Part shown: positions 1 to 64,000 of the stretch, in pieces
Numbering within the stretch: the stretch's first letter is position 1
Layout of the letters: each line of letters begins with the position of its first letter
Source: an uncultured Gammaproteobacteria bacterium
Lineage (GTDB): Bacteria > Pseudomonadota > Gammaproteobacteria > Steroidobacterales > GCA-2729495
Length of the DNA stretch: 64,000 nucleotides
Direction: 5' to 3'
NCBI GenBank assembly: GCA_937921935.1
Contig: CAKZWQ010000002.1
Span: 58,853 to 122,852, forward strand
The notes under the pieces: generated by a model
What the model was told of the DNA's origin: nothing
What the model saw: only the letters and a program-made list of their open reading frames with translations
Databases searched by the model: none
Translations under genes and position numbers: made by a program

Positions 1-2
1 TG

Positions 3-71
3 GCCTTCCTGGCCGGGCTGTTTACCCTGAGTATGGTGTTGATCCAGCGAGGGGTCGGCATTCGCGACTGA
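3..71 (+). CDS. C-terminal fragment of a membrane protein (truncated by window edge)
   Basis: Open frame from the window edge reading ...AFLAGLFTLSMVLIQRGVGIRD*, hydrophobic C-terminus. Confidence 0.4.
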   Translation, partial: AFLAGLFTLSMVLIQRGVGIRD

Positions 72-80
72 GGTTCGGCG

Positions 81-743
81 ATGTGTGGTCGTTTCGCATT
101 TTTCTCACCGGTTGAAGCAGTCCAGTCCTGGTTTCCTGAGGCCCAACTGCCGGCCCTGAAGCCCCATTACAACCTTGCACCTTCTCAGGCGATCGCCGTG
201 CTGCGAGATACGCCCGATGCAGATCGGGAAGTTGCGCTGTTGCGTTGGGGGCTGGTGCCTTCGTGGGCCAAAGACCCGGCCATCGGTCATCGCCTGATCA
301 ACGCAAGGGCCGAAACCGTTGCCGAGAAACCTTCGTTTCGGGCGGCTTTTCGCCGACGCCGCTGCGTGATACTGGCTGATGGCTTTTACGAGTGGCAGCC
401 TCGGGAAAGCGAGGCGAAGCAGCCCTGGTTTATCCGCGCAGTCGATGGTGGTCCGTTATTGCTGGCGGGTATCTGGGAGCATTGGGAGCGGGGTGAAAAA
501 CCCCTGCAGACCTGCGCCATTATTACCCGACCCGCCAATGAGTTCATGCAGCCTGTCCATCAGCGCATGCCCGTGATGCTGTCCTTTCAGGGCCTGTCTG
601 CCTGGCTGCGGGCAGACGGCATCGAGGCAGCGAGTGCGCAACTGCTGCAGCAGTCACCGGAACTTGAAATGCACCCGGTCAGTCGGGCGGTGAATGATCC
701 TACCCATGACGGGCCAGACCTGATCCGGGCGGCTGTTGACTAG
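81..743 (+). CDS. yedK: SOS response-associated peptidase (SRAP/YedK/HMCES family)
   Basis: MCGRFAFF start with catalytic Cys2; NARAETVAEKPSFR and GFYEW motifs. Confidence 0.93.
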   Translation: MCGRFAFFSPVEAVQSWFPEAQLPALKPHYNLAPSQAIAVLRDTPDADREVALLRWGLVPSWAKDPAIGHRLINARAETVAEKPSFRAAFRRRRCVILADGFYEWQPRESEAKQPWFIRAVDGGPLLLAGIWEHWERGEKPLQTCAIITRPANEFMQPVHQRMPVMLSFQGLSAWLRADGIEAASAQLLQQSPELEMHPVSRAVNDPTHDGPDLIRAAVD

Positions 744-756
744 ATCGAGTTCGGCT

Positions 757-1425
757 TCAGCGGTCCAGGGAAAAACGCTCGCCCCGGTAGCTCAGGACCA
801 CACCGTTAGGCGTGATTTCATCGACGACCGGGCCTTCTTTCGTGCTTTCGCCCTGACGGTACTTGGCCATATTGATAAACACGAAACGGTCGCTGATTTG
901 CGCGCCATAGACGTGCATGTCCAGTCGCAAAGGCCTGATCTCCAGGCGTCCGTCCAGAACCAGTTGCTGCATGCTGGGCACGTCGTCTGTCACGCCGCTG
1001 GTCCCTGTTGATGCCGGGGCAGATGCTCGCGTCGGAGAGGACGGCGGCGCGGCGGGCGTTGGGGCGGGCCTGACAGCAGTTGCCGGTGCCTGCTCCACGG
1101 CCGGGCTGGCTATGTCCATCTCCGCTGCCAGGGAGCGTACGTCATCGCGCAGCACCGGCACCTGGGCAGGGCGCCGGGCAGGTGCCCGGGGAGCCGGCGG
1201 TACGGCGCTTTCCCGGACCACCCGCACGGGTTCGGGTTCATCCGTATCACGCAGCAGCAAGGCGGTAATCAGGACGGCGTTGACTGCGAGGATTGCAGCT
1301 ACCAGCAGTAACCATTTGCCTTTGTTTGCCGACGCTCGCTGATAACGCACATCGGCGATGCCTGGCGTCGCTTGTTGCTGACGCTCGTTCTCGCTTTTAC
1401 GCAGGGCATCGAGAATAAAAGACAT
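757..1425 (-). CDS. gspB: General secretion pathway protein B (GspB/ExeB-like)
   Basis: MSFILDALRKSENERQ start, single TM, Pro/Ala linker, C-terminal GspB domain (LVLDGRLEIRPLRLDMHVY...). Confidence 0.85.
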   Translation of the reverse strand: MSFILDALRKSENERQQQATPGIADVRYQRASANKGKWLLLVAAILAVNAVLITALLLRDTDEPEPVRVVRESAVPPAPRAPARRPAQVPVLRDDVRSLAAEMDIASPAVEQAPATAVRPAPTPAAPPSSPTRASAPASTGTSGVTDDVPSMQQLVLDGRLEIRPLRLDMHVYGAQISDRFVFINMAKYRQGESTKEGPVVDEITPNGVVLSYRGERFSLDR

Positions 1426-1428
1426 ACC

Positions 1429-3111
1429 TTAGTTCACCCGGGCCAGTCGCGGCCGGTCCTGTGCACCGAGGTCCGTATTCATCACGATCTGCGTATGATG
1501 GCCCACCAGGCCGTCGACAGTCAGCCGGCGTTCGCGCTGGTAGTCTTTAACCCGCTCTTCCAGACTTTGGTCAAACATGTCGGAGCCGACAGGCAGGGCG
1601 GGTTCGCCCTGAATGGTGCCGAGGGTTTTACGGATCCAGCGCACGTCGGGATCGCGCATACCCGGGAAGAAAGATTTCACGACGCCGATTTGCGGTCGCC
1701 ACAGCAGCAGATATTCGCCGAACCAGTAATCACCGAGTTCCTCCACGGCCACACGGAACTGCTGATCCTTGATGGTCAGCACCGCGTAGTTTTCGCCAAG
1801 ACCAGAGAGCACGACCTGATGCTGAGTGCCGCTGTCATCGCGCAGGGTCAGGATCACCGGGCGGTCCAGGCTGCGGACCTGGGACAGGGAGCCGCGCTGA
1901 AACAGGCAATACAGCTGATACTTTTCTGCCTGCTTGCAGGCCTGTTGCGGGCCCTTGGAGTAATCGGTATTCCACAGGCCAAACAGGGTATCGAAGGCCC
2001 GGTCCGTGCTGGTTCTCTCGGCATTCGCCGTCAGCATCGCCCCCAGGGCGATCAAGGGTTCATCGATGAGTTCGTCGGTACTGAGTTCCACCACCGGTGC
2101 CGGCTCGGAGCGCATCACTTCGGTCTCGACTGCCGGCACGGCCGGCATGGCAGGTGGGGCAGGCGGTGCACTGGCCTTTGTGGGTGCGGGATCGACGGTT
2201 TTTGCTGCGGGCATGAATAGCCAGGCAGCACCCGCCGCCGCCAGCACGAGCGCTGCGGCCAGAGGCAAGCCGAAGCGCCGCCAGCGGCCGCGCCGCACGC
2301 CCCTGCGACCATAAACTTCATCGGCCGCGCCGCGCACCAGGGTCGGCGTAACGACCCGGCTTTCCTGGGTGAAGGCGCCGAGCAGGGAGCGATCCGCGAT
2401 GACGTTAATGACCCGGGGTACGCCGTCGGATAGCCGGAACAGCTCGCGTTTGGCTGCTGTGCCAAAGATCTCGCCCACGGCACCGGCCACGCGCAGTCGG
2501 TGATCGATGTAGGCGGTGGTTTCCTCGCGGGTCAGGGGTTCCAGGTGATAGCGGCCGGTAATACGCTGCGCCAGTTGGCGCATGTCATTACGCGAGAGTA
2601 AATCTCTCAGCTCTTCCTGACCGATAAGAATGATCTGCAGCAGCTTTTGCTTGGCGGTCTCCAGGTTAGTCAGCAAGCGCACCTGCTCAAGTACATCAAC
2701 CCGAAGATTCTGAGCTTCATCGACGATCAGAATTGTTCGCCGGCCGCGGCCGTGATTACTCAGCAAGAAAGCGTTCAGCGCATTGGTCAGCGCTTTTATG
2801 CTGTCCTGGGCGGCAGGCAGCGGTACACCCAACTCTTCGCAGATCGCGCTGAGGAACTCGATGCGTGAGAGCTGCGGATTGAGAATCAGGGCGACGTCGG
2901 CGCCTTCGGGCAGTTGCTGCAACAGGCTGCGCACCAGGGTGGTCTTGCCGGTCCCCACTTCGCCCGTGAGCTGGATAAAGCCACCGCTCTCGTTCACGCC
3001 ATACAGCAGGTGCGCCAGACCTTCTGTATGACGCTCGCTCATAAAGAGGTAGCGCGGGTCAGGCGTAATTGAGAATGGCTTTTCGTTCAGGCCGAAGAAA
3101 CTGGTGTACAT
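1429..3111 (-). CDS. gspA: ExeA/GspA-type AAA ATPase with C-terminal peptidoglycan-binding domain
   Basis: MYTSFFGLNEKPFSITPDPRYLFMSERH, Walker A GEVGTGKTT, Walker B ILIVDEAQ, C-terminal PG_binding_1-like repeat. Confidence 0.9.
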   Translation of the reverse strand: MYTSFFGLNEKPFSITPDPRYLFMSERHTEGLAHLLYGVNESGGFIQLTGEVGTGKTTLVRSLLQQLPEGADVALILNPQLSRIEFLSAICEELGVPLPAAQDSIKALTNALNAFLLSNHGRGRRTILIVDEAQNLRVDVLEQVRLLTNLETAKQKLLQIILIGQEELRDLLSRNDMRQLAQRITGRYHLEPLTREETTAYIDHRLRVAGAVGEIFGTAAKRELFRLSDGVPRVINVIADRSLLGAFTQESRVVTPTLVRGAADEVYGRRGVRRGRWRRFGLPLAAALVLAAAGAAWLFMPAAKTVDPAPTKASAPPAPPAMPAVPAVETEVMRSEPAPVVELSTDELIDEPLIALGAMLTANAERTSTDRAFDTLFGLWNTDYSKGPQQACKQAEKYQLYCLFQRGSLSQVRSLDRPVILTLRDDSGTQHQVVLSGLGENYAVLTIKDQQFRVAVEELGDYWFGEYLLLWRPQIGVVKSFFPGMRDPDVRWIRKTLGTIQGEPALPVGSDMFDQSLEERVKDYQRERRLTVDGLVGHHTQIVMNTDLGAQDRPRLARVN

Positions 3112-3156
3112 GGCGCTACTGGCGACAACCTGGTTGTTATTCTAGAGGGTCGATGG

Positions 3157-3180
3157 CCGGCTCGCATGAGCGCGAGCCGG
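3157..3180. terminator. Perfect 9-bp hairpin downstream of ispA (no U-tract)
   Basis: CCGGCTCGC-ATGAGC-GCGAGCCGG immediately 3' of the ispA stop. Confidence 0.4.
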
Positions 3181-3181
3181 A

Positions 3182-4129
3182 CTAATGGTCACGCTCGACA
3201 ATGAGCCGGGCCAGGTAGGTCAGATAGTCTGCCCGGGACCCGAAGCTGTCCAGTTCATGCAGCGCGGCAGCCAGTAATTCCGCCACCCGCGCCCGGGCCT
3301 GCTCCATGCCGAAAAGGGCTGGGTAGGTGGCCTTGGAACGGGCCTCGTCCGCGCCCTGCTGCTTGCCTATGACCTCCGTTTCCCCCTCCACGTCGAGGAT
3401 GTCATCGCGAATCTGGAAGGCCAGGCCCAGGTAGTCAGAGAAGCGTTCCAGAGCATGGGTTCCGTCCAGGTCCGGCCGCGGCGGGCAGGCGGCTGCCGAC
3501 ATGATGCTCGTGCGCAGCAGGCGCCCGGTTTTCAGCCGGTACATGTGCTCCAGTTCAGCGGCCTCCAGGCGATTGCCTTCAGAGGCCAGATCAATGGCCT
3601 GGCCGCCCGTCATGCCCTCAGAGCCGCAGGCTTCGGCCAGGATGTGGACCAGCGCAACCTGGGTGTCGGCATAGGGCACCAGGGCCGGGTCCGTGCACAG
3701 CACGTCAAATGCCAGGGGTTGCAAGGCGTCGGCCGCCAGGATCGCCGTGGCTTCATCAAAAGCCTTGTGGGTGGTGGGCCGGCCGCGGCGCAGGTCATCG
3801 TTATCCATGGCCGGCAGGTCATCGTGAACCAGGGAAAAGGCGTGCATTAGCTCAATGGCGACGGCCGGAGCATCCAGCAAGGCAGGATCGGTGCCCAGGG
3901 CCTCGCCGGCCGCATAGACCAGCAGCGGCCGGATGCGCTTGCCGCCCCCCAGCACGGAATAGCGCATGGCTTCGTGCAGACGGTGCGGGGGAATCTCCAG
4001 CGCTGGCAGCCAGCGGTCCAGCGCTGCCTCGATTCGTGCCTGGTATTCGTCTGTTTTGCTCGCGCCGTCCATTTTTCGCCTGTTGTCCAACGGGGCGCAA
4101 AGCATAGTCGCATCGAGGCTAGCCACCAA
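3182..4129 (-). CDS. ispA: Polyprenyl synthetase (geranyl/farnesyl diphosphate synthase); true start probably internal (~4072)
   Basis: Motifs GGKRIRPLL, DDLPAMDNDDLRRGRPTTHK and QIRDDILDVEG. Confidence 0.9.
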   Translation of the reverse strand: MVASLDATMLCAPLDNRRKMDGASKTDEYQARIEAALDRWLPALEIPPHRLHEAMRYSVLGGGKRIRPLLVYAAGEALGTDPALLDAPAVAIELMHAFSLVHDDLPAMDNDDLRRGRPTTHKAFDEATAILAADALQPLAFDVLCTDPALVPYADTQVALVHILAEACGSEGMTGGQAIDLASEGNRLEAAELEHMYRLKTGRLLRTSIMSAAACPPRPDLDGTHALERFSDYLGLAFQIRDDILDVEGETEVIGKQQGADEARSKATYPALFGMEQARARVAELLAAALHELDSFGSRADYLTYLARLIVERDH

Positions 4130-4189
4130 ACGGCCGTCGCTGGGGGCCGCTTATAATGCCGGCCCTGCTCCTGAAGTCCGCTGTCCCTT

Positions 4190-5170
4190 ATGCCGAAATC
4201 GAGCGCCACCGCTGTCGCCCATCCCAACATTGCCCTGATCAAGTATTGGGGCAAACGCGAGCAGGCGAGCAATCTGCCTGCCGTTGGCTCCCTGTCCATC
4301 ACCCTGGATGCGCTGCGTACCCGCACAACGGTGTCCTTCGACAGCAGCCTTGCGGCAGACCGACTGATCCTGAACGGTGCCGCCGCGCCCGCCGAGCAGC
4401 CGCGCCTGATCAGTTGCCTGAATGCCTTGCGGGCCCTAGCCGGCAGCCAGGACTCGGCCCTGGTAGAGAGCGTCAATGACTTTCCCACGGGTGCCGGGCT
4501 GGCCTCGTCCGCGTCGGGCTATGCCGCCCTGGCGGTTGCCGGCGCCGCCGCCCTTGGCCTGGACCCCAGGGATCCGCGGCTTGAAGAGGTGGCGCGCATC
4601 GGTTCGGGTTCGGCGCCGCGCTCCCTGTTCGGTGGTTTCGTCTTGCTGAACAATACGCCGTCGGGTACCCACTGCAGTTGCCTGCAGCCGCCCCAGGACT
4701 GGCCGCTGCAGGTGGTGGTGGCCGTCACCTCGGAGGCCGGCAAGGCAGTCAGTTCGCGCGATGGCATGACGGACAGTCAGCACACTTCGCCGTATTACCC
4801 GGCCTGGGTAGAGACTCATGAGGCCGACCTGAGCCAGGCTCAGGCGTTCATCGCACAACGCGACTTTCTCGGGCTGGCGGAACTGGCCGAACACAATTGC
4901 CTGAAGATGCATGCGGTGATGCTCACCACGCGTCCGGCCCTGGTTTACTGGTCGCCGGTTACCCTGGCCTGTATGCAGAAGGTGCAGGAATTGCGCGCCG
5001 CTGGCATCCCGGTCTTCTTCACCATCGATGCGGGACCGCAGCTTAAGGCCGTGTGTTTGCCCGAAGCTGCCGACGAGGTGGCCGCGGCCCTGGCGGCGGT
5101 GCCGGGCGTGCTGCGCCTGATACCCGGCGGCCTGGGCGAAGGCGCACGAGTGATTCCTGCCGATGGTTGA
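4190..5170 (+). CDS. mvaD: Diphosphomevalonate decarboxylase
   Basis: AHPNIALIKYWGKR, FPTGAGLASSASGYAAL and SGSAPRSLFGGFV motifs. Confidence 0.88.
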   Translation: MPKSSATAVAHPNIALIKYWGKREQASNLPAVGSLSITLDALRTRTTVSFDSSLAADRLILNGAAAPAEQPRLISCLNALRALAGSQDSALVESVNDFPTGAGLASSASGYAALAVAGAAALGLDPRDPRLEEVARIGSGSAPRSLFGGFVLLNNTPSGTHCSCLQPPQDWPLQVVVAVTSEAGKAVSSRDGMTDSQHTSPYYPAWVETHEADLSQAQAFIAQRDFLGLAELAEHNCLKMHAVMLTTRPALVYWSPVTLACMQKVQELRAAGIPVFFTIDAGPQLKAVCLPEAADEVAAALAAVPGVLRLIPGGLGEGARVIPADG

Positions 5171-6203
5171 AGGCCAGGCCCCCGGCAAGCTATTGCTGAC
5201 CGGCGAGTATGCGGTGCTCAGGGGCGCGCCCGCCGTCGCCCTGGCAATGGGCGGGCCGGCCCGGGCCCGCGTCAGTCAGGCCGTTGCCGGCGAGTTTCGC
5301 GACGCCCAGGGTGACCAGACCTGGCCCTATAGTCTGGGGCAGGGAGACGGCGTTCACTGGCACGCCGGCGATCCGGGTCAGGCCGGGCGCCTGCCGGCGG
5401 CCGTGCTGGCCGAGTGCCTGCGTCGCTGGCCGACGCCGCTGCAGTCCCAGCCCCTGGCCCTGGAGCTAGATACCTCGGCATTTCGTCGCCTGGATGCCGA
5501 CGGCGCACCACTGAAATTTGGCCTGGGCTCCAGCGCCGCCCTGGTTGTCGCCCTGACCGGTGCCGTGGTGTCTGCGCTGAATATTGATGCCACGCCTGCC
5601 CAGCTGCGTGACTGTTGCCTGGATGCTCATCGCGCCTTTCAAGGCGGGCAGGGGAGCGGCGTTGATGTGCTGACCGCCCTGCAGGGTGGCTTGTTGCTGA
5701 TGGCAGATTCGGTTTCGCGGCCCGTGCCCATTGGCTGGCCCGCTGACCTGCACCTGGTAACCGTGTGGACAGGCCATTCAGCATCGACGCCGGCCCTGAT
5801 TAAGCAGTTCGACGTCTTTGCGCAGCAGCATGCGCAAGCTTTTGCCGACTGTCTGGCACAACTGGTTACGGCGGCACATGAGGCTGCGGGTGCATGGCGC
5901 AGCGGCGTGTCCGGGAAAATACTGGCGGCCGTGCAGAACTATGCCGACGCGTTGCGCGCGCTGGATGTGCAGGGTGATATCGGCATCTGGACGCGCGAGC
6001 ATGAAACCCTGGCAGATCTTGCCGCGTCGAACGGGGCAATCTACAAATCTTCCGGCGCGGGTGGCGGCGACCTGGGCTATGCCCTTAGCGATTCAGCCGA
6101 GGCGGCGGCGGCGCTTACCGAAGCAATGACGACGGCGGGTTTTCATGTGCTGCCCGCAACGCCTCAGGCGGTGGCGGGACTAGTGGTGACAACAGAAGCC
6201 TGA
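5163..6203 (+). CDS. GHMP kinase, phosphomevalonate-kinase-like
   Basis: APGKLLLTGEYAVLRGAPAVALA, KFGLGSSAALVVALTG, and KSSGAGGGDLGYAL (PMK-type third motif); overlaps mvaD by 8 nt. Confidence 0.8.
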   Translation: MVEGQAPGKLLLTGEYAVLRGAPAVALAMGGPARARVSQAVAGEFRDAQGDQTWPYSLGQGDGVHWHAGDPGQAGRLPAAVLAECLRRWPTPLQSQPLALELDTSAFRRLDADGAPLKFGLGSSAALVVALTGAVVSALNIDATPAQLRDCCLDAHRAFQGGQGSGVDVLTALQGGLLLMADSVSRPVPIGWPADLHLVTVWTGHSASTPALIKQFDVFAQQHAQAFADCLAQLVTAAHEAAGAWRSGVSGKILAAVQNYADALRALDVQGDIGIWTREHETLADLAASNGAIYKSSGAGGGDLGYALSDSAEAAAALTEAMTTAGFHVLPATPQAVAGLVVTTEA

Positions 6204-6214
6204 AGGCCGCCGGC

Positions 6215-7684
6215 TTACTGCACGTAGCGGTAGTACTCGATGCCGGCATCCTGAAATGGTCCGGCGGATTCCTGGCCGATGCGATCCACCACGAATTCGG
6301 CGCGGGGTTCGTAGGGAATGGAGCCGCGCCGGGGGCGTTGCCCGCGAAGTTCTATGTACTGGTCGAAACTGAGGTCGATCCTGGGCGACAGGGCCGCGTC
6401 GAAGTCGATCTGCACCGCCGCCTTTTCCCAGCCGGGCACCATGGTCATGGGCAGCACTTCAGCTGCATCACCGCTGCCATAACCCACCAGCAGAACTTCC
6501 TCGCCCGCCAGCTTGACGCCCTGCTCGGCGCCTTCGGCGAGCCCGGCGGCGAGCCAGGCAGGCAGGGCAGCGGTATACAGGTTGCCCATTTCGCACATGG
6601 CTTGCGCACCCAGTTGCATGCGTCCCTGGATGACATCGCGAAAGGTATCGGTCTTGCGGAAACTGCGCATGACCCGCAGGGACAGCGGAAAGATTTCTTC
6701 GGTAATGCGGTCGCTCACGGCGAAATCCATCAACCGCGGCCGGCGTTTCAGTTCGTCCAGAACGTCGGCGGCGTCGATGCCCGCACTGTGACAGTAGCCA
6801 CCGAGTTCTTCGAGATCTGTCTCGTCGCCATGAGCGAGGGCAAACAGATAGGCCATGGACCAGCCTGTTTCCGGCATCCGGTGATAGGGGCGGTGCATGA
6901 ATACGGCCTGCAGGGAGCGCAGGTAGTCGATGGCGCGGAAACCGCGGCGACCGTACATATCCTCCAGTGCCCGCTGCATTTCATCCACATAGCAGCCGGT
7001 AGAGTACTTGCCGTTGAATACCGGGATGTCGACGAATTCCGGACTTGCCCCGGTGCCGTTGCGGTTAATCAGCGGCTTGCGAAAATCCACGCCGCGATAG
7101 TCTGACGCGGTGCCCGACTGCGACGGGTTAAGAATTCCGATGGCGGGATCACGCTCCAGCAACGCTGCCACCGCGCCCGCACCCTGGGTTGGTTCTCCGC
7201 TGCTGCCGCGGGAATACAGTGCTTTGTCCGTGCTCACCACGATGGCGACCGAGTCTTCGCCGTCTGTCGCCAGGAATCGCAGGGCATTCTTGATTCCGTA
7301 GACACCACCCAGGCAAGCGTGCTTGAACTCTGGCACTTCGCAGTGACGTGATAGCGGAGCGCGACCTTCTGCCAGCAAGGCGCTATCGACCATGCCCTTG
7401 ATAATGACGGCGCCGGCTGAATTGTCTGTGCTCGACTCCGTCCCCAGGGCCAGGTAGCGGACGCGGGAGGTATCGACATCGTAATTGCGAATGAGCCGGA
7501 GCACGGCATTGGCTGCCATGGTGTAAATGCTCTGGTCCGGGCCCACTAGCCGAAAGCCGGTACCGACAACCTTGCGAATCTTGTCCCAGTCAGCACCGGT
7601 CCAATGGCACCAGGCGCGCAGGTCTACCCGATAAGGGGGAACGTAGACAGCGAGTCCGCTAATGCCTGTGGCTGGAATGCTCAT
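6215..7684 (-). CDS. Hydroxymethylglutaryl-CoA synthase
   Basis: GLAVYVPPYRV, GTESSTDNSAGA, EFKHACLGGVYGIKNAL (catalytic Cys) and STDKALY motifs. Confidence 0.85.
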   Translation of the reverse strand: MSIPATGISGLAVYVPPYRVDLRAWCHWTGADWDKIRKVVGTGFRLVGPDQSIYTMAANAVLRLIRNYDVDTSRVRYLALGTESSTDNSAGAVIIKGMVDSALLAEGRAPLSRHCEVPEFKHACLGGVYGIKNALRFLATDGEDSVAIVVSTDKALYSRGSSGEPTQGAGAVAALLERDPAIGILNPSQSGTASDYRGVDFRKPLINRNGTGASPEFVDIPVFNGKYSTGCYVDEMQRALEDMYGRRGFRAIDYLRSLQAVFMHRPYHRMPETGWSMAYLFALAHGDETDLEELGGYCHSAGIDAADVLDELKRRPRLMDFAVSDRITEEIFPLSLRVMRSFRKTDTFRDVIQGRMQLGAQAMCEMGNLYTAALPAWLAAGLAEGAEQGVKLAGEEVLLVGYGSGDAAEVLPMTMVPGWEKAAVQIDFDAALSPRIDLSFDQYIELRGQRPRRGSIPYEPRAEFVVDRIGQESAGPFQDAGIEYYRYVQ

Positions 7685-7704
7685 AAACCCACTGGGGCCC
7701 GGGG

Positions 7705-8184
7705 CTACTCGACCGTAATACTAATTACGCTGGACATGATCGGCGGATCATGGGGCACGTGATTACCGTCGCCCAGCACCAGCTGCAAGCTGTGTGTGCC
7801 GGGGGCGAGTTCCAGCGTGGTTTCTGTCTGTCCTTTGCCGTAGTGCAAATGCTGGGCATCTTTGGGCACTGGCATGGACGGGTCAGCGAGTTCGGTATCC
7901 ACCAGCAGATGATGGTGGCCGCTGTTCGCTGCCATATCGCCGGCAGCTGTGACGCTGACGCCACTGACGCCAAACTTCACCGTGACCGGCGAGGTCACGG
8001 TCGTGCCATTCATGGGCGTGATGAAGAACACGGCCGCTCCGGGTGGTGCGGGTGAGCGCGGCATGGCAACGGGCGCCGAGTCAGGCGCCTGGGCGGCGGT
8101 CTCGGAAGGGGGTTCTTGCTGTCCGCAGGATTGCAGCGCAAGGGCCACGCCGCAGAGAAAAATAGCGGTGGCGAGCTGTTTCAT
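7705..8184 (-). CDS. DUF4399-type lipoprotein
   Basis: Lipobox (ALQSCG); VFFITPMNGTTVTSPVTVKFGVSG...GHHHLLVDTE...HLHYGKGQTETTLELAPGTHSLQLVLGDGNHVPHDPPIMS. Confidence 0.8.
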   Translation of the reverse strand: MKQLATAIFLCGVALALQSCGQQEPPSETAAQAPDSAPVAMPRSPAPPGAAVFFITPMNGTTVTSPVTVKFGVSGVSVTAAGDMAANSGHHHLLVDTELADPSMPVPKDAQHLHYGKGQTETTLELAPGTHSLQLVLGDGNHVPHDPPIMSSVISITVE

Positions 8185-8238
8185 GGGTAGGTTCGCGTTG
8201 CCCTAAAGCAACGATGTTAGCGCACCGTTACCCCAGTG

Positions 8239-10758
8239 TCATGAAGGGCTTGGGGCGTCCGCGGGGCTGTCAGGCGCTTTTGCCGGGGTCTTTTTACGTT
8301 TCCGGGTGACCTTGCGACGGGCCTTGGTGCCCAGCTCTGACGAGTCGAAATCATCCACATTAACGACATTCATGACCTGTTCGTCCAGGGCCCGCAGCTG
8401 CTCGGCCTCCGTGGCTGTCAGCACGCCGGCTTGCTGCGCCTCGTCAATCTGGGCCAGGGGATTCTGGGCCTTTAGCAGGCCGGCTCGCCGCGCATCGCGC
8501 AGTTTGTCCTGCAAAGGCGAGGCCTCGATGGCGGCCACCAGGGCCTGCTGGAGTTCGCCCAGGGCATTACCCGGATCTGGCGTCACGTAGCTCTGGCGGC
8601 ACAGTCGTGCGCGGCTGTCGGTGGGGTGGGTGATCAGGGCCACAATCTTCTGGCCCAGTTCGTCTGACGGCGCAAAGTAGGTCCGGCCCCGCGGAAAGAC
8701 CAGCAGCCGCAGCACCCGGCCTGCCCAGCGATTGGGCAGATTGCGCAGCAGTCCATGTAGCTGCTCCTGGGCCTGGTAGAGGAGGCTGCGGCAGGCCCAT
8801 TCCACCAGGGGCAGGTCCGCGTCCGGGCTGCCCTCGTCCTGGTAGTGCTTGAGTACCATGCTGGCCAGGTAGATGGCGCTGAAGACATCACCCAGGCGGG
8901 CTGACAATTGTTCCTTGCGTTTGAGGGCGCCGCCGACGGTCAGCATGGCGACATCGGCGGCCAGGGCAAAGGCGGCGCTATAACGATTGATGTGCTGGTA
9001 ATAGCGAGCCGTCGGACCAAATACCGGTGAAGGCGTGGCGCGCGCGTGGGTCAGGGCGAGTACGAAAGCCCGTGCCGCATTGCTCACGGCAAAGCCCATG
9101 TGACCGAACAGATGCTGGTCGAAATCCTGCAGGGCTTTTTCAAAGTCCGGCTCTTGAGCCGCCGCCATTTCCTTCAGCACAAAGGGGTGGCAGCGCACGG
9201 CACCCTGACCAAAGATGATCAGGCTGCGGGTCAGGATGTTGGCGCCTTCCACGGTAATGGCGATGGGAATGGCCTGATAGGATCGCCCGAGGTAATTCTT
9301 CGGCCCGAGCATGATGCCCTTGCCGCCCTGCACGTCCATGGCATCGTCGGCAATTCGGCGGGCAAGTTCCGTGCAGTGATATTTAAGAATGGCTGAGGGT
9401 ACGGCCGGCTGCTCGCCGCGGCCAATGGCGGTGGTGGTCACGCTGACCGCCGCATTAATAATGTAGGTATTAGCGGCCATGCGGCCCAGAGCTTCGCCCA
9501 CCCCTTCAAAGCGGCAGATGGGCAGGCCGAACTGGCGCCGCACCCGGGTATAGGCACCGGAGTTCCATACCGCAGCCTGGGCGCCGCCCATGGCGTTCGC
9601 CGGCAGGACAATGGCACGGCCGGCAGACAAGAGTTCCACCAGCATTTTCCAGCCCTGACCGGCTCGTTCCTTGCCGCCGATAATGGCATCCAGAGGAACA
9701 AAGACATCCTTGCCACTGGTCGGGCCATTCTGAAAAGGAATATTCAGCGGCAGATGTCGCCGACCGATTTCTATGCCGGGCAGCTTGGTCGGAATCAGTG
9801 CGGCAGTGATCCCGTACTCATCCTGGTCACCGATGAGGTGATCCGGATCATAGAGTTTGAAGGCCAGGCCCAACACCGTCGCAATGGGCGCCAGGGTGAT
9901 GTAACGCTTTTCCCAGTTCAGGCGAATGCCAATGACTTCTTCGCCTTCCCATTCGCCGCGACAGACAATTCCGCTGTCGGTGATAGCCGACGCATCGGAA
10001 CCCACACGAGGGGAGGTCAGGGCGAAGCAGGGAATTTCCTCGCCGCTGGCCAGCCGCGGCAGGTAACGCTGTTTCTGCGCATCCGTGCCGTAGTGAATCA
10101 GCAGTTCGGCCGGACCCAGCGAGTTCGGCACGCCGATGGTGGACGCAGCAACGGTGCTGCGACCGGAGAGCTTGGTGAGAACCGAGGCAACGGCAAACGC
10201 AGAAAAGCCCAGACCACCGAATTCCTCGGGGATGATCATGGCGAAAAAGCGTTGCTTGAGAATGAAGCTCCAGACCGGCTTGGGCATGTCGCCCAGTTCG
10301 TGGGTGATCTGCCATTCGTCGAGCATCCGGCAGAGTTCTTCCGTGGGGCCATCCAGAAAAGCCTGTTCAGCTTCGGTCAGGGAGGGGGCCGGTAAAGAAG
10401 TCAGCTGGCTCCAGTCGGGTCGGCCGGTAAACAGTTCGCCTTCCCACCAGACCGTGCCTGCATCCAGGGCCTCGCGCTCGGTATCGGACATCTCCGGAAC
10501 CATGGTTCGGTACACGCGTAGCAGCGGCGCTGTGATGTTTTCCCGCCGGAACTCAGTCAGGTTTAGCGCCGCCAGACCCGCGTAGAGCAGCCACAGGAAC
10601 AGCAGCCAGATAAAGGGGCCAGTGAGCAGCGAATATAGAAGCAGCGCGCCGCCCAGAATCAGCGTTGAACGCTGCAGTGTTTCGCGCCGGTAGGCCAGTG
10701 TCAGGGCTACCGCCGCCAGGGCAAGGCTCAGAAATAACCAGGTAATAAAGCCACTCAA
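8239..10758 (-). CDS. fadE: Acyl-CoA dehydrogenase, FadE family (membrane-associated, long)
   Basis: 839 aa; N-terminal TM segments; ACAD motifs IPEEFGGLGFSA, PCFALTSPRVGSDA, YQAIPIAITVEGANILTRSLIIFGQGA. Confidence 0.92.
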   Translation of the reverse strand: MSGFITWLFLSLALAAVALTLAYRRETLQRSTLILGGALLLYSLLTGPFIWLLFLWLLYAGLAALNLTEFRRENITAPLLRVYRTMVPEMSDTEREALDAGTVWWEGELFTGRPDWSQLTSLPAPSLTEAEQAFLDGPTEELCRMLDEWQITHELGDMPKPVWSFILKQRFFAMIIPEEFGGLGFSAFAVASVLTKLSGRSTVAASTIGVPNSLGPAELLIHYGTDAQKQRYLPRLASGEEIPCFALTSPRVGSDASAITDSGIVCRGEWEGEEVIGIRLNWEKRYITLAPIATVLGLAFKLYDPDHLIGDQDEYGITAALIPTKLPGIEIGRRHLPLNIPFQNGPTSGKDVFVPLDAIIGGKERAGQGWKMLVELLSAGRAIVLPANAMGGAQAAVWNSGAYTRVRRQFGLPICRFEGVGEALGRMAANTYIINAAVSVTTTAIGRGEQPAVPSAILKYHCTELARRIADDAMDVQGGKGIMLGPKNYLGRSYQAIPIAITVEGANILTRSLIIFGQGAVRCHPFVLKEMAAAQEPDFEKALQDFDQHLFGHMGFAVSNAARAFVLALTHARATPSPVFGPTARYYQHINRYSAAFALAADVAMLTVGGALKRKEQLSARLGDVFSAIYLASMVLKHYQDEGSPDADLPLVEWACRSLLYQAQEQLHGLLRNLPNRWAGRVLRLLVFPRGRTYFAPSDELGQKIVALITHPTDSRARLCRQSYVTPDPGNALGELQQALVAAIEASPLQDKLRDARRAGLLKAQNPLAQIDEAQQAGVLTATEAEQLRALDEQVMNVVNVDDFDSSELGTKARRKVTRKRKKTPAKAPDSPADAPSPS

Positions 10759-10870
10759 TGCGTCATCCCTGCTGGTTAAAAGCGGCCCGTGCCGCGGGGT
10801 CAGTGACTATAGCGCACCGAGCGTGTCGGCATTGTGAACCGGTTAATGGAACTATTCGGTGGCCTAATAC

Positions 10871-10900
10871 AAACGGAGCCGCTTGCGCGGCTCCGTTTTT
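10871..10900. terminator. Intrinsic, potentially bidirectional terminator downstream of mdh
   Basis: Perfect 10-bp stem ACGGAGCCGC-TTGC-GCGGCTCCGT followed by a T-run on + and a short T-run on -. Confidence 0.75.
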
Positions 10901-10918
10901 CCGGTCTTTCGTGTTGCC

Positions 10919-11896
10919 CTAAAGCAGGTCGGCGACGTCCGCCCGCTCTGCGCGGAGTTCCTGATCCGTTGCGGTCATGCGCTCGCGGCTGAAGCTGTCA
11001 ATTTCCAGATCCGGCACGATTTCATAGTGACCCTGACGGCAGCGGCACGGGAAAGAGTAAATGATGCCCGGCTCGATGCCGTAGCTGCCGTCCGCCGGCA
11101 CGGCCATGCTGACCCAGTCGTCACCCGGGGTGCCCAGGGCCCAGTCGCGCACGTGGTCGATGGCGGCGGATGCCGCCGAGGCGGCACTGGACAGTCCCCG
11201 CGCCTTGATGATGGCGGCACCGCGTTGCTGAACCGTCGGGATGAAGTCATCCACCAGCCAGTCTTGCTCCACAAGTTCTGCAGCCTCGCGCTCGCCGACC
11301 AAGGTATGCGAAATGTCGGGATACTGGGTGGCTGAGTGATTGCCCCAGATCGTCATGTGCCGTATCTGGGTCACATGTGTGTCGGTTTTCGCTGCCAGCT
11401 GGGCCAGGGCGCGATTGTGATCCAGCCGAGTCATGGCGGTGAAATTGGCCGGGTTGAGATCCGGTGCATTGGCCTGCGCAATCAGCGCGTTGGTATTGGC
11501 CGGGTTACCGACCACCAGTACTTTGATATCCCGACTGGCATGAGCATTCATGGCTTTGCCCTGGGCCGAGAAGATCTGGGCGTTGCCCTTGAGCAAATCT
11601 GCTCGCTCCATGCCGGGACCCCGGGGTTTGGCACCGACCAGCAGCGCATAGTCTGCGTCCTTGAAGGCCACATCGGCCTGATCCGTGGCAACAATGCCAT
11701 GCAGCGTTGGAAAGGCGCAGTCGTCGAGTTCCATCGCAACGCCTTTTAGCGCATCAAGGGCCGGCGGAATCTCGAGCAGTTGCAGAATCACCGGTTGATT
11801 GGGGCCCAGAAGCTGCCCTGAAGCAATTCGAAAGGCGAGTTGGTAGCCGATCTGGCCGGCCGCACCGGTAATGGTGACTCGGGCTGGGTTAGTCAT
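10919..11896 (-). CDS. mdh: Malate dehydrogenase
   Basis: [56 protein letters not shown]. Confidence 0.95.
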
Positions 11897-12002
11897 GTGT
11901 CTTTCCTGTCTTAAATTCGCAGCGCGCAGCCGGGATGCCGGCGCGTGGGGGCCGGGATTCTATCACCGCGGAGAATTATTGCTGAGGGCCCGGGTCGGCC
12001 GG

Positions 12003-12329
12003 CTACTCGTTAACGGCTTTAAAAGCCAGCACCTGGGCGTTATAGCTGTCTGCCAGCGAGCGCATGGATTCGCGTGCGGCATTCTTCCGGGACTGTCGGT
12101 CCTGCTGGGCTGAAGGCTCGGGCAGGGGCTCAGTATCGATACACTTCAGGTAGGCTTCCACCTGGGCGATATAGGCCGTAACGCTTTGCTTGGCCCTCAT
12201 CATCTCGGTTTCTGAGGCCTGCGAGCCGTCGGGCACGGAGACGGCCGGCGGATAGGTGCAGGCGGCAAAAACCGGTCCGGCGACGAGACTCGCAATAACG
12301 ATCAAGATGGCGGTGCTGAATTTGATCAT
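12003..12329 (-). CDS. Small exported protein of unknown function
   Basis: Signal peptide MIKFSTAILIVIASLVAGPVFAACTYP; no domain recognised. Confidence 0.6.
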   Translation of the reverse strand: MIKFSTAILIVIASLVAGPVFAACTYPPAVSVPDGSQASETEMMRAKQSVTAYIAQVEAYLKCIDTEPLPEPSAQQDRQSRKNAARESMRSLADSYNAQVLAFKAVNE

Positions 12330-12425
12330 TTCACCTATCCCCTCCCCAGAGCTTCGCAGGGACTGCCTGGTGGCGCCTGCTGAAGACGGGATTATGCCTC
12401 AGGCCGCGTTGCCCATGCCTGAGAT

Positions 12426-13184
12426 ATGTCCCGGGCGCCTGAAAGCACCGTTGTCGGCCGACCGGATGCCAGGCGCTTGAGCGCCAGTCCCATCAGCCTG
12501 TCCCTGCGACAGGTGGGTATGCGGTATCCGGCCGCCGGCGATGTGCCTGCCGTCCTCAGGGATATCAACCTGGAAATCCCGGCCGGCGACTATCTGGTGA
12601 TCGTGGGTCGCAGCGGCTCCGGCAAGTCCACCCTGTTAAATCTGCTGGGCTGTCTTGACCAGCCCAGCCAGGGTGAGGTGCTCGTCGGCGGGCAGTCTAC
12701 TCGTGCCATGACGGAAACCGAACTGGCCGCTGTGCGACGGCGGGACATCGGTTTCGTGTTCCAGTCCTTTAACCTGATTCCGACCTTGACGGTCCGCGAG
12801 AATTTGCTGGTGCCGTTGCAGCTTAACGGGGCCGAGTCCGAGGCAGCGGCCGAACGGGTGTTCAGTCTGCTGGCGGCCGCCGACCTAAAGGATCGCGAGG
12901 CACGTTTCCCCGAAGAGTTATCGGGGGGTGAGCAGCAGCGGGTCGCGATCATGCGCGCGATCGCCCACGAGCCGGCGGTTCTGATCGCGGACGAGCCCAC
13001 GGGTAACCTGGATTTACCGACAGCGCGCCTGATTCTCGAACTACTGGAGTCTTTCGGTCATGGCCAGGGACGCACTCTGATCATGGCGACCCACAGTCGC
13101 GAAGTCATGGGCCGGGCCCAACGGGTACTCCAGATCAGCGAGGGACGTTTGCTTGAGGTCACCGCCGCGGGACCGGTCCCTTGA
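12426..13184 (+). CDS. ABC transporter ATP-binding protein (LolD/MacB-like)
   Basis: Walker A VGRSGSGKSTLLNLLG, signature LSGGEQQRVAIMRA, Walker B VLIADEPTGNLD. Confidence 0.92.
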   Translation: MSRAPESTVVGRPDARRLSASPISLSLRQVGMRYPAAGDVPAVLRDINLEIPAGDYLVIVGRSGSGKSTLLNLLGCLDQPSQGEVLVGGQSTRAMTETELAAVRRRDIGFVFQSFNLIPTLTVRENLLVPLQLNGAESEAAAERVFSLLAAADLKDREARFPEELSGGEQQRVAIMRAIAHEPAVLIADEPTGNLDLPTARLILELLESFGHGQGRTLIMATHSREVMGRAQRVLQISEGRLLEVTAAGPVP

Positions 13185-15694
13185 CAGCTGCTGCAGTGAA
13201 TCGATCGCTGTTGCTGCTGGCCGGCCTGCGTTTTTATCTGCGTCACCCGGGTCAGCTGGGCCTGACCGTAGCGGGCATTGCTCTGGGGGTGGCCACTGTG
13301 GTCGCTATCGACTTGGCGGCTTACAGTTCAGGCCAGGCTTTCGAAGCCTCCACGCGCCTGTTCCGGGGCCAGGCGACCCATGAAATCAGTCGCCCCGGGG
13401 ACAGCCTGCCGGATGATTTGCTGGCGCGTGTGCGCCGGGACTATGGCATTGCGATGTCCGCACCGACGGTGGAAGGCCGGTTGCGACTGGCCGTCGAGCC
13501 CCGACGCAGCATTAGTCTGATTGGTATCGACCCGCTGTCGGCTGCACGGGTGGGTGGCGCGACGGCTGCATTCGCTCCCGGGGCGTCCAATTTTGCCGGG
13601 CTAATGACTCAGCCCGGGGCGGTTCTGATCTCCGCCGCGGTGGCACAGGAACTGGGGGTCGAAACGGGCGACGAGCTGAAGTTGCTCGATGGCGGCGGCG
13701 AAAGCCTGTCGATTATCGGCCAGGTGCCCGGCGAGTCGGGCGAGCGTTACCTGCTGGCGGACATCGCCACGGCGCAAGAAATTCTGCAACGAACCGGTCA
13801 ACTGACGCGCATCGATTTGCGTTTGACGGCGGACCAGGCCGGCTTGCTGACCAGCCAACTCCGTCAGGAGGGTTTACAGCTGCGTCCCGTGGCCGCGACC
13901 CTGGGGCAGGTGGATGCCATGACGCGTTCCTTCCGCATCAATCTCCAGGCGCTGAGTCTGTTGGCCCTGCTGGTTGGTGCGTTCCTGGTATTCAGTACCG
14001 TCAGTTTCTCCGTAGTGCGACGACGGGAAATGTTTGGGCTGTTTCGCAGCCTCGGTGCGCGGCGCCGCGAAGTTTTGCAGCTGGTGCTGACGGAAATCGT
14101 TGTGCTTGCCGCCGCCGGCGTGGCCCTGGGTTTGCTCGGCGGCATCGTTCTGGGCAGCGGGCTGGTCAGCCTGGTGCTGCGTACTATCGGTGATCTGTAT
14201 CTGAGTACCAGCGTCGATTACTTCGGTGTTTCTCTGCCCTTGCTGCTCAAAGCCGCCCTGATCGGTTTTGGCGCCAGCCTGGGCGCAGCCGCGTGGCCGG
14301 CCATCGAGGCTGCCCGGGCGCCGCCCCGGCGGGCCATGCTGCGCGCTTACCTGGAGCGGCAGGGTCGCCAGGCTGCGGGCAGTCGTCTGCTGTTGTCCGT
14401 GGCCCTGGCTTGTGCCGCGGCAGTTTTGCTCCTGTTCACTCGCGAACTGCGCCTGGCTTTCGTGGGCATATTCATGGTCCTGATTGCCGCTGCGGTGGCG
14501 GCGCCCCCCCTGGTGCAGTTCAGCATGCGAGGCCTGGCTGCTGCCAGTACCTGGCTGCCCTTGAGCTATGCCGCGCGCTCGGTGGCAGCCAACCTGAGTC
14601 GAACGGGTCCGGCCGTGGCTGCGCTGATGATTGCCGTGGCAACTTTCAGCGGCGTTGGTCTGATGATTGGCAGTTTTCGCCTGAGCGTAGACGAGTGGTT
14701 GAGTTACAGCCTCGATGCGGATGTGCTGGTGCGACCAACGGACTCACGTGCACTGGCGGCGTCCGGCGAAGAAGCTGACTTGCTGGCTGAATTGCGGCGA
14801 CTGCCCGGCGTGATGGACTTGAGCCTGAGTCGTCGACGCGCCTTGCCCGATGGACAAGGCATTGCGACGCTGCTCGCTGTGCAGCCGGCCGTGCAGGGTC
14901 GCTGGCCGCAAAGTGAGCAGCCCCGCGCGCGCGTACTGGCAAGTCTTGCGCGCCCGGATCAGGTGCTGGTGTCTGAACCTTTCGCCCGCAAACGCGACGT
15001 GGCTGAGGGTGATGCTTTGTCCCTGCTGACACCAGCTGGCGAGCGCGAATTTAGCATTGCGGCAACGTTCGTGGATTACTCCACAGATCTTGGCCTGGTG
15101 GCTATGGAGCTGGGTCGTTACCGGCAGCTGTTCGGTGATCAGCAACTGGACACCATTGGCGTGTTCACCGCGACCGGCCAGACGGCGACGGTGCTCGCTC
15201 AGGTAGAAGATCTGGCAGATCGGCGGGGTGATCTGCGCGTGACCACCAGCGCCTTTTTGCGGCAGCTGAGCCTGCTGGTTTTCGATCGGACCTTCACCAT
15301 TACCCAGGTTCTGCGATTAATCGCCGGGCTCGTTGCTGTTATCGCAGTGATCAACGCGCTGCAGGCGCAGCGGCTGGACAGCCGGCGCGAAATCGCGACC
15401 TTGCGGGCGCTGGGCTTTTCTCCCGGGCAGGTGCTGCGCCTGGGGGAAATGCAAAGCTTGCTGCTGGGTACTGGGGCGGGCGTGCTTGCTGTGCCCGTCG
15501 GCATTCTGATGGCCTGGCTGCTCATCGTCGTGGTCAATCGCATCGCCTTTGGCTGGAGCATGGTTTTTGTCATCGACTGGTGGCTGGTTAGTCAGGGTGT
15601 GCTGCTGGCCGCGGTCGCCGGCCTGCTGGCCGGCTGGCTGCCCAATCGACGCAGCCTGCGCGAGTCGCCGGCCGTCGCCCTGCGCGCGGACTGA
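13181..15694 (+). CDS. FtsX-domain ABC transporter permease
   Basis: 837 aa; two FtsX-type TM blocks (FRSLGARRREVLQLVLTEIVVLA; TLRALGFSPGQVLRLGEMQSLLLG). Confidence 0.88.
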   Translation: MTAAAVNRSLLLLAGLRFYLRHPGQLGLTVAGIALGVATVVAIDLAAYSSGQAFEASTRLFRGQATHEISRPGDSLPDDLLARVRRDYGIAMSAPTVEGRLRLAVEPRRSISLIGIDPLSAARVGGATAAFAPGASNFAGLMTQPGAVLISAAVAQELGVETGDELKLLDGGGESLSIIGQVPGESGERYLLADIATAQEILQRTGQLTRIDLRLTADQAGLLTSQLRQEGLQLRPVAATLGQVDAMTRSFRINLQALSLLALLVGAFLVFSTVSFSVVRRREMFGLFRSLGARRREVLQLVLTEIVVLAAAGVALGLLGGIVLGSGLVSLVLRTIGDLYLSTSVDYFGVSLPLLLKAALIGFGASLGAAAWPAIEAARAPPRRAMLRAYLERQGRQAAGSRLLLSVALACAAAVLLLFTRELRLAFVGIFMVLIAAAVAAPPLVQFSMRGLAAASTWLPLSYAARSVAANLSRTGPAVAALMIAVATFSGVGLMIGSFRLSVDEWLSYSLDADVLVRPTDSRALAASGEEADLLAELRRLPGVMDLSLSRRRALPDGQGIATLLAVQPAVQGRWPQSEQPRARVLASLARPDQVLVSEPFARKRDVAEGDALSLLTPAGEREFSIAATFVDYSTDLGLVAMELGRYRQLFGDQQLDTIGVFTATGQTATVLAQVEDLADRRGDLRVTTSAFLRQLSLLVFDRTFTITQVLRLIAGLVAVIAVINALQAQRLDSRREIATLRALGFSPGQVLRLGEMQSLLLGTGAGVLAVPVGILMAWLLIVVVNRIAFGWSMVFVIDWWLVSQGVLLAAVAGLLAGWLPNRRSLRESPAVALRAD

Positions 15695-16878
15695 TGCGTC
15701 GCGTCCTGTTGATTTTTAGCCTGGCCCTGACCGGCCTGCTTGTCGGGGTGCTGGCTTTGCGCGAGGGCAGCGATACGCAATCCGTTCAGGTACGGGCCAG
15801 TGTTCGCAGCCTGCTCGGACCGGGTGACGAGGCGGGCTTCCGGCGCGCTGAAGCACCCGGTGAAATTCGCCTGCCAAGGGATCATGGACCCCATCCCGAC
15901 TATCGCAGCGAGTGGTGGTATTTCACCGGTAACCTGAGCGGAGAATCCGGCCGCGAGTTCGGTTTTCAACTGACCTTCTTTCGCTTTGCGCTGGCGCCAA
16001 CTGCGCCGGCGAGTCCATCGGCCCGTTCTTCGTCTTGGGCCAGCGACCAGATCTACATGGCGCACTTTGCCCTGACCGATGCATCGCGGGACGAACATCG
16101 CGTGGTGGAGCGCCTGGCGCGCGGCAGTGCCGGGCTTGCCGGCGCCCGGCTCGAGCCCTTTGAAGTCTGGCTCGACGACTGGGTCGCACAAAGCACCGGC
16201 GTTGAGTTTCTGCCCTTGCAGCTGTCTGCCCGGGATGCTGCCAGTGGCATGGAACTGGTGCTGGAACTGTCGCCGGGCAAGGAGCCCGTGCGCCAGGGTC
16301 AGGACGGGCTCAGCCAGAAGGGCGCCGGATCCGGCAATGCTTCCTGGTACTACAGCTACACGCGCCTGCCGGCAGCCGGCAGTCTGCAGGTGGGCGGCGA
16401 GCAGCATGCGGTCTCAGGTTTTGCCTGGCTGGATCGAGAATGGAGCACCAGCAGTCTGGATGCCGGCGTCCAGGGCTGGGACTGGTTCAGTCTGCAGCTG
16501 GATGATGGCCGCGATTTGATGATCTATTCCCTGCGCCAGGTCGATGGTCAGTCCGCGCCCCAGTCCGCCGGCAGCCTGGTGGCGCGCAATGGGAATAGCA
16601 GGCTGTTGAGCCTGAATGATTTTGAACTGCAGCCTGTGCAGTCATGGCGCAGCCCGGCCACCGGAGTCAGCTGGCCCCTGGTCTGGCGGCTGCGCCTGCC
16701 GCAGGAGGCCATGGAGCTGGAAGTTCGCCCGACCGTGAGCGATCAGGAGCAGGACCTGAGCGTGCGTTACTGGGAAGGGTCGGTGGACGTGTTTGCGCCC
16801 GGCGGCCAGGAGCGCCTGGGGCGCGGCTACATGGAGCTCACGGGTTATCAGCCGCCTTCGGCAAATAGCTTGCCGTAG
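15694..16878 (+). CDS. AttH/CrtC-like (lipocalin-like) exported protein
   Basis: RLPRDHGPHPDYRSEWWYFTGNLS, GSGNASWYYSYTRLPAAG, GFAWLDREWSTSSL, GWDWFSLQLDDG. Confidence 0.85.
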   Translation: MRRVLLIFSLALTGLLVGVLALREGSDTQSVQVRASVRSLLGPGDEAGFRRAEAPGEIRLPRDHGPHPDYRSEWWYFTGNLSGESGREFGFQLTFFRFALAPTAPASPSARSSSWASDQIYMAHFALTDASRDEHRVVERLARGSAGLAGARLEPFEVWLDDWVAQSTGVEFLPLQLSARDAASGMELVLELSPGKEPVRQGQDGLSQKGAGSGNASWYYSYTRLPAAGSLQVGGEQHAVSGFAWLDREWSTSSLDAGVQGWDWFSLQLDDGRDLMIYSLRQVDGQSAPQSAGSLVARNGNSRLLSLNDFELQPVQSWRSPATGVSWPLVWRLRLPQEAMELEVRPTVSDQEQDLSVRYWEGSVDVFAPGGQERLGRGYMELTGYQPPSANSLP

Positions 16879-19313
16879 GTCGCCGCCCCGCTGCGAGATT
16901 CGTTCAGCAGACGCAGATAGTCTTCGCCGTCCATGGGTGAGCCAAAGAGCAGGCCCTGCACATAGTCGCAGTTCAGACTCTTGAGCAAATCGAGTTGGTC
17001 ACCGGATTCCACGCCTTCAGCCACGACTTCCATATTCAGGTTGTGGGCCATCTCGATAATGGTGGCGCACATCGTGGCGTCGTCCGGTTTAGTCACGGCG
17101 TTCGTGACGAATGACCGATCGATCTTCAGGGTATTGATGGGGAACTGCTGCAGGGCGCTCAGGGAAGAGTAGCCGGTGCCAAAGTCATCTATAACCAGGT
17201 GCAGGCCCATCTGTTCCAGCTCGCGCAAGATCCGCACGGCGCGTTCGGGATTCTCCATCAGGGTGCTTTCCGTGATCTCAAGTTCCAGGCAGTCCGGCGT
17301 GATGTCGTGCCGGCGAAGAATACGATTCAGACGCCTGGCAAAGTTGGGTTGGCTGAGTTGCTTCAGGGAAAGATTGACTGAGATGCGGCCCAGATCAGGC
17401 ACTCGTTTGTTCCACCGGGCATAGTCGGCACACGCGCGATTGAGTACCCACTCGCCGATTTCCAGAATCAGGCCGGTTTCCTCGGCCAGGGGAATAAATT
17501 CCGAGGGCAGGACCAGGCCGTGTTCCGATAGTTCCCAGCGCACCAGGGCTTCTGCCCCGGATACCAGGCCCGTGCGCACATCGACCTTGGGCTGATAGGC
17601 AAGGAACAGTTCGTCCAGTTCATAAGACCGACGCAGCTTGCTCTTGATCATGAGTCGCTCGACGGCTGCTGCATTCATGTCCGGGTCATAGAATTCAAGG
17701 CGGTTACCGTCACCGCGCTTGGCATGATAAAGCGCGGCATCGGCGTTCCTGATCAGGTCCGGCACATTGTCAGCGTCATCAGGGAAACAGGCGATGCCCA
17801 TACTGGCAGTGATATAAATTTCCTGTCCCTGCACGATCAGCACGTTCGCAATTTCCCGCAGGAGGCGACGCGCGGTGGATTGCAGCCACGCGCGTTCACC
17901 GGCCCGGGGTCCTTCGACCTGCAGGACCACGCCGAATTCATCGCCGGCCAGCCGGCCGATGAAGCCGGTTTCAGGCAACAGCTTCAGCACGCGATGGGTC
18001 AGGCTTTCCAGGCTGAAGTCGCCGGCCGCATGCCCAAAGGTATCGTTGACGTCTTTGAAGCGATCCACGTCCAGGTATAGCAGTGCCAGGCGTTGTTTGG
18101 AGCGACGACTGCGCGCGATGGCTCGCTGCAGCAAGTGCTGGAACTGCATGCGATTGGGCACTTTGGTGAGAGAGTCAGTGCGTGCCAAATAGCGAATGCG
18201 TTGCTCGGCGGCCTTTCTTTCGGAAATATTCCGTGCCGATACCACAAAGCCCGATGCTTGGCCGGCGCTGCCAGGCAGGGCGGAAGCGCTCAGGGCGACG
18301 GGTACCGGCTGTTCGTCTTTGGTCAGGAGCAGAATTTCCTGATCACGTTGCGCACTGCCCCTGATTTTCAGGCTGGCGCGCTCGCCCGGCGCCAGTACAT
18401 CGCGCACCGACCGCCCGATCAGTTCCGATTCGGTGTAGCCGAGCAACGCTTGCACCGCCGCGTTGGTCCGGATGATGCGTTCATCGGCCGAGGTCAGGAT
18501 GATAGCGTCGGCCATGTTGCCGATCACCTGGTCGAGGTAATTGCGCGAGACTGTGGTGGTCTGCAGTCGGTCACGCATACTTTCAAATGATCGCGCCAGT
18601 TGTCCCAGTTCGTCGCTGCGTTCGGTGGGCAGCTGAACGGCGTAGTCACCCTCGGACAATTTTTCGGCGCCCGTTACCAGGGCCCGGATGACGCGGGCCT
18701 GTCGCCAGGCCATGAAGGCGGCGAGCAGGCCGATGGCCAGCATTGCAATGGCGCCAAAGCCGAGCAGCCGAAGCACGCCGGTGCGCTGTGCTTCCTCGCG
18801 AATGACTGCCAGGCGTCGTCCCAGCTCGGCATTCGTGGCCAGCAGTCCGCCGGCATCAAAGACCTGCAGCAGGGTGCCGACCGCCTTGGTGTCGTGAACC
18901 AGCGGCGCGGTCATGGTCAGACGCTCACCGCCGCGCTGGGCGCCACCGCCGACGCCGGCTTCCAGGCCCAGATCACCCACATGTTGCAAGACCTGTCCAT
19001 CCGCGCCGCGCACCAGGATCAGGCCGGCCCCTGAGTCGCGGAGCGCATTTTTCAGCAGTTTCTGAATTTCAGTCTCGTTGTCCTGCGCGACAGCGGAAGC
19101 CAGCTGGGCGGCGAGCCTGCCCATCACGTCGGTTTCGCTGCCGCCGACCTGATCCGTCAGAACCCCTCGATTGGTGTCCACAGCGACATTGACGACCCGG
19201 AACAGGGCGTCGCGATAGACCAGGTAGAGAATGGTGGTCGTGGCTCCGGCGCTGAGTGTGGCCAGCACAACCCCAATCAACAGGTACTTGGGGAGTAGTC
19301 GAATGGACTTCAT
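16848..19313 (-). CDS. HAMP-PAS-GGDEF-EAL cyclic-di-GMP signalling protein
   Basis: HAMP region, PAS, degenerate GGDEF (RLAGDEFGVV), EAL-type domain (GAEALVRWELSEHGLVLPSEFIPLAEETG...DDFGTGYSSLSAL). Confidence 0.93.
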   Translation of the reverse strand: MKSIRLLPKYLLIGVVLATLSAGATTTILYLVYRDALFRVVNVAVDTNRGVLTDQVGGSETDVMGRLAAQLASAVAQDNETEIQKLLKNALRDSGAGLILVRGADGQVLQHVGDLGLEAGVGGGAQRGGERLTMTAPLVHDTKAVGTLLQVFDAGGLLATNAELGRRLAVIREEAQRTGVLRLLGFGAIAMLAIGLLAAFMAWRQARVIRALVTGAEKLSEGDYAVQLPTERSDELGQLARSFESMRDRLQTTTVSRNYLDQVIGNMADAIILTSADERIIRTNAAVQALLGYTESELIGRSVRDVLAPGERASLKIRGSAQRDQEILLLTKDEQPVPVALSASALPGSAGQASGFVVSARNISERKAAEQRIRYLARTDSLTKVPNRMQFQHLLQRAIARSRRSKQRLALLYLDVDRFKDVNDTFGHAAGDFSLESLTHRVLKLLPETGFIGRLAGDEFGVVLQVEGPRAGERAWLQSTARRLLREIANVLIVQGQEIYITASMGIACFPDDADNVPDLIRNADAALYHAKRGDGNRLEFYDPDMNAAAVERLMIKSKLRRSYELDELFLAYQPKVDVRTGLVSGAEALVRWELSEHGLVLPSEFIPLAEETGLILEIGEWVLNRACADYARWNKRVPDLGRISVNLSLKQLSQPNFARRLNRILRRHDITPDCLELEITESTLMENPERAVRILRELEQMGLHLVIDDFGTGYSSLSALQQFPINTLKIDRSFVTNAVTKPDDATMCATIIEMAHNLNMEVVAEGVESGDQLDLLKSLNCDYVQGLLFGSPMDGEDYLRLLNESRSGAATYGKLFAEGG

Positions 19314-19414
19314 GGCTGCGCGACTCCCGGGCGGGCGGGAGAAGCCCGATTCTGCCGGCGCAATTTCCGCCCGGCTGCAGTTACTATCCGGTTCGCCTCC
19401 CGCACTGGTTTTCC

Positions 19415-20416
19415 ATGCAGAGTTTCAAGCCGCCCATCCTGCTTCGCAGTCGCCATCTGCAGTCGACCCTGGGCAGCAGTGGCGCGCGCCGGCTGCTGGT
19501 GAGGCGCCGAGCTGCGGCCCTGCTGGCGGCATCCCGCGATGAGATCGCTGATTGCGGCCAAGGAGTGCGGCTGCTGCTGCACCACGCACCACCCCCGGCC
19601 GATGGGCCTGCGGCCGGCGTGGCGGTGCTCATTCATGGTTGGGAAGGCAGTGGCGATGCCACCTATCTGCTGTCGGCGGGCAGCCGCCTGCGTGCGGCGG
19701 GTTATCGGGTCGTGCGCCTTAATCTGCGCGACCACGGCGCCTCTCACCACCTGAACCGGGCGTTGTTTCATTCCTGTCGGCTCGACGAGGTGGTCGGTGC
19801 CGTGCGCTGGGTGCAGCAGCGTTTTCCCGACGATTCCCTGGTCCTGGGCGGCTTTTCCCTGGGCGGCAACTTCGCCTTGCGGGTGGCGGCCAAAGCGCCG
19901 GCGGCCGGGCTGCGTATCCGGCAGGTTGCCGCTATTTGTCCGGTGCTGGACCCCGCAGAGACCATGCATGCCCTGGATGGTGGCTGGCAGCTTTACCGGC
20001 ATTACTTTCTGGCCAAGTGGCGGGCTTCTTTGTTGCGCAAGGCTAAAGCCTTTCCCGACGACTACGCCTTTGGTGATTTGCGTCGCTTCCGAAGCCTCGC
20101 CGCCATGACGGATTTCTTTGTGCGCGAGTACGCCGGTTTCGACGATCTGCACACTTACTTGCGCGGCTACGCGCTCACTGATGACTGCCTGGCCGATCTG
20201 CAAGTGCCCTCGCGCATGCTGCTGGCCGAAGATGATCCGGTGATCCCCATCGTCGGCTTGCAGCGATTGGCACGTCCGGCTGCGCTGCACGTTGATTGTG
20301 CTCAATTCGGAGGTCATTGTGCTTTTTTGAAAGACTACCGCCTTCGGAGTCTGGCTGATGAGTACTTGCTGGATAGTTTTGTTATTACTCGCGATAGCCG
20401 GAGCGCAGCTCCTTGA
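19415..20416 (+). CDS. Alpha/beta hydrolase, YheT family
   Basis: ORF 19256-20416; likely start MQSFKPPILLRSRHLQSTLGS; LIHGWEGSGDATYLLS; LGGFSLGGNFALRVA. Confidence 0.88.
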   Translation: MQSFKPPILLRSRHLQSTLGSSGARRLLVRRRAAALLAASRDEIADCGQGVRLLLHHAPPPADGPAAGVAVLIHGWEGSGDATYLLSAGSRLRAAGYRVVRLNLRDHGASHHLNRALFHSCRLDEVVGAVRWVQQRFPDDSLVLGGFSLGGNFALRVAAKAPAAGLRIRQVAAICPVLDPAETMHALDGGWQLYRHYFLAKWRASLLRKAKAFPDDYAFGDLRRFRSLAAMTDFFVREYAGFDDLHTYLRGYALTDDCLADLQVPSRMLLAEDDPVIPIVGLQRLARPAALHVDCAQFGGHCAFLKDYRLRSLADEYLLDSFVITRDSRSAAP

Positions 20417-20780
20417 CATCGGCGACCAGGCCATTCTCGAAACGAATTACCCGCATGAATTTTCGCGGGCCAAAGTTATAGGTCCATTCTTCTACCAGGA
20501 CTTCGACATACGAACGGGTGTTAATCAGCAGTTCGTCATCGAAGGGGTTTAGATCCCGATTCCTGATACGTGATCTGGGTACACCCTGCTTGATGATGGT
20601 GCGTTGCTGCACCGACACCGGGTCTCCGCAGAAATTGAGGACCTTGGCCATGGGATCGCCTTCGCTGACCAGTTTGTTGCCACAGCGAAGCGCCAGTGCC
20701 GGGTCGGCGGCAAAAAACACCAACAGCAGGAAAAGCAGACGGCCAACGTGCATTGTTTTATCCTCCGTTGCCGGCGGCAA
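20385..20780 (-). CDS. DUF2845-type exported protein
   Basis: Signal peptide; ALRCGNKLVSEGDPMAKVLNFCGDPVSVQQRT...VEEWTYNFGPRKFMRVIRFENGLVADV. Confidence 0.8.
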   Translation of the reverse strand: MPPATEDKTMHVGRLLFLLLVFFAADPALALRCGNKLVSEGDPMAKVLNFCGDPVSVQQRTIIKQGVPRSRIRNRDLNPFDDELLINTRSYVEVLVEEWTYNFGPRKFMRVIRFENGLVADVKELRSGYRE

Positions 20781-20896
20781 TTGGCCGCCAGACGGATCGT
20801 TATTTTGACCTCAGTCTACACCCCGGTGTTCCCCGGTGCCCGTCCTCCAGCCCGGGATGCCATGCCCATCAGTGTTTGTCCTCCCGTCCTGCCATT

Positions 20897-22489
20897 ATGT
20901 CTGGCCGTGGACCGCAGTCCCGGGGCCCGGTCTTGAGCGCTAGCTTCGACAATCGGCTGGCGGCCCTGGCCGGGCACCCCGGCTTGCTGAACGGCGCGCG
21001 CCGGGGCATCGAGAAAGAGAGCCTGCGGGTGACCCGCGACGGCTATATCTCTGCGCAGCCGCATCCGCCGGCCCTGGGCTCGGCGCTGACCAACAAGCAC
21101 ATCACCACCGACTTCTCCGAAGCGCTGCTCGAATTCATTACGCCACCCCTGACAGATTGCTGGGGCGCGGTGCAGTTTCTTTGTGATCTGCACCAGTTTG
21201 TCGGCATGAACCTGGATGACGAGTTGCTCTGGCCCATGAGCATGCCGTGCATGATTCGATCCGACGCGGATATTCCCATCGCGAATTACGGATCTTCCAA
21301 TGTCGGCCGCATGAAGACCGTTTATCGTCGCGGCCTGGCGGTGCGATACGGACGTTACATGCAGGCTATTTCAGGCATTCATTACAATTTTTCCGTGCCG
21401 GAAGATTTCTGGCCCCTCTACCAGGGTCTGCGGGGTGACGGCGGTTCAATGCAGGACTTTCGTTCGACGGCGTATCTGGAACTGGTGCGCAATGTGCGTC
21501 GGCTGGACTGGCTGTTGCTCTACTTGCTCGGTGCGTCGCCGGCCGTCTGCAAAAGTTTTCTCGCCGGCCGCGAGTCAGACCTGGAGAGTCTGGACAAGGG
21601 GACATTATTCGGGCCCCATGCGACCTCCCTGCGTATGAGCGATCTGGGCTATCACAACACCCAGCAGGCCAGCCTGCGAGTCTCGGCCAACAGCCTGGAT
21701 GAATATGTCGCAGATCTTGATGGCGCGATTCGCAGCCCTAGCGAGCGTTGGCAAGAGCTGGGCATTTTTGCCGATGGCCAACGCCAGCAGCTAAACGCCA
21801 ACCAGCTGCAGATTGAGAATGAGTTTTACAGCACCATTCGTCCCAAGCGTGTGGCCGAGAGTGGCGAGCGACCCACGGCGGCCCTGCAACGAGGTGGCAT
21901 TGAATATGTGGAACTGCGTGCCCTGGATGTCAGTCCTTTTGATCCCGTCGGCATTAACCAGCGCCAGGCCAAATTTCTTGAGGTCTTCCTGTTGACCTGC
22001 TTGTTGCTGGACAGTCCGCCCATTGATGATGCGGAGCACCGGGCTAATGTCGAGAATCAGTCGCTGACTGCCCGGCGTGGCCGTGAGCCCGGGCTGCAAC
22101 TGCAGCGGGCCGGCTCGCCAACCGGCCTGGTGGAGTGGGGCCTGGAACTGCGTACGCAAATGCTGGCCGTGTGCGAGGTTTTTGATCCTGATGGCGAGTG
22201 TGACTATGCGGCCGCGGTCCAGGAGCTGATGGCGGGGCTAGATGATCCAGAAGCCACCCCATCGGCCCGTTTGCTGGCCGATTTACGCACCACCGGAAAA
22301 CCCCTGTTTCGTTATGCCATGGATCTGGCCAGTGATTATCACGGCTATTTCCAGTCACTGGCGCCTGATTTGAGCCCACAACTGGCGCAGTTCAAGCAGG
22401 AGAGCAGCGACTCAATGGCCAGGCAGCGCGCGATTGAGGCCGGGGACGACCTCGATTTTGAGGCTTATCTGGAGCGCTATTTTCAGTAA
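20897..22489 (+). CDS. gshA: Glutamate-cysteine ligase (GshA, class I)
   Basis: ORF 20696-22489 trimmed to the ATG near the conserved region; RRGIEKESLRV, DFSEALLEFITPP, LRGDGGSMQDFRST. Confidence 0.92.
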   Translation: MSGRGPQSRGPVLSASFDNRLAALAGHPGLLNGARRGIEKESLRVTRDGYISAQPHPPALGSALTNKHITTDFSEALLEFITPPLTDCWGAVQFLCDLHQFVGMNLDDELLWPMSMPCMIRSDADIPIANYGSSNVGRMKTVYRRGLAVRYGRYMQAISGIHYNFSVPEDFWPLYQGLRGDGGSMQDFRSTAYLELVRNVRRLDWLLLYLLGASPAVCKSFLAGRESDLESLDKGTLFGPHATSLRMSDLGYHNTQQASLRVSANSLDEYVADLDGAIRSPSERWQELGIFADGQRQQLNANQLQIENEFYSTIRPKRVAESGERPTAALQRGGIEYVELRALDVSPFDPVGINQRQAKFLEVFLLTCLLLDSPPIDDAEHRANVENQSLTARRGREPGLQLQRAGSPTGLVEWGLELRTQMLAVCEVFDPDGECDYAAAVQELMAGLDDPEATPSARLLADLRTTGKPLFRYAMDLASDYHGYFQSLAPDLSPQLAQFKQESSDSMARQRAIEAGDDLDFEAYLERYFQ

Positions 22490-22548
22490 GTTCTGCGACC
22501 CGGTTGTGAGCCACGACCACTCGTGTTTAGTATGCAGAAGTATTCAGG

Positions 22549-23235
22549 TTGGCAGGTCGTTTGAAGCGCACCTTTCTTTTTAGTTTTCTCGCCGGCATCG
22601 CGTTGACGGTTGCAGTCGCGGCGCTGTTCCCCTTGCCGCGTCACGAGCGTTTTGTTTCGCAAATTGAATCTTTGACCAACGGTGGGCGCGGCGAAGAGTT
22701 TCAGATTCGCTGGCCCCAGGATCGGCTGGGTCTGGACTCGGATTCGACCCGTACCCAAATGGGCGAAACGGCTGGCCTGGTCGTGATGCCGGGCGATGTG
22801 TCCGGTCCGGCTGCGGTGGAATTGTTTCGCTTGCGTGACGTGCAGGGCAACGTCATCGGTCTGGCCAGTCGCCTGACGGCACCGATGCCAGGCCGCCGGG
22901 GCGGCATGCAGTCCGTTTCCAACTGGACCCTGGCTATTCCCAGCCGCGGCAGCTTGCTGCTGACCCAGGAAAACGGCGCAGATATGGGCCCTGTCAACCG
23001 CGGGGGAAGCTGGGTCGCAGCGGCCGATGCGCCGGGTTTCTGGGCCACGGGCAGCCGCTATCGCATCAGTGCCGGTCCCGCGCCCGGTGGACGGGGCCGC
23101 GTGATCGACGGTTCGGGTGAGTTTGCCGGGCTTAGCGGCGATTACTCTGAAGTCTGGGAGCTGGAAGAATTAGGGACTGATCAGCGGAGTGAAGGCCTGA
23201 TCAGGTTGTCTACGCTAACGACGAGGGCCCGCTGA
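22549..23235 (+). CDS. Exported/membrane-anchored protein of unknown function (paralogue 1)
   Basis: N-terminal TM FLFSFLAGIALTVAVAALF; TTG start; followed without gap by a similar protein. Confidence 0.65.
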   Translation: MAGRLKRTFLFSFLAGIALTVAVAALFPLPRHERFVSQIESLTNGGRGEEFQIRWPQDRLGLDSDSTRTQMGETAGLVVMPGDVSGPAAVELFRLRDVQGNVIGLASRLTAPMPGRRGGMQSVSNWTLAIPSRGSLLLTQENGADMGPVNRGGSWVAAADAPGFWATGSRYRISAGPAPGGRGRVIDGSGEFAGLSGDYSEVWELEELGTDQRSEGLIRLSTLTTRAR

Positions 23236-23846
23236 TGCGCCTGATCATCGCCGTTGTGGGCTTGGTTTGTGGCTGCCTGGCAAGCTCGGCCTTCCTGCTT
23301 GCGGGCGGGCCGGGCCTGTTGCAGGCCCGGATTGGCCTGGCCGTCGACGAGCCCAGTGAGCTGCTGGTTGACCAGGTGATCAGTCGCGGTATCGCTGAAC
23401 ACCCTGCTGCCCTGTTGGGTCTTGCTGCCTCTCAGGGTGGCGGCTTTTCCGACCCCGGCCTGCGGCACGCGCGGATCGGCATCGTCCGTCTGGACAGCGC
23501 CGAAGCAGGGGCCTCGGCCCTGGCGATAAAAATTTCTGCGCCGGCCACTGACAACAGTCTGCTCAATGGCCGCCTCTATATGCAGAGCACCTGGAACATG
23601 GCGTGGCCCGGGCATGGCAGCGTCTTTCTGACTGGCCGGGATAATCATCTTCCCCTGCTGGCAAATCTTTCCTGGAACCTGGTCAATGGTGACGGCTTTA
23701 AGCTTTCCGAGCGTCCTCACCCGCTGTCCGAGAAAGCGCGCCTGCTTGGAGCCGGGGGCCGGCTGTTAGCCGCTGAAGGGATTTATCGGGAATACGTTTC
23801 GCCGCCGGGGGCCGGCAAACTGGAACTGGGCCTGGGGAATAACTAA
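23235..23846 (+). CDS. Exported/membrane-anchored protein of unknown function (paralogue 2)
   Basis: N-terminal hydrophobic segment; ATG overlaps the stop of the upstream gene. Confidence 0.65.
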   Translation: MRLIIAVVGLVCGCLASSAFLLAGGPGLLQARIGLAVDEPSELLVDQVISRGIAEHPAALLGLAASQGGGFSDPGLRHARIGIVRLDSAEAGASALAIKISAPATDNSLLNGRLYMQSTWNMAWPGHGSVFLTGRDNHLPLLANLSWNLVNGDGFKLSERPHPLSEKARLLGAGGRLLAAEGIYREYVSPPGAGKLELGLGNN

Positions 23847-23848
23847 GT

Positions 23849-25081
23849 TCAGCCCAGGGCTGCCGTCGCAATGTCCTTGAAGTTGCGGCTGTTGTCAGCC
23901 AGGGCTTGCGGATCCAGGGGCACGCCCGCTGCTATCAGTTTCTTGCCCAGCATGAATTCACGCGCACTGTTCACGGCTTCTACCGCCTGCAGGCGATTGT
24001 CCAAAAGATGCAGCACCGCGAAGGATCTTTGCGCCGGATCTCCCCGCACGATGCGCTGACAGTCAGGTGTTGCCAGGCCCACTATCTGCAGTTTCAGGTC
24101 ATATTGATCGGACCAGAACCACGGCACCTGCGCATAGGCCTGGGGATTGCCCAGGATCGTAGCCGCCGCCGTCTTGGCCTGCTCCTGGGCATTGTGGACG
24201 GATTCAAGTCGCAGCTGCCTGCCCAGAATGCTGTTGGGATGACTGGTGCAGTCACCGATTGCCAGGATGTCCGCATCCTCGGTGCGACAGCAATCGTCGA
24301 CCACGATGCCGTTGTCGCAGGCCAGTCCGGCCTGTTCGGCGAGTTCGACATTGGGCAATACGCCCACACCAATGACCACGAAATCGGCGGGCCACGCCTG
24401 GCCTTCATGATCACGAACGGATTCCACACGACCATCACCGTGAATGGTGGAGTTGGCCGGCGAGTTCAGTATCAGGTGAACTCCGGCGTCACGATGCACC
24501 TGATCGTAGAAGGATGAAACTTCCGGAGAGACCACGCGCGCCATCACCCGGTCAGCAATTTCGCGCACCATCACATCCAGTCCTGCCTGCACGGCCACAG
24601 CGGCAACTTCCAGACCGATGTAACCGGCGCCCATCACAATGAGTCGTGCGCCGGCTTTGAAGTGGGTTTGCATGGCGAGCACATCATCTATGCTGCGCAG
24701 GTAATGCACACCAGGCAGGTCACTGCCCGGGAACTCCAGGCGGCGGACGCGACTGCCCGTGGCAATCACCAGCTTGGAGTAGCTCAATCGGCTGCCGTCA
24801 TCCAGTTCAGCTTCATGCTGTCCCCTGTGGATCAGGCTGACCCGCGTACCAAGTTGCAATTCAATGTCGTGTTTGGCGTAGAACTGCTCGGGGCGCAGGA
24901 ACAGGCGTTCCAGGGGCAGCTCGCCGGCGAGAAATTTTTTCGACAGGGGCGGGCGCTGGTAGGGCGGATAGGGCTCATCCCCGACCATGACAATGCGTCC
25001 ATCAAAGCCACCCTGACGCAGAGAGATGGCAGTCTGGCCGGCAGCATGGCCGGCGCCGGCAATCACGATGGTGTCAGTCAT
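23849..25081 (-). CDS. FAD-dependent ferredoxin-reductase-type pyridine nucleotide-disulfide oxidoreductase
   Basis: IVIAGAGHAAGQTAISLRQGGFDGRIVMVGDEPYPPYQRPPLSK, GAGYIGLEVAAVA, ILAIGDCTSHPN. Confidence 0.92.
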   Translation of the reverse strand: MTDTIVIAGAGHAAGQTAISLRQGGFDGRIVMVGDEPYPPYQRPPLSKKFLAGELPLERLFLRPEQFYAKHDIELQLGTRVSLIHRGQHEAELDDGSRLSYSKLVIATGSRVRRLEFPGSDLPGVHYLRSIDDVLAMQTHFKAGARLIVMGAGYIGLEVAAVAVQAGLDVMVREIADRVMARVVSPEVSSFYDQVHRDAGVHLILNSPANSTIHGDGRVESVRDHEGQAWPADFVVIGVGVLPNVELAEQAGLACDNGIVVDDCCRTEDADILAIGDCTSHPNSILGRQLRLESVHNAQEQAKTAAATILGNPQAYAQVPWFWSDQYDLKLQIVGLATPDCQRIVRGDPAQRSFAVLHLLDNRLQAVEAVNSAREFMLGKKLIAAGVPLDPQALADNSRNFKDIATAALG

Positions 25082-25185
25082 CGGTTCAACTTACTCGGTC
25101 TGCAGGCAGGAGAGAACGGCGACGCGGCGCCGGGCACGAGATTATACTCACGCGCCGGAAGCTGACAGCACCAAGGAGCCGATTG

Positions 25186-26160
25186 ATGGGCAAGGCCATA
25201 CAGATAGACCGCTTCGGTGGTCCCGAGGTCCTTGAATGGCGCGAAGTCGAAATCGCCCCGCCCGGTCCGGGTGAAGTCCTGGTCCGGCACACGGCTGTGG
25301 GCCTGAATTTCATCGATACTTATCACCGGTCAGGCCTTTACCCCCTGGAGTTTCCCGCGGGGCTGGGCACGGAGGCCGCCGGTGAGGTGCTGGCCATGGG
25401 CTCCCGGGTGCAGGGGCTGCAGGTCGGGGATCGCGTCGGCTGGCTTGGCTTGCCCCCCGGCGCTTACGCCGAGGAACGGCTGTATGCGGCCGACCGCCTG
25501 GTCAAGTTGCCTGCGGATGTTACGGACCAGACCGCCGCCGCCAGTCTGTTAAAAGGCCTGACCGCCTGGTATCTGTTGCACCGAAGTTATCGTGTGCAGG
25601 CCGGCGACACGGTGCTGCTCTATGCCGCCGCCGGTGGCGTCGGCCTGTTGACGGCCCAATGGGCCGCCAGCCTGGGAGTGCGCGTGATTGGCGTGGCCAG
25701 CACGGCTGAGAAAGCTGCCCTGGCCCGCGCCAGTGGCTGCAGTGAGGTCGTTGCCGCTGATGAAACCGAATTCGTTGCCCGCGTTCGCGAATTGACGCAT
25801 GGAGAAGGCGTGGCGGCCGTCTATGACTCGGTGGGTAAAGACACTTTCTTTCAGTCTCTCGATTGCCTGCGCACCCACGGCACCATGGTCAGTTTCGGCA
25901 ATGCATCCGGTGCGGTGGAGCCCTTCTCGCCCATGGAGCTGGCGCGTCGCGGTTCGCTGTTTCTGACCCGCCCCGCGGTGTTCGACTTTATCCGTACCCG
26001 TGAAGAGCTGGAAGCGGCCACCGGTGCGCTGTTCGCCGCCCTGCAAGCGGGTGCCATCAGGGTCACGGTTAATCAGACTTATCCCTTGGCTGAAGCCGCG
26101 CGTGCCCACCAGGACCTTGAGGCGCGCCGCACCACGGGTTCAAGCTTGCTGTTGCCCTGA
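25186..26160 (+). CDS. Quinone oxidoreductase (MDR/zeta-crystallin family)
   Basis: GGPEVLEWREVEIAPPGPGEVLVRHTAVGLNFIDTYHRSGLYP; AAAGGVGLLTAQWA. Confidence 0.92.
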   Translation: MGKAIQIDRFGGPEVLEWREVEIAPPGPGEVLVRHTAVGLNFIDTYHRSGLYPLEFPAGLGTEAAGEVLAMGSRVQGLQVGDRVGWLGLPPGAYAEERLYAADRLVKLPADVTDQTAAASLLKGLTAWYLLHRSYRVQAGDTVLLYAAAGGVGLLTAQWAASLGVRVIGVASTAEKAALARASGCSEVVAADETEFVARVRELTHGEGVAAVYDSVGKDTFFQSLDCLRTHGTMVSFGNASGAVEPFSPMELARRGSLFLTRPAVFDFIRTREELEAATGALFAALQAGAIRVTVNQTYPLAEAARAHQDLEARRTTGSSLLLP

Positions 26161-26174
26161 GGGACCAGGCTTGT

Positions 26175-28571
26175 TCAGGGCGCCGGGATAGCGCCCGCGG
26201 CGGCTGCGGTTTCTACAGGAACCAAAGGCCAGAAAACGGGCAGCAGCAGCATGACCGCGATAAACACCACCAGCGTCAGGGGCGCCCCGACCTTGATGTA
26301 GTCCTTGAAGCGATATCCACCCGGGCCCATGACCAGGATGTTGGCCGGATGGGAGATGGGGCTGGTAAAGCTCGCTGACGCGGCCATGGCCACTGCCATC
26401 ATCGCGGTTTGTGGCATCACGCCCATCTCGGCACAGGCAGACAGCACGATAGGCGCCATGAGCACCACCAGCGCAGCCGTCGGCACGATCATGGTCGCCA
26501 GGGCGGTCACGCCATACAGACCCATGATCACCGGCCACGGACCCAGGTCTCCGAGGCTGTCCATCACACCCCGCGCGAGCAGTTCTGCGGTGCCTGTCTC
26601 CTGCATGGCGATACCCAGGGGCAGCATGCCGGCGATGAGAAATACCGCGCGCCAGTCAATGGCCCGATAAGCCTGTTCCATGGTCAGGCATTTGCTCAGC
26701 ACCATCAGGCTGGCGCCGACGACGGCGGCGATGGAAATGGGTAACCAGCCGACCAGCACAGATATCACCACCGCAGTCATGATCAGGGCAGCGAGCGGGC
26801 CACGTCGCGTGTCGGTGATTGTTCCGCTCAAGGGCGTCAGTACGAGCAGTCCCGGGTCGTCATTCAGCAGCAGGAGTTTTTGCCGGGGTCCGACGAGCAG
26901 CAAGGCGTCCCCGAACTGCAGTTCCAGTTTATCCAGCTCGGAACGGATCGCTTCGCCGGAGCGCAGGATGGCTGACAGCTCCAGCCCGAACTTGTCGCGG
27001 AAATTCACATCTGCCACCCGCATGCCCGCCATGGGTGACTGGGGCGCCAGGGTCACTTCCACGGAAGCCAGGCGATCGGAGTCGAAGACATTCAGCGTGC
27101 GGGGTACGCCGCTGCCAATTTCCAGTTCCTGCAAACCGCGCAGTACGTCGAGATCTTCCGGGCGTCCCTGGATGAGCAACAGGTCACCACCCAGCAAGGT
27201 CTCGTCCGGATCGGGCATGACCTGCAGCTGGCCCTCCCGAAACAGGGCCAGCAAACGAAAGTCGAATGCATCACCGATGCGGCTCTTGGCCAGGGTCGAG
27301 CCGCCCAGGGCCGAGTCTTTCGGAATGCGGACCACAAAAATTCTTTCCTGCAGTCGATAGGTGTCTTTCAGGTCGGCTTCCGTGGTGACGCGGATCTCGG
27401 CGAACTCACCGCTTTTCTTCAGGCTGGCGACAATGTCATCGCCGCCCTGCAGTAGCAGCTGATCGCCGGCGCGCAGGGGCACGAAGGCCAGGTTTACCCG
27501 GCGCACCAAATCGTTGCGGCGAATGGCGACCACGCTGGCATCGAAGCGCCGGCGGAAGTCAGAGTGGTGCAGGAGTTCTTTGACCAGGTTTGAGTCTTCG
27601 GCGACGGTGGCTTCAACGAGCTGGATACGCCCGCTCATCAGTTCGTCCATCAGGGGCGCTTCGCGTTCGATGACCAAATCGCTCCAGCTGCGAATTTCCT
27701 CGAAGCGACCCAGGCGGCCCTGCACCAGCAAGGTGTCGCCGGCATGCAAATCTGTGGTTCGCGACGGCAGGGTTTCAACTTTTCCGGCCCGCTCGCGGGC
27801 CATGACCAGCAGACCGGCCGCCGAGCCGATACGACTTTCAGCCAGGGTCTTGCCTACGAGTACTGAACTGGCGGGGACCGTGACGGCGAAAGTGCTTTCC
27901 TGCAAACCGTATTGCGCCCGCAGATTTCGCTGGCTGCGCTGGGACGAGGCTGAGGGGTCTGTGCGGGGCAGCATCAGGCGACCAAACAGAGCGATAAAGA
28001 CAATGCCCGCAACCATCGCCCCAAGGCCGACGCTGAAGTAATCAAACAGGGCGAAGGGGCGCTCGCCCGCCTGGGCCAGGGCGCCGCTGATGAGCAGGTT
28101 TGGCGGGGTACCGACCAGGGTCGTGAGACCGCCGAGCAGGGTACCGAAGGCCATGGGCATGAGGACCCGCGACGGCGGGGTATCGGTGCGTCGGCAAATT
28201 TCCATAGCCACCGGCAGCATCAGGGCAGCGACACCAATATTGTTCATGAAGAAAGACAAGCTGCCGGCGCAGATCATGATCACGATGACCAGCGGTACTT
28301 CACTGCGGCCCGCAACCCGCATGACTTGCTTGCCGATAACGCCGGCAATGCCGGTGCGGGTCAGTCCTTCGCTGAGAATGAACATGGCCCACACGGTCAC
28401 GACGGCGGCATTGCTAAAGCCCGACAGGGCTTCGCTGGGTGACACCAGGCTGGTCAGGGCCAGGGCGCCGAGCACCAGCAGGGCCACCAGGTCCATTCTG
28501 ATCACCTCGGTGATGAACAGGATCAGGGCCACCCCGAGGATGATCAGTACCAGTGCGATCTCAATATTCAC
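26175..28571 (-). CDS. SLC13/ArsB-type anion permease with internal TrkA-C (RCK_C) domains
   Basis: ORF 26175-28637, likely GTG start VNIEIALVLIILG; PVAMEICRRTDTPPSRVLMPMAFGTLLGGLTTLVGTPPN; repeated RCK_C-like segments. Confidence 0.88.
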   Translation of the reverse strand: MNIEIALVLIILGVALILFITEVIRMDLVALLVLGALALTSLVSPSEALSGFSNAAVVTVWAMFILSEGLTRTGIAGVIGKQVMRVAGRSEVPLVIVIMICAGSLSFFMNNIGVAALMLPVAMEICRRTDTPPSRVLMPMAFGTLLGGLTTLVGTPPNLLISGALAQAGERPFALFDYFSVGLGAMVAGIVFIALFGRLMLPRTDPSASSQRSQRNLRAQYGLQESTFAVTVPASSVLVGKTLAESRIGSAAGLLVMARERAGKVETLPSRTTDLHAGDTLLVQGRLGRFEEIRSWSDLVIEREAPLMDELMSGRIQLVEATVAEDSNLVKELLHHSDFRRRFDASVVAIRRNDLVRRVNLAFVPLRAGDQLLLQGGDDIVASLKKSGEFAEIRVTTEADLKDTYRLQERIFVVRIPKDSALGGSTLAKSRIGDAFDFRLLALFREGQLQVMPDPDETLLGGDLLLIQGRPEDLDVLRGLQELEIGSGVPRTLNVFDSDRLASVEVTLAPQSPMAGMRVADVNFRDKFGLELSAILRSGEAIRSELDKLELQFGDALLLVGPRQKLLLLNDDPGLLVLTPLSGTITDTRRGPLAALIMTAVVISVLVGWLPISIAAVVGASLMVLSKCLTMEQAYRAIDWRAVFLIAGMLPLGIAMQETGTAELLARGVMDSLGDLGPWPVIMGLYGVTALATMIVPTAALVVLMAPIVLSACAEMGVMPQTAMMAVAMAASASFTSPISHPANILVMGPGGYRFKDYIKVGAPLTLVVFIAVMLLLPVFWPLVPVETAAAAGAIPAP

Positions 28572-28596
28572 GAGCGGTGAGGATAACCAGTTTTGT

Positions 28597-31500
28597 TTAG
28601 CGGGTCTGTGAGGTCGGTCGGCCGAAGCCGCCACCACCGGGGGTGGCGATGATCAGCATGTCGCCGGCGGCCAGATCCGTCTCGGCAATGCCCGGCAGAT
28701 ACTCGATCTGTTCGTCGGCACGCACCACCATATTAATGCCGGCTTTGCCCGGTGCCCCGCCGGTCAGGCCCGGCGGTCCCTGACGACGATGATTGGCCAC
28801 GATGGCGATGTGCATGGGGTGGAGGAATTCGATGGCCCGCAGCAGACCGTCGCCGCCGGGCTGCGCGCCCGCCCCGCCGCTGTCGCGACGGATGGCAAAT
28901 TCCCTGAGCAAAACCGGGTAACGCGCTTCCAGGATTTCCGGGTCGGTAATACGCGAGTTGGTCATGTGGGTGTGAACGGCACTGGCGCCCGGAAAGTCCC
29001 TGCCGGCGCCGGCACCGCCGCCGAGGGTTTCATAGTACTGGTAGCGTGCGTCGCCGAAGCTCAGGTTATTCATGGTGCCCTGGCTGGCTGCCAGTACACC
29101 CAAAGCCTGGAACAAGGCATTGGCAATGCACTGGGAGGTTTCTACATTGCCGGCGGCCACGGCGGCGGGAAACTCGGGTGACAGCAGGGTGTCGTCGGGT
29201 ATATGAATTTCGACGGGCCGCAGGCAGCCCTCATTCAGCGGAATCTGGCTGGTGACCAGGCAACGAAACGCATAGAGCACGGCTGCCCGGGCGATAGCGC
29301 GCGGGGCATTGAGATTGCCGGCCGAGGGCCCGGAGGTGCCACTGAAGTCCACGCGCGCCGCACCGCTGTCCGGATCCGTGTCTATCTGCACACGAATTAC
29401 CGCGCCGTCATCCAGGGCAGCAGTGCCCGCTCCGCTGCCCAGTTCGCGAATCGCCGCGCGCACTGCCGTTTCGGCGTTGTCCTGCACATAGTCCAGATAG
29501 GCTGACACCAGCGGCCGACCGAAGTGGCCGAGCATCTGCCGCAGCCCTGCCAGGCCTTTTTCATTGGCAGCCAGCTGAGCGCGCAGGTCGGCCAGGTTCT
29601 GCGCGGGGTTGCGGGCCGGATGCGGACCGTCTGCCAGGGCGGCCAGCAGTTCCCGGCGCTTGAGTTCTCCCGCCTGCACCAGCGGGAAGCCGGCGAAACG
29701 CTGGCCCTCTTCGCGGATGTCCCGGCTGTGGGCCGGCATGGAGCCCGGGGTAATGCCGCCGACGTCTGCGTGATGAGCCCGGCAGGCGAGCACGAACAGG
29801 GGGGGCTCATCCGGCTCGACATGAAAGGACGTGACTACTGTGATGTCGGGCAGATGGGTGCCGCCCTGGTAAGGGTCATTCACCATCCAGCTGTCGCCGG
29901 GTCGCAGGGTCTGACTGGCGAGCAGAGCCTGAACGCTTTCGCTCATGGAGCCCAGGTGCACCGGAATGTGGGGTGCATTAGCGACCAGCTGGCCGCGCGC
30001 ATCGAACAGTGCACAGGAAAAATCTCGCCGCTCTTTGATGTTCACGGAGTGGGCCGTGTTTTCCAGCACGGCGCCCATTTGCTCGGCGATGTTCATGCAG
30101 TGATTGTTGAACAGCTCGAGCATGATCGGATTGGGGTGCGGTCCTGCGTGTCGCTCTGACCGCACCGCGTGATCGTGGCTGAGCATCAGCATGCCCCCCG
30201 GCTGTGCCGTGAGCGTCCAGCCCGGGATCACGACGGTGGTGCTGTGCGTTTCAGTAATGAGCGCCGGGCCCGACACACGCTGGCCGTCAGCAAGGGCAGA
30301 TCGCTCCCAGACCTGGGCAGCGTGCCAGTTGCCGGCAAAATAAAAATCGCTGGTCGCAGCCCGGGCTGATGCTGTTTCGGCAGCAGTCATGCTGGCGGTA
30401 TTGGGATCGGCGCCCTGACCGGTCACGGCAACCTGTAAGGATTCGATCCACGGCGCATCAGTGCCGCTGTTGAAGCCGAAGCGTTGTCGATGCAGCTGCC
30501 TGAAGGCGGCGTTGCCGGCTGCCAGGTCACCCGACCAGGTGACGGGCAGCGTGGTATCTGAACCTGCCACGCGCAGTTGCAGGGTGGCGACCTGCACAAG
30601 GCTCTGCGGATCTATGTCCTGTTGCCGCAGTTCTTCCCGGCAGGCCTGCCCAAGGGTCTGCAGCTGCGCGTCGAGCCACGCTAAGACGGACGCATCCAGA
30701 GGGCGATCGGCAGTTGCCTGGCGGTAGGCGCGTGTGGGCGCAGCGCCCATGCCCAGGGCGGACAGCAAACCGGCCAGGGGATGCACCAGGATTCGTCGAA
30801 TACCCAATGCATTGGCGACCTCGCAGGCGTGCTGGCCACCGGCACCCCCGAAGCAACACAGGGTGAAGTCGGCCGGGTCCCGGCCGCGCTGGGTCGATAC
30901 GGTTTTGATCGCGTTGGCCATGTTGTCCACGGCCACCTGCACGAAGCCCTCCGCTACGGCCTCTGCCGACAGGCTGTTGCCTGTGGTCAGGTTGACTTCC
31001 TCGGCGATGCTTTCCAGAGTCGCTGCGGCGGCGTCCCGGTCAAGGGGCGCGTCGCCGTCAGGACCGAATACCCGGGGAAAACGTTCGGGCAGCAGACGCC
31101 CAAGAACCAGGTTCGCATCCGTCACGGCCAGGGGTCCGCCCCGACCATAGCTGGCCGGTCCGGGTGCTGCGCCGGCCGATTCCGGTCCGGCCTGAAAGCG
31201 CCCCTGGGCGAATCTCAGCACGGAGCCGCCGCCCGCAGCGACCGTGTGAATGCGCAGCATGGGGGCCTGCAGGCGCACGCCGGCCACGATGTTGTCATTC
31301 ACCAGTTCAAAGTCACCGTCATACAGGGTGACGTCGGTGGAGGTGCCGCCCATATCAAAGCCGATCAGTTGCGTGCCGCCGGCTTCGCGACAGGTGGCCA
31401 CCATGCCTACCACGCCGCCGGCGGGCCCCGACAAAACGCTGTCCTTGCCGCGGAACAGTTCCCCCGCCACCAGGCCGCCGTTGCTTTGCATGAACTGAAT

Positions 31501-32208
31501 CCGGGTCGCCTTGATGCCGGCCTCCGCCAGAGCTGCGCGAAAACCTGTGAGGTAATGACTAAGCAGGGGCGACAGGTAAGCGTCGGCGACGGTGGTGTCT
31601 CCGCGGCTGACGAGTTTGGGCAGGGGCGTGGTTTGGTGCGACAGGGATACCTGGCCAAAGCCCAGTTCCCGGGCAATTTCGCCGACTCGTTGCTCGTGCC
31701 GGGGAAAGCGATAGCCATGCATGAGGCACACCGCCAGGCCGTCCACGCCGGCTTCACGCAAGCCGATCAGGCCCGTGCGCAATGTTTCCTCGTTCAGTGG
31801 CTGCAGGATTTCGCCGCTGGCACTCAGGCGTTCTTCAACTTCCAGCACGGCCGCGTGGAGCGGCTTGCGAAGCTGAATGTGCAGGGCGAACAAGTCCGGC
31901 CGATCCTGGTAGGCGATTCGCAGGGCGTCACCGAAACCGGCAGTAACCACGAAGGCCGTGTCAGCACCGCTTCGCTCCAGCAAGGCATTGGTCGCCACCG
32001 TAGTGCCCATCTTTATTGCATCAACGGGTGCGCCCGGGTCCTGGGCAGCGAGTACCTCAACGAGGCCGGCGACGGCCGCATCCGGGTAATGCTCCGGGTT
32101 ATCAGACAGAAACTTGCGCGTATGCAGAGTGCCGTCGGGCGCGCGGCCGATGATGTCCGTGAAGGTACCGCCGCGGTCGATCCAGAACTGCCAACCTGCT
32201 GCGGTCAT
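28597..32208 (-). CDS. 5-oxoprolinase / hydantoinase, fused HyuA-HyuB
   Basis: [40 protein letters not shown]; second half [45 protein letters not shown]; about 1204 aa. Confidence 0.92.
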
Positions 32209-32254
32209 CATCGCTAATGTAGCATGGGCCTGCGTCGCCAAAGACAGGATTCCC

Positions 32255-32785
32255 ATGAGCATCGGCAAGGTCTGTTTCTCCCATGGCCAGGAAAGCGGGC
32301 CATGGGGCACAAAGATCCGGCACCTGGCCGATCTGGCCACGGCCCGGGACTGGGCGGTTGAGTCCCTGGACTATCAGGGCATGGCTGATCCGGTGGCGCG
32401 GGCCGCGAAACTGGCGGCTTACTGTCAGCAGCTGGATCAGCCGCCGGTGCTGGTAGGCAGCAGCATGGGGGGCTTCGTCGCCCTGCACGTGGCTGCGCAG
32501 ATGCCAGTCCGTGGTTTGTTCCTGCTGGCGCCCGCGCTGTTTCTACCCGGCTATGAAGAGCATCTGCCGGCGACGCCGCCGACCTGTCCGGTGTTTATCG
32601 TGCACGGCTGGGGCGATGATGTGGTGCCCTGCGCAGGGAGTCAGCGTTTCGCCCAGTCCACCCGGTCGCGCCTTTTACTGCTGGACGGTGATCATCGGCT
32701 GACGGCCCAGATTGATGTGGTGGGTGCGGCCTTCGACCAGTTCCTGGCCGAACTGGGTGATACTGGTGGCGGGTCTGCGAATTAG
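32255..32785 (+). CDS. Alpha/beta hydrolase (YqiA/esterase-like)
   Basis: ORF 32114-32785; likely start [47 protein letters not shown]. Confidence 0.8.
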
Positions 32786-33705
32786 GCAGCTGCCAGGGTG
32801 CAAAGACCGATCAGGGTCGGATCGTCAGCCAGAATCAGATAGGTGGGAATGGCGTTGAGGTAGTCAGCGTAGCGGCCCTTGGCCGTAAAGCGTTGGCGAA
32901 AGCCCGACGCGCAGAATCGTTCCGTGTAACGCGTTGCAATGCCGCCGCCGATATAAACCCCGCCGAAGGCGCCGAGCATCAGGGCGGCATCGGCTGCTGC
33001 TGTACCCAGTAAGTCGCAGAACAAGGCAAAGCTGGCACAGGCGGCAGGATCTTCGGCCGTGATCAGCGCGCCCAGTTGCTCCGTCGGGATGGGACTGCCT
33101 CCGTGGAGCAGCTCGTGAATCAGGCTCAGACCCGGCCCGGAAATCAGTCGCTCTGCGGAACAGTGGCCGTAGCGTTCGCGCGCCTGGCTGATGATGGCCG
33201 CCTCCTGCGCATTGTTCGCCGCCAGGCTGGCATGGCCGCCTTCGCCCGGCAGGGCGCGCCAGCCGTCAGGGTTAGGCACCAGGGCGCTCATGCCCAGACC
33301 TGTACCCGGGCCGATCACGACTTTAGTGCCGGCCGGATCGGGCTGGCCGGCGCCGATCTGGCGCACTTGTGTGTCAGTTAGCACGGGCAGCGCGCAGGCG
33401 AGCGCTTCGAAATCGTTGAGCAGCGTCAATGCCTGAAAGCCCAGGGATTGGCGCAAGTCCGTCGCCTCAATGGTCCAGTGCAGATTGGTCATCTGCACCG
33501 TGTCGTTGCGAACCGGCGCTGCCACCGCCAGGGCGGCAGCCTGAGGCTGGTCGGCGGCTGACAGGTTGCCCAGGTAGTGCTGGAGCAGGGCGGCGGCGTC
33601 GGAGAATTCCTGATTATTAAAGTGCTGCAGCTGCATCGGCCCGTCGGGGCCGGCCAGGGCGCAGCGGGTATTGGTGCCGCCGATGTCCGCGATCAGCGTA
33701 CTCAC
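32782..33705 (-). CDS. glk: Glucokinase
   Basis: LIADIGGTNTRCAL, VIGPGTGLGMSALVP, LPGEGGHASLA, GAFGGVYIGGGIATR; 4-nt overlap with otsA. Confidence 0.93.
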   Translation of the reverse strand: MSTLIADIGGTNTRCALAGPDGPMQLQHFNNQEFSDAAALLQHYLGNLSAADQPQAAALAVAAPVRNDTVQMTNLHWTIEATDLRQSLGFQALTLLNDFEALACALPVLTDTQVRQIGAGQPDPAGTKVVIGPGTGLGMSALVPNPDGWRALPGEGGHASLAANNAQEAAIISQARERYGHCSAERLISGPGLSLIHELLHGGSPIPTEQLGALITAEDPAACASFALFCDLLGTAAADAALMLGAFGGVYIGGGIATRYTERFCASGFRQRFTAKGRYADYLNAIPTYLILADDPTLIGLCTLAAA

Positions 33706-35102
33706 GGGTCGGCCGTCTGATTCTGCCCCTGGGCCTGTAAGAGCGCTTCAACGAATCGCGTCCGCCAGGCTGTGATGTCGTTTCGCCGGAGCACTGCGAG
33801 CATGGAGCTATGTCGCTCGCGCCGTTCGCCCTCACTCATGTTCAGGGCACGATGCATCGCGTCGGCGACGCCATCCACGTCATAGGGGTTAACCAGGATG
33901 GCATCGGATAACTCGTGAGCAGCACCGGCGAGGCTCGACAGCACGGGCATCCCCGGGTCATACAGGGGCTGAGAGGCGATAAATTCCTTTACCACCAGGT
34001 TCATACCATCGCGCACGGGGGTAACCAGGCCGACACTCGATTCCCGGAAAAAACCCATCAGTGTGGCGCGGTCGAAGGCCCGATTGAGGTAGCGGACAGG
34101 TACCCAGTCGATGTCCGCGAAGCGACCGTTAATTTGCCCGGCTGTTTGCTCCAGCGCCTCGCGTATGTCGTCATAGGCGCGAACCCCGGTGCGGGTTTTG
34201 GGGGCCACCTGGATGTATGACACCTGGTTGCGGTTGGCCGGGTAATTTTCCAGCAAGCGGGTAAAGGCCTGGAAACGTTCTTCCAGCCCTTTGCTGTAAT
34301 CGAGCCGATCAACACCTATCAGCAGCTGGCGGCCGTGGAGATGTTTAACCATGCGCTTCACATGATCATGTTCGCCGGTCTGCATGGCCAGCTGCTGGCA
34401 TTCGTCCACATCGATGCCGATGGGGAAAACATCCGCGTGCATCCGGGCGCCATTAGCGTGGTTGCGGCGATCGGCGCCTGCGCCGTCGCCCAGGCCCTGG
34501 CTGTCCAGAGCATCGCGGAAGCAGCGCAAGTCGCGTGGCGTATGAAAACCCACCACGTCGTAGGCGCACAGCGCGCGCAACAACTGTTGATAAACCGGCA
34601 AGACACGCAGCATTTCCAGGGCCGGGAAGGGGACATGCAGGAAGAACCCGATGGGGTTGTTTATCCCGGCGCGGCGCAGCTCCGATGCCAGGGGAATAAG
34701 GTGGTAGTCATGCACCCAGATCAGATCGTCGGGCCGCAGCAGCGGGATCAGCTTGCGGGCGAATAAGGAGTTGACGCGACGGTACTCGTCGAACTCGCGG
34801 CGTTCATAGCGAAAATAGCCCAGCAGGTAGTGGCAGACCGGCCACAGGGACGTATTAGCGAAGCCGTTGTAGTACAGCTCGTGGGAGCGTTCACTGAGCT
34901 CAATGGTGGCGTAAGTGATGTTGCCATCCTGTGTCAGCTGTGGCCCCGCGGGTTCGCCTTTTACCGTGCGACCGTTCCAGCCAAACCAGATACCGCCGTG
35001 CTCACGCAGGGCGGCCAGCACACCCACGGCCAGGCCGCCGGCCGCATTGCTGCTGCCGCTTGGCAGGGCAACGCGATTGGATACATTGACCAGGCGGGTC
35101 AC
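33702..35102 (-). CDS. otsA: Alpha,alpha-trehalose-phosphate synthase (GT20)
   Basis: RLVNVSNRVALP, IWVHDYHLIPLA, IGVDRLDYSKGLEERFQAF, VTPVRDGMNLVVKEF. Confidence 0.95.
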   Translation of the reverse strand: MTRLVNVSNRVALPSGSSNAAGGLAVGVLAALREHGGIWFGWNGRTVKGEPAGPQLTQDGNITYATIELSERSHELYYNGFANTSLWPVCHYLLGYFRYERREFDEYRRVNSLFARKLIPLLRPDDLIWVHDYHLIPLASELRRAGINNPIGFFLHVPFPALEMLRVLPVYQQLLRALCAYDVVGFHTPRDLRCFRDALDSQGLGDGAGADRRNHANGARMHADVFPIGIDVDECQQLAMQTGEHDHVKRMVKHLHGRQLLIGVDRLDYSKGLEERFQAFTRLLENYPANRNQVSYIQVAPKTRTGVRAYDDIREALEQTAGQINGRFADIDWVPVRYLNRAFDRATLMGFFRESSVGLVTPVRDGMNLVVKEFIASQPLYDPGMPVLSSLAGAAHELSDAILVNPYDVDGVADAMHRALNMSEGERRERHSSMLAVLRRNDITAWRTRFVEALLQAQGQNQTADP

Positions 35103-36880
35103 AGCTCGTCCTCCCAGTTGCGGCTCAGGCGCCGGGCCGCATTGATGATACCGACCATGCTGTATGTCTGCGGGAAGTTACCCCATAGCTCACCCGTCTC
35201 AGGATCCAGATCTTCAGACAGCAGGCCCATGTTGTTCCGACAGTCCAGCATGGATTCAAACAGCTCCCGCGCTTCATCTTTCCGGCCTGCAGCTGCCAGG
35301 GCATCGATGTACCAGAAGGTGCAAATGTTGAACGCGTTTTCGGGTTCGCCGAAATCGTCTTCGGCGTGATAACGCATCAGGTGATTACCGCGACGCAGTT
35401 GTTTTTCAATGGCTGACAGCGTGCCCAGAAAGCGCGGGTCGGTGCCCGATATAAAGCCCAGGCTGGGCATCAGCAACAGGCTGGCGTCCAGTTCCGGCCG
35501 CTCGAAGGCATCGGTAAAGGCTTGTTGTTTCTCGTCCCAGGCCTTGTCGAAGATGACGCCGCGAATATGGTCCGCCTTGGCCCGCCAGTACTGGCTGCGT
35601 TCCTCATTATTCAGTCGCGAGGCGATGACGGCCAGCCGGTCGCAGGCGGCCCAGCACATCAGGCTGGAAAATGTATGGACGCGTTTGCGGCCGCGATACT
35701 CCCAGATACCTGCATCCGGCTGATCATGCAGTGCAAAGGCTCGTTCGCCGAGAATTTCCAGGCGTTCCAGGCTGGCATTGTTACCTGGTCGCGACAGTCG
35801 GCTGTCAAAGAAAAACTGCGTGGCCGACAGGATGACAGCGCCGTAGACATCGTTCTGGATCTGTTCATAAGCCTGGTTGCCGACGCGCACGGGACCCATG
35901 CCCCGGTAACCGGACAGGCTGTCAACGCTACGCTCGGAGAGATCTGCCTGTCCGGTAATGCTGTAGACAGGTTGCAGCGAGCCGCCGTCCTCAAAAGACA
36001 CGTTGAGAATGTATTCCAGGTAAGCCTCCATGGTGCGAGTGGCGCCCAGGCTATTAAGGGCTTTGACCACGAAGTAGCTGTCGCGCAGCCAGCAGTAGCG
36101 GTAATCCCAGTTGCGGCCGCTGTCGGCAGATTCGGGCAGGGACGTAGTCATGGCGGCCATGACCGCGCCGGTGTCTTCGAAGGTGCACAGCTTGAGGGTT
36201 ATGGCCGCGCGAATTACGGCTTTCTGCCAGTCAAAGGGAATGGCCAGTCCCCTGACCCAGGCTTCCCAGTAGCTGCGTGTCTGGCCGTAGTGATCGCGGG
36301 CGATTTCTTCCGTCGCGTGAGGGATGCTTTCATCGTTGCCGATGACCAGGTGATGGGGGCGCGTCAGGACAAAGGCTTGCTCCTCCATGATCGCCGTCAG
36401 GGGCACGTCCGTCGTCAGCCGGATCACCATGTCGGGCTGCACATAGCGAATATGATTGCTGCCATGGGTGACATGGGCGGCTGCACTGCCGTAGTCACTG
36501 GCGGGGCGCACCCGCACGCGCACACGGGGCCAACCATTTACGGGGCTGATGGTGCGAATCAGCATGACGGGATGATAGGTCCGACCATAGAGATTAAATC
36601 GGGGCGCGAAATCCGTAATGCGAATGGCATTACCCTGGGTGTCATACAAGGTGGTTTGCACGATGGGCGTGTTGCGAATGTATTCCTGCTCGGCGTGGTC
36701 GAAATCCATCAGTTCGACTTCGTAAACACCCAGGCCTTCGTTCTGCCGCGGCTCCAGCAAAGCACAAAAGGCCGGGTTGCCATCCGGTCGGGGCAGGCAG
36801 CACCACACCACCCGACCGCGGCCATCCAGCAGGGCGCTGACCTGGCAATTGCCAATGACGGCGAGTTCAAGGTTATTCAT
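35099..36880 (-). CDS. Glycoside hydrolase family 15 protein (glucoamylase/trehalase-like)
   Basis: MNNLELAVIGNCQVSALLDGRGRVVWCCLPRPDGNPAFCALL; NWDYRYCWLRDSYFVVKALN; 593 aa. Confidence 0.92.
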   Translation of the reverse strand: MNNLELAVIGNCQVSALLDGRGRVVWCCLPRPDGNPAFCALLEPRQNEGLGVYEVELMDFDHAEQEYIRNTPIVQTTLYDTQGNAIRITDFAPRFNLYGRTYHPVMLIRTISPVNGWPRVRVRVRPASDYGSAAAHVTHGSNHIRYVQPDMVIRLTTDVPLTAIMEEQAFVLTRPHHLVIGNDESIPHATEEIARDHYGQTRSYWEAWVRGLAIPFDWQKAVIRAAITLKLCTFEDTGAVMAAMTTSLPESADSGRNWDYRYCWLRDSYFVVKALNSLGATRTMEAYLEYILNVSFEDGGSLQPVYSITGQADLSERSVDSLSGYRGMGPVRVGNQAYEQIQNDVYGAVILSATQFFFDSRLSRPGNNASLERLEILGERAFALHDQPDAGIWEYRGRKRVHTFSSLMCWAACDRLAVIASRLNNEERSQYWRAKADHIRGVIFDKAWDEKQQAFTDAFERPELDASLLLMPSLGFISGTDPRFLGTLSAIEKQLRRGNHLMRYHAEDDFGEPENAFNICTFWYIDALAAAGRKDEARELFESMLDCRNNMGLLSEDLDPETGELWGNFPQTYSMVGIINAARRLSRNWEDEL

Positions 36881-37634
36881 GTGTCTGGCCCGCTAAACCG
36901 GCTTGCAAGGCTGCCAGCCAGTCGCCGACGGCGGCGACATCGGCCAGGCCCATTCGGGCTGAGGTTGTCTGGGTTTCGTTGCCCACATGAATGGACCAGC
37001 CGCCCAGTTCGTTCACGGTGTCAAAGCCGAACTCGTCGGTCAGGTCGTCACCGATGAAAACCGGCAAGCGGTCTTTAAACGGTTCGTTTTGCATGAAAGC
37101 CTCTATGGCAGTCCCCTTGTTGGCGCCGGCGGGTCGCAGTTCCCAGACCATCTTGCCCGCTTGCAGGACGAAGTCTGCCGCATGTTGATCACGGATTTGT
37201 GTGATTCGTGCCCGAACTATGTCAGCCAGCTGGGGGGCGCGACGAAAGTGCAGGGCCATGCTCTGGCCCTTGACCTCGGCCAGCAGCCCCCGGTGCTCCG
37301 CGACGAACGCCTCGATAGCATGGCGCGCGGCCGGCGGGAAGCTGGCCGAATCCAAGCTTGGGGCCATGCCCGGGCGCAGCTGCATCTCCAGGCCGTGGTT
37401 ACCGGCTGCCGGCAGGTCCAGGGGTGCAAGGTGCTCCAGCAGATTAGCGAGCCGGCGGCCTGAAACCACGGCCAGGGCGCCCTGCAGCTGGTCGGCAAGC
37501 TCGCTCAGCCTGGCCCGCAAGGTCTCGCTTAGCTGCACGTGATCGGGTTGTTGGGCCAGTTCGACGAGGGTCCCATCGAAGTCCAGAAACAGGGCGAGGG
37601 GTTGCTCAGCGCAGGCGGGAGGAGTTGGCAGCAT
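36873..37634 (-). CDS. otsB: Trehalose-6-phosphate phosphatase (HAD)
   Basis: ALFLDFDGTLVELA; VVSGRRLANL; GDDLTDEFGFDTVNELGG; start chosen at MLPTPPACAEQPL. Confidence 0.92.
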   Translation of the reverse strand: MLPTPPACAEQPLALFLDFDGTLVELAQQPDHVQLSETLRARLSELADQLQGALAVVSGRRLANLLEHLAPLDLPAAGNHGLEMQLRPGMAPSLDSASFPPAARHAIEAFVAEHRGLLAEVKGQSMALHFRRAPQLADIVRARITQIRDQHAADFVLQAGKMVWELRPAGANKGTAIEAFMQNEPFKDRLPVFIGDDLTDEFGFDTVNELGGWSIHVGNETQTTSARMGLADVAAVGDWLAALQAGLAGQTHE

Positions 37635-37671
37635 GGGGCAACGATAACCCGCGGCTCTTGGATTGCAACGC

Positions 37672-37701
37672 AAAAAAAAGCCGCCCCTGGGCGGGGGCGG
37701 C
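37672..37701 (-). terminator. Strong intrinsic terminator ending a minus-strand transcript, about 40 nt upstream of otsB
   Basis: On minus: GCCGCCCC-GCCCAG... read as perfect 8-bp GCCGCCCC/GGGGCGGC stem with 6-nt loop, followed by T8. Confidence 0.85.
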
Positions 37702-37830
37702 GGGATGGGCGCGGATTCGCTCTGGTTATTTTTGTTGTGCCTGACTTGTTGGTTTTTTTATCCAGGCTTTGAGCGAGTTATTGGGCTGTTGTTGTCGTCT
37801 TAAGGGAGAAACACTTCCGTGTTGAGTCTC
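37672..37830 (-). ncRNA. Candidate sigma54-dependent A-rich structured sRNA (CrcZ-like architecture) or leader of the trehalose operon
   Basis: sigma54 box with correct spacing upstream, 5' hairpin AACAC-GGAA-GTGTT, repeated CAACAA/AATAAC/CCAACAAG motifs, nested stems CGCTC/GAGCG and GCCTG/CAGGC, terminal U8 terminator; no plausible ORF. Confidence 0.65.
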
Positions 37831-37841
37831 AGGGAATAAGT

Positions 37842-37857
37842 TGCAGCTATCGTGCCA
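37842..37857 (-). promoter_or_regulatory. sigma54 (RpoN) promoter, -24/-12
   Basis: Minus-strand TGGCACG-ATAG-CTGCA against consensus TGGCACG-N4-TTGCA: invariant GG and GC at exact spacing, one mismatch. Confidence 0.7.
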
Positions 37858-38214
37858 GTCCGGGCGCGCTGGGCCCGTGCTTTAACAAAAGACGTGGGGT
37901 CACGCTGCCAGTGTGAGCGGCGTCACAAGAAAAGTCCGACGCTGACGCCTTAGCATCGCGCGCGCCGATGGACGCCGGGCGAAGGAAACGGTGGCTTTGT
38001 TAAAAAAGGCGACAGTTCATCGCTTCCCGCCGTGAGCAGCGCGTCACGCTTTGCTAGAATATGTCTTTTAAAACAGATACTTGTGGATTGCGGCACTCTG
38101 TAAGCCGTGCCGACACCGTGAAAAAGCAGGACGAACAAATGGCGTGGCGTTGAATTCCGCCCCGTCTATTGGGCTTTCAAGCCCTGCGTAACCGCCCGGC
38201 CCTGAGGGCTGACC

Positions 38215-38430
38215 TCAGGCGTTGAGGTCCGGGATCAGCTGGCTTTCCAGCCGCGTAATCTGGTCACGCAGGCGAAGCTTTTGCTTCTTCAGCCGGCGGA
38301 CCCTGAGTTGATCAGCGGTGGCATTCCTGGAGAGCTCCGTGATGGCGAAGTCGAGATCCCGATGTTCGACGCGGAGTTCTTTCAGGCGGGCGCGGTTACC
38401 GAAAATATTATTGTCTACGTTTGCGGTCAT
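38215..38430 (-). CDS. YdcH-type DUF465 small protein
   Basis: RLKELRVEHRDLDFAITELSRN...QLRVRRLKKQKLRLRDQITRLESQLIPDL. Confidence 0.85.
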   Translation of the reverse strand: MTANVDNNIFGNRARLKELRVEHRDLDFAITELSRNATADQLRVRRLKKQKLRLRDQITRLESQLIPDLNA

Positions 38431-38482
38431 TCCAGAAGCCTGGCGCATAAAGCCATGTTAACAGCAAAGGCTATTCCCGTCT

Positions 38483-39289
38483 TTACGGCGCAGCGGCAAA
38501 GCCGACCCAGTCGTAGCTGGTGTCTGCAAACACGAGGAAATAGGGGTTAAGGACCTCGGCGCGGGTGTTGTAGCGAATCGGCTGGCCCTCCAGGTCAACG
38601 ACCTGTCCGCCGGCGCATTCCACGACGGCCTGGGCGGCGGCGGTATCCCACTCCGAGGTCAGGCCCAGTCGGGGGTAAATGTCGGCAGCGCCGCTGGCCA
38701 CCAGACAAATTTTCAGTGAACTTCCCATGGGCACCATCTCATGCGGGCCCAGCCGCTCCAGGAACAGCTCCAGGGAGGCGCCTCGATGGGAACGACTACC
38801 CACAACGCGTACCGGCTTGGCGGCGGGTTGCTGGGCTGTAATGGCCCGGGTTTTTCCATTGGCCGTGCACATAAAGGCGCCGGCGCCGCGGCAGGCATAG
38901 TAGTCCTCGTCCCGGGCAGGCACATGGACCACGCCCAGGACCGTGTCGTGGCCCTGAATCAGCGCGATATTGACGGTGAACTCGCCGTTCTTCTTGATGA
39001 ATTCTTTGGTCCCGTCCAACGGGTCCACCAGCCAGAACTCATCCCAGTCGGCACGATCGGCGAAGTCAATATCTGCTGATTCTTCCGACCAGATGGGAAT
39101 TCCGGGTGTGAGCCTGGCCAGTTCCCGGCAGATCAATTCATGGGAGGCCTTGTCAGCGGCCGTCAGGGGCGAATGATCTGACTTGGTTTCCACCTCGAAA
39201 TCCGATTCGTAGATGGTCATGATTTCCTGGCCTGCAGCGCGGGCGATGGCGAGGACGGGGTCCAGCAGTTTGTTGAGTTCCAGTGCCAT
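38483..39289 (-). CDS. cysQ: 3'(2'),5'-bisphosphate nucleotidase CysQ
   Basis: SPLTAADKASHELI, IWSEESADIDF, LVDPLDGTKEFIKKNGEFTVNIALI, SEWDTAAAQAVVECAGG. Confidence 0.93.
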   Translation of the reverse strand: MALELNKLLDPVLAIARAAGQEIMTIYESDFEVETKSDHSPLTAADKASHELICRELARLTPGIPIWSEESADIDFADRADWDEFWLVDPLDGTKEFIKKNGEFTVNIALIQGHDTVLGVVHVPARDEDYYACRGAGAFMCTANGKTRAITAQQPAAKPVRVVGSRSHRGASLELFLERLGPHEMVPMGSSLKICLVASGAADIYPRLGLTSEWDTAAAQAVVECAGGQVVDLEGQPIRYNTRAEVLNPYFLVFADTSYDWVGFAAAP

Positions 39290-39353
39290 GGCGAGTCCTT
39301 ACTCGTTTGGGCGCCTGTTGCGCCGTGGGCGGGTGGCGCAGTATAGGTGAGCT

Positions 39354-40049
39354 ATGCCGGGAAACCTACAGACCGACCCCGTCCTGAATTGGGACAAGTG
39401 CGACACCGTTTTACTGGATATGGACGGGACCATTCTGGACTTGTCCTTCGATAATTATTTCTGGCGGGAGCTGGTGCCGCGTTGTCTTGCGCGCCGCCAC
39501 GGCCATGGTCACGAGCGGGCGCGGGATGAGCTGTTCGCCCTGTATGCAGGCAAGCAGGGCACCCTGGACTGGTATTGCCTGGATTACTGGACCGAGGCCC
39601 TGGAGCTGGACCTGCGGGCCCTGAAGGCTGCCAGCAGTCAGCGCATTCGCTGGTTGCCCGGTGCCCGTGAGTTTCTGCACGCACTGGCGGGCAGCGGCAG
39701 ACGTCTGGTCCTGGTCACCAATGCTCACGGCGAAACCCTGCAGATCAAGCGTGGTGTGGCGGGTCTGGACCGCTTTTTTGAACGTTGTGTTTCCTCCCAC
39801 GAGTTCGGGCATGCGAAAGAGCACGCAGAGTTCTGGCCCCAGCTGCACAGTCACCTGGATTTCGATCCGGCTGCCACGCTGTTCGTTGATGACAGTCTGC
39901 CTGTGCTGGCCGCGGCAGCGACCTTTGGCATTGCACATGTGGTGGGCGTGCGCCGCCCGGATACCCGTCAGCCACCGGCCGCGCTGGACGGACATACCAC
40001 CGTGCACGGCATCGGCGAACTGCAGGCCGGCTTAGCCGCTAAGGATTGA
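39354..40049 (+). CDS. HAD-superfamily hydrolase (GMP/IMP nucleotidase YrfG-like)
   Basis: VLLDMDGTILDLSFDNYFWRELVP; LVTNAHGETLQIKR; FVDDSLPVLAAAATFGI. Confidence 0.88.
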   Translation: MPGNLQTDPVLNWDKCDTVLLDMDGTILDLSFDNYFWRELVPRCLARRHGHGHERARDELFALYAGKQGTLDWYCLDYWTEALELDLRALKAASSQRIRWLPGAREFLHALAGSGRRLVLVTNAHGETLQIKRGVAGLDRFFERCVSSHEFGHAKEHAEFWPQLHSHLDFDPAATLFVDDSLPVLAAAATFGIAHVVGVRRPDTRQPPAALDGHTTVHGIGELQAGLAAKD

Positions 40050-40064
40050 GCTTCTGACTCCCGG

Positions 40065-41345
40065 TCAGTTGCGCCGGCGCCGGCCGCGTTTGTCGCCACC
40101 TCCGCCGGGGCCGCCGCGCCGCGGGCCTCCGCGACCGCCGCCCGGACGGCGCCGGGGGGCCGGTGGCGGCCGGGTGATCGTTGGCAGCTCACCCGGGGCA
40201 TAGCTGCCCACCGGGATCCGGTGAGCGATGTATTTCTCGATTTCCGGCAGGGTGAAGGCGTAGGTTTCGCAGGCAAAGCTGACAGAGTCGCCCGAAGCGC
40301 CGGCCCGGGCTGTGCGGCCGATCCGGTGCACGTAGTCCTCGGCCTCGTGGGGCAGATCGTAATTCACGACGTGACTGACATCGGGCACATGCAGACCGCG
40401 CGAGGCCACGTCCGTGGCAACCAGCACCGGCAGCTCGCCGGACTGGAAGTCGCGCAGCATGCGCAGGCGTTTCTTCTGGGGCACATCACCGGAGATGGCT
40501 TCCGCCGAGACGCCATTGGCCTGCAGCAGGCGCGCCACGTACTCCGCATCCCGTTTCATATTGACAAAGATCATGGTGCGCTTGGCTTCCATGTTCTCGA
40601 GCAAGTGCAGCAGCAGGGGCGCCTTGTCTTCGTTCGCCGGGAAATAAACCACCTGGGTGACCCGGTCCACGGTCATCTTCTCGGGCTCGATGCGAATCAG
40701 TTCGGGCTCGTTCATGTGCTCGTAGGCCAGTTCCAGCACCCGCTGGCTCAGGGTGGCCGAGTAGAGCAGGTTGAGACGCTGATCCGGCGGCGGCAGCCGG
40801 CGCAGGACATAGCGAATGTCTGTGATAAAGCCCAGGTCAAACATTCGGTCGGCTTCGTCCAGGACAACAACCTGGACGAGATTCAGGCTAAAGACCCGCT
40901 GTTTGAAGTAATCAATGAGCCGTCCGGGCGTGCCGATGAGGACATCAATACCGGCCGCCACATCGTCCCGCTGCTTGTCGTAATCGGAGCCGCCATAGAC
41001 CAGCCCGAGCCGCAGCCCGGTGCTGCCGCCCAGGGTCACGGCATCGGCGTGAATCTGCACGGCCAGTTCCCGGGTGGGAGCCATGATGACGGCTCGCGGG
41101 CTGCTGATTTTCGGTTCCGACTCCAGGGGATGCTTGAGCAGATGGTTAAAAGTGGCCAGCAGGAAGGCCGCGGTTTTGCCCGTGCCTGTCTGAGCCTGGC
41201 CGGCAATATCGCCACCTTCAAGGGCGCGCGGCAGGGTGGCTGCCTGGATGGGTGTGCAGGCCGTGAATCCAGCAGCCGCAACGCCTGCCTGCAATTCGGC
41301 AGGCAGATTCAGGCTGGTGAAAAGGACCTCGGATTCTGTCGTCAT
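40065..41345 (-). CDS. rhlB: DEAD-box ATP-dependent RNA helicase (RhlB-like)
   Basis: [60 protein letters not shown]; basic Gly/Arg-rich tail. Confidence 0.92.
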
Positions 41346-41634
41346 GGATTAGGGTGCCTCAGGGGGGATCCGGCGCTGGCGGAATACTTGCAAAACGCGG
41401 CGAGTCGGGTCCAAAATGGCCTTACTCGCTGCGGTGGCTACCGTCCGCGCCTAGATCACTACCCGCACTGATCATGTCAGAAGGAAGCTTCAAGAAAGCT
41501 TCTGCGTAATGCATTCAGTTGCCCGCGCACTGGGGGCGGGGCGACATGATGACATCAGTAGACGCTCCTGCGCCAGTCATGCGGCAATAATCAGAACCTG
41601 ACCCCGAATAAGTACACCCGTTGGAAATACCAAG

Positions 41635-41955
41635 ATGAGCATAGTTCACGTCAGCGATGACACCTTTGAGACAAATGTAATCCAGGCCGACAAACCCGTC
41701 CTGGTGGACTTCTGGGCTGAATGGTGTGGTCCCTGCAAGATGATCGCGCCCATCCTGGAGCAGCTCGCCGGGGAGTATGAAGGTCGCTTGGAGATAGCCA
41801 AGCTGGACGTGGAGGCCGCGCAGAGTACGGCCATGAAATACGGAATTCGCAGCATCCCGACATTGATGCTGTTCAAGGACGGCGTGGTGCAAGCGCAGCA
41901 CGTCGGCATGTTGTCGAAAGAGCAGCTGAGCCAGCTGCTGGATGAAAAATTGTGA
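41635..41955 (+). CDS. trxA: Thioredoxin 1
   Basis: [24 protein letters not shown]; 106 aa. Confidence 0.97.
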
Positions 41956-42131
41956 GGGGATACTTGGGTAATTCAGCACGCGGCCGCGCGAAACCAAATT
42001 CGCGGGGCAACAGGGGTGACGGAGGCATGAAGAAAAAATCACGCCGCCGTCGTAATGACCATGACGAACACGTGACCTTCAGTGAAGATGAGGTCATTCG
42101 CCGCGAGGAGCTCGAGAAAGCCGAGAACCTG

Positions 42132-43388
42132 ATGAATCTGACGGAGCTGAAGACTCAGCCCGTGTCAGAACTGGTCAAGCTCGCCGAGACACTGGGCCTT
42201 GAAAGCATGGCCCGGTCGCGCAAGCAGGACATCATCTTTTCAGTCCTGAAGGCACATGCCGCAGGCGGCAATGATATCTACGGTGACGGTGTGCTGGAGA
42301 TCCTGCAGGATGGTTTCGGTTTCCTGCGCTCCGCAGACGGGTCTTACCTGGCCGGCCCGGACGATATTTACGTCTCGCCTAGCCAGATCCGGCGCTTCAA
42401 TCTGCGCACCGGTGACACGGTGTCCGGTCTGATTCGCCCACCCAAGGAGGGCGAGCGGTACTTTGCTCTGCTGAAGGTCAGCGAGATCAACCTGGATCAG
42501 CCTGAGAACGCACGCAGCAAGGTGCTGTTCGAGAATCTGACACCCCTGTTCCCGAAAGAGCGCCTTCAACTTGAGCAGGGCAATGGCAGTACGGAGGACC
42601 TGACGGCCCGGATCATCGACCTGGTGGCGCCCATCGGCAAGGGCCAGCGCGGTTTGATCGTCTCGCCGCCCAAGGCTGGTAAGACCATGCTGCTGCAGAA
42701 CATCGCCCTGTCGATCACGGCGAATCATCCCGAGACTTACATGATTGTCTTGCTCATCGACGAGCGGCCTGAGGAAGTCACGGAGATGCAGCGCACGGTG
42801 CGGGGTGAAGTAGTCTCCAGTACCTTTGACGAGCCGGCCAGCCGTCACGTGCAGGTGGCCGAAATGGTAATTGAAAAAGCCAAGCGTCTGGCTGAGCACA
42901 AGCTCGACGTGGTGATCCTGCTGGACTCTATTACCCGCCTGGCGCGCGCTTACAACACTGTCGTGCCGTCATCCGGCAAGGTGCTGACGGGTGGTGTGGA
43001 TGCCAATGCCCTGCATCGGCCCAAACGCTTTTTCGGCGCCGCGCGTAATATCGAAGAAGGTGGCAGTCTGACGATTCTTGCCACGGCGCTGATAGATACC
43101 GGCTCGAAGATGGACGATGTCATCTACGAAGAATTCAAGGGCACGGGCAACGCGGAGATTCACCTGGATCGCCGGATTGCCGAAAAGCGTGTCTACCCGG
43201 CCATCAACATCAATCGTTCCGGCACCCGGCGCGAGGATCTGCTCACTGCGGAAGACGAACTCCAGAAGATGTGGGTGTTGCGCAAAGTGCTACACCCGAT
43301 GGACGAGCTCGCTGCAGTGGAATTTCTGCTCGGCAAGATGCAGGACACCAAGACCAATTCATTGTTCTTCGAGTCCATGAAACGCTGA
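42132..43388 (+). CDS. rho: Transcription termination factor Rho (core start at MNLTELK; in-frame upstream starts at 42027 ATG and 41952 GTG are possible)
   Basis: [87 protein letters not shown]. Confidence 0.97.
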
Positions 43389-43395
43389 GTTCGGT

Positions 43396-43424
43396 CAGCG
43401 CCTGGCCCTTAGGGGCAGGCGCTG
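43396..43424. terminator. Hairpin between convergent rho and purD
   Basis: Perfect 9-bp stem CAGCGCCTG...CAGGCGCTG, no U-tract. Confidence 0.45.
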
Positions 43425-43425
43425 C

Positions 43426-44721
43426 TTACTGCCTGGCGGAGGTTTCGCGAGCGACGGCGCGATAACCGATATCATCTCGGTGGTAGGCATCCTGCCACTG
43501 GATCTCACGAACCAGTCCATAGGCTTCTTGCTGCGCCTGTGCCGTGTCCTGGCCCAGGGCGACGGCACACAGGACCCGTCCGCCGTTGGTCAGCACCCGG
43601 CCATTCTCCAGCCGCGTGCCGGCGTGGAATACTTTGAGGTGTTCAGGCGGGCTCTCCGGCAGACCGTGAATTTCATCACCTTTTCTGTAGGCATCCGGAT
43701 AACCGCCGGCTGCCATGACCACGCCGAGGGAAACGCGTTCGTCCCATTGCGCCGTGACGCCGTCGAGTTGGCCGTCAAGGGCCGCGTCGATCAGATCCAC
43801 CAGGTCCGAGCGCAGACGGAACAGGATGGGCTGGGTTTCCGGATCACCGAAGCGGCAATTGAATTCCAGCACCTTGGGTGTGCTATCGGCCATCACCATG
43901 ATGCCGGCATAGAGAAAACCTACGTAGGGATAACCGTCGGCGGCCATGCCGGCCACGGCCGGCTCCATGACCTCGCGCATGATGCGCGCTTCAATCTCGG
44001 GTGTGACCACCGGCGCGGGTGAATAGGCGCCCATACCCCCGGTGTTGGGGCCGGTGTCACCGTCATCGCGAGCCTTGTGATCCTGAGACGTGGCCAGGGG
44101 CAGAATATTTTTGCCGTCCACCACGGCAATGAAGCTTGCTTCCTCGCCATCGAGAAACTCTTCGATGACGACTTGTGCGCCGGCGTCGCCGAACTTGCCC
44201 TCATCGAGCATGCTGCGAATGGCGGCTTCGGCGGTTTCCAGGTCGTGGGCGACGATGACGCCTTTACCGGCCGCCAGGCCATCGGCCTTGATCACGATGG
44301 GGGTGCCGCAGCGATGCAGGTAGGTCAGTGCCGCTGCCGTGCCGCTGAAGGTTGCGGACGCGCCCGTCGGGATCTTGTGCCGGAACAGAAATTCCTTGGT
44401 GAAGGCTTTGGAGCCTTCCAGCTGCGCGGCACCCGCGCTGGGACCGAAACACCGGCGCCCGGCGCCTTGAAACAGGTCCACCACACCGGCGACCAAAGGG
44501 GCTTCCGGACCGATTACCGTCAGGTCGACGTTTTCTGCCTCGGCCGCGGCCAGCAAAGCAGCCGGATCTTCGGCAGCGACGTCCAGGTTGCGTACTCCGG
44601 GTTCCAGGGCCGTGCCGGCATTGCCCGGGGCAACGAGAACCTCTGTGACCCGCGGCGATTGCGCCAGCTTCCAGGCCAGGGCATGTTCCCGGCCACCGCC
44701 ACCCACAACCATCACCTTCAC
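43426..44721 (-). CDS. purD: Phosphoribosylamine-glycine ligase
   Basis: [50 protein letters not shown]. Confidence 0.97.
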
Positions 44722-44734
44722 GTGCGACTCCTCG

Positions 44735-46288
44735 TCAGTGGCGGAAATGGCGCGTGCCGGTAAAGATCATGGCCATGCCATGTTCATTGGCCGCGTCGAT
44801 TACTTCCTGGTCCCGCATGGAACCGCCGGGCTGGATCACCACACCGATGCCGTACTCGGCCGCCGTATCGAGGCCGTCCCGGAACGGAAAGAAAGCGTCG
44901 GAGGCCATCGCGGCCCCCTTGACCTGAAGCCCGGCATCGGCAGCTTTCATGGCGGCGATGCGGGTGCTGACCACCCGGCTCATCTGTCCGGCGCCAACCC
45001 CCAGGGTCGCGCCATCGTGGCAATAGACGATGGCATTGGATTTTACGAAGCGCGCGATTTGCCAGGCCAGCAGGGCATCTTCCATTTCGCCGGGGCTGGG
45101 TTGTCGCTGCGTGACGACTCGTAGTGCGTCGCTATCCACCGGGGCCGTGTCCTTGTCCTGGACCAGGATTCCGCCCTCAATCTGTTGCAGGCGCCAGCCA
45201 GCCGGTGTCAGGGATAAGGGTCCCGTGGCCAGCACCCGGATGTTGGGTTTCTTGGCGAAGGCTGCCAGGGCGGCCGCCTCGAAGCTCGGCGCGACGATGA
45301 CCTCCAGGAACTGCCGGGCTACGATCTCAGTCGCCAGCTCGCCGTTCAGCGGTTCATTGACGGCGATGATGCCGCCGAAGGCGGAGGTCGGATCCGTGGC
45401 ATAGGCTTTGTCGTAGGCTTCACGCAGCGTCTGGCCGAGCCCGACCCCACAGGGGTTGGCGTGCTTAACAATAACGCAGGCGGTGCCGGCGAGCGCCTTG
45501 ACGCACTCCAGGGCCGCATCTGCATCAGCCAGGTTATTGAATGACAGGGGTTTGCCCTGGTGTTGCTGCGCGCTGATCAGGGAGCCTGGTGCTGCCTGGG
45601 GGAGACGGTAGAGGCCTGCCTGCTGGTGCGGGTTTTCCCCGTAACGCAGCACAGAGTCCCGCCGCAGGCCGATGGGCAGTTCTTGCGGGAGATCGGCGTC
45701 TGCCTGATCCTGCTGCAGATAATTCCAGATGGCGGCGTCGTATACCGAGGTGTGCGCGTAGGCCTTGGTGGCCAGGCGCCGGCGGGTTTTCGCCGACAAT
45801 GCGCCCTTGTTCGCGGTCAGTTCGCTGATGAGTACCTGGTAGTCGCCCGGATCAACGGCCACCGTCACGAAGGCGTGATTCTTGGCTGCGGCCCGAATCA
45901 TCGCCGGACCGCCGATGTCGATATTTTCAATGGCTTGCGCATCGGTGCAGCCGGGCTGCGCTACCGTGGCCTCGAAGGGATAGAGGTTCACCACCAGCAG
46001 GTCGATGGCGGGAATGCCGTGCTCGCTCATGACGGCGTCATCCTGGTCGCGTCGCCCGAGCAGGCCGCCGTGAATGCGCGGGTGCAGGGTCTTTACACGA
46101 CCATCCATGATTTCCGGGAAGCCCGTGACCTCACTGACCGGCGTGACCGCGATGCCGGCTTCGGACAGGGCGCGAGCCGTGCCCCCCGTCGAGAGGATTT
46201 CCACGCCCTGGTCTGCCAGAGCCTGGGCCAGGGGCACCAGGCCATCCTTATTGGAGACGCTTAACAGGGCCCGTTGAATTTGACGCAT
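44735..46288 (-). CDS. purH: Bifunctional AICAR formyltransferase/IMP cyclohydrolase
   Basis: [60 protein letters not shown]. Confidence 0.97.
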
Positions 46289-46316
46289 AGGAACGATGTC
46301 CGGATGCCGTATCGGC

Positions 46317-46625
46317 TCAACCCCGGAGATGATACTGCTTGAGTTTCTTGCGCAGGGTTGCCCGGCTGATGCCGAGAATCTCCGCTGCACGGGTCTGATT
46401 GCCCTCGGTGTAGCCCATCACCGCGTTGAACAGGGGTGGTTCTACTTCACTCAGCACCAGTCCGTAGAGTTCCGCCGGCTTGTGGCCATTGAGATCCTTG
46501 AAGTAGCGATCAATCACTTCACCCGTAAATTCACGCAACGGGCGCTTGCGATGACTGGCTAACTGTCGGGAAGTTTTACGTGGGGTCTTAGTGCCCGAAG
46601 TTTTGTTGGAATTGGTCGTCGCCAC
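46317..46625 (-). CDS. fis: Fis-family DNA-binding protein
   Basis: PLFNAVMGYTEGNQTRAAEILGISRATLRKKLKQYHL; GTG start inferred. Confidence 0.92.
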   Translation of the reverse strand: MATTNSNKTSGTKTPRKTSRQLASHRKRPLREFTGEVIDRYFKDLNGHKPAELYGLVLSEVEPPLFNAVMGYTEGNQTRAAEILGISRATLRKKLKQYHLRG

Positions 46626-47649
46626 TAAACAAGCACCGGGGGGAGTCCAGCACCGACGGCGCGTCCCCCCAATGTTCGCAGCCGGCAAAAAACTTTCTTG
46701 TGATTTGCATCTGTTCTTCGGCGGTCGTGGCCCTGACTACGCGTTTGCGAAAATTTTCTCCGCAAGCGATGTCCGCGACATACCAGGCAAGATGCTTTCT
46801 TGCCACCCTTAAGCCAGATTCTTTACCGTAAAAACGATACATGGCATCAAGGTGGCCGAGGACTATATCACTTCTTTCCTGCACCGAGGGTGCAGGTAAA
46901 AGAATTTTTTTCTCAAGGTAAGTATTGACTTGTTCAAACAGCCAAGGCTTGCCGCGTGCACCGCGACCGATCATCACACCGTCTGCGCCTGTATGTTCAA
47001 GAACCTGCGCGGCTTTCTTCGGATCATTAATGTCGCCGTTGGCGAACAAGGGAATTGCAACAGCAGATTTAATCGCGGCGATCGTCGCGTACTCCGCTTC
47101 ACCTCGATACGCGCAAGCGCGCGTGCGACCGTGCACGGCCAGAGCCGCGATACCTGCCTGTTCCGCAAGGCGGGCAATCGCCACGCCATTGCGGTTAGCG
47201 GTATCCCAGCCCGTGCGCATCTTCAAAGTGACGGGAATACTGACAGCTGCGGTGACCGCGGCAAGAATTCTGGCTACCAGTTCCGGGTCCTGCATCAGGG
47301 CTGAGCCGGCCAGCCGTCGACAAACTTTTTTTGCCGGACAGCCCAGGTTAATGTCGATGATGGCGGCGCCGTGCTCAGCTGCGCGGCGCGCTGCTTCGGC
47401 CATCATCGCCGGTTCACTGCCGGCAATCTGCACCACGTGGGGCGCAGGCTCGGTACCGAAATCCAGGCGCCGCCGACTTTTTTCCGTTTGCCACAGCCGC
47501 ACGTCCGCGGTGGTCATTTCACTGGCAGCCAGGCTGGCGCCCCAGGTCCGGCACAGGGTCCGAAACGGCGCATCCGTAATGCCTGCCATGGGGGCCAGCA
47601 GTGCCCGCCCGGGCAAGGCTACCGGCCCGATGTGCGCGGCTGTGCTCAT
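46588..47649 (-). CDS. dusB: tRNA-dihydrouridine synthase B
   Basis: LLAPMAGITDAPFRTLCR; IDINLGCPAKKVCRRLAGSALM; overlaps the fis start as in the canonical dusB-fis operon. Confidence 0.95.
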   Translation of the reverse strand: MSTAAHIGPVALPGRALLAPMAGITDAPFRTLCRTWGASLAASEMTTADVRLWQTEKSRRRLDFGTEPAPHVVQIAGSEPAMMAEAARRAAEHGAAIIDINLGCPAKKVCRRLAGSALMQDPELVARILAAVTAAVSIPVTLKMRTGWDTANRNGVAIARLAEQAGIAALAVHGRTRACAYRGEAEYATIAAIKSAVAIPLFANGDINDPKKAAQVLEHTGADGVMIGRGARGKPWLFEQVNTYLEKKILLPAPSVQERSDIVLGHLDAMYRFYGKESGLRVARKHLAWYVADIACGENFRKRVVRATTAEEQMQITRKFFAGCEHWGDAPSVLDSPRCLFSGDDQFQQNFGH

Positions 47650-48947
47650 GGCCTCAAGGGACGCTGGGCCAGCTGACATTCAAGTCCGTTCTGGCGTCTG
47701 GGCAGGCACAGGTCTACCTCGTAGCCGCGTGCGGCGGTGCCTGGATCCGCCAGGCTCAGGGTCACCGGAATCCGCGTGCCCGGCGGCACAATGGGTGGCA
47801 ACTCCGCGGCCAGGTATTCGGCCGGCACAAAAATTCGGCTGCCCACGGTATTGGCCCACTGGTCGCGCAGGGTGACCCGCAGCAGGGGCAGGCCGACAGG
47901 ATAGGCGCCGCCCACTTCGACCGCGGCCTTGATGTCCAGCGCATTGGGCGCCGTGCCGCCCGCCAGCGCTTCACTGCGTCGCACCGAGAAGGCAGACAAG
48001 GCCCATGTCGGGTAAAGGCGTTCATCCAGCCGCGCGTAAAAGTCGCGCACCATCTCGCCGTAGCGAGGGTGAGCGGCCAGGGCGTCGCGCGAATAGTGCA
48101 TCAGCTGGGCGCCCAGGGCGGCGCACAAGATCAGGGCAGCGCCGGCCCATCGCAGCCGATGGCTGGGTGTCTGCGCTTGTTCATCTTCTGCTTCTGCCTC
48201 CAGGCTTGTCCACGGCGGCAGGTCCGGACCCGGGGAGGGCTCCTGGATAAAGGCAGACATCTCGATCACTTCAGCAACTTCGTCAAGCTCGCTGGCGTCA
48301 AGCTCGCTGGTCTGCGTTTGCTGCTGATCTTCAGCTTGCGCATCACCGGGTGGATCGTTGGCCGCAGCAAGTTTCCATGATTCCACCACATAAACCGGCT
48401 CAGGATATTCGCCGGTGGGGCCATCGTCGTCTACGTCTGCGTCTACGTCTACGTCTGCATCTGCATCTGCGTCCAGGTCGGGCGATTCCGGGTCTGTCTG
48501 CTTGACCGGGGATTCGTTCGCCGCTATCGGTGAGTTATCAGGTTCGATATAGCCAGGGACAATTTTTTCATCCATGCCGATCTCCGCCAGCATGGACTGC
48601 CACTCTTCCGGGTTTGCGGTGATGGCCTCCAGTTCGCCATCCAGGGCGATGTCGCCGGCGGCGGCGCGCGCCTCGATGAAAAATTCAGACCAGGTTTGCT
48701 CGGGCGCGTCGAACTCCAGGGACTCGAGGTCCTGGCCCGTTACCTGGATATCGGGCATTGCCGGATCTTCGGTCGGATTCTGCTCAGCATCAGCGGCTGC
48801 CTCGTACTCGGGCAGCTCATCCGTCAGGAACTCCATCGCGTTAAAAACGTGCGCGCAATTACCGCACCGAACATCGCCTTGCGCGACGCGCAGCTGATTC
48901 GCGGTAACCCTGAAAACGGTGCCGCACTCGGGGCAGCGTGTGAACAT
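47646..48947 (-). CDS. MJ0042 zinc-ribbon / DUF3426 membrane protein
   Basis: MFTRCPECGTVFRVTANQLRVAQGDVRCGNCAHVFNA; central acidic region, TM, C-terminal DUF3426 domain. Confidence 0.88.
   Translation of the reverse strand: MFTRCPECGTVFRVTANQLRVAQGDVRCGNCAHVFNAMEFLTDELPEYEAAADAEQNPTEDPAMPDIQVTGQDLESLEFDAPEQTWSEFFIEARAAAGDIALDGELEAITANPEEWQSMLAEIGMDEKIVPGYIEPDNSPIAANESPVKQTDPESPDLDADADADVDVDADVDDDGPTGEYPEPVYVVESWKLAAANDPPGDAQAEDQQQTQTSELDASELDEVAEVIEMSAFIQEPSPGPDLPPWTSLEAEAEDEQAQTPSHRLRWAGAALILCAALGAQLMHYSRDALAAHPRYGEMVRDFYARLDERLYPTWALSAFSVRRSEALAGGTAPNALDIKAAVEVGGAYPVGLPLLRVTLRDQWANTVGSRIFVPAEYLAAELPPIVPPGTRIPVTLSLADPGTAARGYEVDLCLPRRQNGLECQLAQRPLRP
48429..48470. repeat. Tandem hexanucleotide microsatellite within the DUF3426 gene
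   Basis: Seven contiguous units GTCTAC GTCTGC GTCTAC GTCTAC GTCTGC ATCTGC ATCTGC, encoding alternating Asp-Ala/Asp-Val. Confidence 0.9.
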
Positions 48948-48955
48948 GGCAGAAC

Positions 48956-49852
48956 CTAGTCTGGTGGTCGTGGCGCGCGGGCGCGGCCGGCTAACAGGAC
49001 CCAGTCGCCCTGTTGTTGCTGTGCTTCAAACTCGACCCACGGCGCGAAGCCCTGGCGGACCGCGTCCGCCTGTGAGGGCAGAATACCGCTCAGAGCGATC
49101 GCGGCACCAGTCCTTAATCTTTTGCACAGGACCGGTGCGAGTTCGATCAGGGTGCCGCTTAGAATGTTGGCCACCAGGGCATCCACCCTCAGATCGGGCG
49201 CCAGTTCGTCTGGAGCCACAACCATCAGGTGTTCGGCAAGCTCGTTGGCGGCTGCATTCCGGGCGCAGGCCTCCCGCGCCTGGGGGTCGATGTCCACGGC
49301 CCAGGCTTCCCGGGCACCCAGGGCAAGGGCGGCTACCGCCAGCACGCCCGAGCCGCAGCCAAAATCCAGGACCTGGCCGGTGCAGTTGAGCCGGGCAAGC
49401 CATTCCAGGCACAAGGCGGTGGTGGGGTGGCGTCCGCTGCCAAAGGCCAGGCCCGGTTCCAGGCGAACGATAGCCAGGGCGTCTGGTGGCGTGCCGGCAT
49501 CGCTTGGCAGCAGCCACAAGCCCTTGCCGAAGCACATGGGTGTGAGGGCGGCCCGAAAGTCACTGACCCAGTCGCGGTCGGCCAGGGGGGTGAATTCCAT
49601 GGGTGGGGCGGGTGCCGGGGCCACGGCCAGGCTAACGAACTGGCGAATCTGCTCCGGCGACGTGGTCGGATCGAGCAAGGCGCTCAGGCGCACCTGCTGC
49701 CACATCGGCGTTGCACCCGGTGCAGGTTCCAGGATGGGTTCATCGCCGGCATCGCGATACTCAATCGCGGCAGCGCCCAGCTGCAGCAGGGCGGTTTCCA
49801 CCGGAGCGGGGTCCAGTCGCCCCAGTTCTATCCGAACCTGCAGCCAGTCCAC
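48956..49852 (-). CDS. prmA: Ribosomal protein L11 methyltransferase
   Basis: WLQVRIELGRLDPAPVETALLQLGA; LAFGSGRHPTTALCLEWL; VLDFGCGSGVLAVAALALGA; GTG start inferred. Confidence 0.93.
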   Translation of the reverse strand: MDWLQVRIELGRLDPAPVETALLQLGAAAIEYRDAGDEPILEPAPGATPMWQQVRLSALLDPTTSPEQIRQFVSLAVAPAPAPPMEFTPLADRDWVSDFRAALTPMCFGKGLWLLPSDAGTPPDALAIVRLEPGLAFGSGRHPTTALCLEWLARLNCTGQVLDFGCGSGVLAVAALALGAREAWAVDIDPQAREACARNAAANELAEHLMVVAPDELAPDLRVDALVANILSGTLIELAPVLCKRLRTGAAIALSGILPSQADAVRQGFAPWVEFEAQQQQGDWVLLAGRARAPRPPD

Positions 49853-49869
49853 CGTCGTGAGTAGCCAGG

Positions 49870-51210
49870 CTAGATGCCGAGCCGTTTTTCCAGATAGTGA
49901 ATGTCCGTGCCGCCGGCCTGGAACGCAGCGTGCTGGCAAATTTCCTGGTGCAGGGGAATATTGGTGGTGATCCCCTCGATCACCATTTCCGACAGGGCCA
50001 CGCGCATGCGGGCGATGGCCGACTCCCGGGTGTCGCCGTAGGTAATCAGTTTGGCGATCATGGAGTCGTAGTTCGGTGGCACTTCATAGCCGCTGTAAAG
50101 GTGGCTGTCTACGCGCACGCCGGGCCCGCCCGGCGGATGCCAGAGATTGACCCGGCCAGGCGACGGCACGAAAGTCTTGGGATGTTCGGCATTGATACGA
50201 CATTCAATGGCATGCCCGCGAAGCGTCAGGTCTTCCTGGTTTATGCCCAGAGGCTCACCGGCAGCAATTCGCAGCTGAGCCTGCACCAGGTCCACGCCGG
50301 TAATCATTTCTGTCACCGGATGCTCTACCTGCAGGCGTGTGTTCATCTCGATGAAATAGAACTCGTCATCCTGATAAAGGAATTCAAAAGTCCCTGCGCC
50401 GCGATAGCCAAGATTCACGCAGGCGTCCACACAGCGTTTGCCGATCGCTGCCCTTTGCTCCGGCGTTATCCCTGGCGCCGGGGCTTCTTCCAGCACTTTC
50501 TGATGCCGGCGCTGCATGGAGCAGTCACGTTCGAAAAGATGAATGGCGTTGCCCTGGCCGTCTGCCAGTACCTGGATCTCAATATGACGCGGTCGCTCCA
50601 GGAATTTTTCCATGTAGACCACGTCATTGTTAAAGGCGACGCGGGCTTCAGAACGGGTCAGGGTGATGGAGTTAATCAGGGACGCTTCGGTTCGCACCAC
50701 CCGCATACCGCGTCCGCCACCGCCGCCCGAGGCCTTGATGATGACGGGGTAACCGATCTTCCGTGCCAGCCGCAGATTCTCTTCGGCGTCGTCGCCCAGG
50801 GGTCCGTCCGAGCCGGGGACGCAGGGGACCCCGGCCGCCTTCATGGAGCGGATCGCGGCTACCTTGTCGCCCATAATCCGTATTACTTCCGGGGTCGGCC
50901 CGATAAACACAAAGCCGCTATCGCCGACCCGCTCTGCGAAGTCGGCATTCTCTGACAGGAAGCCATAACCCGGATGAATAGCCTGGGCATCCGTGACTTC
51001 TGCGGCCGAAATAATGGCCGGCATATTCAGGTAGCTCTCGGTGGACGGGGCCGGGCCGATACAGACAGATTCATCAGCCAGCAGGACATGTTTCAGGCTC
51101 TCATCCACCGTGGAATGCACAGCGACCGTCTTGATGCCCAGTTCGTGACAGGCGCGCAGAATCCGCAGCGCGATTTCGCCGCGATTGGCGATCAGGATTT
51201 TTTCAAGCAT
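49870..51210 (-). CDS. accC: Acetyl-CoA carboxylase, biotin carboxylase subunit
   Basis: [61 protein letters not shown]. Confidence 0.97.
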
Positions 51211-51226
51211 GCAGGCTTCGCCGGGC

Positions 51227-51685
51227 TTAGTCGATGATGAACAGGACTTGTCCGTATTCCACGGGCTGTCCGTTCTCGACCTGGATGGCAACGATGCGTC
51301 CCGAGGTCTCGGCCTCGATATTGTTCATCATTTTCATGGCCTCAATGATGCACAAGGTATCGCCAACCGTGACTTCGTCGCCGACGTGCACATAGGGCTG
51401 GGCATCGGGCGAGGCGGCGGCGTAGTAAGTTCCCACCATCGGTGCCAGCACTTCGGTTCCCTGAATGCGTTCGGGGGCAGGGCTGGCAGCTTCCGGCGCG
51501 GCTGCCGCTGGTGCGGCGGCGGCCGCGGGCAGCGGAGCGGCCGCGACGGCAGGTGCGGCTAACTGCACGCCGCCGGCCGGATACCGGCTGATGCGCACAC
51601 TTTCTTCACCTTCGGTAATTTCAATTTCCGCGATGCCGGATTCGTCCAGCAACTCGATCAGCTTCTTGACCTTGCGGATGTCCAT
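51227..51685 (-). CDS. accB: Biotin carboxyl carrier protein
   Basis: [47 protein letters not shown]; Ala/Pro-rich linker. Confidence 0.97.
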
Positions 51686-51700
51686 CTTTGGTTCCTCGAC

Positions 51701-52150
51701 TCAGGCTTGCGGCGACTGCTGAACATGCTCGTGGGCGGCCCGCAGCGCGAGTTCATAACCCAGCGCACCGAGCCCGCTAATGGTGCCCACAGCAATGTCT
51801 GAAAAATAGGACTCGCGGCGAAAGGACTCGCGCGCGTGCACGTTACTAATGTGAATTTCGATAAAAGGTATGGCAACCGCAAGCAAGGCGTCGCGCAGGG
51901 CCACGCTGGTATGCGTCAGCGCACCGGGATTGATCAGGATGAACGCGGTATTGCCGGCAGCGGCCTGGACCCGGTCGACCAGCTCAGATTCGGCGTTGCT
52001 TTGCAGGCAGTCCAGCTGGTGACCGAGGCGGGTGGCCTCGTTGCTAAGCCGGGTTTCGATATCTGCCAGGGTGCCGGCGCCATAGACTGCGGGTTCCCGG
52101 GTCCCCAGCAGGTTCAGATTCGGGCCATTAAGTAGTAACAGGCGCGCCAT
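51701..52150 (-). CDS. aroQ: 3-dehydroquinate dehydratase type II
   Basis: [51 protein letters not shown]. Confidence 0.97.
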
Positions 52151-52216
52151 GGGTGGAATTTCTTCCGCAGCAAGATGGCGGCCAGTTTAATGAATTTAGC
52201 TGCTAAATCCAGACAA

Positions 52217-52822
52217 TTAGCTACCGGGAAATTTCTCTCTGGCCGCTTCAGCCGTCAGGCGCCCGGCACTGAGTTCGGTGATCAGCCCGGCCAGGCTGCG
52301 CAGTTCTTCGGCTTCCAGTTCGCCAGCCTCCATCCCGATGACGGCCCCGTCGGCGGCGATCAGGATGGAAAAGGGCAGGGCAATGAATTCCGGGCCGAAG
52401 CTTTCAGCCGCGGCAATGGCCTGCTGCTGTCCGATCAGGATGGGATAAGTAACGCCGGCTTCGCCAATAAAGCTTTCTACTGCCGGCGCCCGGTCGACTG
52501 CAATGCCTATGACCTGCAGCCCGCCCGGACTTTCCTGGTGCAGGGTTTGCAGCAAGGGCATCTCGCGCAGACAGGGGGCACACCAGGTGGCCCAGAAATT
52601 CAGCAGCAGGGGCTGGCCGGACCATTCGCGAATATTCCGCTCCTGGCCGTCCAGATCAGTCAGGGTGAAGTCGGGTAGCTCTTCGACAAGCGGTCGGGTT
52701 GCTGCGACGGGTTCGGCGGGCGGTGTTTCACTCCAGAACCACTGGCCCGCGTAGAAGCCCCCGAGGGCGCAGCAACCAAAGAAGGCAGTCCTGCGAATAA
52801 TCCGCAGCAGGCGTGGTTTCAT
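52217..52822 (-). CDS. TlpA-family thiol-disulfide oxidoreductase
   Basis: LPDFTLTDLDGQERNIREWSGQPLLLNFWATWCAPCLREMPLLQTL. Confidence 0.92.
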   Translation of the reverse strand: MKPRLLRIIRRTAFFGCCALGGFYAGQWFWSETPPAEPVAATRPLVEELPDFTLTDLDGQERNIREWSGQPLLLNFWATWCAPCLREMPLLQTLHQESPGGLQVIGIAVDRAPAVESFIGEAGVTYPILIGQQQAIAAAESFGPEFIALPFSILIAADGAVIGMEAGELEAEELRSLAGLITELSAGRLTAEAAREKFPGS

Positions 52823-55056
52823 CCGGTCGAGCCCAGCGCGGAGCTGGCGTGGGCAGCAAAATCTTCTGCCGGCATGTAGCCCACGATCCGATAGGCTTCG
52901 CGTTCATTGCCGTCGCCGCTATAAAAGACGATTGTCGGTGGGCCGAAGATGCCGAAGTATTGCAGCAGGGCCTGGTCGCGCTCATCGTTGGCGGTGACGT
53001 CGGCCTGCAGCAACAGGGTTCCGTCCAGGGCTGCATGCACGCGCTCGTCGGTAAAGGTATAGCGCTCCATTTCTTTGCATGACACGCACCAGTCAGCATA
53101 GAAGTCCACCATCACTGTGCGGTTGCTGGCCTTTGCCTGGGCCAGGGCTGTCTCCAGATCCGCGACGGATTTGATGCGCTGAAACTCCAGATGCTCACTG
53201 CCGCCGTCGCTCATGGGCGAGCCGGCAAAGCGCAGCGGCTGCAACGGGTCGCTGGCTCCGCCCAGGGCGCCGACCAGCAGGGCGGCGGCATAGAGCGAGG
53301 CAACCAGGCCGCCGGCCTTACCCAGTTTCTGGCTGACGGGGGCATCCGGCAGCAAGCTGCTGAAGGCACCCATGAACACGGCCGCTGTGAACAGCAGCGC
53401 GCCCCACAGGGCGAGGGTCATGGGCCCCGGCAACAGGCGCTCCAGCATCCACACGGCCAGGCCGAGCATCATGAAACCGAAGAAGCCTTTCACTTTGTCC
53501 ATCCAGCCACCGGCTTTGGGCAGCAGGCGCCCCGCCGAGGTGCCGATGACCAGCAAGGGCAAGCCCATGCCCATGCTCAGCGCGAACAGTGACAGCGCCC
53601 CACGCATCACATCGCCGGTCTGGCCAATGACGGTGAGAGAGGCAACCAGGGGCGGTGCTACGCAGGTGGTGACGACCAGGGCGGACAGGACACCCATGAC
53701 AGCGGTGCCCATGATCGTGCCGCGTTTTTGCTGGTTACCCATCTGGGTCAGGCGATTTTGGATAAAGGCCGGCATCTGTAGTTCGTAGAGACCAAACATG
53801 GACAGGGCAAGGGCCACGAACAGGCCGGCCACGGAAATAATGATCCATGGCTTCATCAGTACCGCCTGCACCTGGGAGCCGGCGGCGGCGAAGGCTGCGC
53901 CGGCGATGGTGTAGGTCAGGGCCATGCCCAGAACGTAAGTCAGCGACAGGATGAACGCGCGCCGGGTGGTGCAGGCGGCGCCTTCCCCGGCAATGATGCC
54001 CGACAGGATCGGCACCATGGGCAAAACACAGGGCGTGAAGGCCAGCAGCAGGCCCAGACCGAGAAAGGTGATCAGCACCAGACCCAGGTTGCCGGTGGCA
54101 ATGAGCTGCGATAGCCGGTCCTGCTCCGCCATGGGTCTACCGTCATCGCCGGCCCGGGTCAGTCCGCTAACGGCGGTGGCCGGCGGCAGGTCCACCAGCA
54201 CGGCAATCTCGCCGGGCGGGTAACAGATACTGTTTTCCTTGCAGCCCTGGAAGGCGAGTTGCAGCTCAGCGGTCCCGGCCCGGGGATTGGCGCGGGCCAG
54301 AGGAACTTCCATGCGCACGCTGTCGTAGAAGACTTTTACGTCGCCGAAATGCTCATCCCACTTCGGTTCACCGGGCGGAATGGTCGGCGGACCTGGCTGG
54401 GCCACCGGCCCATCGCCGGCGACTTTCAGGCTGTCGCGATACAGGTAATAGCCCGGCGCCACCGTCCAGGTGACGGCGATTCGAAACGGATCCAGCAACT
54501 CCACCGCCGGCTGGAAGGCTTGCTCCGGGGCCAGGGGTGCGTCCGCCGCAGCCGGACCGATCTTGTCCACCATGCGTGACAGGGGGCCAGCCGCCGCCAC
54601 GGACGGGGTCTCGGGCAGGGCGACAGTTGTCAGCCATTTCTGCGGCGGATAACACAGGCCGATGTCGGCGCAGCCCTGGGAGCGGATTTCCAGCTCGAAC
54701 TCGCGCGCGTCCGGTGGCTGCTGCGCAATGGGCAGACGGATCAGGATCTGGCCCCGGTAGATTTCCATGGGCCCGAAAAACTCGTCGTCGTAGGCTTTGC
54801 CGGCCGGCATATCAGCCTCACCCAGTACGACACCTTCAGTGGCGCTGGCAAAGCTCATGCGCTCTTTATAGAGGTAGTGGTCCGGGGTGATGTCCCAGCG
54901 GAACTGGACGATATTGTTCTCGGCCTGGGCTTCGTACCGGAAGGCTTCCTCAGGTTTGAGAATGTCTTCAGCAGCAAAGGCGCCGGCCGGGATTAACAGG
55001 CTCAGCCCAAGGCCGGCGGCCATGGCCGCGCTGCGCAAATGCCCCTGCTGCTTCAC
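52819..55056 (-). CDS. dsbD: Thiol:disulfide interchange protein DsbD
   Basis: N-terminal DsbD-alpha domains, CcdA-like TM region (FTPCVLPMVPILSGII), C-terminal thioredoxin fold VDFYADWCVSCKEME. Confidence 0.96.
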   Translation of the reverse strand: MKQQGHLRSAAMAAGLGLSLLIPAGAFAAEDILKPEEAFRYEAQAENNIVQFRWDITPDHYLYKERMSFASATEGVVLGEADMPAGKAYDDEFFGPMEIYRGQILIRLPIAQQPPDAREFELEIRSQGCADIGLCYPPQKWLTTVALPETPSVAAAGPLSRMVDKIGPAAADAPLAPEQAFQPAVELLDPFRIAVTWTVAPGYYLYRDSLKVAGDGPVAQPGPPTIPPGEPKWDEHFGDVKVFYDSVRMEVPLARANPRAGTAELQLAFQGCKENSICYPPGEIAVLVDLPPATAVSGLTRAGDDGRPMAEQDRLSQLIATGNLGLVLITFLGLGLLLAFTPCVLPMVPILSGIIAGEGAACTTRRAFILSLTYVLGMALTYTIAGAAFAAAGSQVQAVLMKPWIIISVAGLFVALALSMFGLYELQMPAFIQNRLTQMGNQQKRGTIMGTAVMGVLSALVVTTCVAPPLVASLTVIGQTGDVMRGALSLFALSMGMGLPLLVIGTSAGRLLPKAGGWMDKVKGFFGFMMLGLAVWMLERLLPGPMTLALWGALLFTAAVFMGAFSSLLPDAPVSQKLGKAGGLVASLYAAALLVGALGGASDPLQPLRFAGSPMSDGGSEHLEFQRIKSVADLETALAQAKASNRTVMVDFYADWCVSCKEMERYTFTDERVHAALDGTLLLQADVTANDERDQALLQYFGIFGPPTIVFYSGDGNEREAYRIVGYMPAEDFAAHASSALGSTG

Positions 55057-55373
55057 TTGACGGAACTCCTTATCCAGTCCAGATAGGCGCTCGCTCCGGC
55101 GGCGATATCAATACCAACAATCTCCGGGTTTTCGTGCGGGTGCAGCTTGCAGATGGTCTCTTGCAGAGCAGCAAAGCGCTCCGCCCGTGTCTTGATCAGC
55201 AACAGCACCTCGTCAGCCGATTCCGCCTGGCCCTGCCAGCGATAGCGAGACCGGACCCCGGAAATTCGGTTGACGCAGGCCGCCAGCCGCTCTTCGACCA
55301 GGGCTGTGGACAGCGCCGCGGCGCTGCCGTCGTCCGGACATGTACATAACACCAACAGAAATTCTGCGTCCAT
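55053..55373 (-). CDS. cutA: Divalent-cation tolerance protein CutA
   Basis: VLCTCPDDGSAAALSTALVEERLAACVNRISGVRSRYRWQG; KLHPHENPEIVGIDI. Confidence 0.93.
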   Translation of the reverse strand: MDAEFLLVLCTCPDDGSAAALSTALVEERLAACVNRISGVRSRYRWQGQAESADEVLLLIKTRAERFAALQETICKLHPHENPEIVGIDIAAGASAYLDWIRSSVK

Positions 55374-55466
55374 CTGCGTCCCGGGCCCGTCCACGCCACG
55401 CCGGACGAGAGGATAGCCCTGCGCCTGGGTCCTGTCATGGCATTGGTGCACAGCTTTCATTTCAGC

Positions 55467-55494
55467 CTTGAAAATCCTTGAGCCGGCCCTATGA
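55467..55494 (+). promoter_or_regulatory. sigma32-like heat-shock promoter upstream of groES
   Basis: CTTGAAA-N13-CCCTATGA against sigma32 consensus CTTGAAA-N11-16-CCCCATnT. Confidence 0.65.
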
Positions 55495-55521
55495 TTGGCA
55501 CTCCTTGGCGCCGAGTGCTAA
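55495..55521 (+). promoter_or_regulatory. CIRCE element (HrcA operator) upstream of groESL
   Basis: TTGGCACTC-N9-GAGTGCTAA against consensus TTAGCACTC-N9-GAGTGCTAA; exact 9-nt spacing, 17/18 arm positions match. Confidence 0.92.
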
Positions 55522-55574
55522 CAGCATATCGGCGAATTGAAAGAAAAAACCCCATAAATCAGGAGGTTATCCAT

Positions 55575-55865
55575 ATGAAACTCCGTCCGCTTCATGATCG
55601 CGTGATCATCCGGCGCGTTGAAGAAGAGCGCACATCACCTGGTGGAATCGTGATTCCGGACAGCGCCACCGAAAAGCCCATCAAAGGCGAAGTCGTGGCC
55701 GTGGGTAATGGTCGTTTGATGGAAAACGGCGAAATCCGTGCACTGGACATCAAGGCTGGCGACAAGGTGCTGTTTGGCAAGTACAGCGGCACCGAGGTAA
55801 AGGTCGAAGGCGAAGAGCTTCTCGTCATGAAAGAAGACGACGTGATGGCCGTTATCGAAGGCTGA
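55575..55865 (+). CDS. groES: Co-chaperonin GroES
   Basis: [40 protein letters not shown]; strong SD AGGAGGTTAT. Confidence 0.98.
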
Positions 55866-55878
55866 TGCCTTTAACTGA

Positions 55879-57531
<1,653 letters not shown>

Positions 57532-57554
57532 GTGCCTGCGACATCTAGTCGAAG

Positions 57555-57585
57555 AAAGCCCCGCCTTGTGCGGGGCTTTTTTTTT
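57555..57585 (+). terminator. Intrinsic terminator of the groESL operon
   Basis: AAAGCCCCGC-CTTGT-GCGGGGCTTTTTTTTT. Confidence 0.95.
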
Positions 57586-57629
57586 ACTCGACTGGCTAGT
57601 GGCCTTGTCGCCGCAAGCCTTGGCCGCCG

Positions 57630-58223
57630 TCAGAATCGATAGCGGAACTGGCCCACGACCCCGGGGTCGGCATCGTAGTTGCCGACTTTTTCGGCTAAGC
57701 CAAAAGAACTGCTGAAGCCTCCGGTGCCTTCATAGCTCAGGCCCAGGTCGACATCCATATCACGGCTGCCGCCGGCGGCCCAGGTGGATTGAGGTAGCTC
57801 ATTTTCCGGTCGACCACTACCCACAGACACCGAGCCGTCACTCTTCAGCCGGGCGACCTTGCCGATGAACAAGGCAAAACCCTCATTAGCCGGGCCATCC
57901 CAGGGGTCCTGTGTGGCCTCGGCTCCGGTCTGACCGGCTTTGCTGGCCTGGAAGCTGGCCGGGTGTTCTGGGAACCGGAAGCGCAAATCATCGAAGGCCA
58001 GAACGCTGTCGGGGAGGGCAGCGAGCTGGCTTCCGGGTCGGGTTGCCAGTTCCAGATCGAAGCGCAGATCAGCATCATTGGCGGCGAAGAGGGGCGCACC
58101 GCAGTTTGTGTCCCCAAAGCCACTGTTAAGGCAGTCTGACCAGGCGCTGCCGGCGCCGCCAAGGCTAATTGCCAGCAGGGTCGCCGTAATAAGCCGAAGC
58201 CTGGTTGTGGAAATGGTGTTCAA
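57630..58223 (-). CDS. Exported protein of unknown function, possibly outer-membrane associated
   Basis: TTG start behind GGGAG; signal peptide ITATLLAISLGGAGSAWS; C-terminal ...GQFRYRF. Confidence 0.6.
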   Translation of the reverse strand: MNTISTTRLRLITATLLAISLGGAGSAWSDCLNSGFGDTNCGAPLFAANDADLRFDLELATRPGSQLAALPDSVLAFDDLRFRFPEHPASFQASKAGQTGAEATQDPWDGPANEGFALFIGKVARLKSDGSVSVGSGRPENELPQSTWAAGGSRDMDVDLGLSYEGTGGFSSSFGLAEKVGNYDADPGVVGQFRYRF

Positions 58224-58534
58224 TCGGTTTCTCCCGCCGGCGCAATGCACCCCGAGGGATGCGGAACTCTTCGCATGGCGCACTTAGCGGCGCTTTGCCA
58301 CGCGCCTTCATGTTTGAGTGCATAAGCAGTGTTGTTATTGTCAGGCTTGCCGATTGACGGAACGGTGACGGGCTTCCCGAAACCATTTCATCAACATAAC
58401 GCGCAGGTCTGCAGGTGTAGGCATTAAGGTGAATGCCAAAGGGGCTCTGCTTTGCGGCCAATTTGAGGGGATAGTGTTTGGTTTCCTGTCTTCAGGCTCT
58501 TCTCTTTCGACATGGCCTGAAGGATTATGTCGAT

Positions 58535-61435
58535 ATGAACCTGGAAGTTATCCGGCAGGAGCTGCCCCCTGCGTTGAAGCAACTGGTCGATGACTGGTCC
58601 CGCGACAATGCCGGCAAGGAATGCCTGGTCGGCGATGCGCAGTACCTGAGGTCTCTGCGCAGGGTCCTTGCCTGCAGCAGTTACCTGGGCGATATCCTCG
58701 CGCGCTATCCCGATGCGCTGAGCGAGTTACGAAGGGACGGGCGGCTGGAGAGATCTTTGGACCCGGGGGAACTGGGCCATGTCTTCGACGCCCGGATTTC
58801 TGCCGGACTGACGGAAGTGCAGTGCGCGCAGCACTTGCGTTATCTGCGCCACCGGGAACTGCTGCGCATCGTCTGGCGTGACATCAATGGTTTGGCCGAC
58901 GTCCCTGAAACTCTGGCGGATTTGTCCGCGCTCGCTGATGCGGCTATCTGCAGCGCACTGGCCTGGTCGCAATCTTCCCTTGCTCAAACCTACGGCACGC
59001 CTCGGCTGGAAAATGGTGCAGCAGCGGAATTTATGATTCTGGGTATGGGCAAGCTCGGCGGGCGGGAACTGAACTTCTCCTCGGACGTGGACCTGGTCTT
59101 TCTTTATACCGATAAAGGCGAAACGGACGGACGGCGCCAGGTCAGTAACGAGCAGTATTTTCGTAGCCTGGCGCAGAGCCTGATTAACCTGTTGTCCAGG
59201 CAGACTCCGGATGGTTTCGTTTACCGGGTGGATGTCCGCCTGCGGCCGTTCGGCGAAAGTGGTCCGCTGGCCGTCAGTTTGCCGGCCTTCGAGTCATACC
59301 TGCTGACTCATGGCCGGGACTGGGAACGCTATGCCTACGTCAAGGCGCGTGTGATCAACCCGTGTAGCGCGACAGCCGAACTGGAGGAACAGATTCTCCG
59401 TCCCTTCGTCTATCGTCGCTATCTCGACTATGGCGTGTTCGCGTCTTTGCGCGAGATGAAAGGCATGATTGAAGCGGAGGGACAGCGGCGTGAATACAGC
59501 GCCAATCTGAAGCTTGGGCCTGGTGGCATTCGCGAGATCGAATTCATTGCCCAGTCTCTGCAGCTCGTGCGCGGTGGTCCGGTGACCGAGCTGCGCGATC
59601 GGCAGTTGCAACGGGTGTTGCCCAAGCTCGTTCGTCACCAGTGTTTGCCGGCCGAGGTGGCGGATGAACTGACGACGGCCTACCGTTTCCTGCGCCGGGC
59701 TGAGAATTTCCTGCAAGCCATTGAGGATCGTCAGACCCACGATTTACCTGCGAACGAACTGGACCGCACCCGTCTGGCTTTCGCCATGGATGCGCCGGAC
59801 TGGGAGACTTTCCTGGCCAGTTGCACGGCGCAGCGAGCTTGCGTGGCCGGACATTTTCGCAATATCGTTTTCAGAACCGGGGACCAGGCTGACAGCGAGC
59901 CTGAAATAGTCGCCCTGGCCGGAGTCTGGTCAGGCGCGGCGGATGAGGCCGGCCAGACAGCAAGCCTTCAGAACGCTGGCTTTGATGACGGCGAGGCAGT
60001 GCGACGGTCCGTGCAGGCGCTGCGCGACAGTGGCCTGTACCGGCGGATGGATGAAAGCGGGCGACAGCGGATGGATGCCCTGATGCCCAAGCTGATGCAA
60101 GCAGCAGGTCGGCAGGCAAAACCGGATCGTGCCCTGGCCGGTGCCTTACAGGTCGTTGAGGCCATTGGACGGCGATCGGCCTATTTTGCCTTGTTGAACG
60201 AAAATCCTTCAGCTCTTCAGCGGTTGACCAAGTTGTGCGGGCTGGGCGATTTTCTGGTGGGACAACTTGCTGCCCATCCGCTACTACTGGACGAATTGCT
60301 GGATCAACGGGTGTTCAACGATCCGCCGGCGCGCGCTGAGCTGGTTGATGACCTGCAATCCCGCCTGCAGGCGGCGGGTACTGATGATGAGCGACGCTAC
60401 TACGCCCTGGTGAACTTCCAGCAGGCGGCAACCTTCCGGGTTGCCGTGGCTGATCTGAGTGGGGCGCTGCCTTTGATGAAGGTGAGCGATCGCCTCACCG
60501 ATATTGCCGAGCTGGTCCTGGGCGCAGCGCTGGACATTGCCTGGAGCGAGCTAGTGGCAAAACACGGTGAGCCTCATTGTGAGGTGGCCGGGCAGTTACG
60601 CCCGGCGCGTTTTGCCATTGTCGCCTATGGCAAGCTGGGCGGGCTTGAGCTCGGTTATGGCTCTGACCTGGATGTGGTTTTTCTGCATGACTCGGCCGGG
60701 AAGGCCGAGCAGACCAATGGCGAACGGCCACTGGACAATGCCGTGTTCTTTGCCCGGCTGACTCGACGCATCATCAGTATGCTGACCTTATCCACCACCT
60801 CGGGCCAGCTCTATGAGGTGGATACCCGGCTTCGGCCGTCGGGCCGGTCCGGCATGCTGGTGTCCAGCCTGACGGCCTTTGATCGCTATCAACGCGAAGA
60901 TGCCTGGACCTGGGAACACCAGGCCTTATTAAGAAGTCGCCCCGTAGCCGGTGACCCGGCCGTTTGTGCGGCCTTCGAGGATTTGCGTCGCCTGGCGCTG
61001 ACTCAGTATGTGAAACGCGACAGCTTGCGCGAGGAAGTCACCGACATGCGCGCGAAGATGCGAGCAGAGCTGTCCCGGGGAGACGCGCAGCTTTTCGATC
61101 TGAAGCAGGACGAAGGCGGCATCGCCGACATCGAGTTCCTGGTCCAGTACCTGGTGTTACAGCACGCGGCAGATTGCCCCGACCTGCTGGAGTTCTCCGA
61201 CAATATCCGCCAGCTAGAGGCCTTAGCCCGCCATGGCCTGCTGGACAAGGCCGATGAAAAATTACTGGCGGATGCTTATCGTGATTACCGCAAGCGCACG
61301 CATCGTCGTGCACTGGGGGGTGATCAGAGCCTCGCGCCGCGTACCGAGGTGGCTGAGCAGGCCGATCGTGTCGTGATGATCTGGCAGCGCGTGTTCGGGA
61401 AACCAGAAGCCAGGATCAGCTTGCCGACGATCTGA
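58535..61435 (+). CDS. glnE: Glutamine synthetase adenylyltransferase/deadenylase GlnE
   Basis: ILGMGKLGGRELNFSSDVDLVFLY; VAYGKLGGLELGYGSDLDVVFLHD; VDTRLRPSGRSGMLVSSL. Confidence 0.95.
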   Translation: MNLEVIRQELPPALKQLVDDWSRDNAGKECLVGDAQYLRSLRRVLACSSYLGDILARYPDALSELRRDGRLERSLDPGELGHVFDARISAGLTEVQCAQHLRYLRHRELLRIVWRDINGLADVPETLADLSALADAAICSALAWSQSSLAQTYGTPRLENGAAAEFMILGMGKLGGRELNFSSDVDLVFLYTDKGETDGRRQVSNEQYFRSLAQSLINLLSRQTPDGFVYRVDVRLRPFGESGPLAVSLPAFESYLLTHGRDWERYAYVKARVINPCSATAELEEQILRPFVYRRYLDYGVFASLREMKGMIEAEGQRREYSANLKLGPGGIREIEFIAQSLQLVRGGPVTELRDRQLQRVLPKLVRHQCLPAEVADELTTAYRFLRRAENFLQAIEDRQTHDLPANELDRTRLAFAMDAPDWETFLASCTAQRACVAGHFRNIVFRTGDQADSEPEIVALAGVWSGAADEAGQTASLQNAGFDDGEAVRRSVQALRDSGLYRRMDESGRQRMDALMPKLMQAAGRQAKPDRALAGALQVVEAIGRRSAYFALLNENPSALQRLTKLCGLGDFLVGQLAAHPLLLDELLDQRVFNDPPARAELVDDLQSRLQAAGTDDERRYYALVNFQQAATFRVAVADLSGALPLMKVSDRLTDIAELVLGAALDIAWSELVAKHGEPHCEVAGQLRPARFAIVAYGKLGGLELGYGSDLDVVFLHDSAGKAEQTNGERPLDNAVFFARLTRRIISMLTLSTTSGQLYEVDTRLRPSGRSGMLVSSLTAFDRYQREDAWTWEHQALLRSRPVAGDPAVCAAFEDLRRLALTQYVKRDSLREEVTDMRAKMRAELSRGDAQLFDLKQDEGGIADIEFLVQYLVLQHAADCPDLLEFSDNIRQLEALARHGLLDKADEKLLADAYRDYRKRTHRRALGGDQSLAPRTEVAEQADRVVMIWQRVFGKPEARISLPTI

Positions 61436-61497
61436 GCCTGCCGGTCGGCCGCTCATTCAAATATGGCCTGCTGATAAAGCCTGTAAGCTGTTGCCGC

Positions 61498-61953
61498 TTA
61501 CTGCCAGAGTGGCGGTTTGACCACCATGAAGTAGATGATCACAAAAACGCTGAGACTGATGCCGGCCCACCAGATCGTGAGTCGCCGTGCCAGTACCGCA
61601 AGTCGCGGGCTCTCCGGTTCATCCCTGGCGAGCCGAATCCAGCGTTTCATGAATGGGCCGAAAGCGATGCCCATTACCGTCAGCAAGATGGTGAGCACCA
61701 GGCTGGTAATGACCCAGGGCGTGTCGAGCGGCCACTGCCATAGCCACATTGTCACACCTGCGGTCACCGCGACGACGTAGGCCGGGATAGCCAGAAAATC
61801 ATCGATCTTTTTCACCAGGCGCAGGAGGTTTGCGCGGTTAGCAGGATCCCCGTTCGCGGAAAAAATCCAGAACAGGTGCGTCATGTTCGATCCGAAGCCG
61901 ATGCATGCACCCAGCACATGCAGCCACTTAATTGCGTAATAGAGGTCAGGCAC
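61498..61953 (-). CDS. DUF2269-type integral membrane protein
   Basis: YYAIKWLHVLGACIGFGSNMTHLFWIFSA; four predicted TM segments. Confidence 0.75.
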   Translation of the reverse strand: MPDLYYAIKWLHVLGACIGFGSNMTHLFWIFSANGDPANRANLLRLVKKIDDFLAIPAYVVAVTAGVTMWLWQWPLDTPWVITSLVLTILLTVMGIAFGPFMKRWIRLARDEPESPRLAVLARRLTIWWAGISLSVFVIIYFMVVKPPLWQ

Positions 61954-62048
61954 CGAATCTACCCTTGTGGTCCAATATTTATCAGTATGCCGATGTCAAA
62001 TAGCGGCGTTATAGGTAGTTTCCACTAATGTCTCCCGCTTCGGCTAGG

Positions 62049-62297
62049 TTAGGCGAAATTACCGATGAATTGCAGCACCAGTCCACTCGCGAGCATGAGG
62101 AAACCCGTTATATCCGTGCGGGCCTGGTTCCGCATGGTTGCAACAAGCTTTGGAACTTCCCGAAAGCCCCAAATATCAAAGAACAGATTGCTGATCTTCT
62201 GGTGTATAGAAATAGACGCCAACGCAATGTACAGGGCACCGACAATTTCGAGCAACAGGCCTAACTGCCCCACGTACCAGAATAATTCGCTGTTCAT
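62049..62297 (-). CDS. Small membrane protein of unknown function
   Basis: MNSELFWYVGQLGLLLEIVGALYIALASISIHQKISNLFF...TGFLMLASGLVLQFIGNFA. Confidence 0.55.
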   Translation of the reverse strand: MNSELFWYVGQLGLLLEIVGALYIALASISIHQKISNLFFDIWGFREVPKLVATMRNQARTDITGFLMLASGLVLQFIGNFA

Positions 62298-62481
62298 GAT
62301 GGCTTTCGCTTTGGGTTGATATGGATTGGAAAGATCTGGAATCTTTGTCGATTTTCGGCCCGCTGTGAAGCTTCCCTGGATTTCCGCTTCTGTCCAAAAG
62401 TGGTGGTTCACGCTACCGAGGCGAACCCACGCGCCTCAATCTATACTCTGACCCCGTCTTAGCAGAAACCAGATCAGGCCC

Positions 62482-62697
62482 ATGTCCGCTGACACCTCCC
62501 AAAAACCGGCTTCGGTGCCGCCCAACGCCGAAAACCTTTACCAGGTCGGGCCGTCCGATCTGCCGCTTTCTTGCCCCATGCCCGGCATGACGGTCTGGAA
62601 CTCTCATCCCCGGGTCTACCTGCCTATTGAAAAGACAGGCTCGGCTAAATGCCCCTATTGTGGTGCAGAATTCCAGCTGCAGGGCAAAGGCGACTGA
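62482..62697 (+). CDS. Zinc-finger (CHCC/NDUFS6-like) domain protein
   Basis: LPLSCPMPGMTVWNSHPRVYLPIEKTGSAKCPYCGAEFQLQG. Confidence 0.85.
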   Translation: MSADTSQKPASVPPNAENLYQVGPSDLPLSCPMPGMTVWNSHPRVYLPIEKTGSAKCPYCGAEFQLQGKGD

Positions 62698-62782
62698 AGC
62701 TTGCAGGCCAGGCCAGAGGCGCTGCTTGAAAAAACCGGGCCGCGCCAGATATTCAGCTGATCTATTCCGGAAGCACGACCTC

Positions 62783-62924
62783 ATGAGGCGTGTCACCCTG
62801 TTTCTGGCCACCAATGTGGCCGTCGTGATGTGGTTTTCGCGCTGATGCCGGCGGATTGAAACGCCTGTTCATGTCCCATCCACCCTTGGAAGAGCGCAGC
62901 GCGGCTCTGCCCAACGCCGCCTGA
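62783..62924 (+). pseudogene. htpX: Collapsed remnant of the htpX membrane metalloprotease gene
   Basis: Frame 1 MRRVTLFLATNVAV + VMWFSR*; shifted frame FRADAGG + GLKRLFMSHPPLEERSAALPNAA*: HtpX N-terminus, the VMWFSR/EFRADxxG segment and the C-terminal SHPPLEER segment in correct order, about 85% of the gene missing. Confidence 0.75.
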
Positions 62925-62935
62925 TCGCCCGCTTG

Positions 62936-63985
62936 TCAGGAGCTCTCTTCGAGGTCGGGATCTTCGGCCGGTCCGACGTCATCGTTTTCGGCCTCTTCTT
63001 CTAGCACCCGTTCTTCGCCCATTTCCGTCTGTCCCCACTCGGCGGTGGCTACCAGGGGATCCGGCTGGCCATCGGTTTCGATGCCAATGCGGAAAGCCGC
63101 AAAGCCAGGCATCACCACCTGGTTCAGCGCCATGCCCAGAACACGTCCGCGATTACTCGCATAGATCAGGTTCTGGTCATTGGTAATCGGATCCGTGACG
63201 GTGCCCAGTACGTCACCGGAATCCACCAGCTGACCCAGCCGAACCACGGAAAACAGAATGCCGCCATAGTCGGCCCGTACCCAGGTGGATTCGTAGAACA
63301 CGGGCTCGGGTTGCCGCAGTAACTGGACGCGGCGAATCATGTCTGTGGCACTCAGGAGTGCAAACACGCCGTCGACGCCCTCGCTGACCTTGCTGGACTG
63401 CAGTCGCAGGGGTTCGCCGGCTTCCAGGGTAACGGCCGGAATGCCCGCGTCCGTCGCGGCCCGGCGGAGGGTGCCGGGCGCGCCTTCATTATGTAGCACC
63501 ACCATGCCACCGAAGCCCTCGGTCATCTCCCGCACGCGCCGGTAACGCAGGTCAGCGCGTAACTGCGGCAGATTGGTCCGATAGAAAGACCCCGTGTGCA
63601 GATCCACCAGGACATCGCAGCGGCGAATGATTTCCTCAAACAGGGAATAAGCAATTCGGGCGGCTGAACTGCCCTCGGGGTTACCAGGAAAGTAACGATT
63701 CAGATCTCGTCGGTCCGGCAGATAGCGTGAGCCGCGCCTGAAGCCCTGCAGATTGACGATAGGGACGCCGATCACCGCGCCGCTAAGTTCTTCGGGTTCC
63801 AGTTCATGCAGGATGCGCCGAACCATTTCGATGCCATTAAGCTCGTCGCCATGAATGGCCGCCGTGAGACAAAGGACCGGGCCTTCTCGCTTGCCATTGA
63901 CCACCAGCACCGGTGTTGCTGTGGTGATGCCTTCAAAAACTTCGCTGGCGGACCAGGTCAGGCGGGCAGCTTCGCCGGGTGGCAC
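62936..63985 (-). CDS. Succinylglutamate desuccinylase/aspartoacylase-family protein (probably 5'-truncated by window edge)
   Basis: PVLCLTAAIHGDELNGIEMVRRIL; DVLVDLHTGSFYRTNLPQLRADL; open frame continues to the window edge (..LLGKTVPPGEAARL). Confidence 0.85.
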   Translation of the reverse strand: MPPGEAARLTWSASEVFEGITTATPVLVVNGKREGPVLCLTAAIHGDELNGIEMVRRILHELEPEELSGAVIGVPIVNLQGFRRGSRYLPDRRDLNRYFPGNPEGSSAARIAYSLFEEIIRRCDVLVDLHTGSFYRTNLPQLRADLRYRRVREMTEGFGGMVVLHNEGAPGTLRRAATDAGIPAVTLEAGEPLRLQSSKVSEGVDGVFALLSATDMIRRVQLLRQPEPVFYESTWVRADYGGILFSVVRLGQLVDSGDVLGTVTDPITNDQNLIYASNRGRVLGMALNQVVMPGFAAFRIGIETDGQPDPLVATAEWGQTEMGEERVLEEEAENDDVGPAEDPDLEESS

Positions 63986-64000
63986 GGTTTTGCCCAGGAG

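Follow-up and report, generated by a model that had tools for sequence, protein, structure and literature searches.

An htpX pseudogene at its inherited locus and an intact htpX of foreign affinity elsewhere in a gammaproteobacterial draft genome

Introduction

When the gene for HtpX, a membrane M48 zinc protease of quality control, lies in ruins at its conserved place, has the organism lost the protease? This question is raised by a 142-bp stretch (62783-62924) of the window, by which we mean the whole 64-kb stretch of DNA that was analysed and which forms the end of contig C2 in a metagenome-type gammaproteobacterial draft assembly of 79 contigs and 3.04 Mb. Below we describe the remnant, its native locus and the deletions that shaped it, and then an intact htpX found on another contig (C57) of the same assembly, the phylogeny of which bears on how the remnant may have arisen.

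Results

The remnant of htpX

Four pieces of htpX can be read on the plus strand of this stretch, all of them where an earlier note, made from the sequence, had placed the fragments of what it took for a fossil of the gene. Piece 1 (62783-62824) represents native codons 1-14 (MRRVTLFLATNVAV; native nt 1-42); aligned in register with native genes, 27-31 of its 42 nt agree. Piece 2 (62825-62845; native nt 643-660) encodes VMWFSR (GTGATGTGGTTTTCGCGC), followed by TGA in the same frame, and 15-17 of its 18 nt are identical to native genes at nt 643. Piece 3 (62835-62855; native nt 670-689) encodes FRADAGG in a shifted frame and shares 17 of 20 nt at native nt 670 with the closest sister species (G001) and 18 of 20 with G010, while piece 4 (62850-62924; native nt ~809 to the stop) encodes the C-terminal GGLKRLFMSHPPLEERSAALPNAA together with the stop codon. 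Pieces 2 and 3 overlap within their common repeat TTTCGCGC (62835-62842).

Four HtpX segments from five relatives were scanned, ungapped and in six frames, against the whole 64-kb window, and the top match of each segment was the fossil: the N-terminal 14 aa at 62783 (45-55, with the runner-up at 30 or less), VMWFSR at 62825, FRADxGG at 62835, and the C-terminal 20 aa at 62850 (59-89, against 30 or less elsewhere). A chance resemblance to HtpX was also considered and was ruled out by these six-frame scans; that the four pieces are collinear, on one strand and in the syntenic place likewise argues that the resemblance did not arise by chance. The sole NCBIfam match of the 20-aa N-terminal piece alone was the HtpX model (E = 0.013, profile positions 1-19). 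A DNA search found the fossil stretch once in its own genome, and neither a second fossil copy nor any other native-type remnant was detected there. The coding capacity of the window htpX has been destroyed, with 142 nt left, the zinc-motif (HEXXH) region and the set of transmembrane regions gone, and the frame broken at the second join. The stretch 62783-62924 is an htpX pseudogene, the remnant of the inherited gene.

The native locus in related genomes

The earlier note had proposed comparing the locus in sister strains, and the comparison bears out its reading. In G001, glnE, a zinc-finger gene, an intact 882-bp htpX and a convergent aspartoacylase-like gene follow one another in the order seen here. 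The corresponding genes in the window are a glnE-like gene (58478-61435, plus strand; 69% identical to G001; 2.6-2.9 kb upstream, in the same orientation), which provides the left context and a phylogenetic marker; a gene for a 71-aa zinc-finger protein (62482-62697, plus strand), the left neighbour of htpX, which is 64-69% identical to the protein after glnE in G001, G002, and G003 and adjoins htpX in G001; and a convergent aspartoacylase/succinylglutamate desuccinylase-like gene (62936-64000, minus strand), the right neighbour, which is 82% identical to G001 and has protein-family matches. Intact htpX adjoins this same aspartoacylase-like gene in all four congeners (G001-G004) and in several further family members. 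When genome contigs were scanned with the aspartoacylase-like protein, htpX was found beside the gene at 12 of 80 loci, none of which belongs to Woeseiaceae, so the absence of htpX from Woeseiaceae loci does not represent decay. A locus with a 77% identical aspartoacylase-like gene (L119) was considered as a further case of decay and set aside as uninformative, as it carries neither htpX nor a fragment of it.

Several other features of the region were observed. The space between glnE and the zinc-finger gene holds two small minus-strand genes at 61498-62411 (151- and 120-aa frames). Neither was matched at the glnE / zinc-finger / aspartoacylase-like loci in sister species, in which glnE is directly followed by the zinc-finger gene. 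In G002 (contig C10, locus L202, 5440-11890), ~6.5 kb of other genes separate the zinc-finger gene from htpX, the two being adjacent in G001 and here. Contig C2 ends at 64000 inside the aspartoacylase-like gene, the 5' (N-terminal) part of which is on contig C37; the end of C2 (63860-64000) overlaps the end of C37, in reverse complement, by exactly 141 bp, which is the mark of a k=141 assembly. C37 also carries the transglycosylase gene that adjoins the native locus in G001 (84% identical).

Deletions and joins

The pieces are collinear with the native 882-bp gene and the three joins claimed in the earlier note are all present, with ~600, 17, and ~123 nt missing. These lengths add up, as 740 nt taken from 882 leaves the 142 nt that are present. 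The ~600-nt and ~123-nt deletions are in frame and the 17-nt one is not. The breakpoints of this 17-nt deletion fall in the repeat TTTCGCGC, and two copies of TTTCGCG, 17 bp apart, survive in the native htpX of G001, in favour of an origin by slippage or by recombination between short direct repeats. Microhomology had been suggested for every join and is supported for this second one; at joins 1 and 3 at most a few bp could be common to both flanks, and microhomology there is conjectural.

An intact htpX of foreign affinity on contig C57

The decayed locus had been taken to mean loss of an envelope-stress protease, and a search of the rest of the genome had been recommended with that claim. 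The search speaks against it. Searching this genome with Pfam M48 gave eight places, and one of them, C57:1025-1927, encodes a full-length HtpX of 301 aa with the zinc motif HEISH, which scores 433.5 bits against an HtpX equivalog cut-off of 245 (NCBIfam PRK05457 / NF003965). Two other M48 places were scanned: one encodes an M48 protein of the BepA/LoiP type, and the other is part of a larger M48 protein and does not reach the HtpX cut-offs.

The C57 protein is 88% identical to HtpX of G017, which belongs to another genus, and 82% identical to those of G007 and G044, but only 64% identical to the native protein of G001; within the genus, in which the congeners have one full HtpX each, native HtpX proteins are 71-76% identical to that of G001. 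In the tree, the C57 HtpX is sister to that of G017 (99/89), followed by those of the two g4 genomes (95/88). Forcing it together with the natives of the genus costs 138 log-likelihood units and is rejected (p-AU = 2.3e-9), as is forcing it with G001 alone (p = 2.5e-6). This phylogeny conflicts with that of the organism as given by glnE, in which this genome joins G001 (100/99) and all five members of the genus group together (97/98). DNA similarity between C57 and G017 is confined to 997-1902 (the gene and 28 bp upstream) and then stops. On C57, htpX adjoins a short-chain dehydrogenase gene, and the same dehydrogenase gene in G001 and G002 (86% and 80% DNA identity) is followed by other genes and not by htpX. 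Judged from these sequence comparisons, the C57 HtpX is of foreign affinity, coming apparently from the lineage of another genus.

Descent of the fossil from a C57-type gene was examined as well and rejected. The N-terminal piece matches the C57 gene at 21 of 42 nt and out of register, in contrast to its in-register match with native genes, a contrast of register that is weak on its own because the C57 gene is one codon shorter at its start; the fossil locus is the native htpX locus, which counts against such descent.

Does C57 belong to this genome? Three of the genes on it, for the dehydrogenase, a flavin protein, and a GST, have 86, 85, and 82% DNA identity, respectively, to those of G001, indicating that C57 is very likely part of this organism's genome. 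The dehydrogenase and flavin-protein genes are ~7 kb apart in G002, as they are on C57. Tetranucleotide usage of C57 correlates at 0.90-0.94 with stretches of C2 and at 0.81-0.88 with relatives, and GC contents are 61.0% (C57) and 61.9% (window). No overlap of the C57 start with other contigs of the genome was found. An origin of C57 from a co-occurring congener is possible but unlikely.

HtpX in relatives

Our HtpX search set comprised 60 relatives. No HtpX-type match was found in G014, G020, G029, G030, G040, and G056, the completeness of which is estimated at 96-99%; where anything matched in these genomes, it was a larger M48 protein, and weakly so. Loss of HtpX would thus not be startling, contrary to the earlier note, which had regarded it as unusual. 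G013 (G013:C171:2844-3296 and G013:C15:85674-86546) contains a full HtpX and also a second, partial HtpX-like frame of 153 aa, which shares 68% identity with residues 143-294 of the C57 protein and is perhaps another duplicate or decaying copy. Genus g7 is split, G010 (locus L055) having the aspartoacylase-linked HtpX lineage and G017 (locus L041) the C57-like lineage, hinting at further HtpX exchanges in the family. One might go on to imagine that HtpX of the family repeatedly switches between the aspartoacylase-linked lineage and a second, mobile one, and that the exchange here reflects selection on the protease and not neutral redundancy; we regard this as doubtful.

Discussion

Probable xenologous displacement and alternative explanations

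Xenologous (orthologous) gene displacement by horizontal transfer is a known evolutionary process, and we consider it the probable origin of the pseudogene, at a probability of roughly 0.8: an htpX would have been imported and the redundant resident deleted piecemeal. The intact gene may have been acquired from another genus of the family, by a transfer of perhaps little more than the gene itself, and would have come to lie beside the short-chain dehydrogenase gene on C57. The resident gene, flanked by the zinc-finger and aspartoacylase-like genes, would thereby have turned redundant, and the three deletions, one of them frameshifting between the TTTCGCGC repeats and two in frame, would have reduced it to a non-coding remnant. 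HtpX activity would now be supplied by the imported copy, which presumably functions. Since none of the five genomes of the genus carries both intact copies (native and C57-type), we infer, rather than read, that import came before loss.

It is also conceivable that an ancestor lost its native htpX by deletion with nothing to replace it and that the foreign gene was gained afterwards. The data date neither import nor deletion, and the relatives without HtpX, some of them near complete, imply that loss without replacement is tolerated. However, the remnant is legible and its pieces resemble native genes to about the degree that native genes resemble one another, so the loss looks recent, and redundancy is the simpler account of it; we therefore think this order of events unlikely. 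Should C57 have been misbinned from a co-occurring relative, the organism would be without HtpX, as the earlier note supposed. The assembly is indeed a draft of many contigs and the start of C57 overlaps none of them, but the composition of C57 fits the window better than it fits any relative, the closest matches of its other genes are in the sister species, and contamination is estimated at 0.23%, which together make misbinning improbable.

The decay itself might be only apparent, if an intact gene had been collapsed in assembly or were present in most of the population. The exact overlap of C2 and C37 does point to a k-mer assembler working on a mixed sample, yet such an artefact would have to account for three separate joins at which the largest known repeat is 7-8 bp, far under any assembly k-mer, and the second htpX explains the decay independently, so we hold this to be highly improbable. 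That the remnant encodes a functional short membrane peptide (MRRVTLFLATNVAVVMWFSR) can hardly be credited, in spite of an ATG-started 20-codon frame with a hydrophobic core, as this frame is exactly what the deletions leave of two htpX pieces, together with a frameshift, and no comparable peptide was found in relatives.

Comparison with known systems

Both the fossil pieces and the C57 gene are HtpX (NCBIfam PRK05457 / NF003965, Pfam M48), but the window copy is destroyed and the intact copy is of another lineage and in another place. As in xenologous displacement, the genome carries a foreign homologue from the same family and has lost the resident copy; the difference is that the resident is still in place as a readable fossil, so that a replacement would not have proceeded by homologous recombination at the locus. 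A search of the literature for htpX displacements described before returned nothing specific. Pseudomonas aeruginosa clone C has gained an additional htpX horizontally and has kept its core-genome htpX; the extra copy lies on TLPQC-1, an island of stress genes with mobile elements at its flanks (PMC7685784). By contrast, no such island was seen on C57, and the core copy has been deleted here.

The locus looks like an unusually legible new example of an ordinary, known process. It may offer a clean snapshot of gene replacement, with the foreign copy at a new place, the resident deleted stepwise, and its remnant still readable, and it illustrates that finding a pseudogene in a conserved place is no proof of a lost function before the entire genome has been searched.
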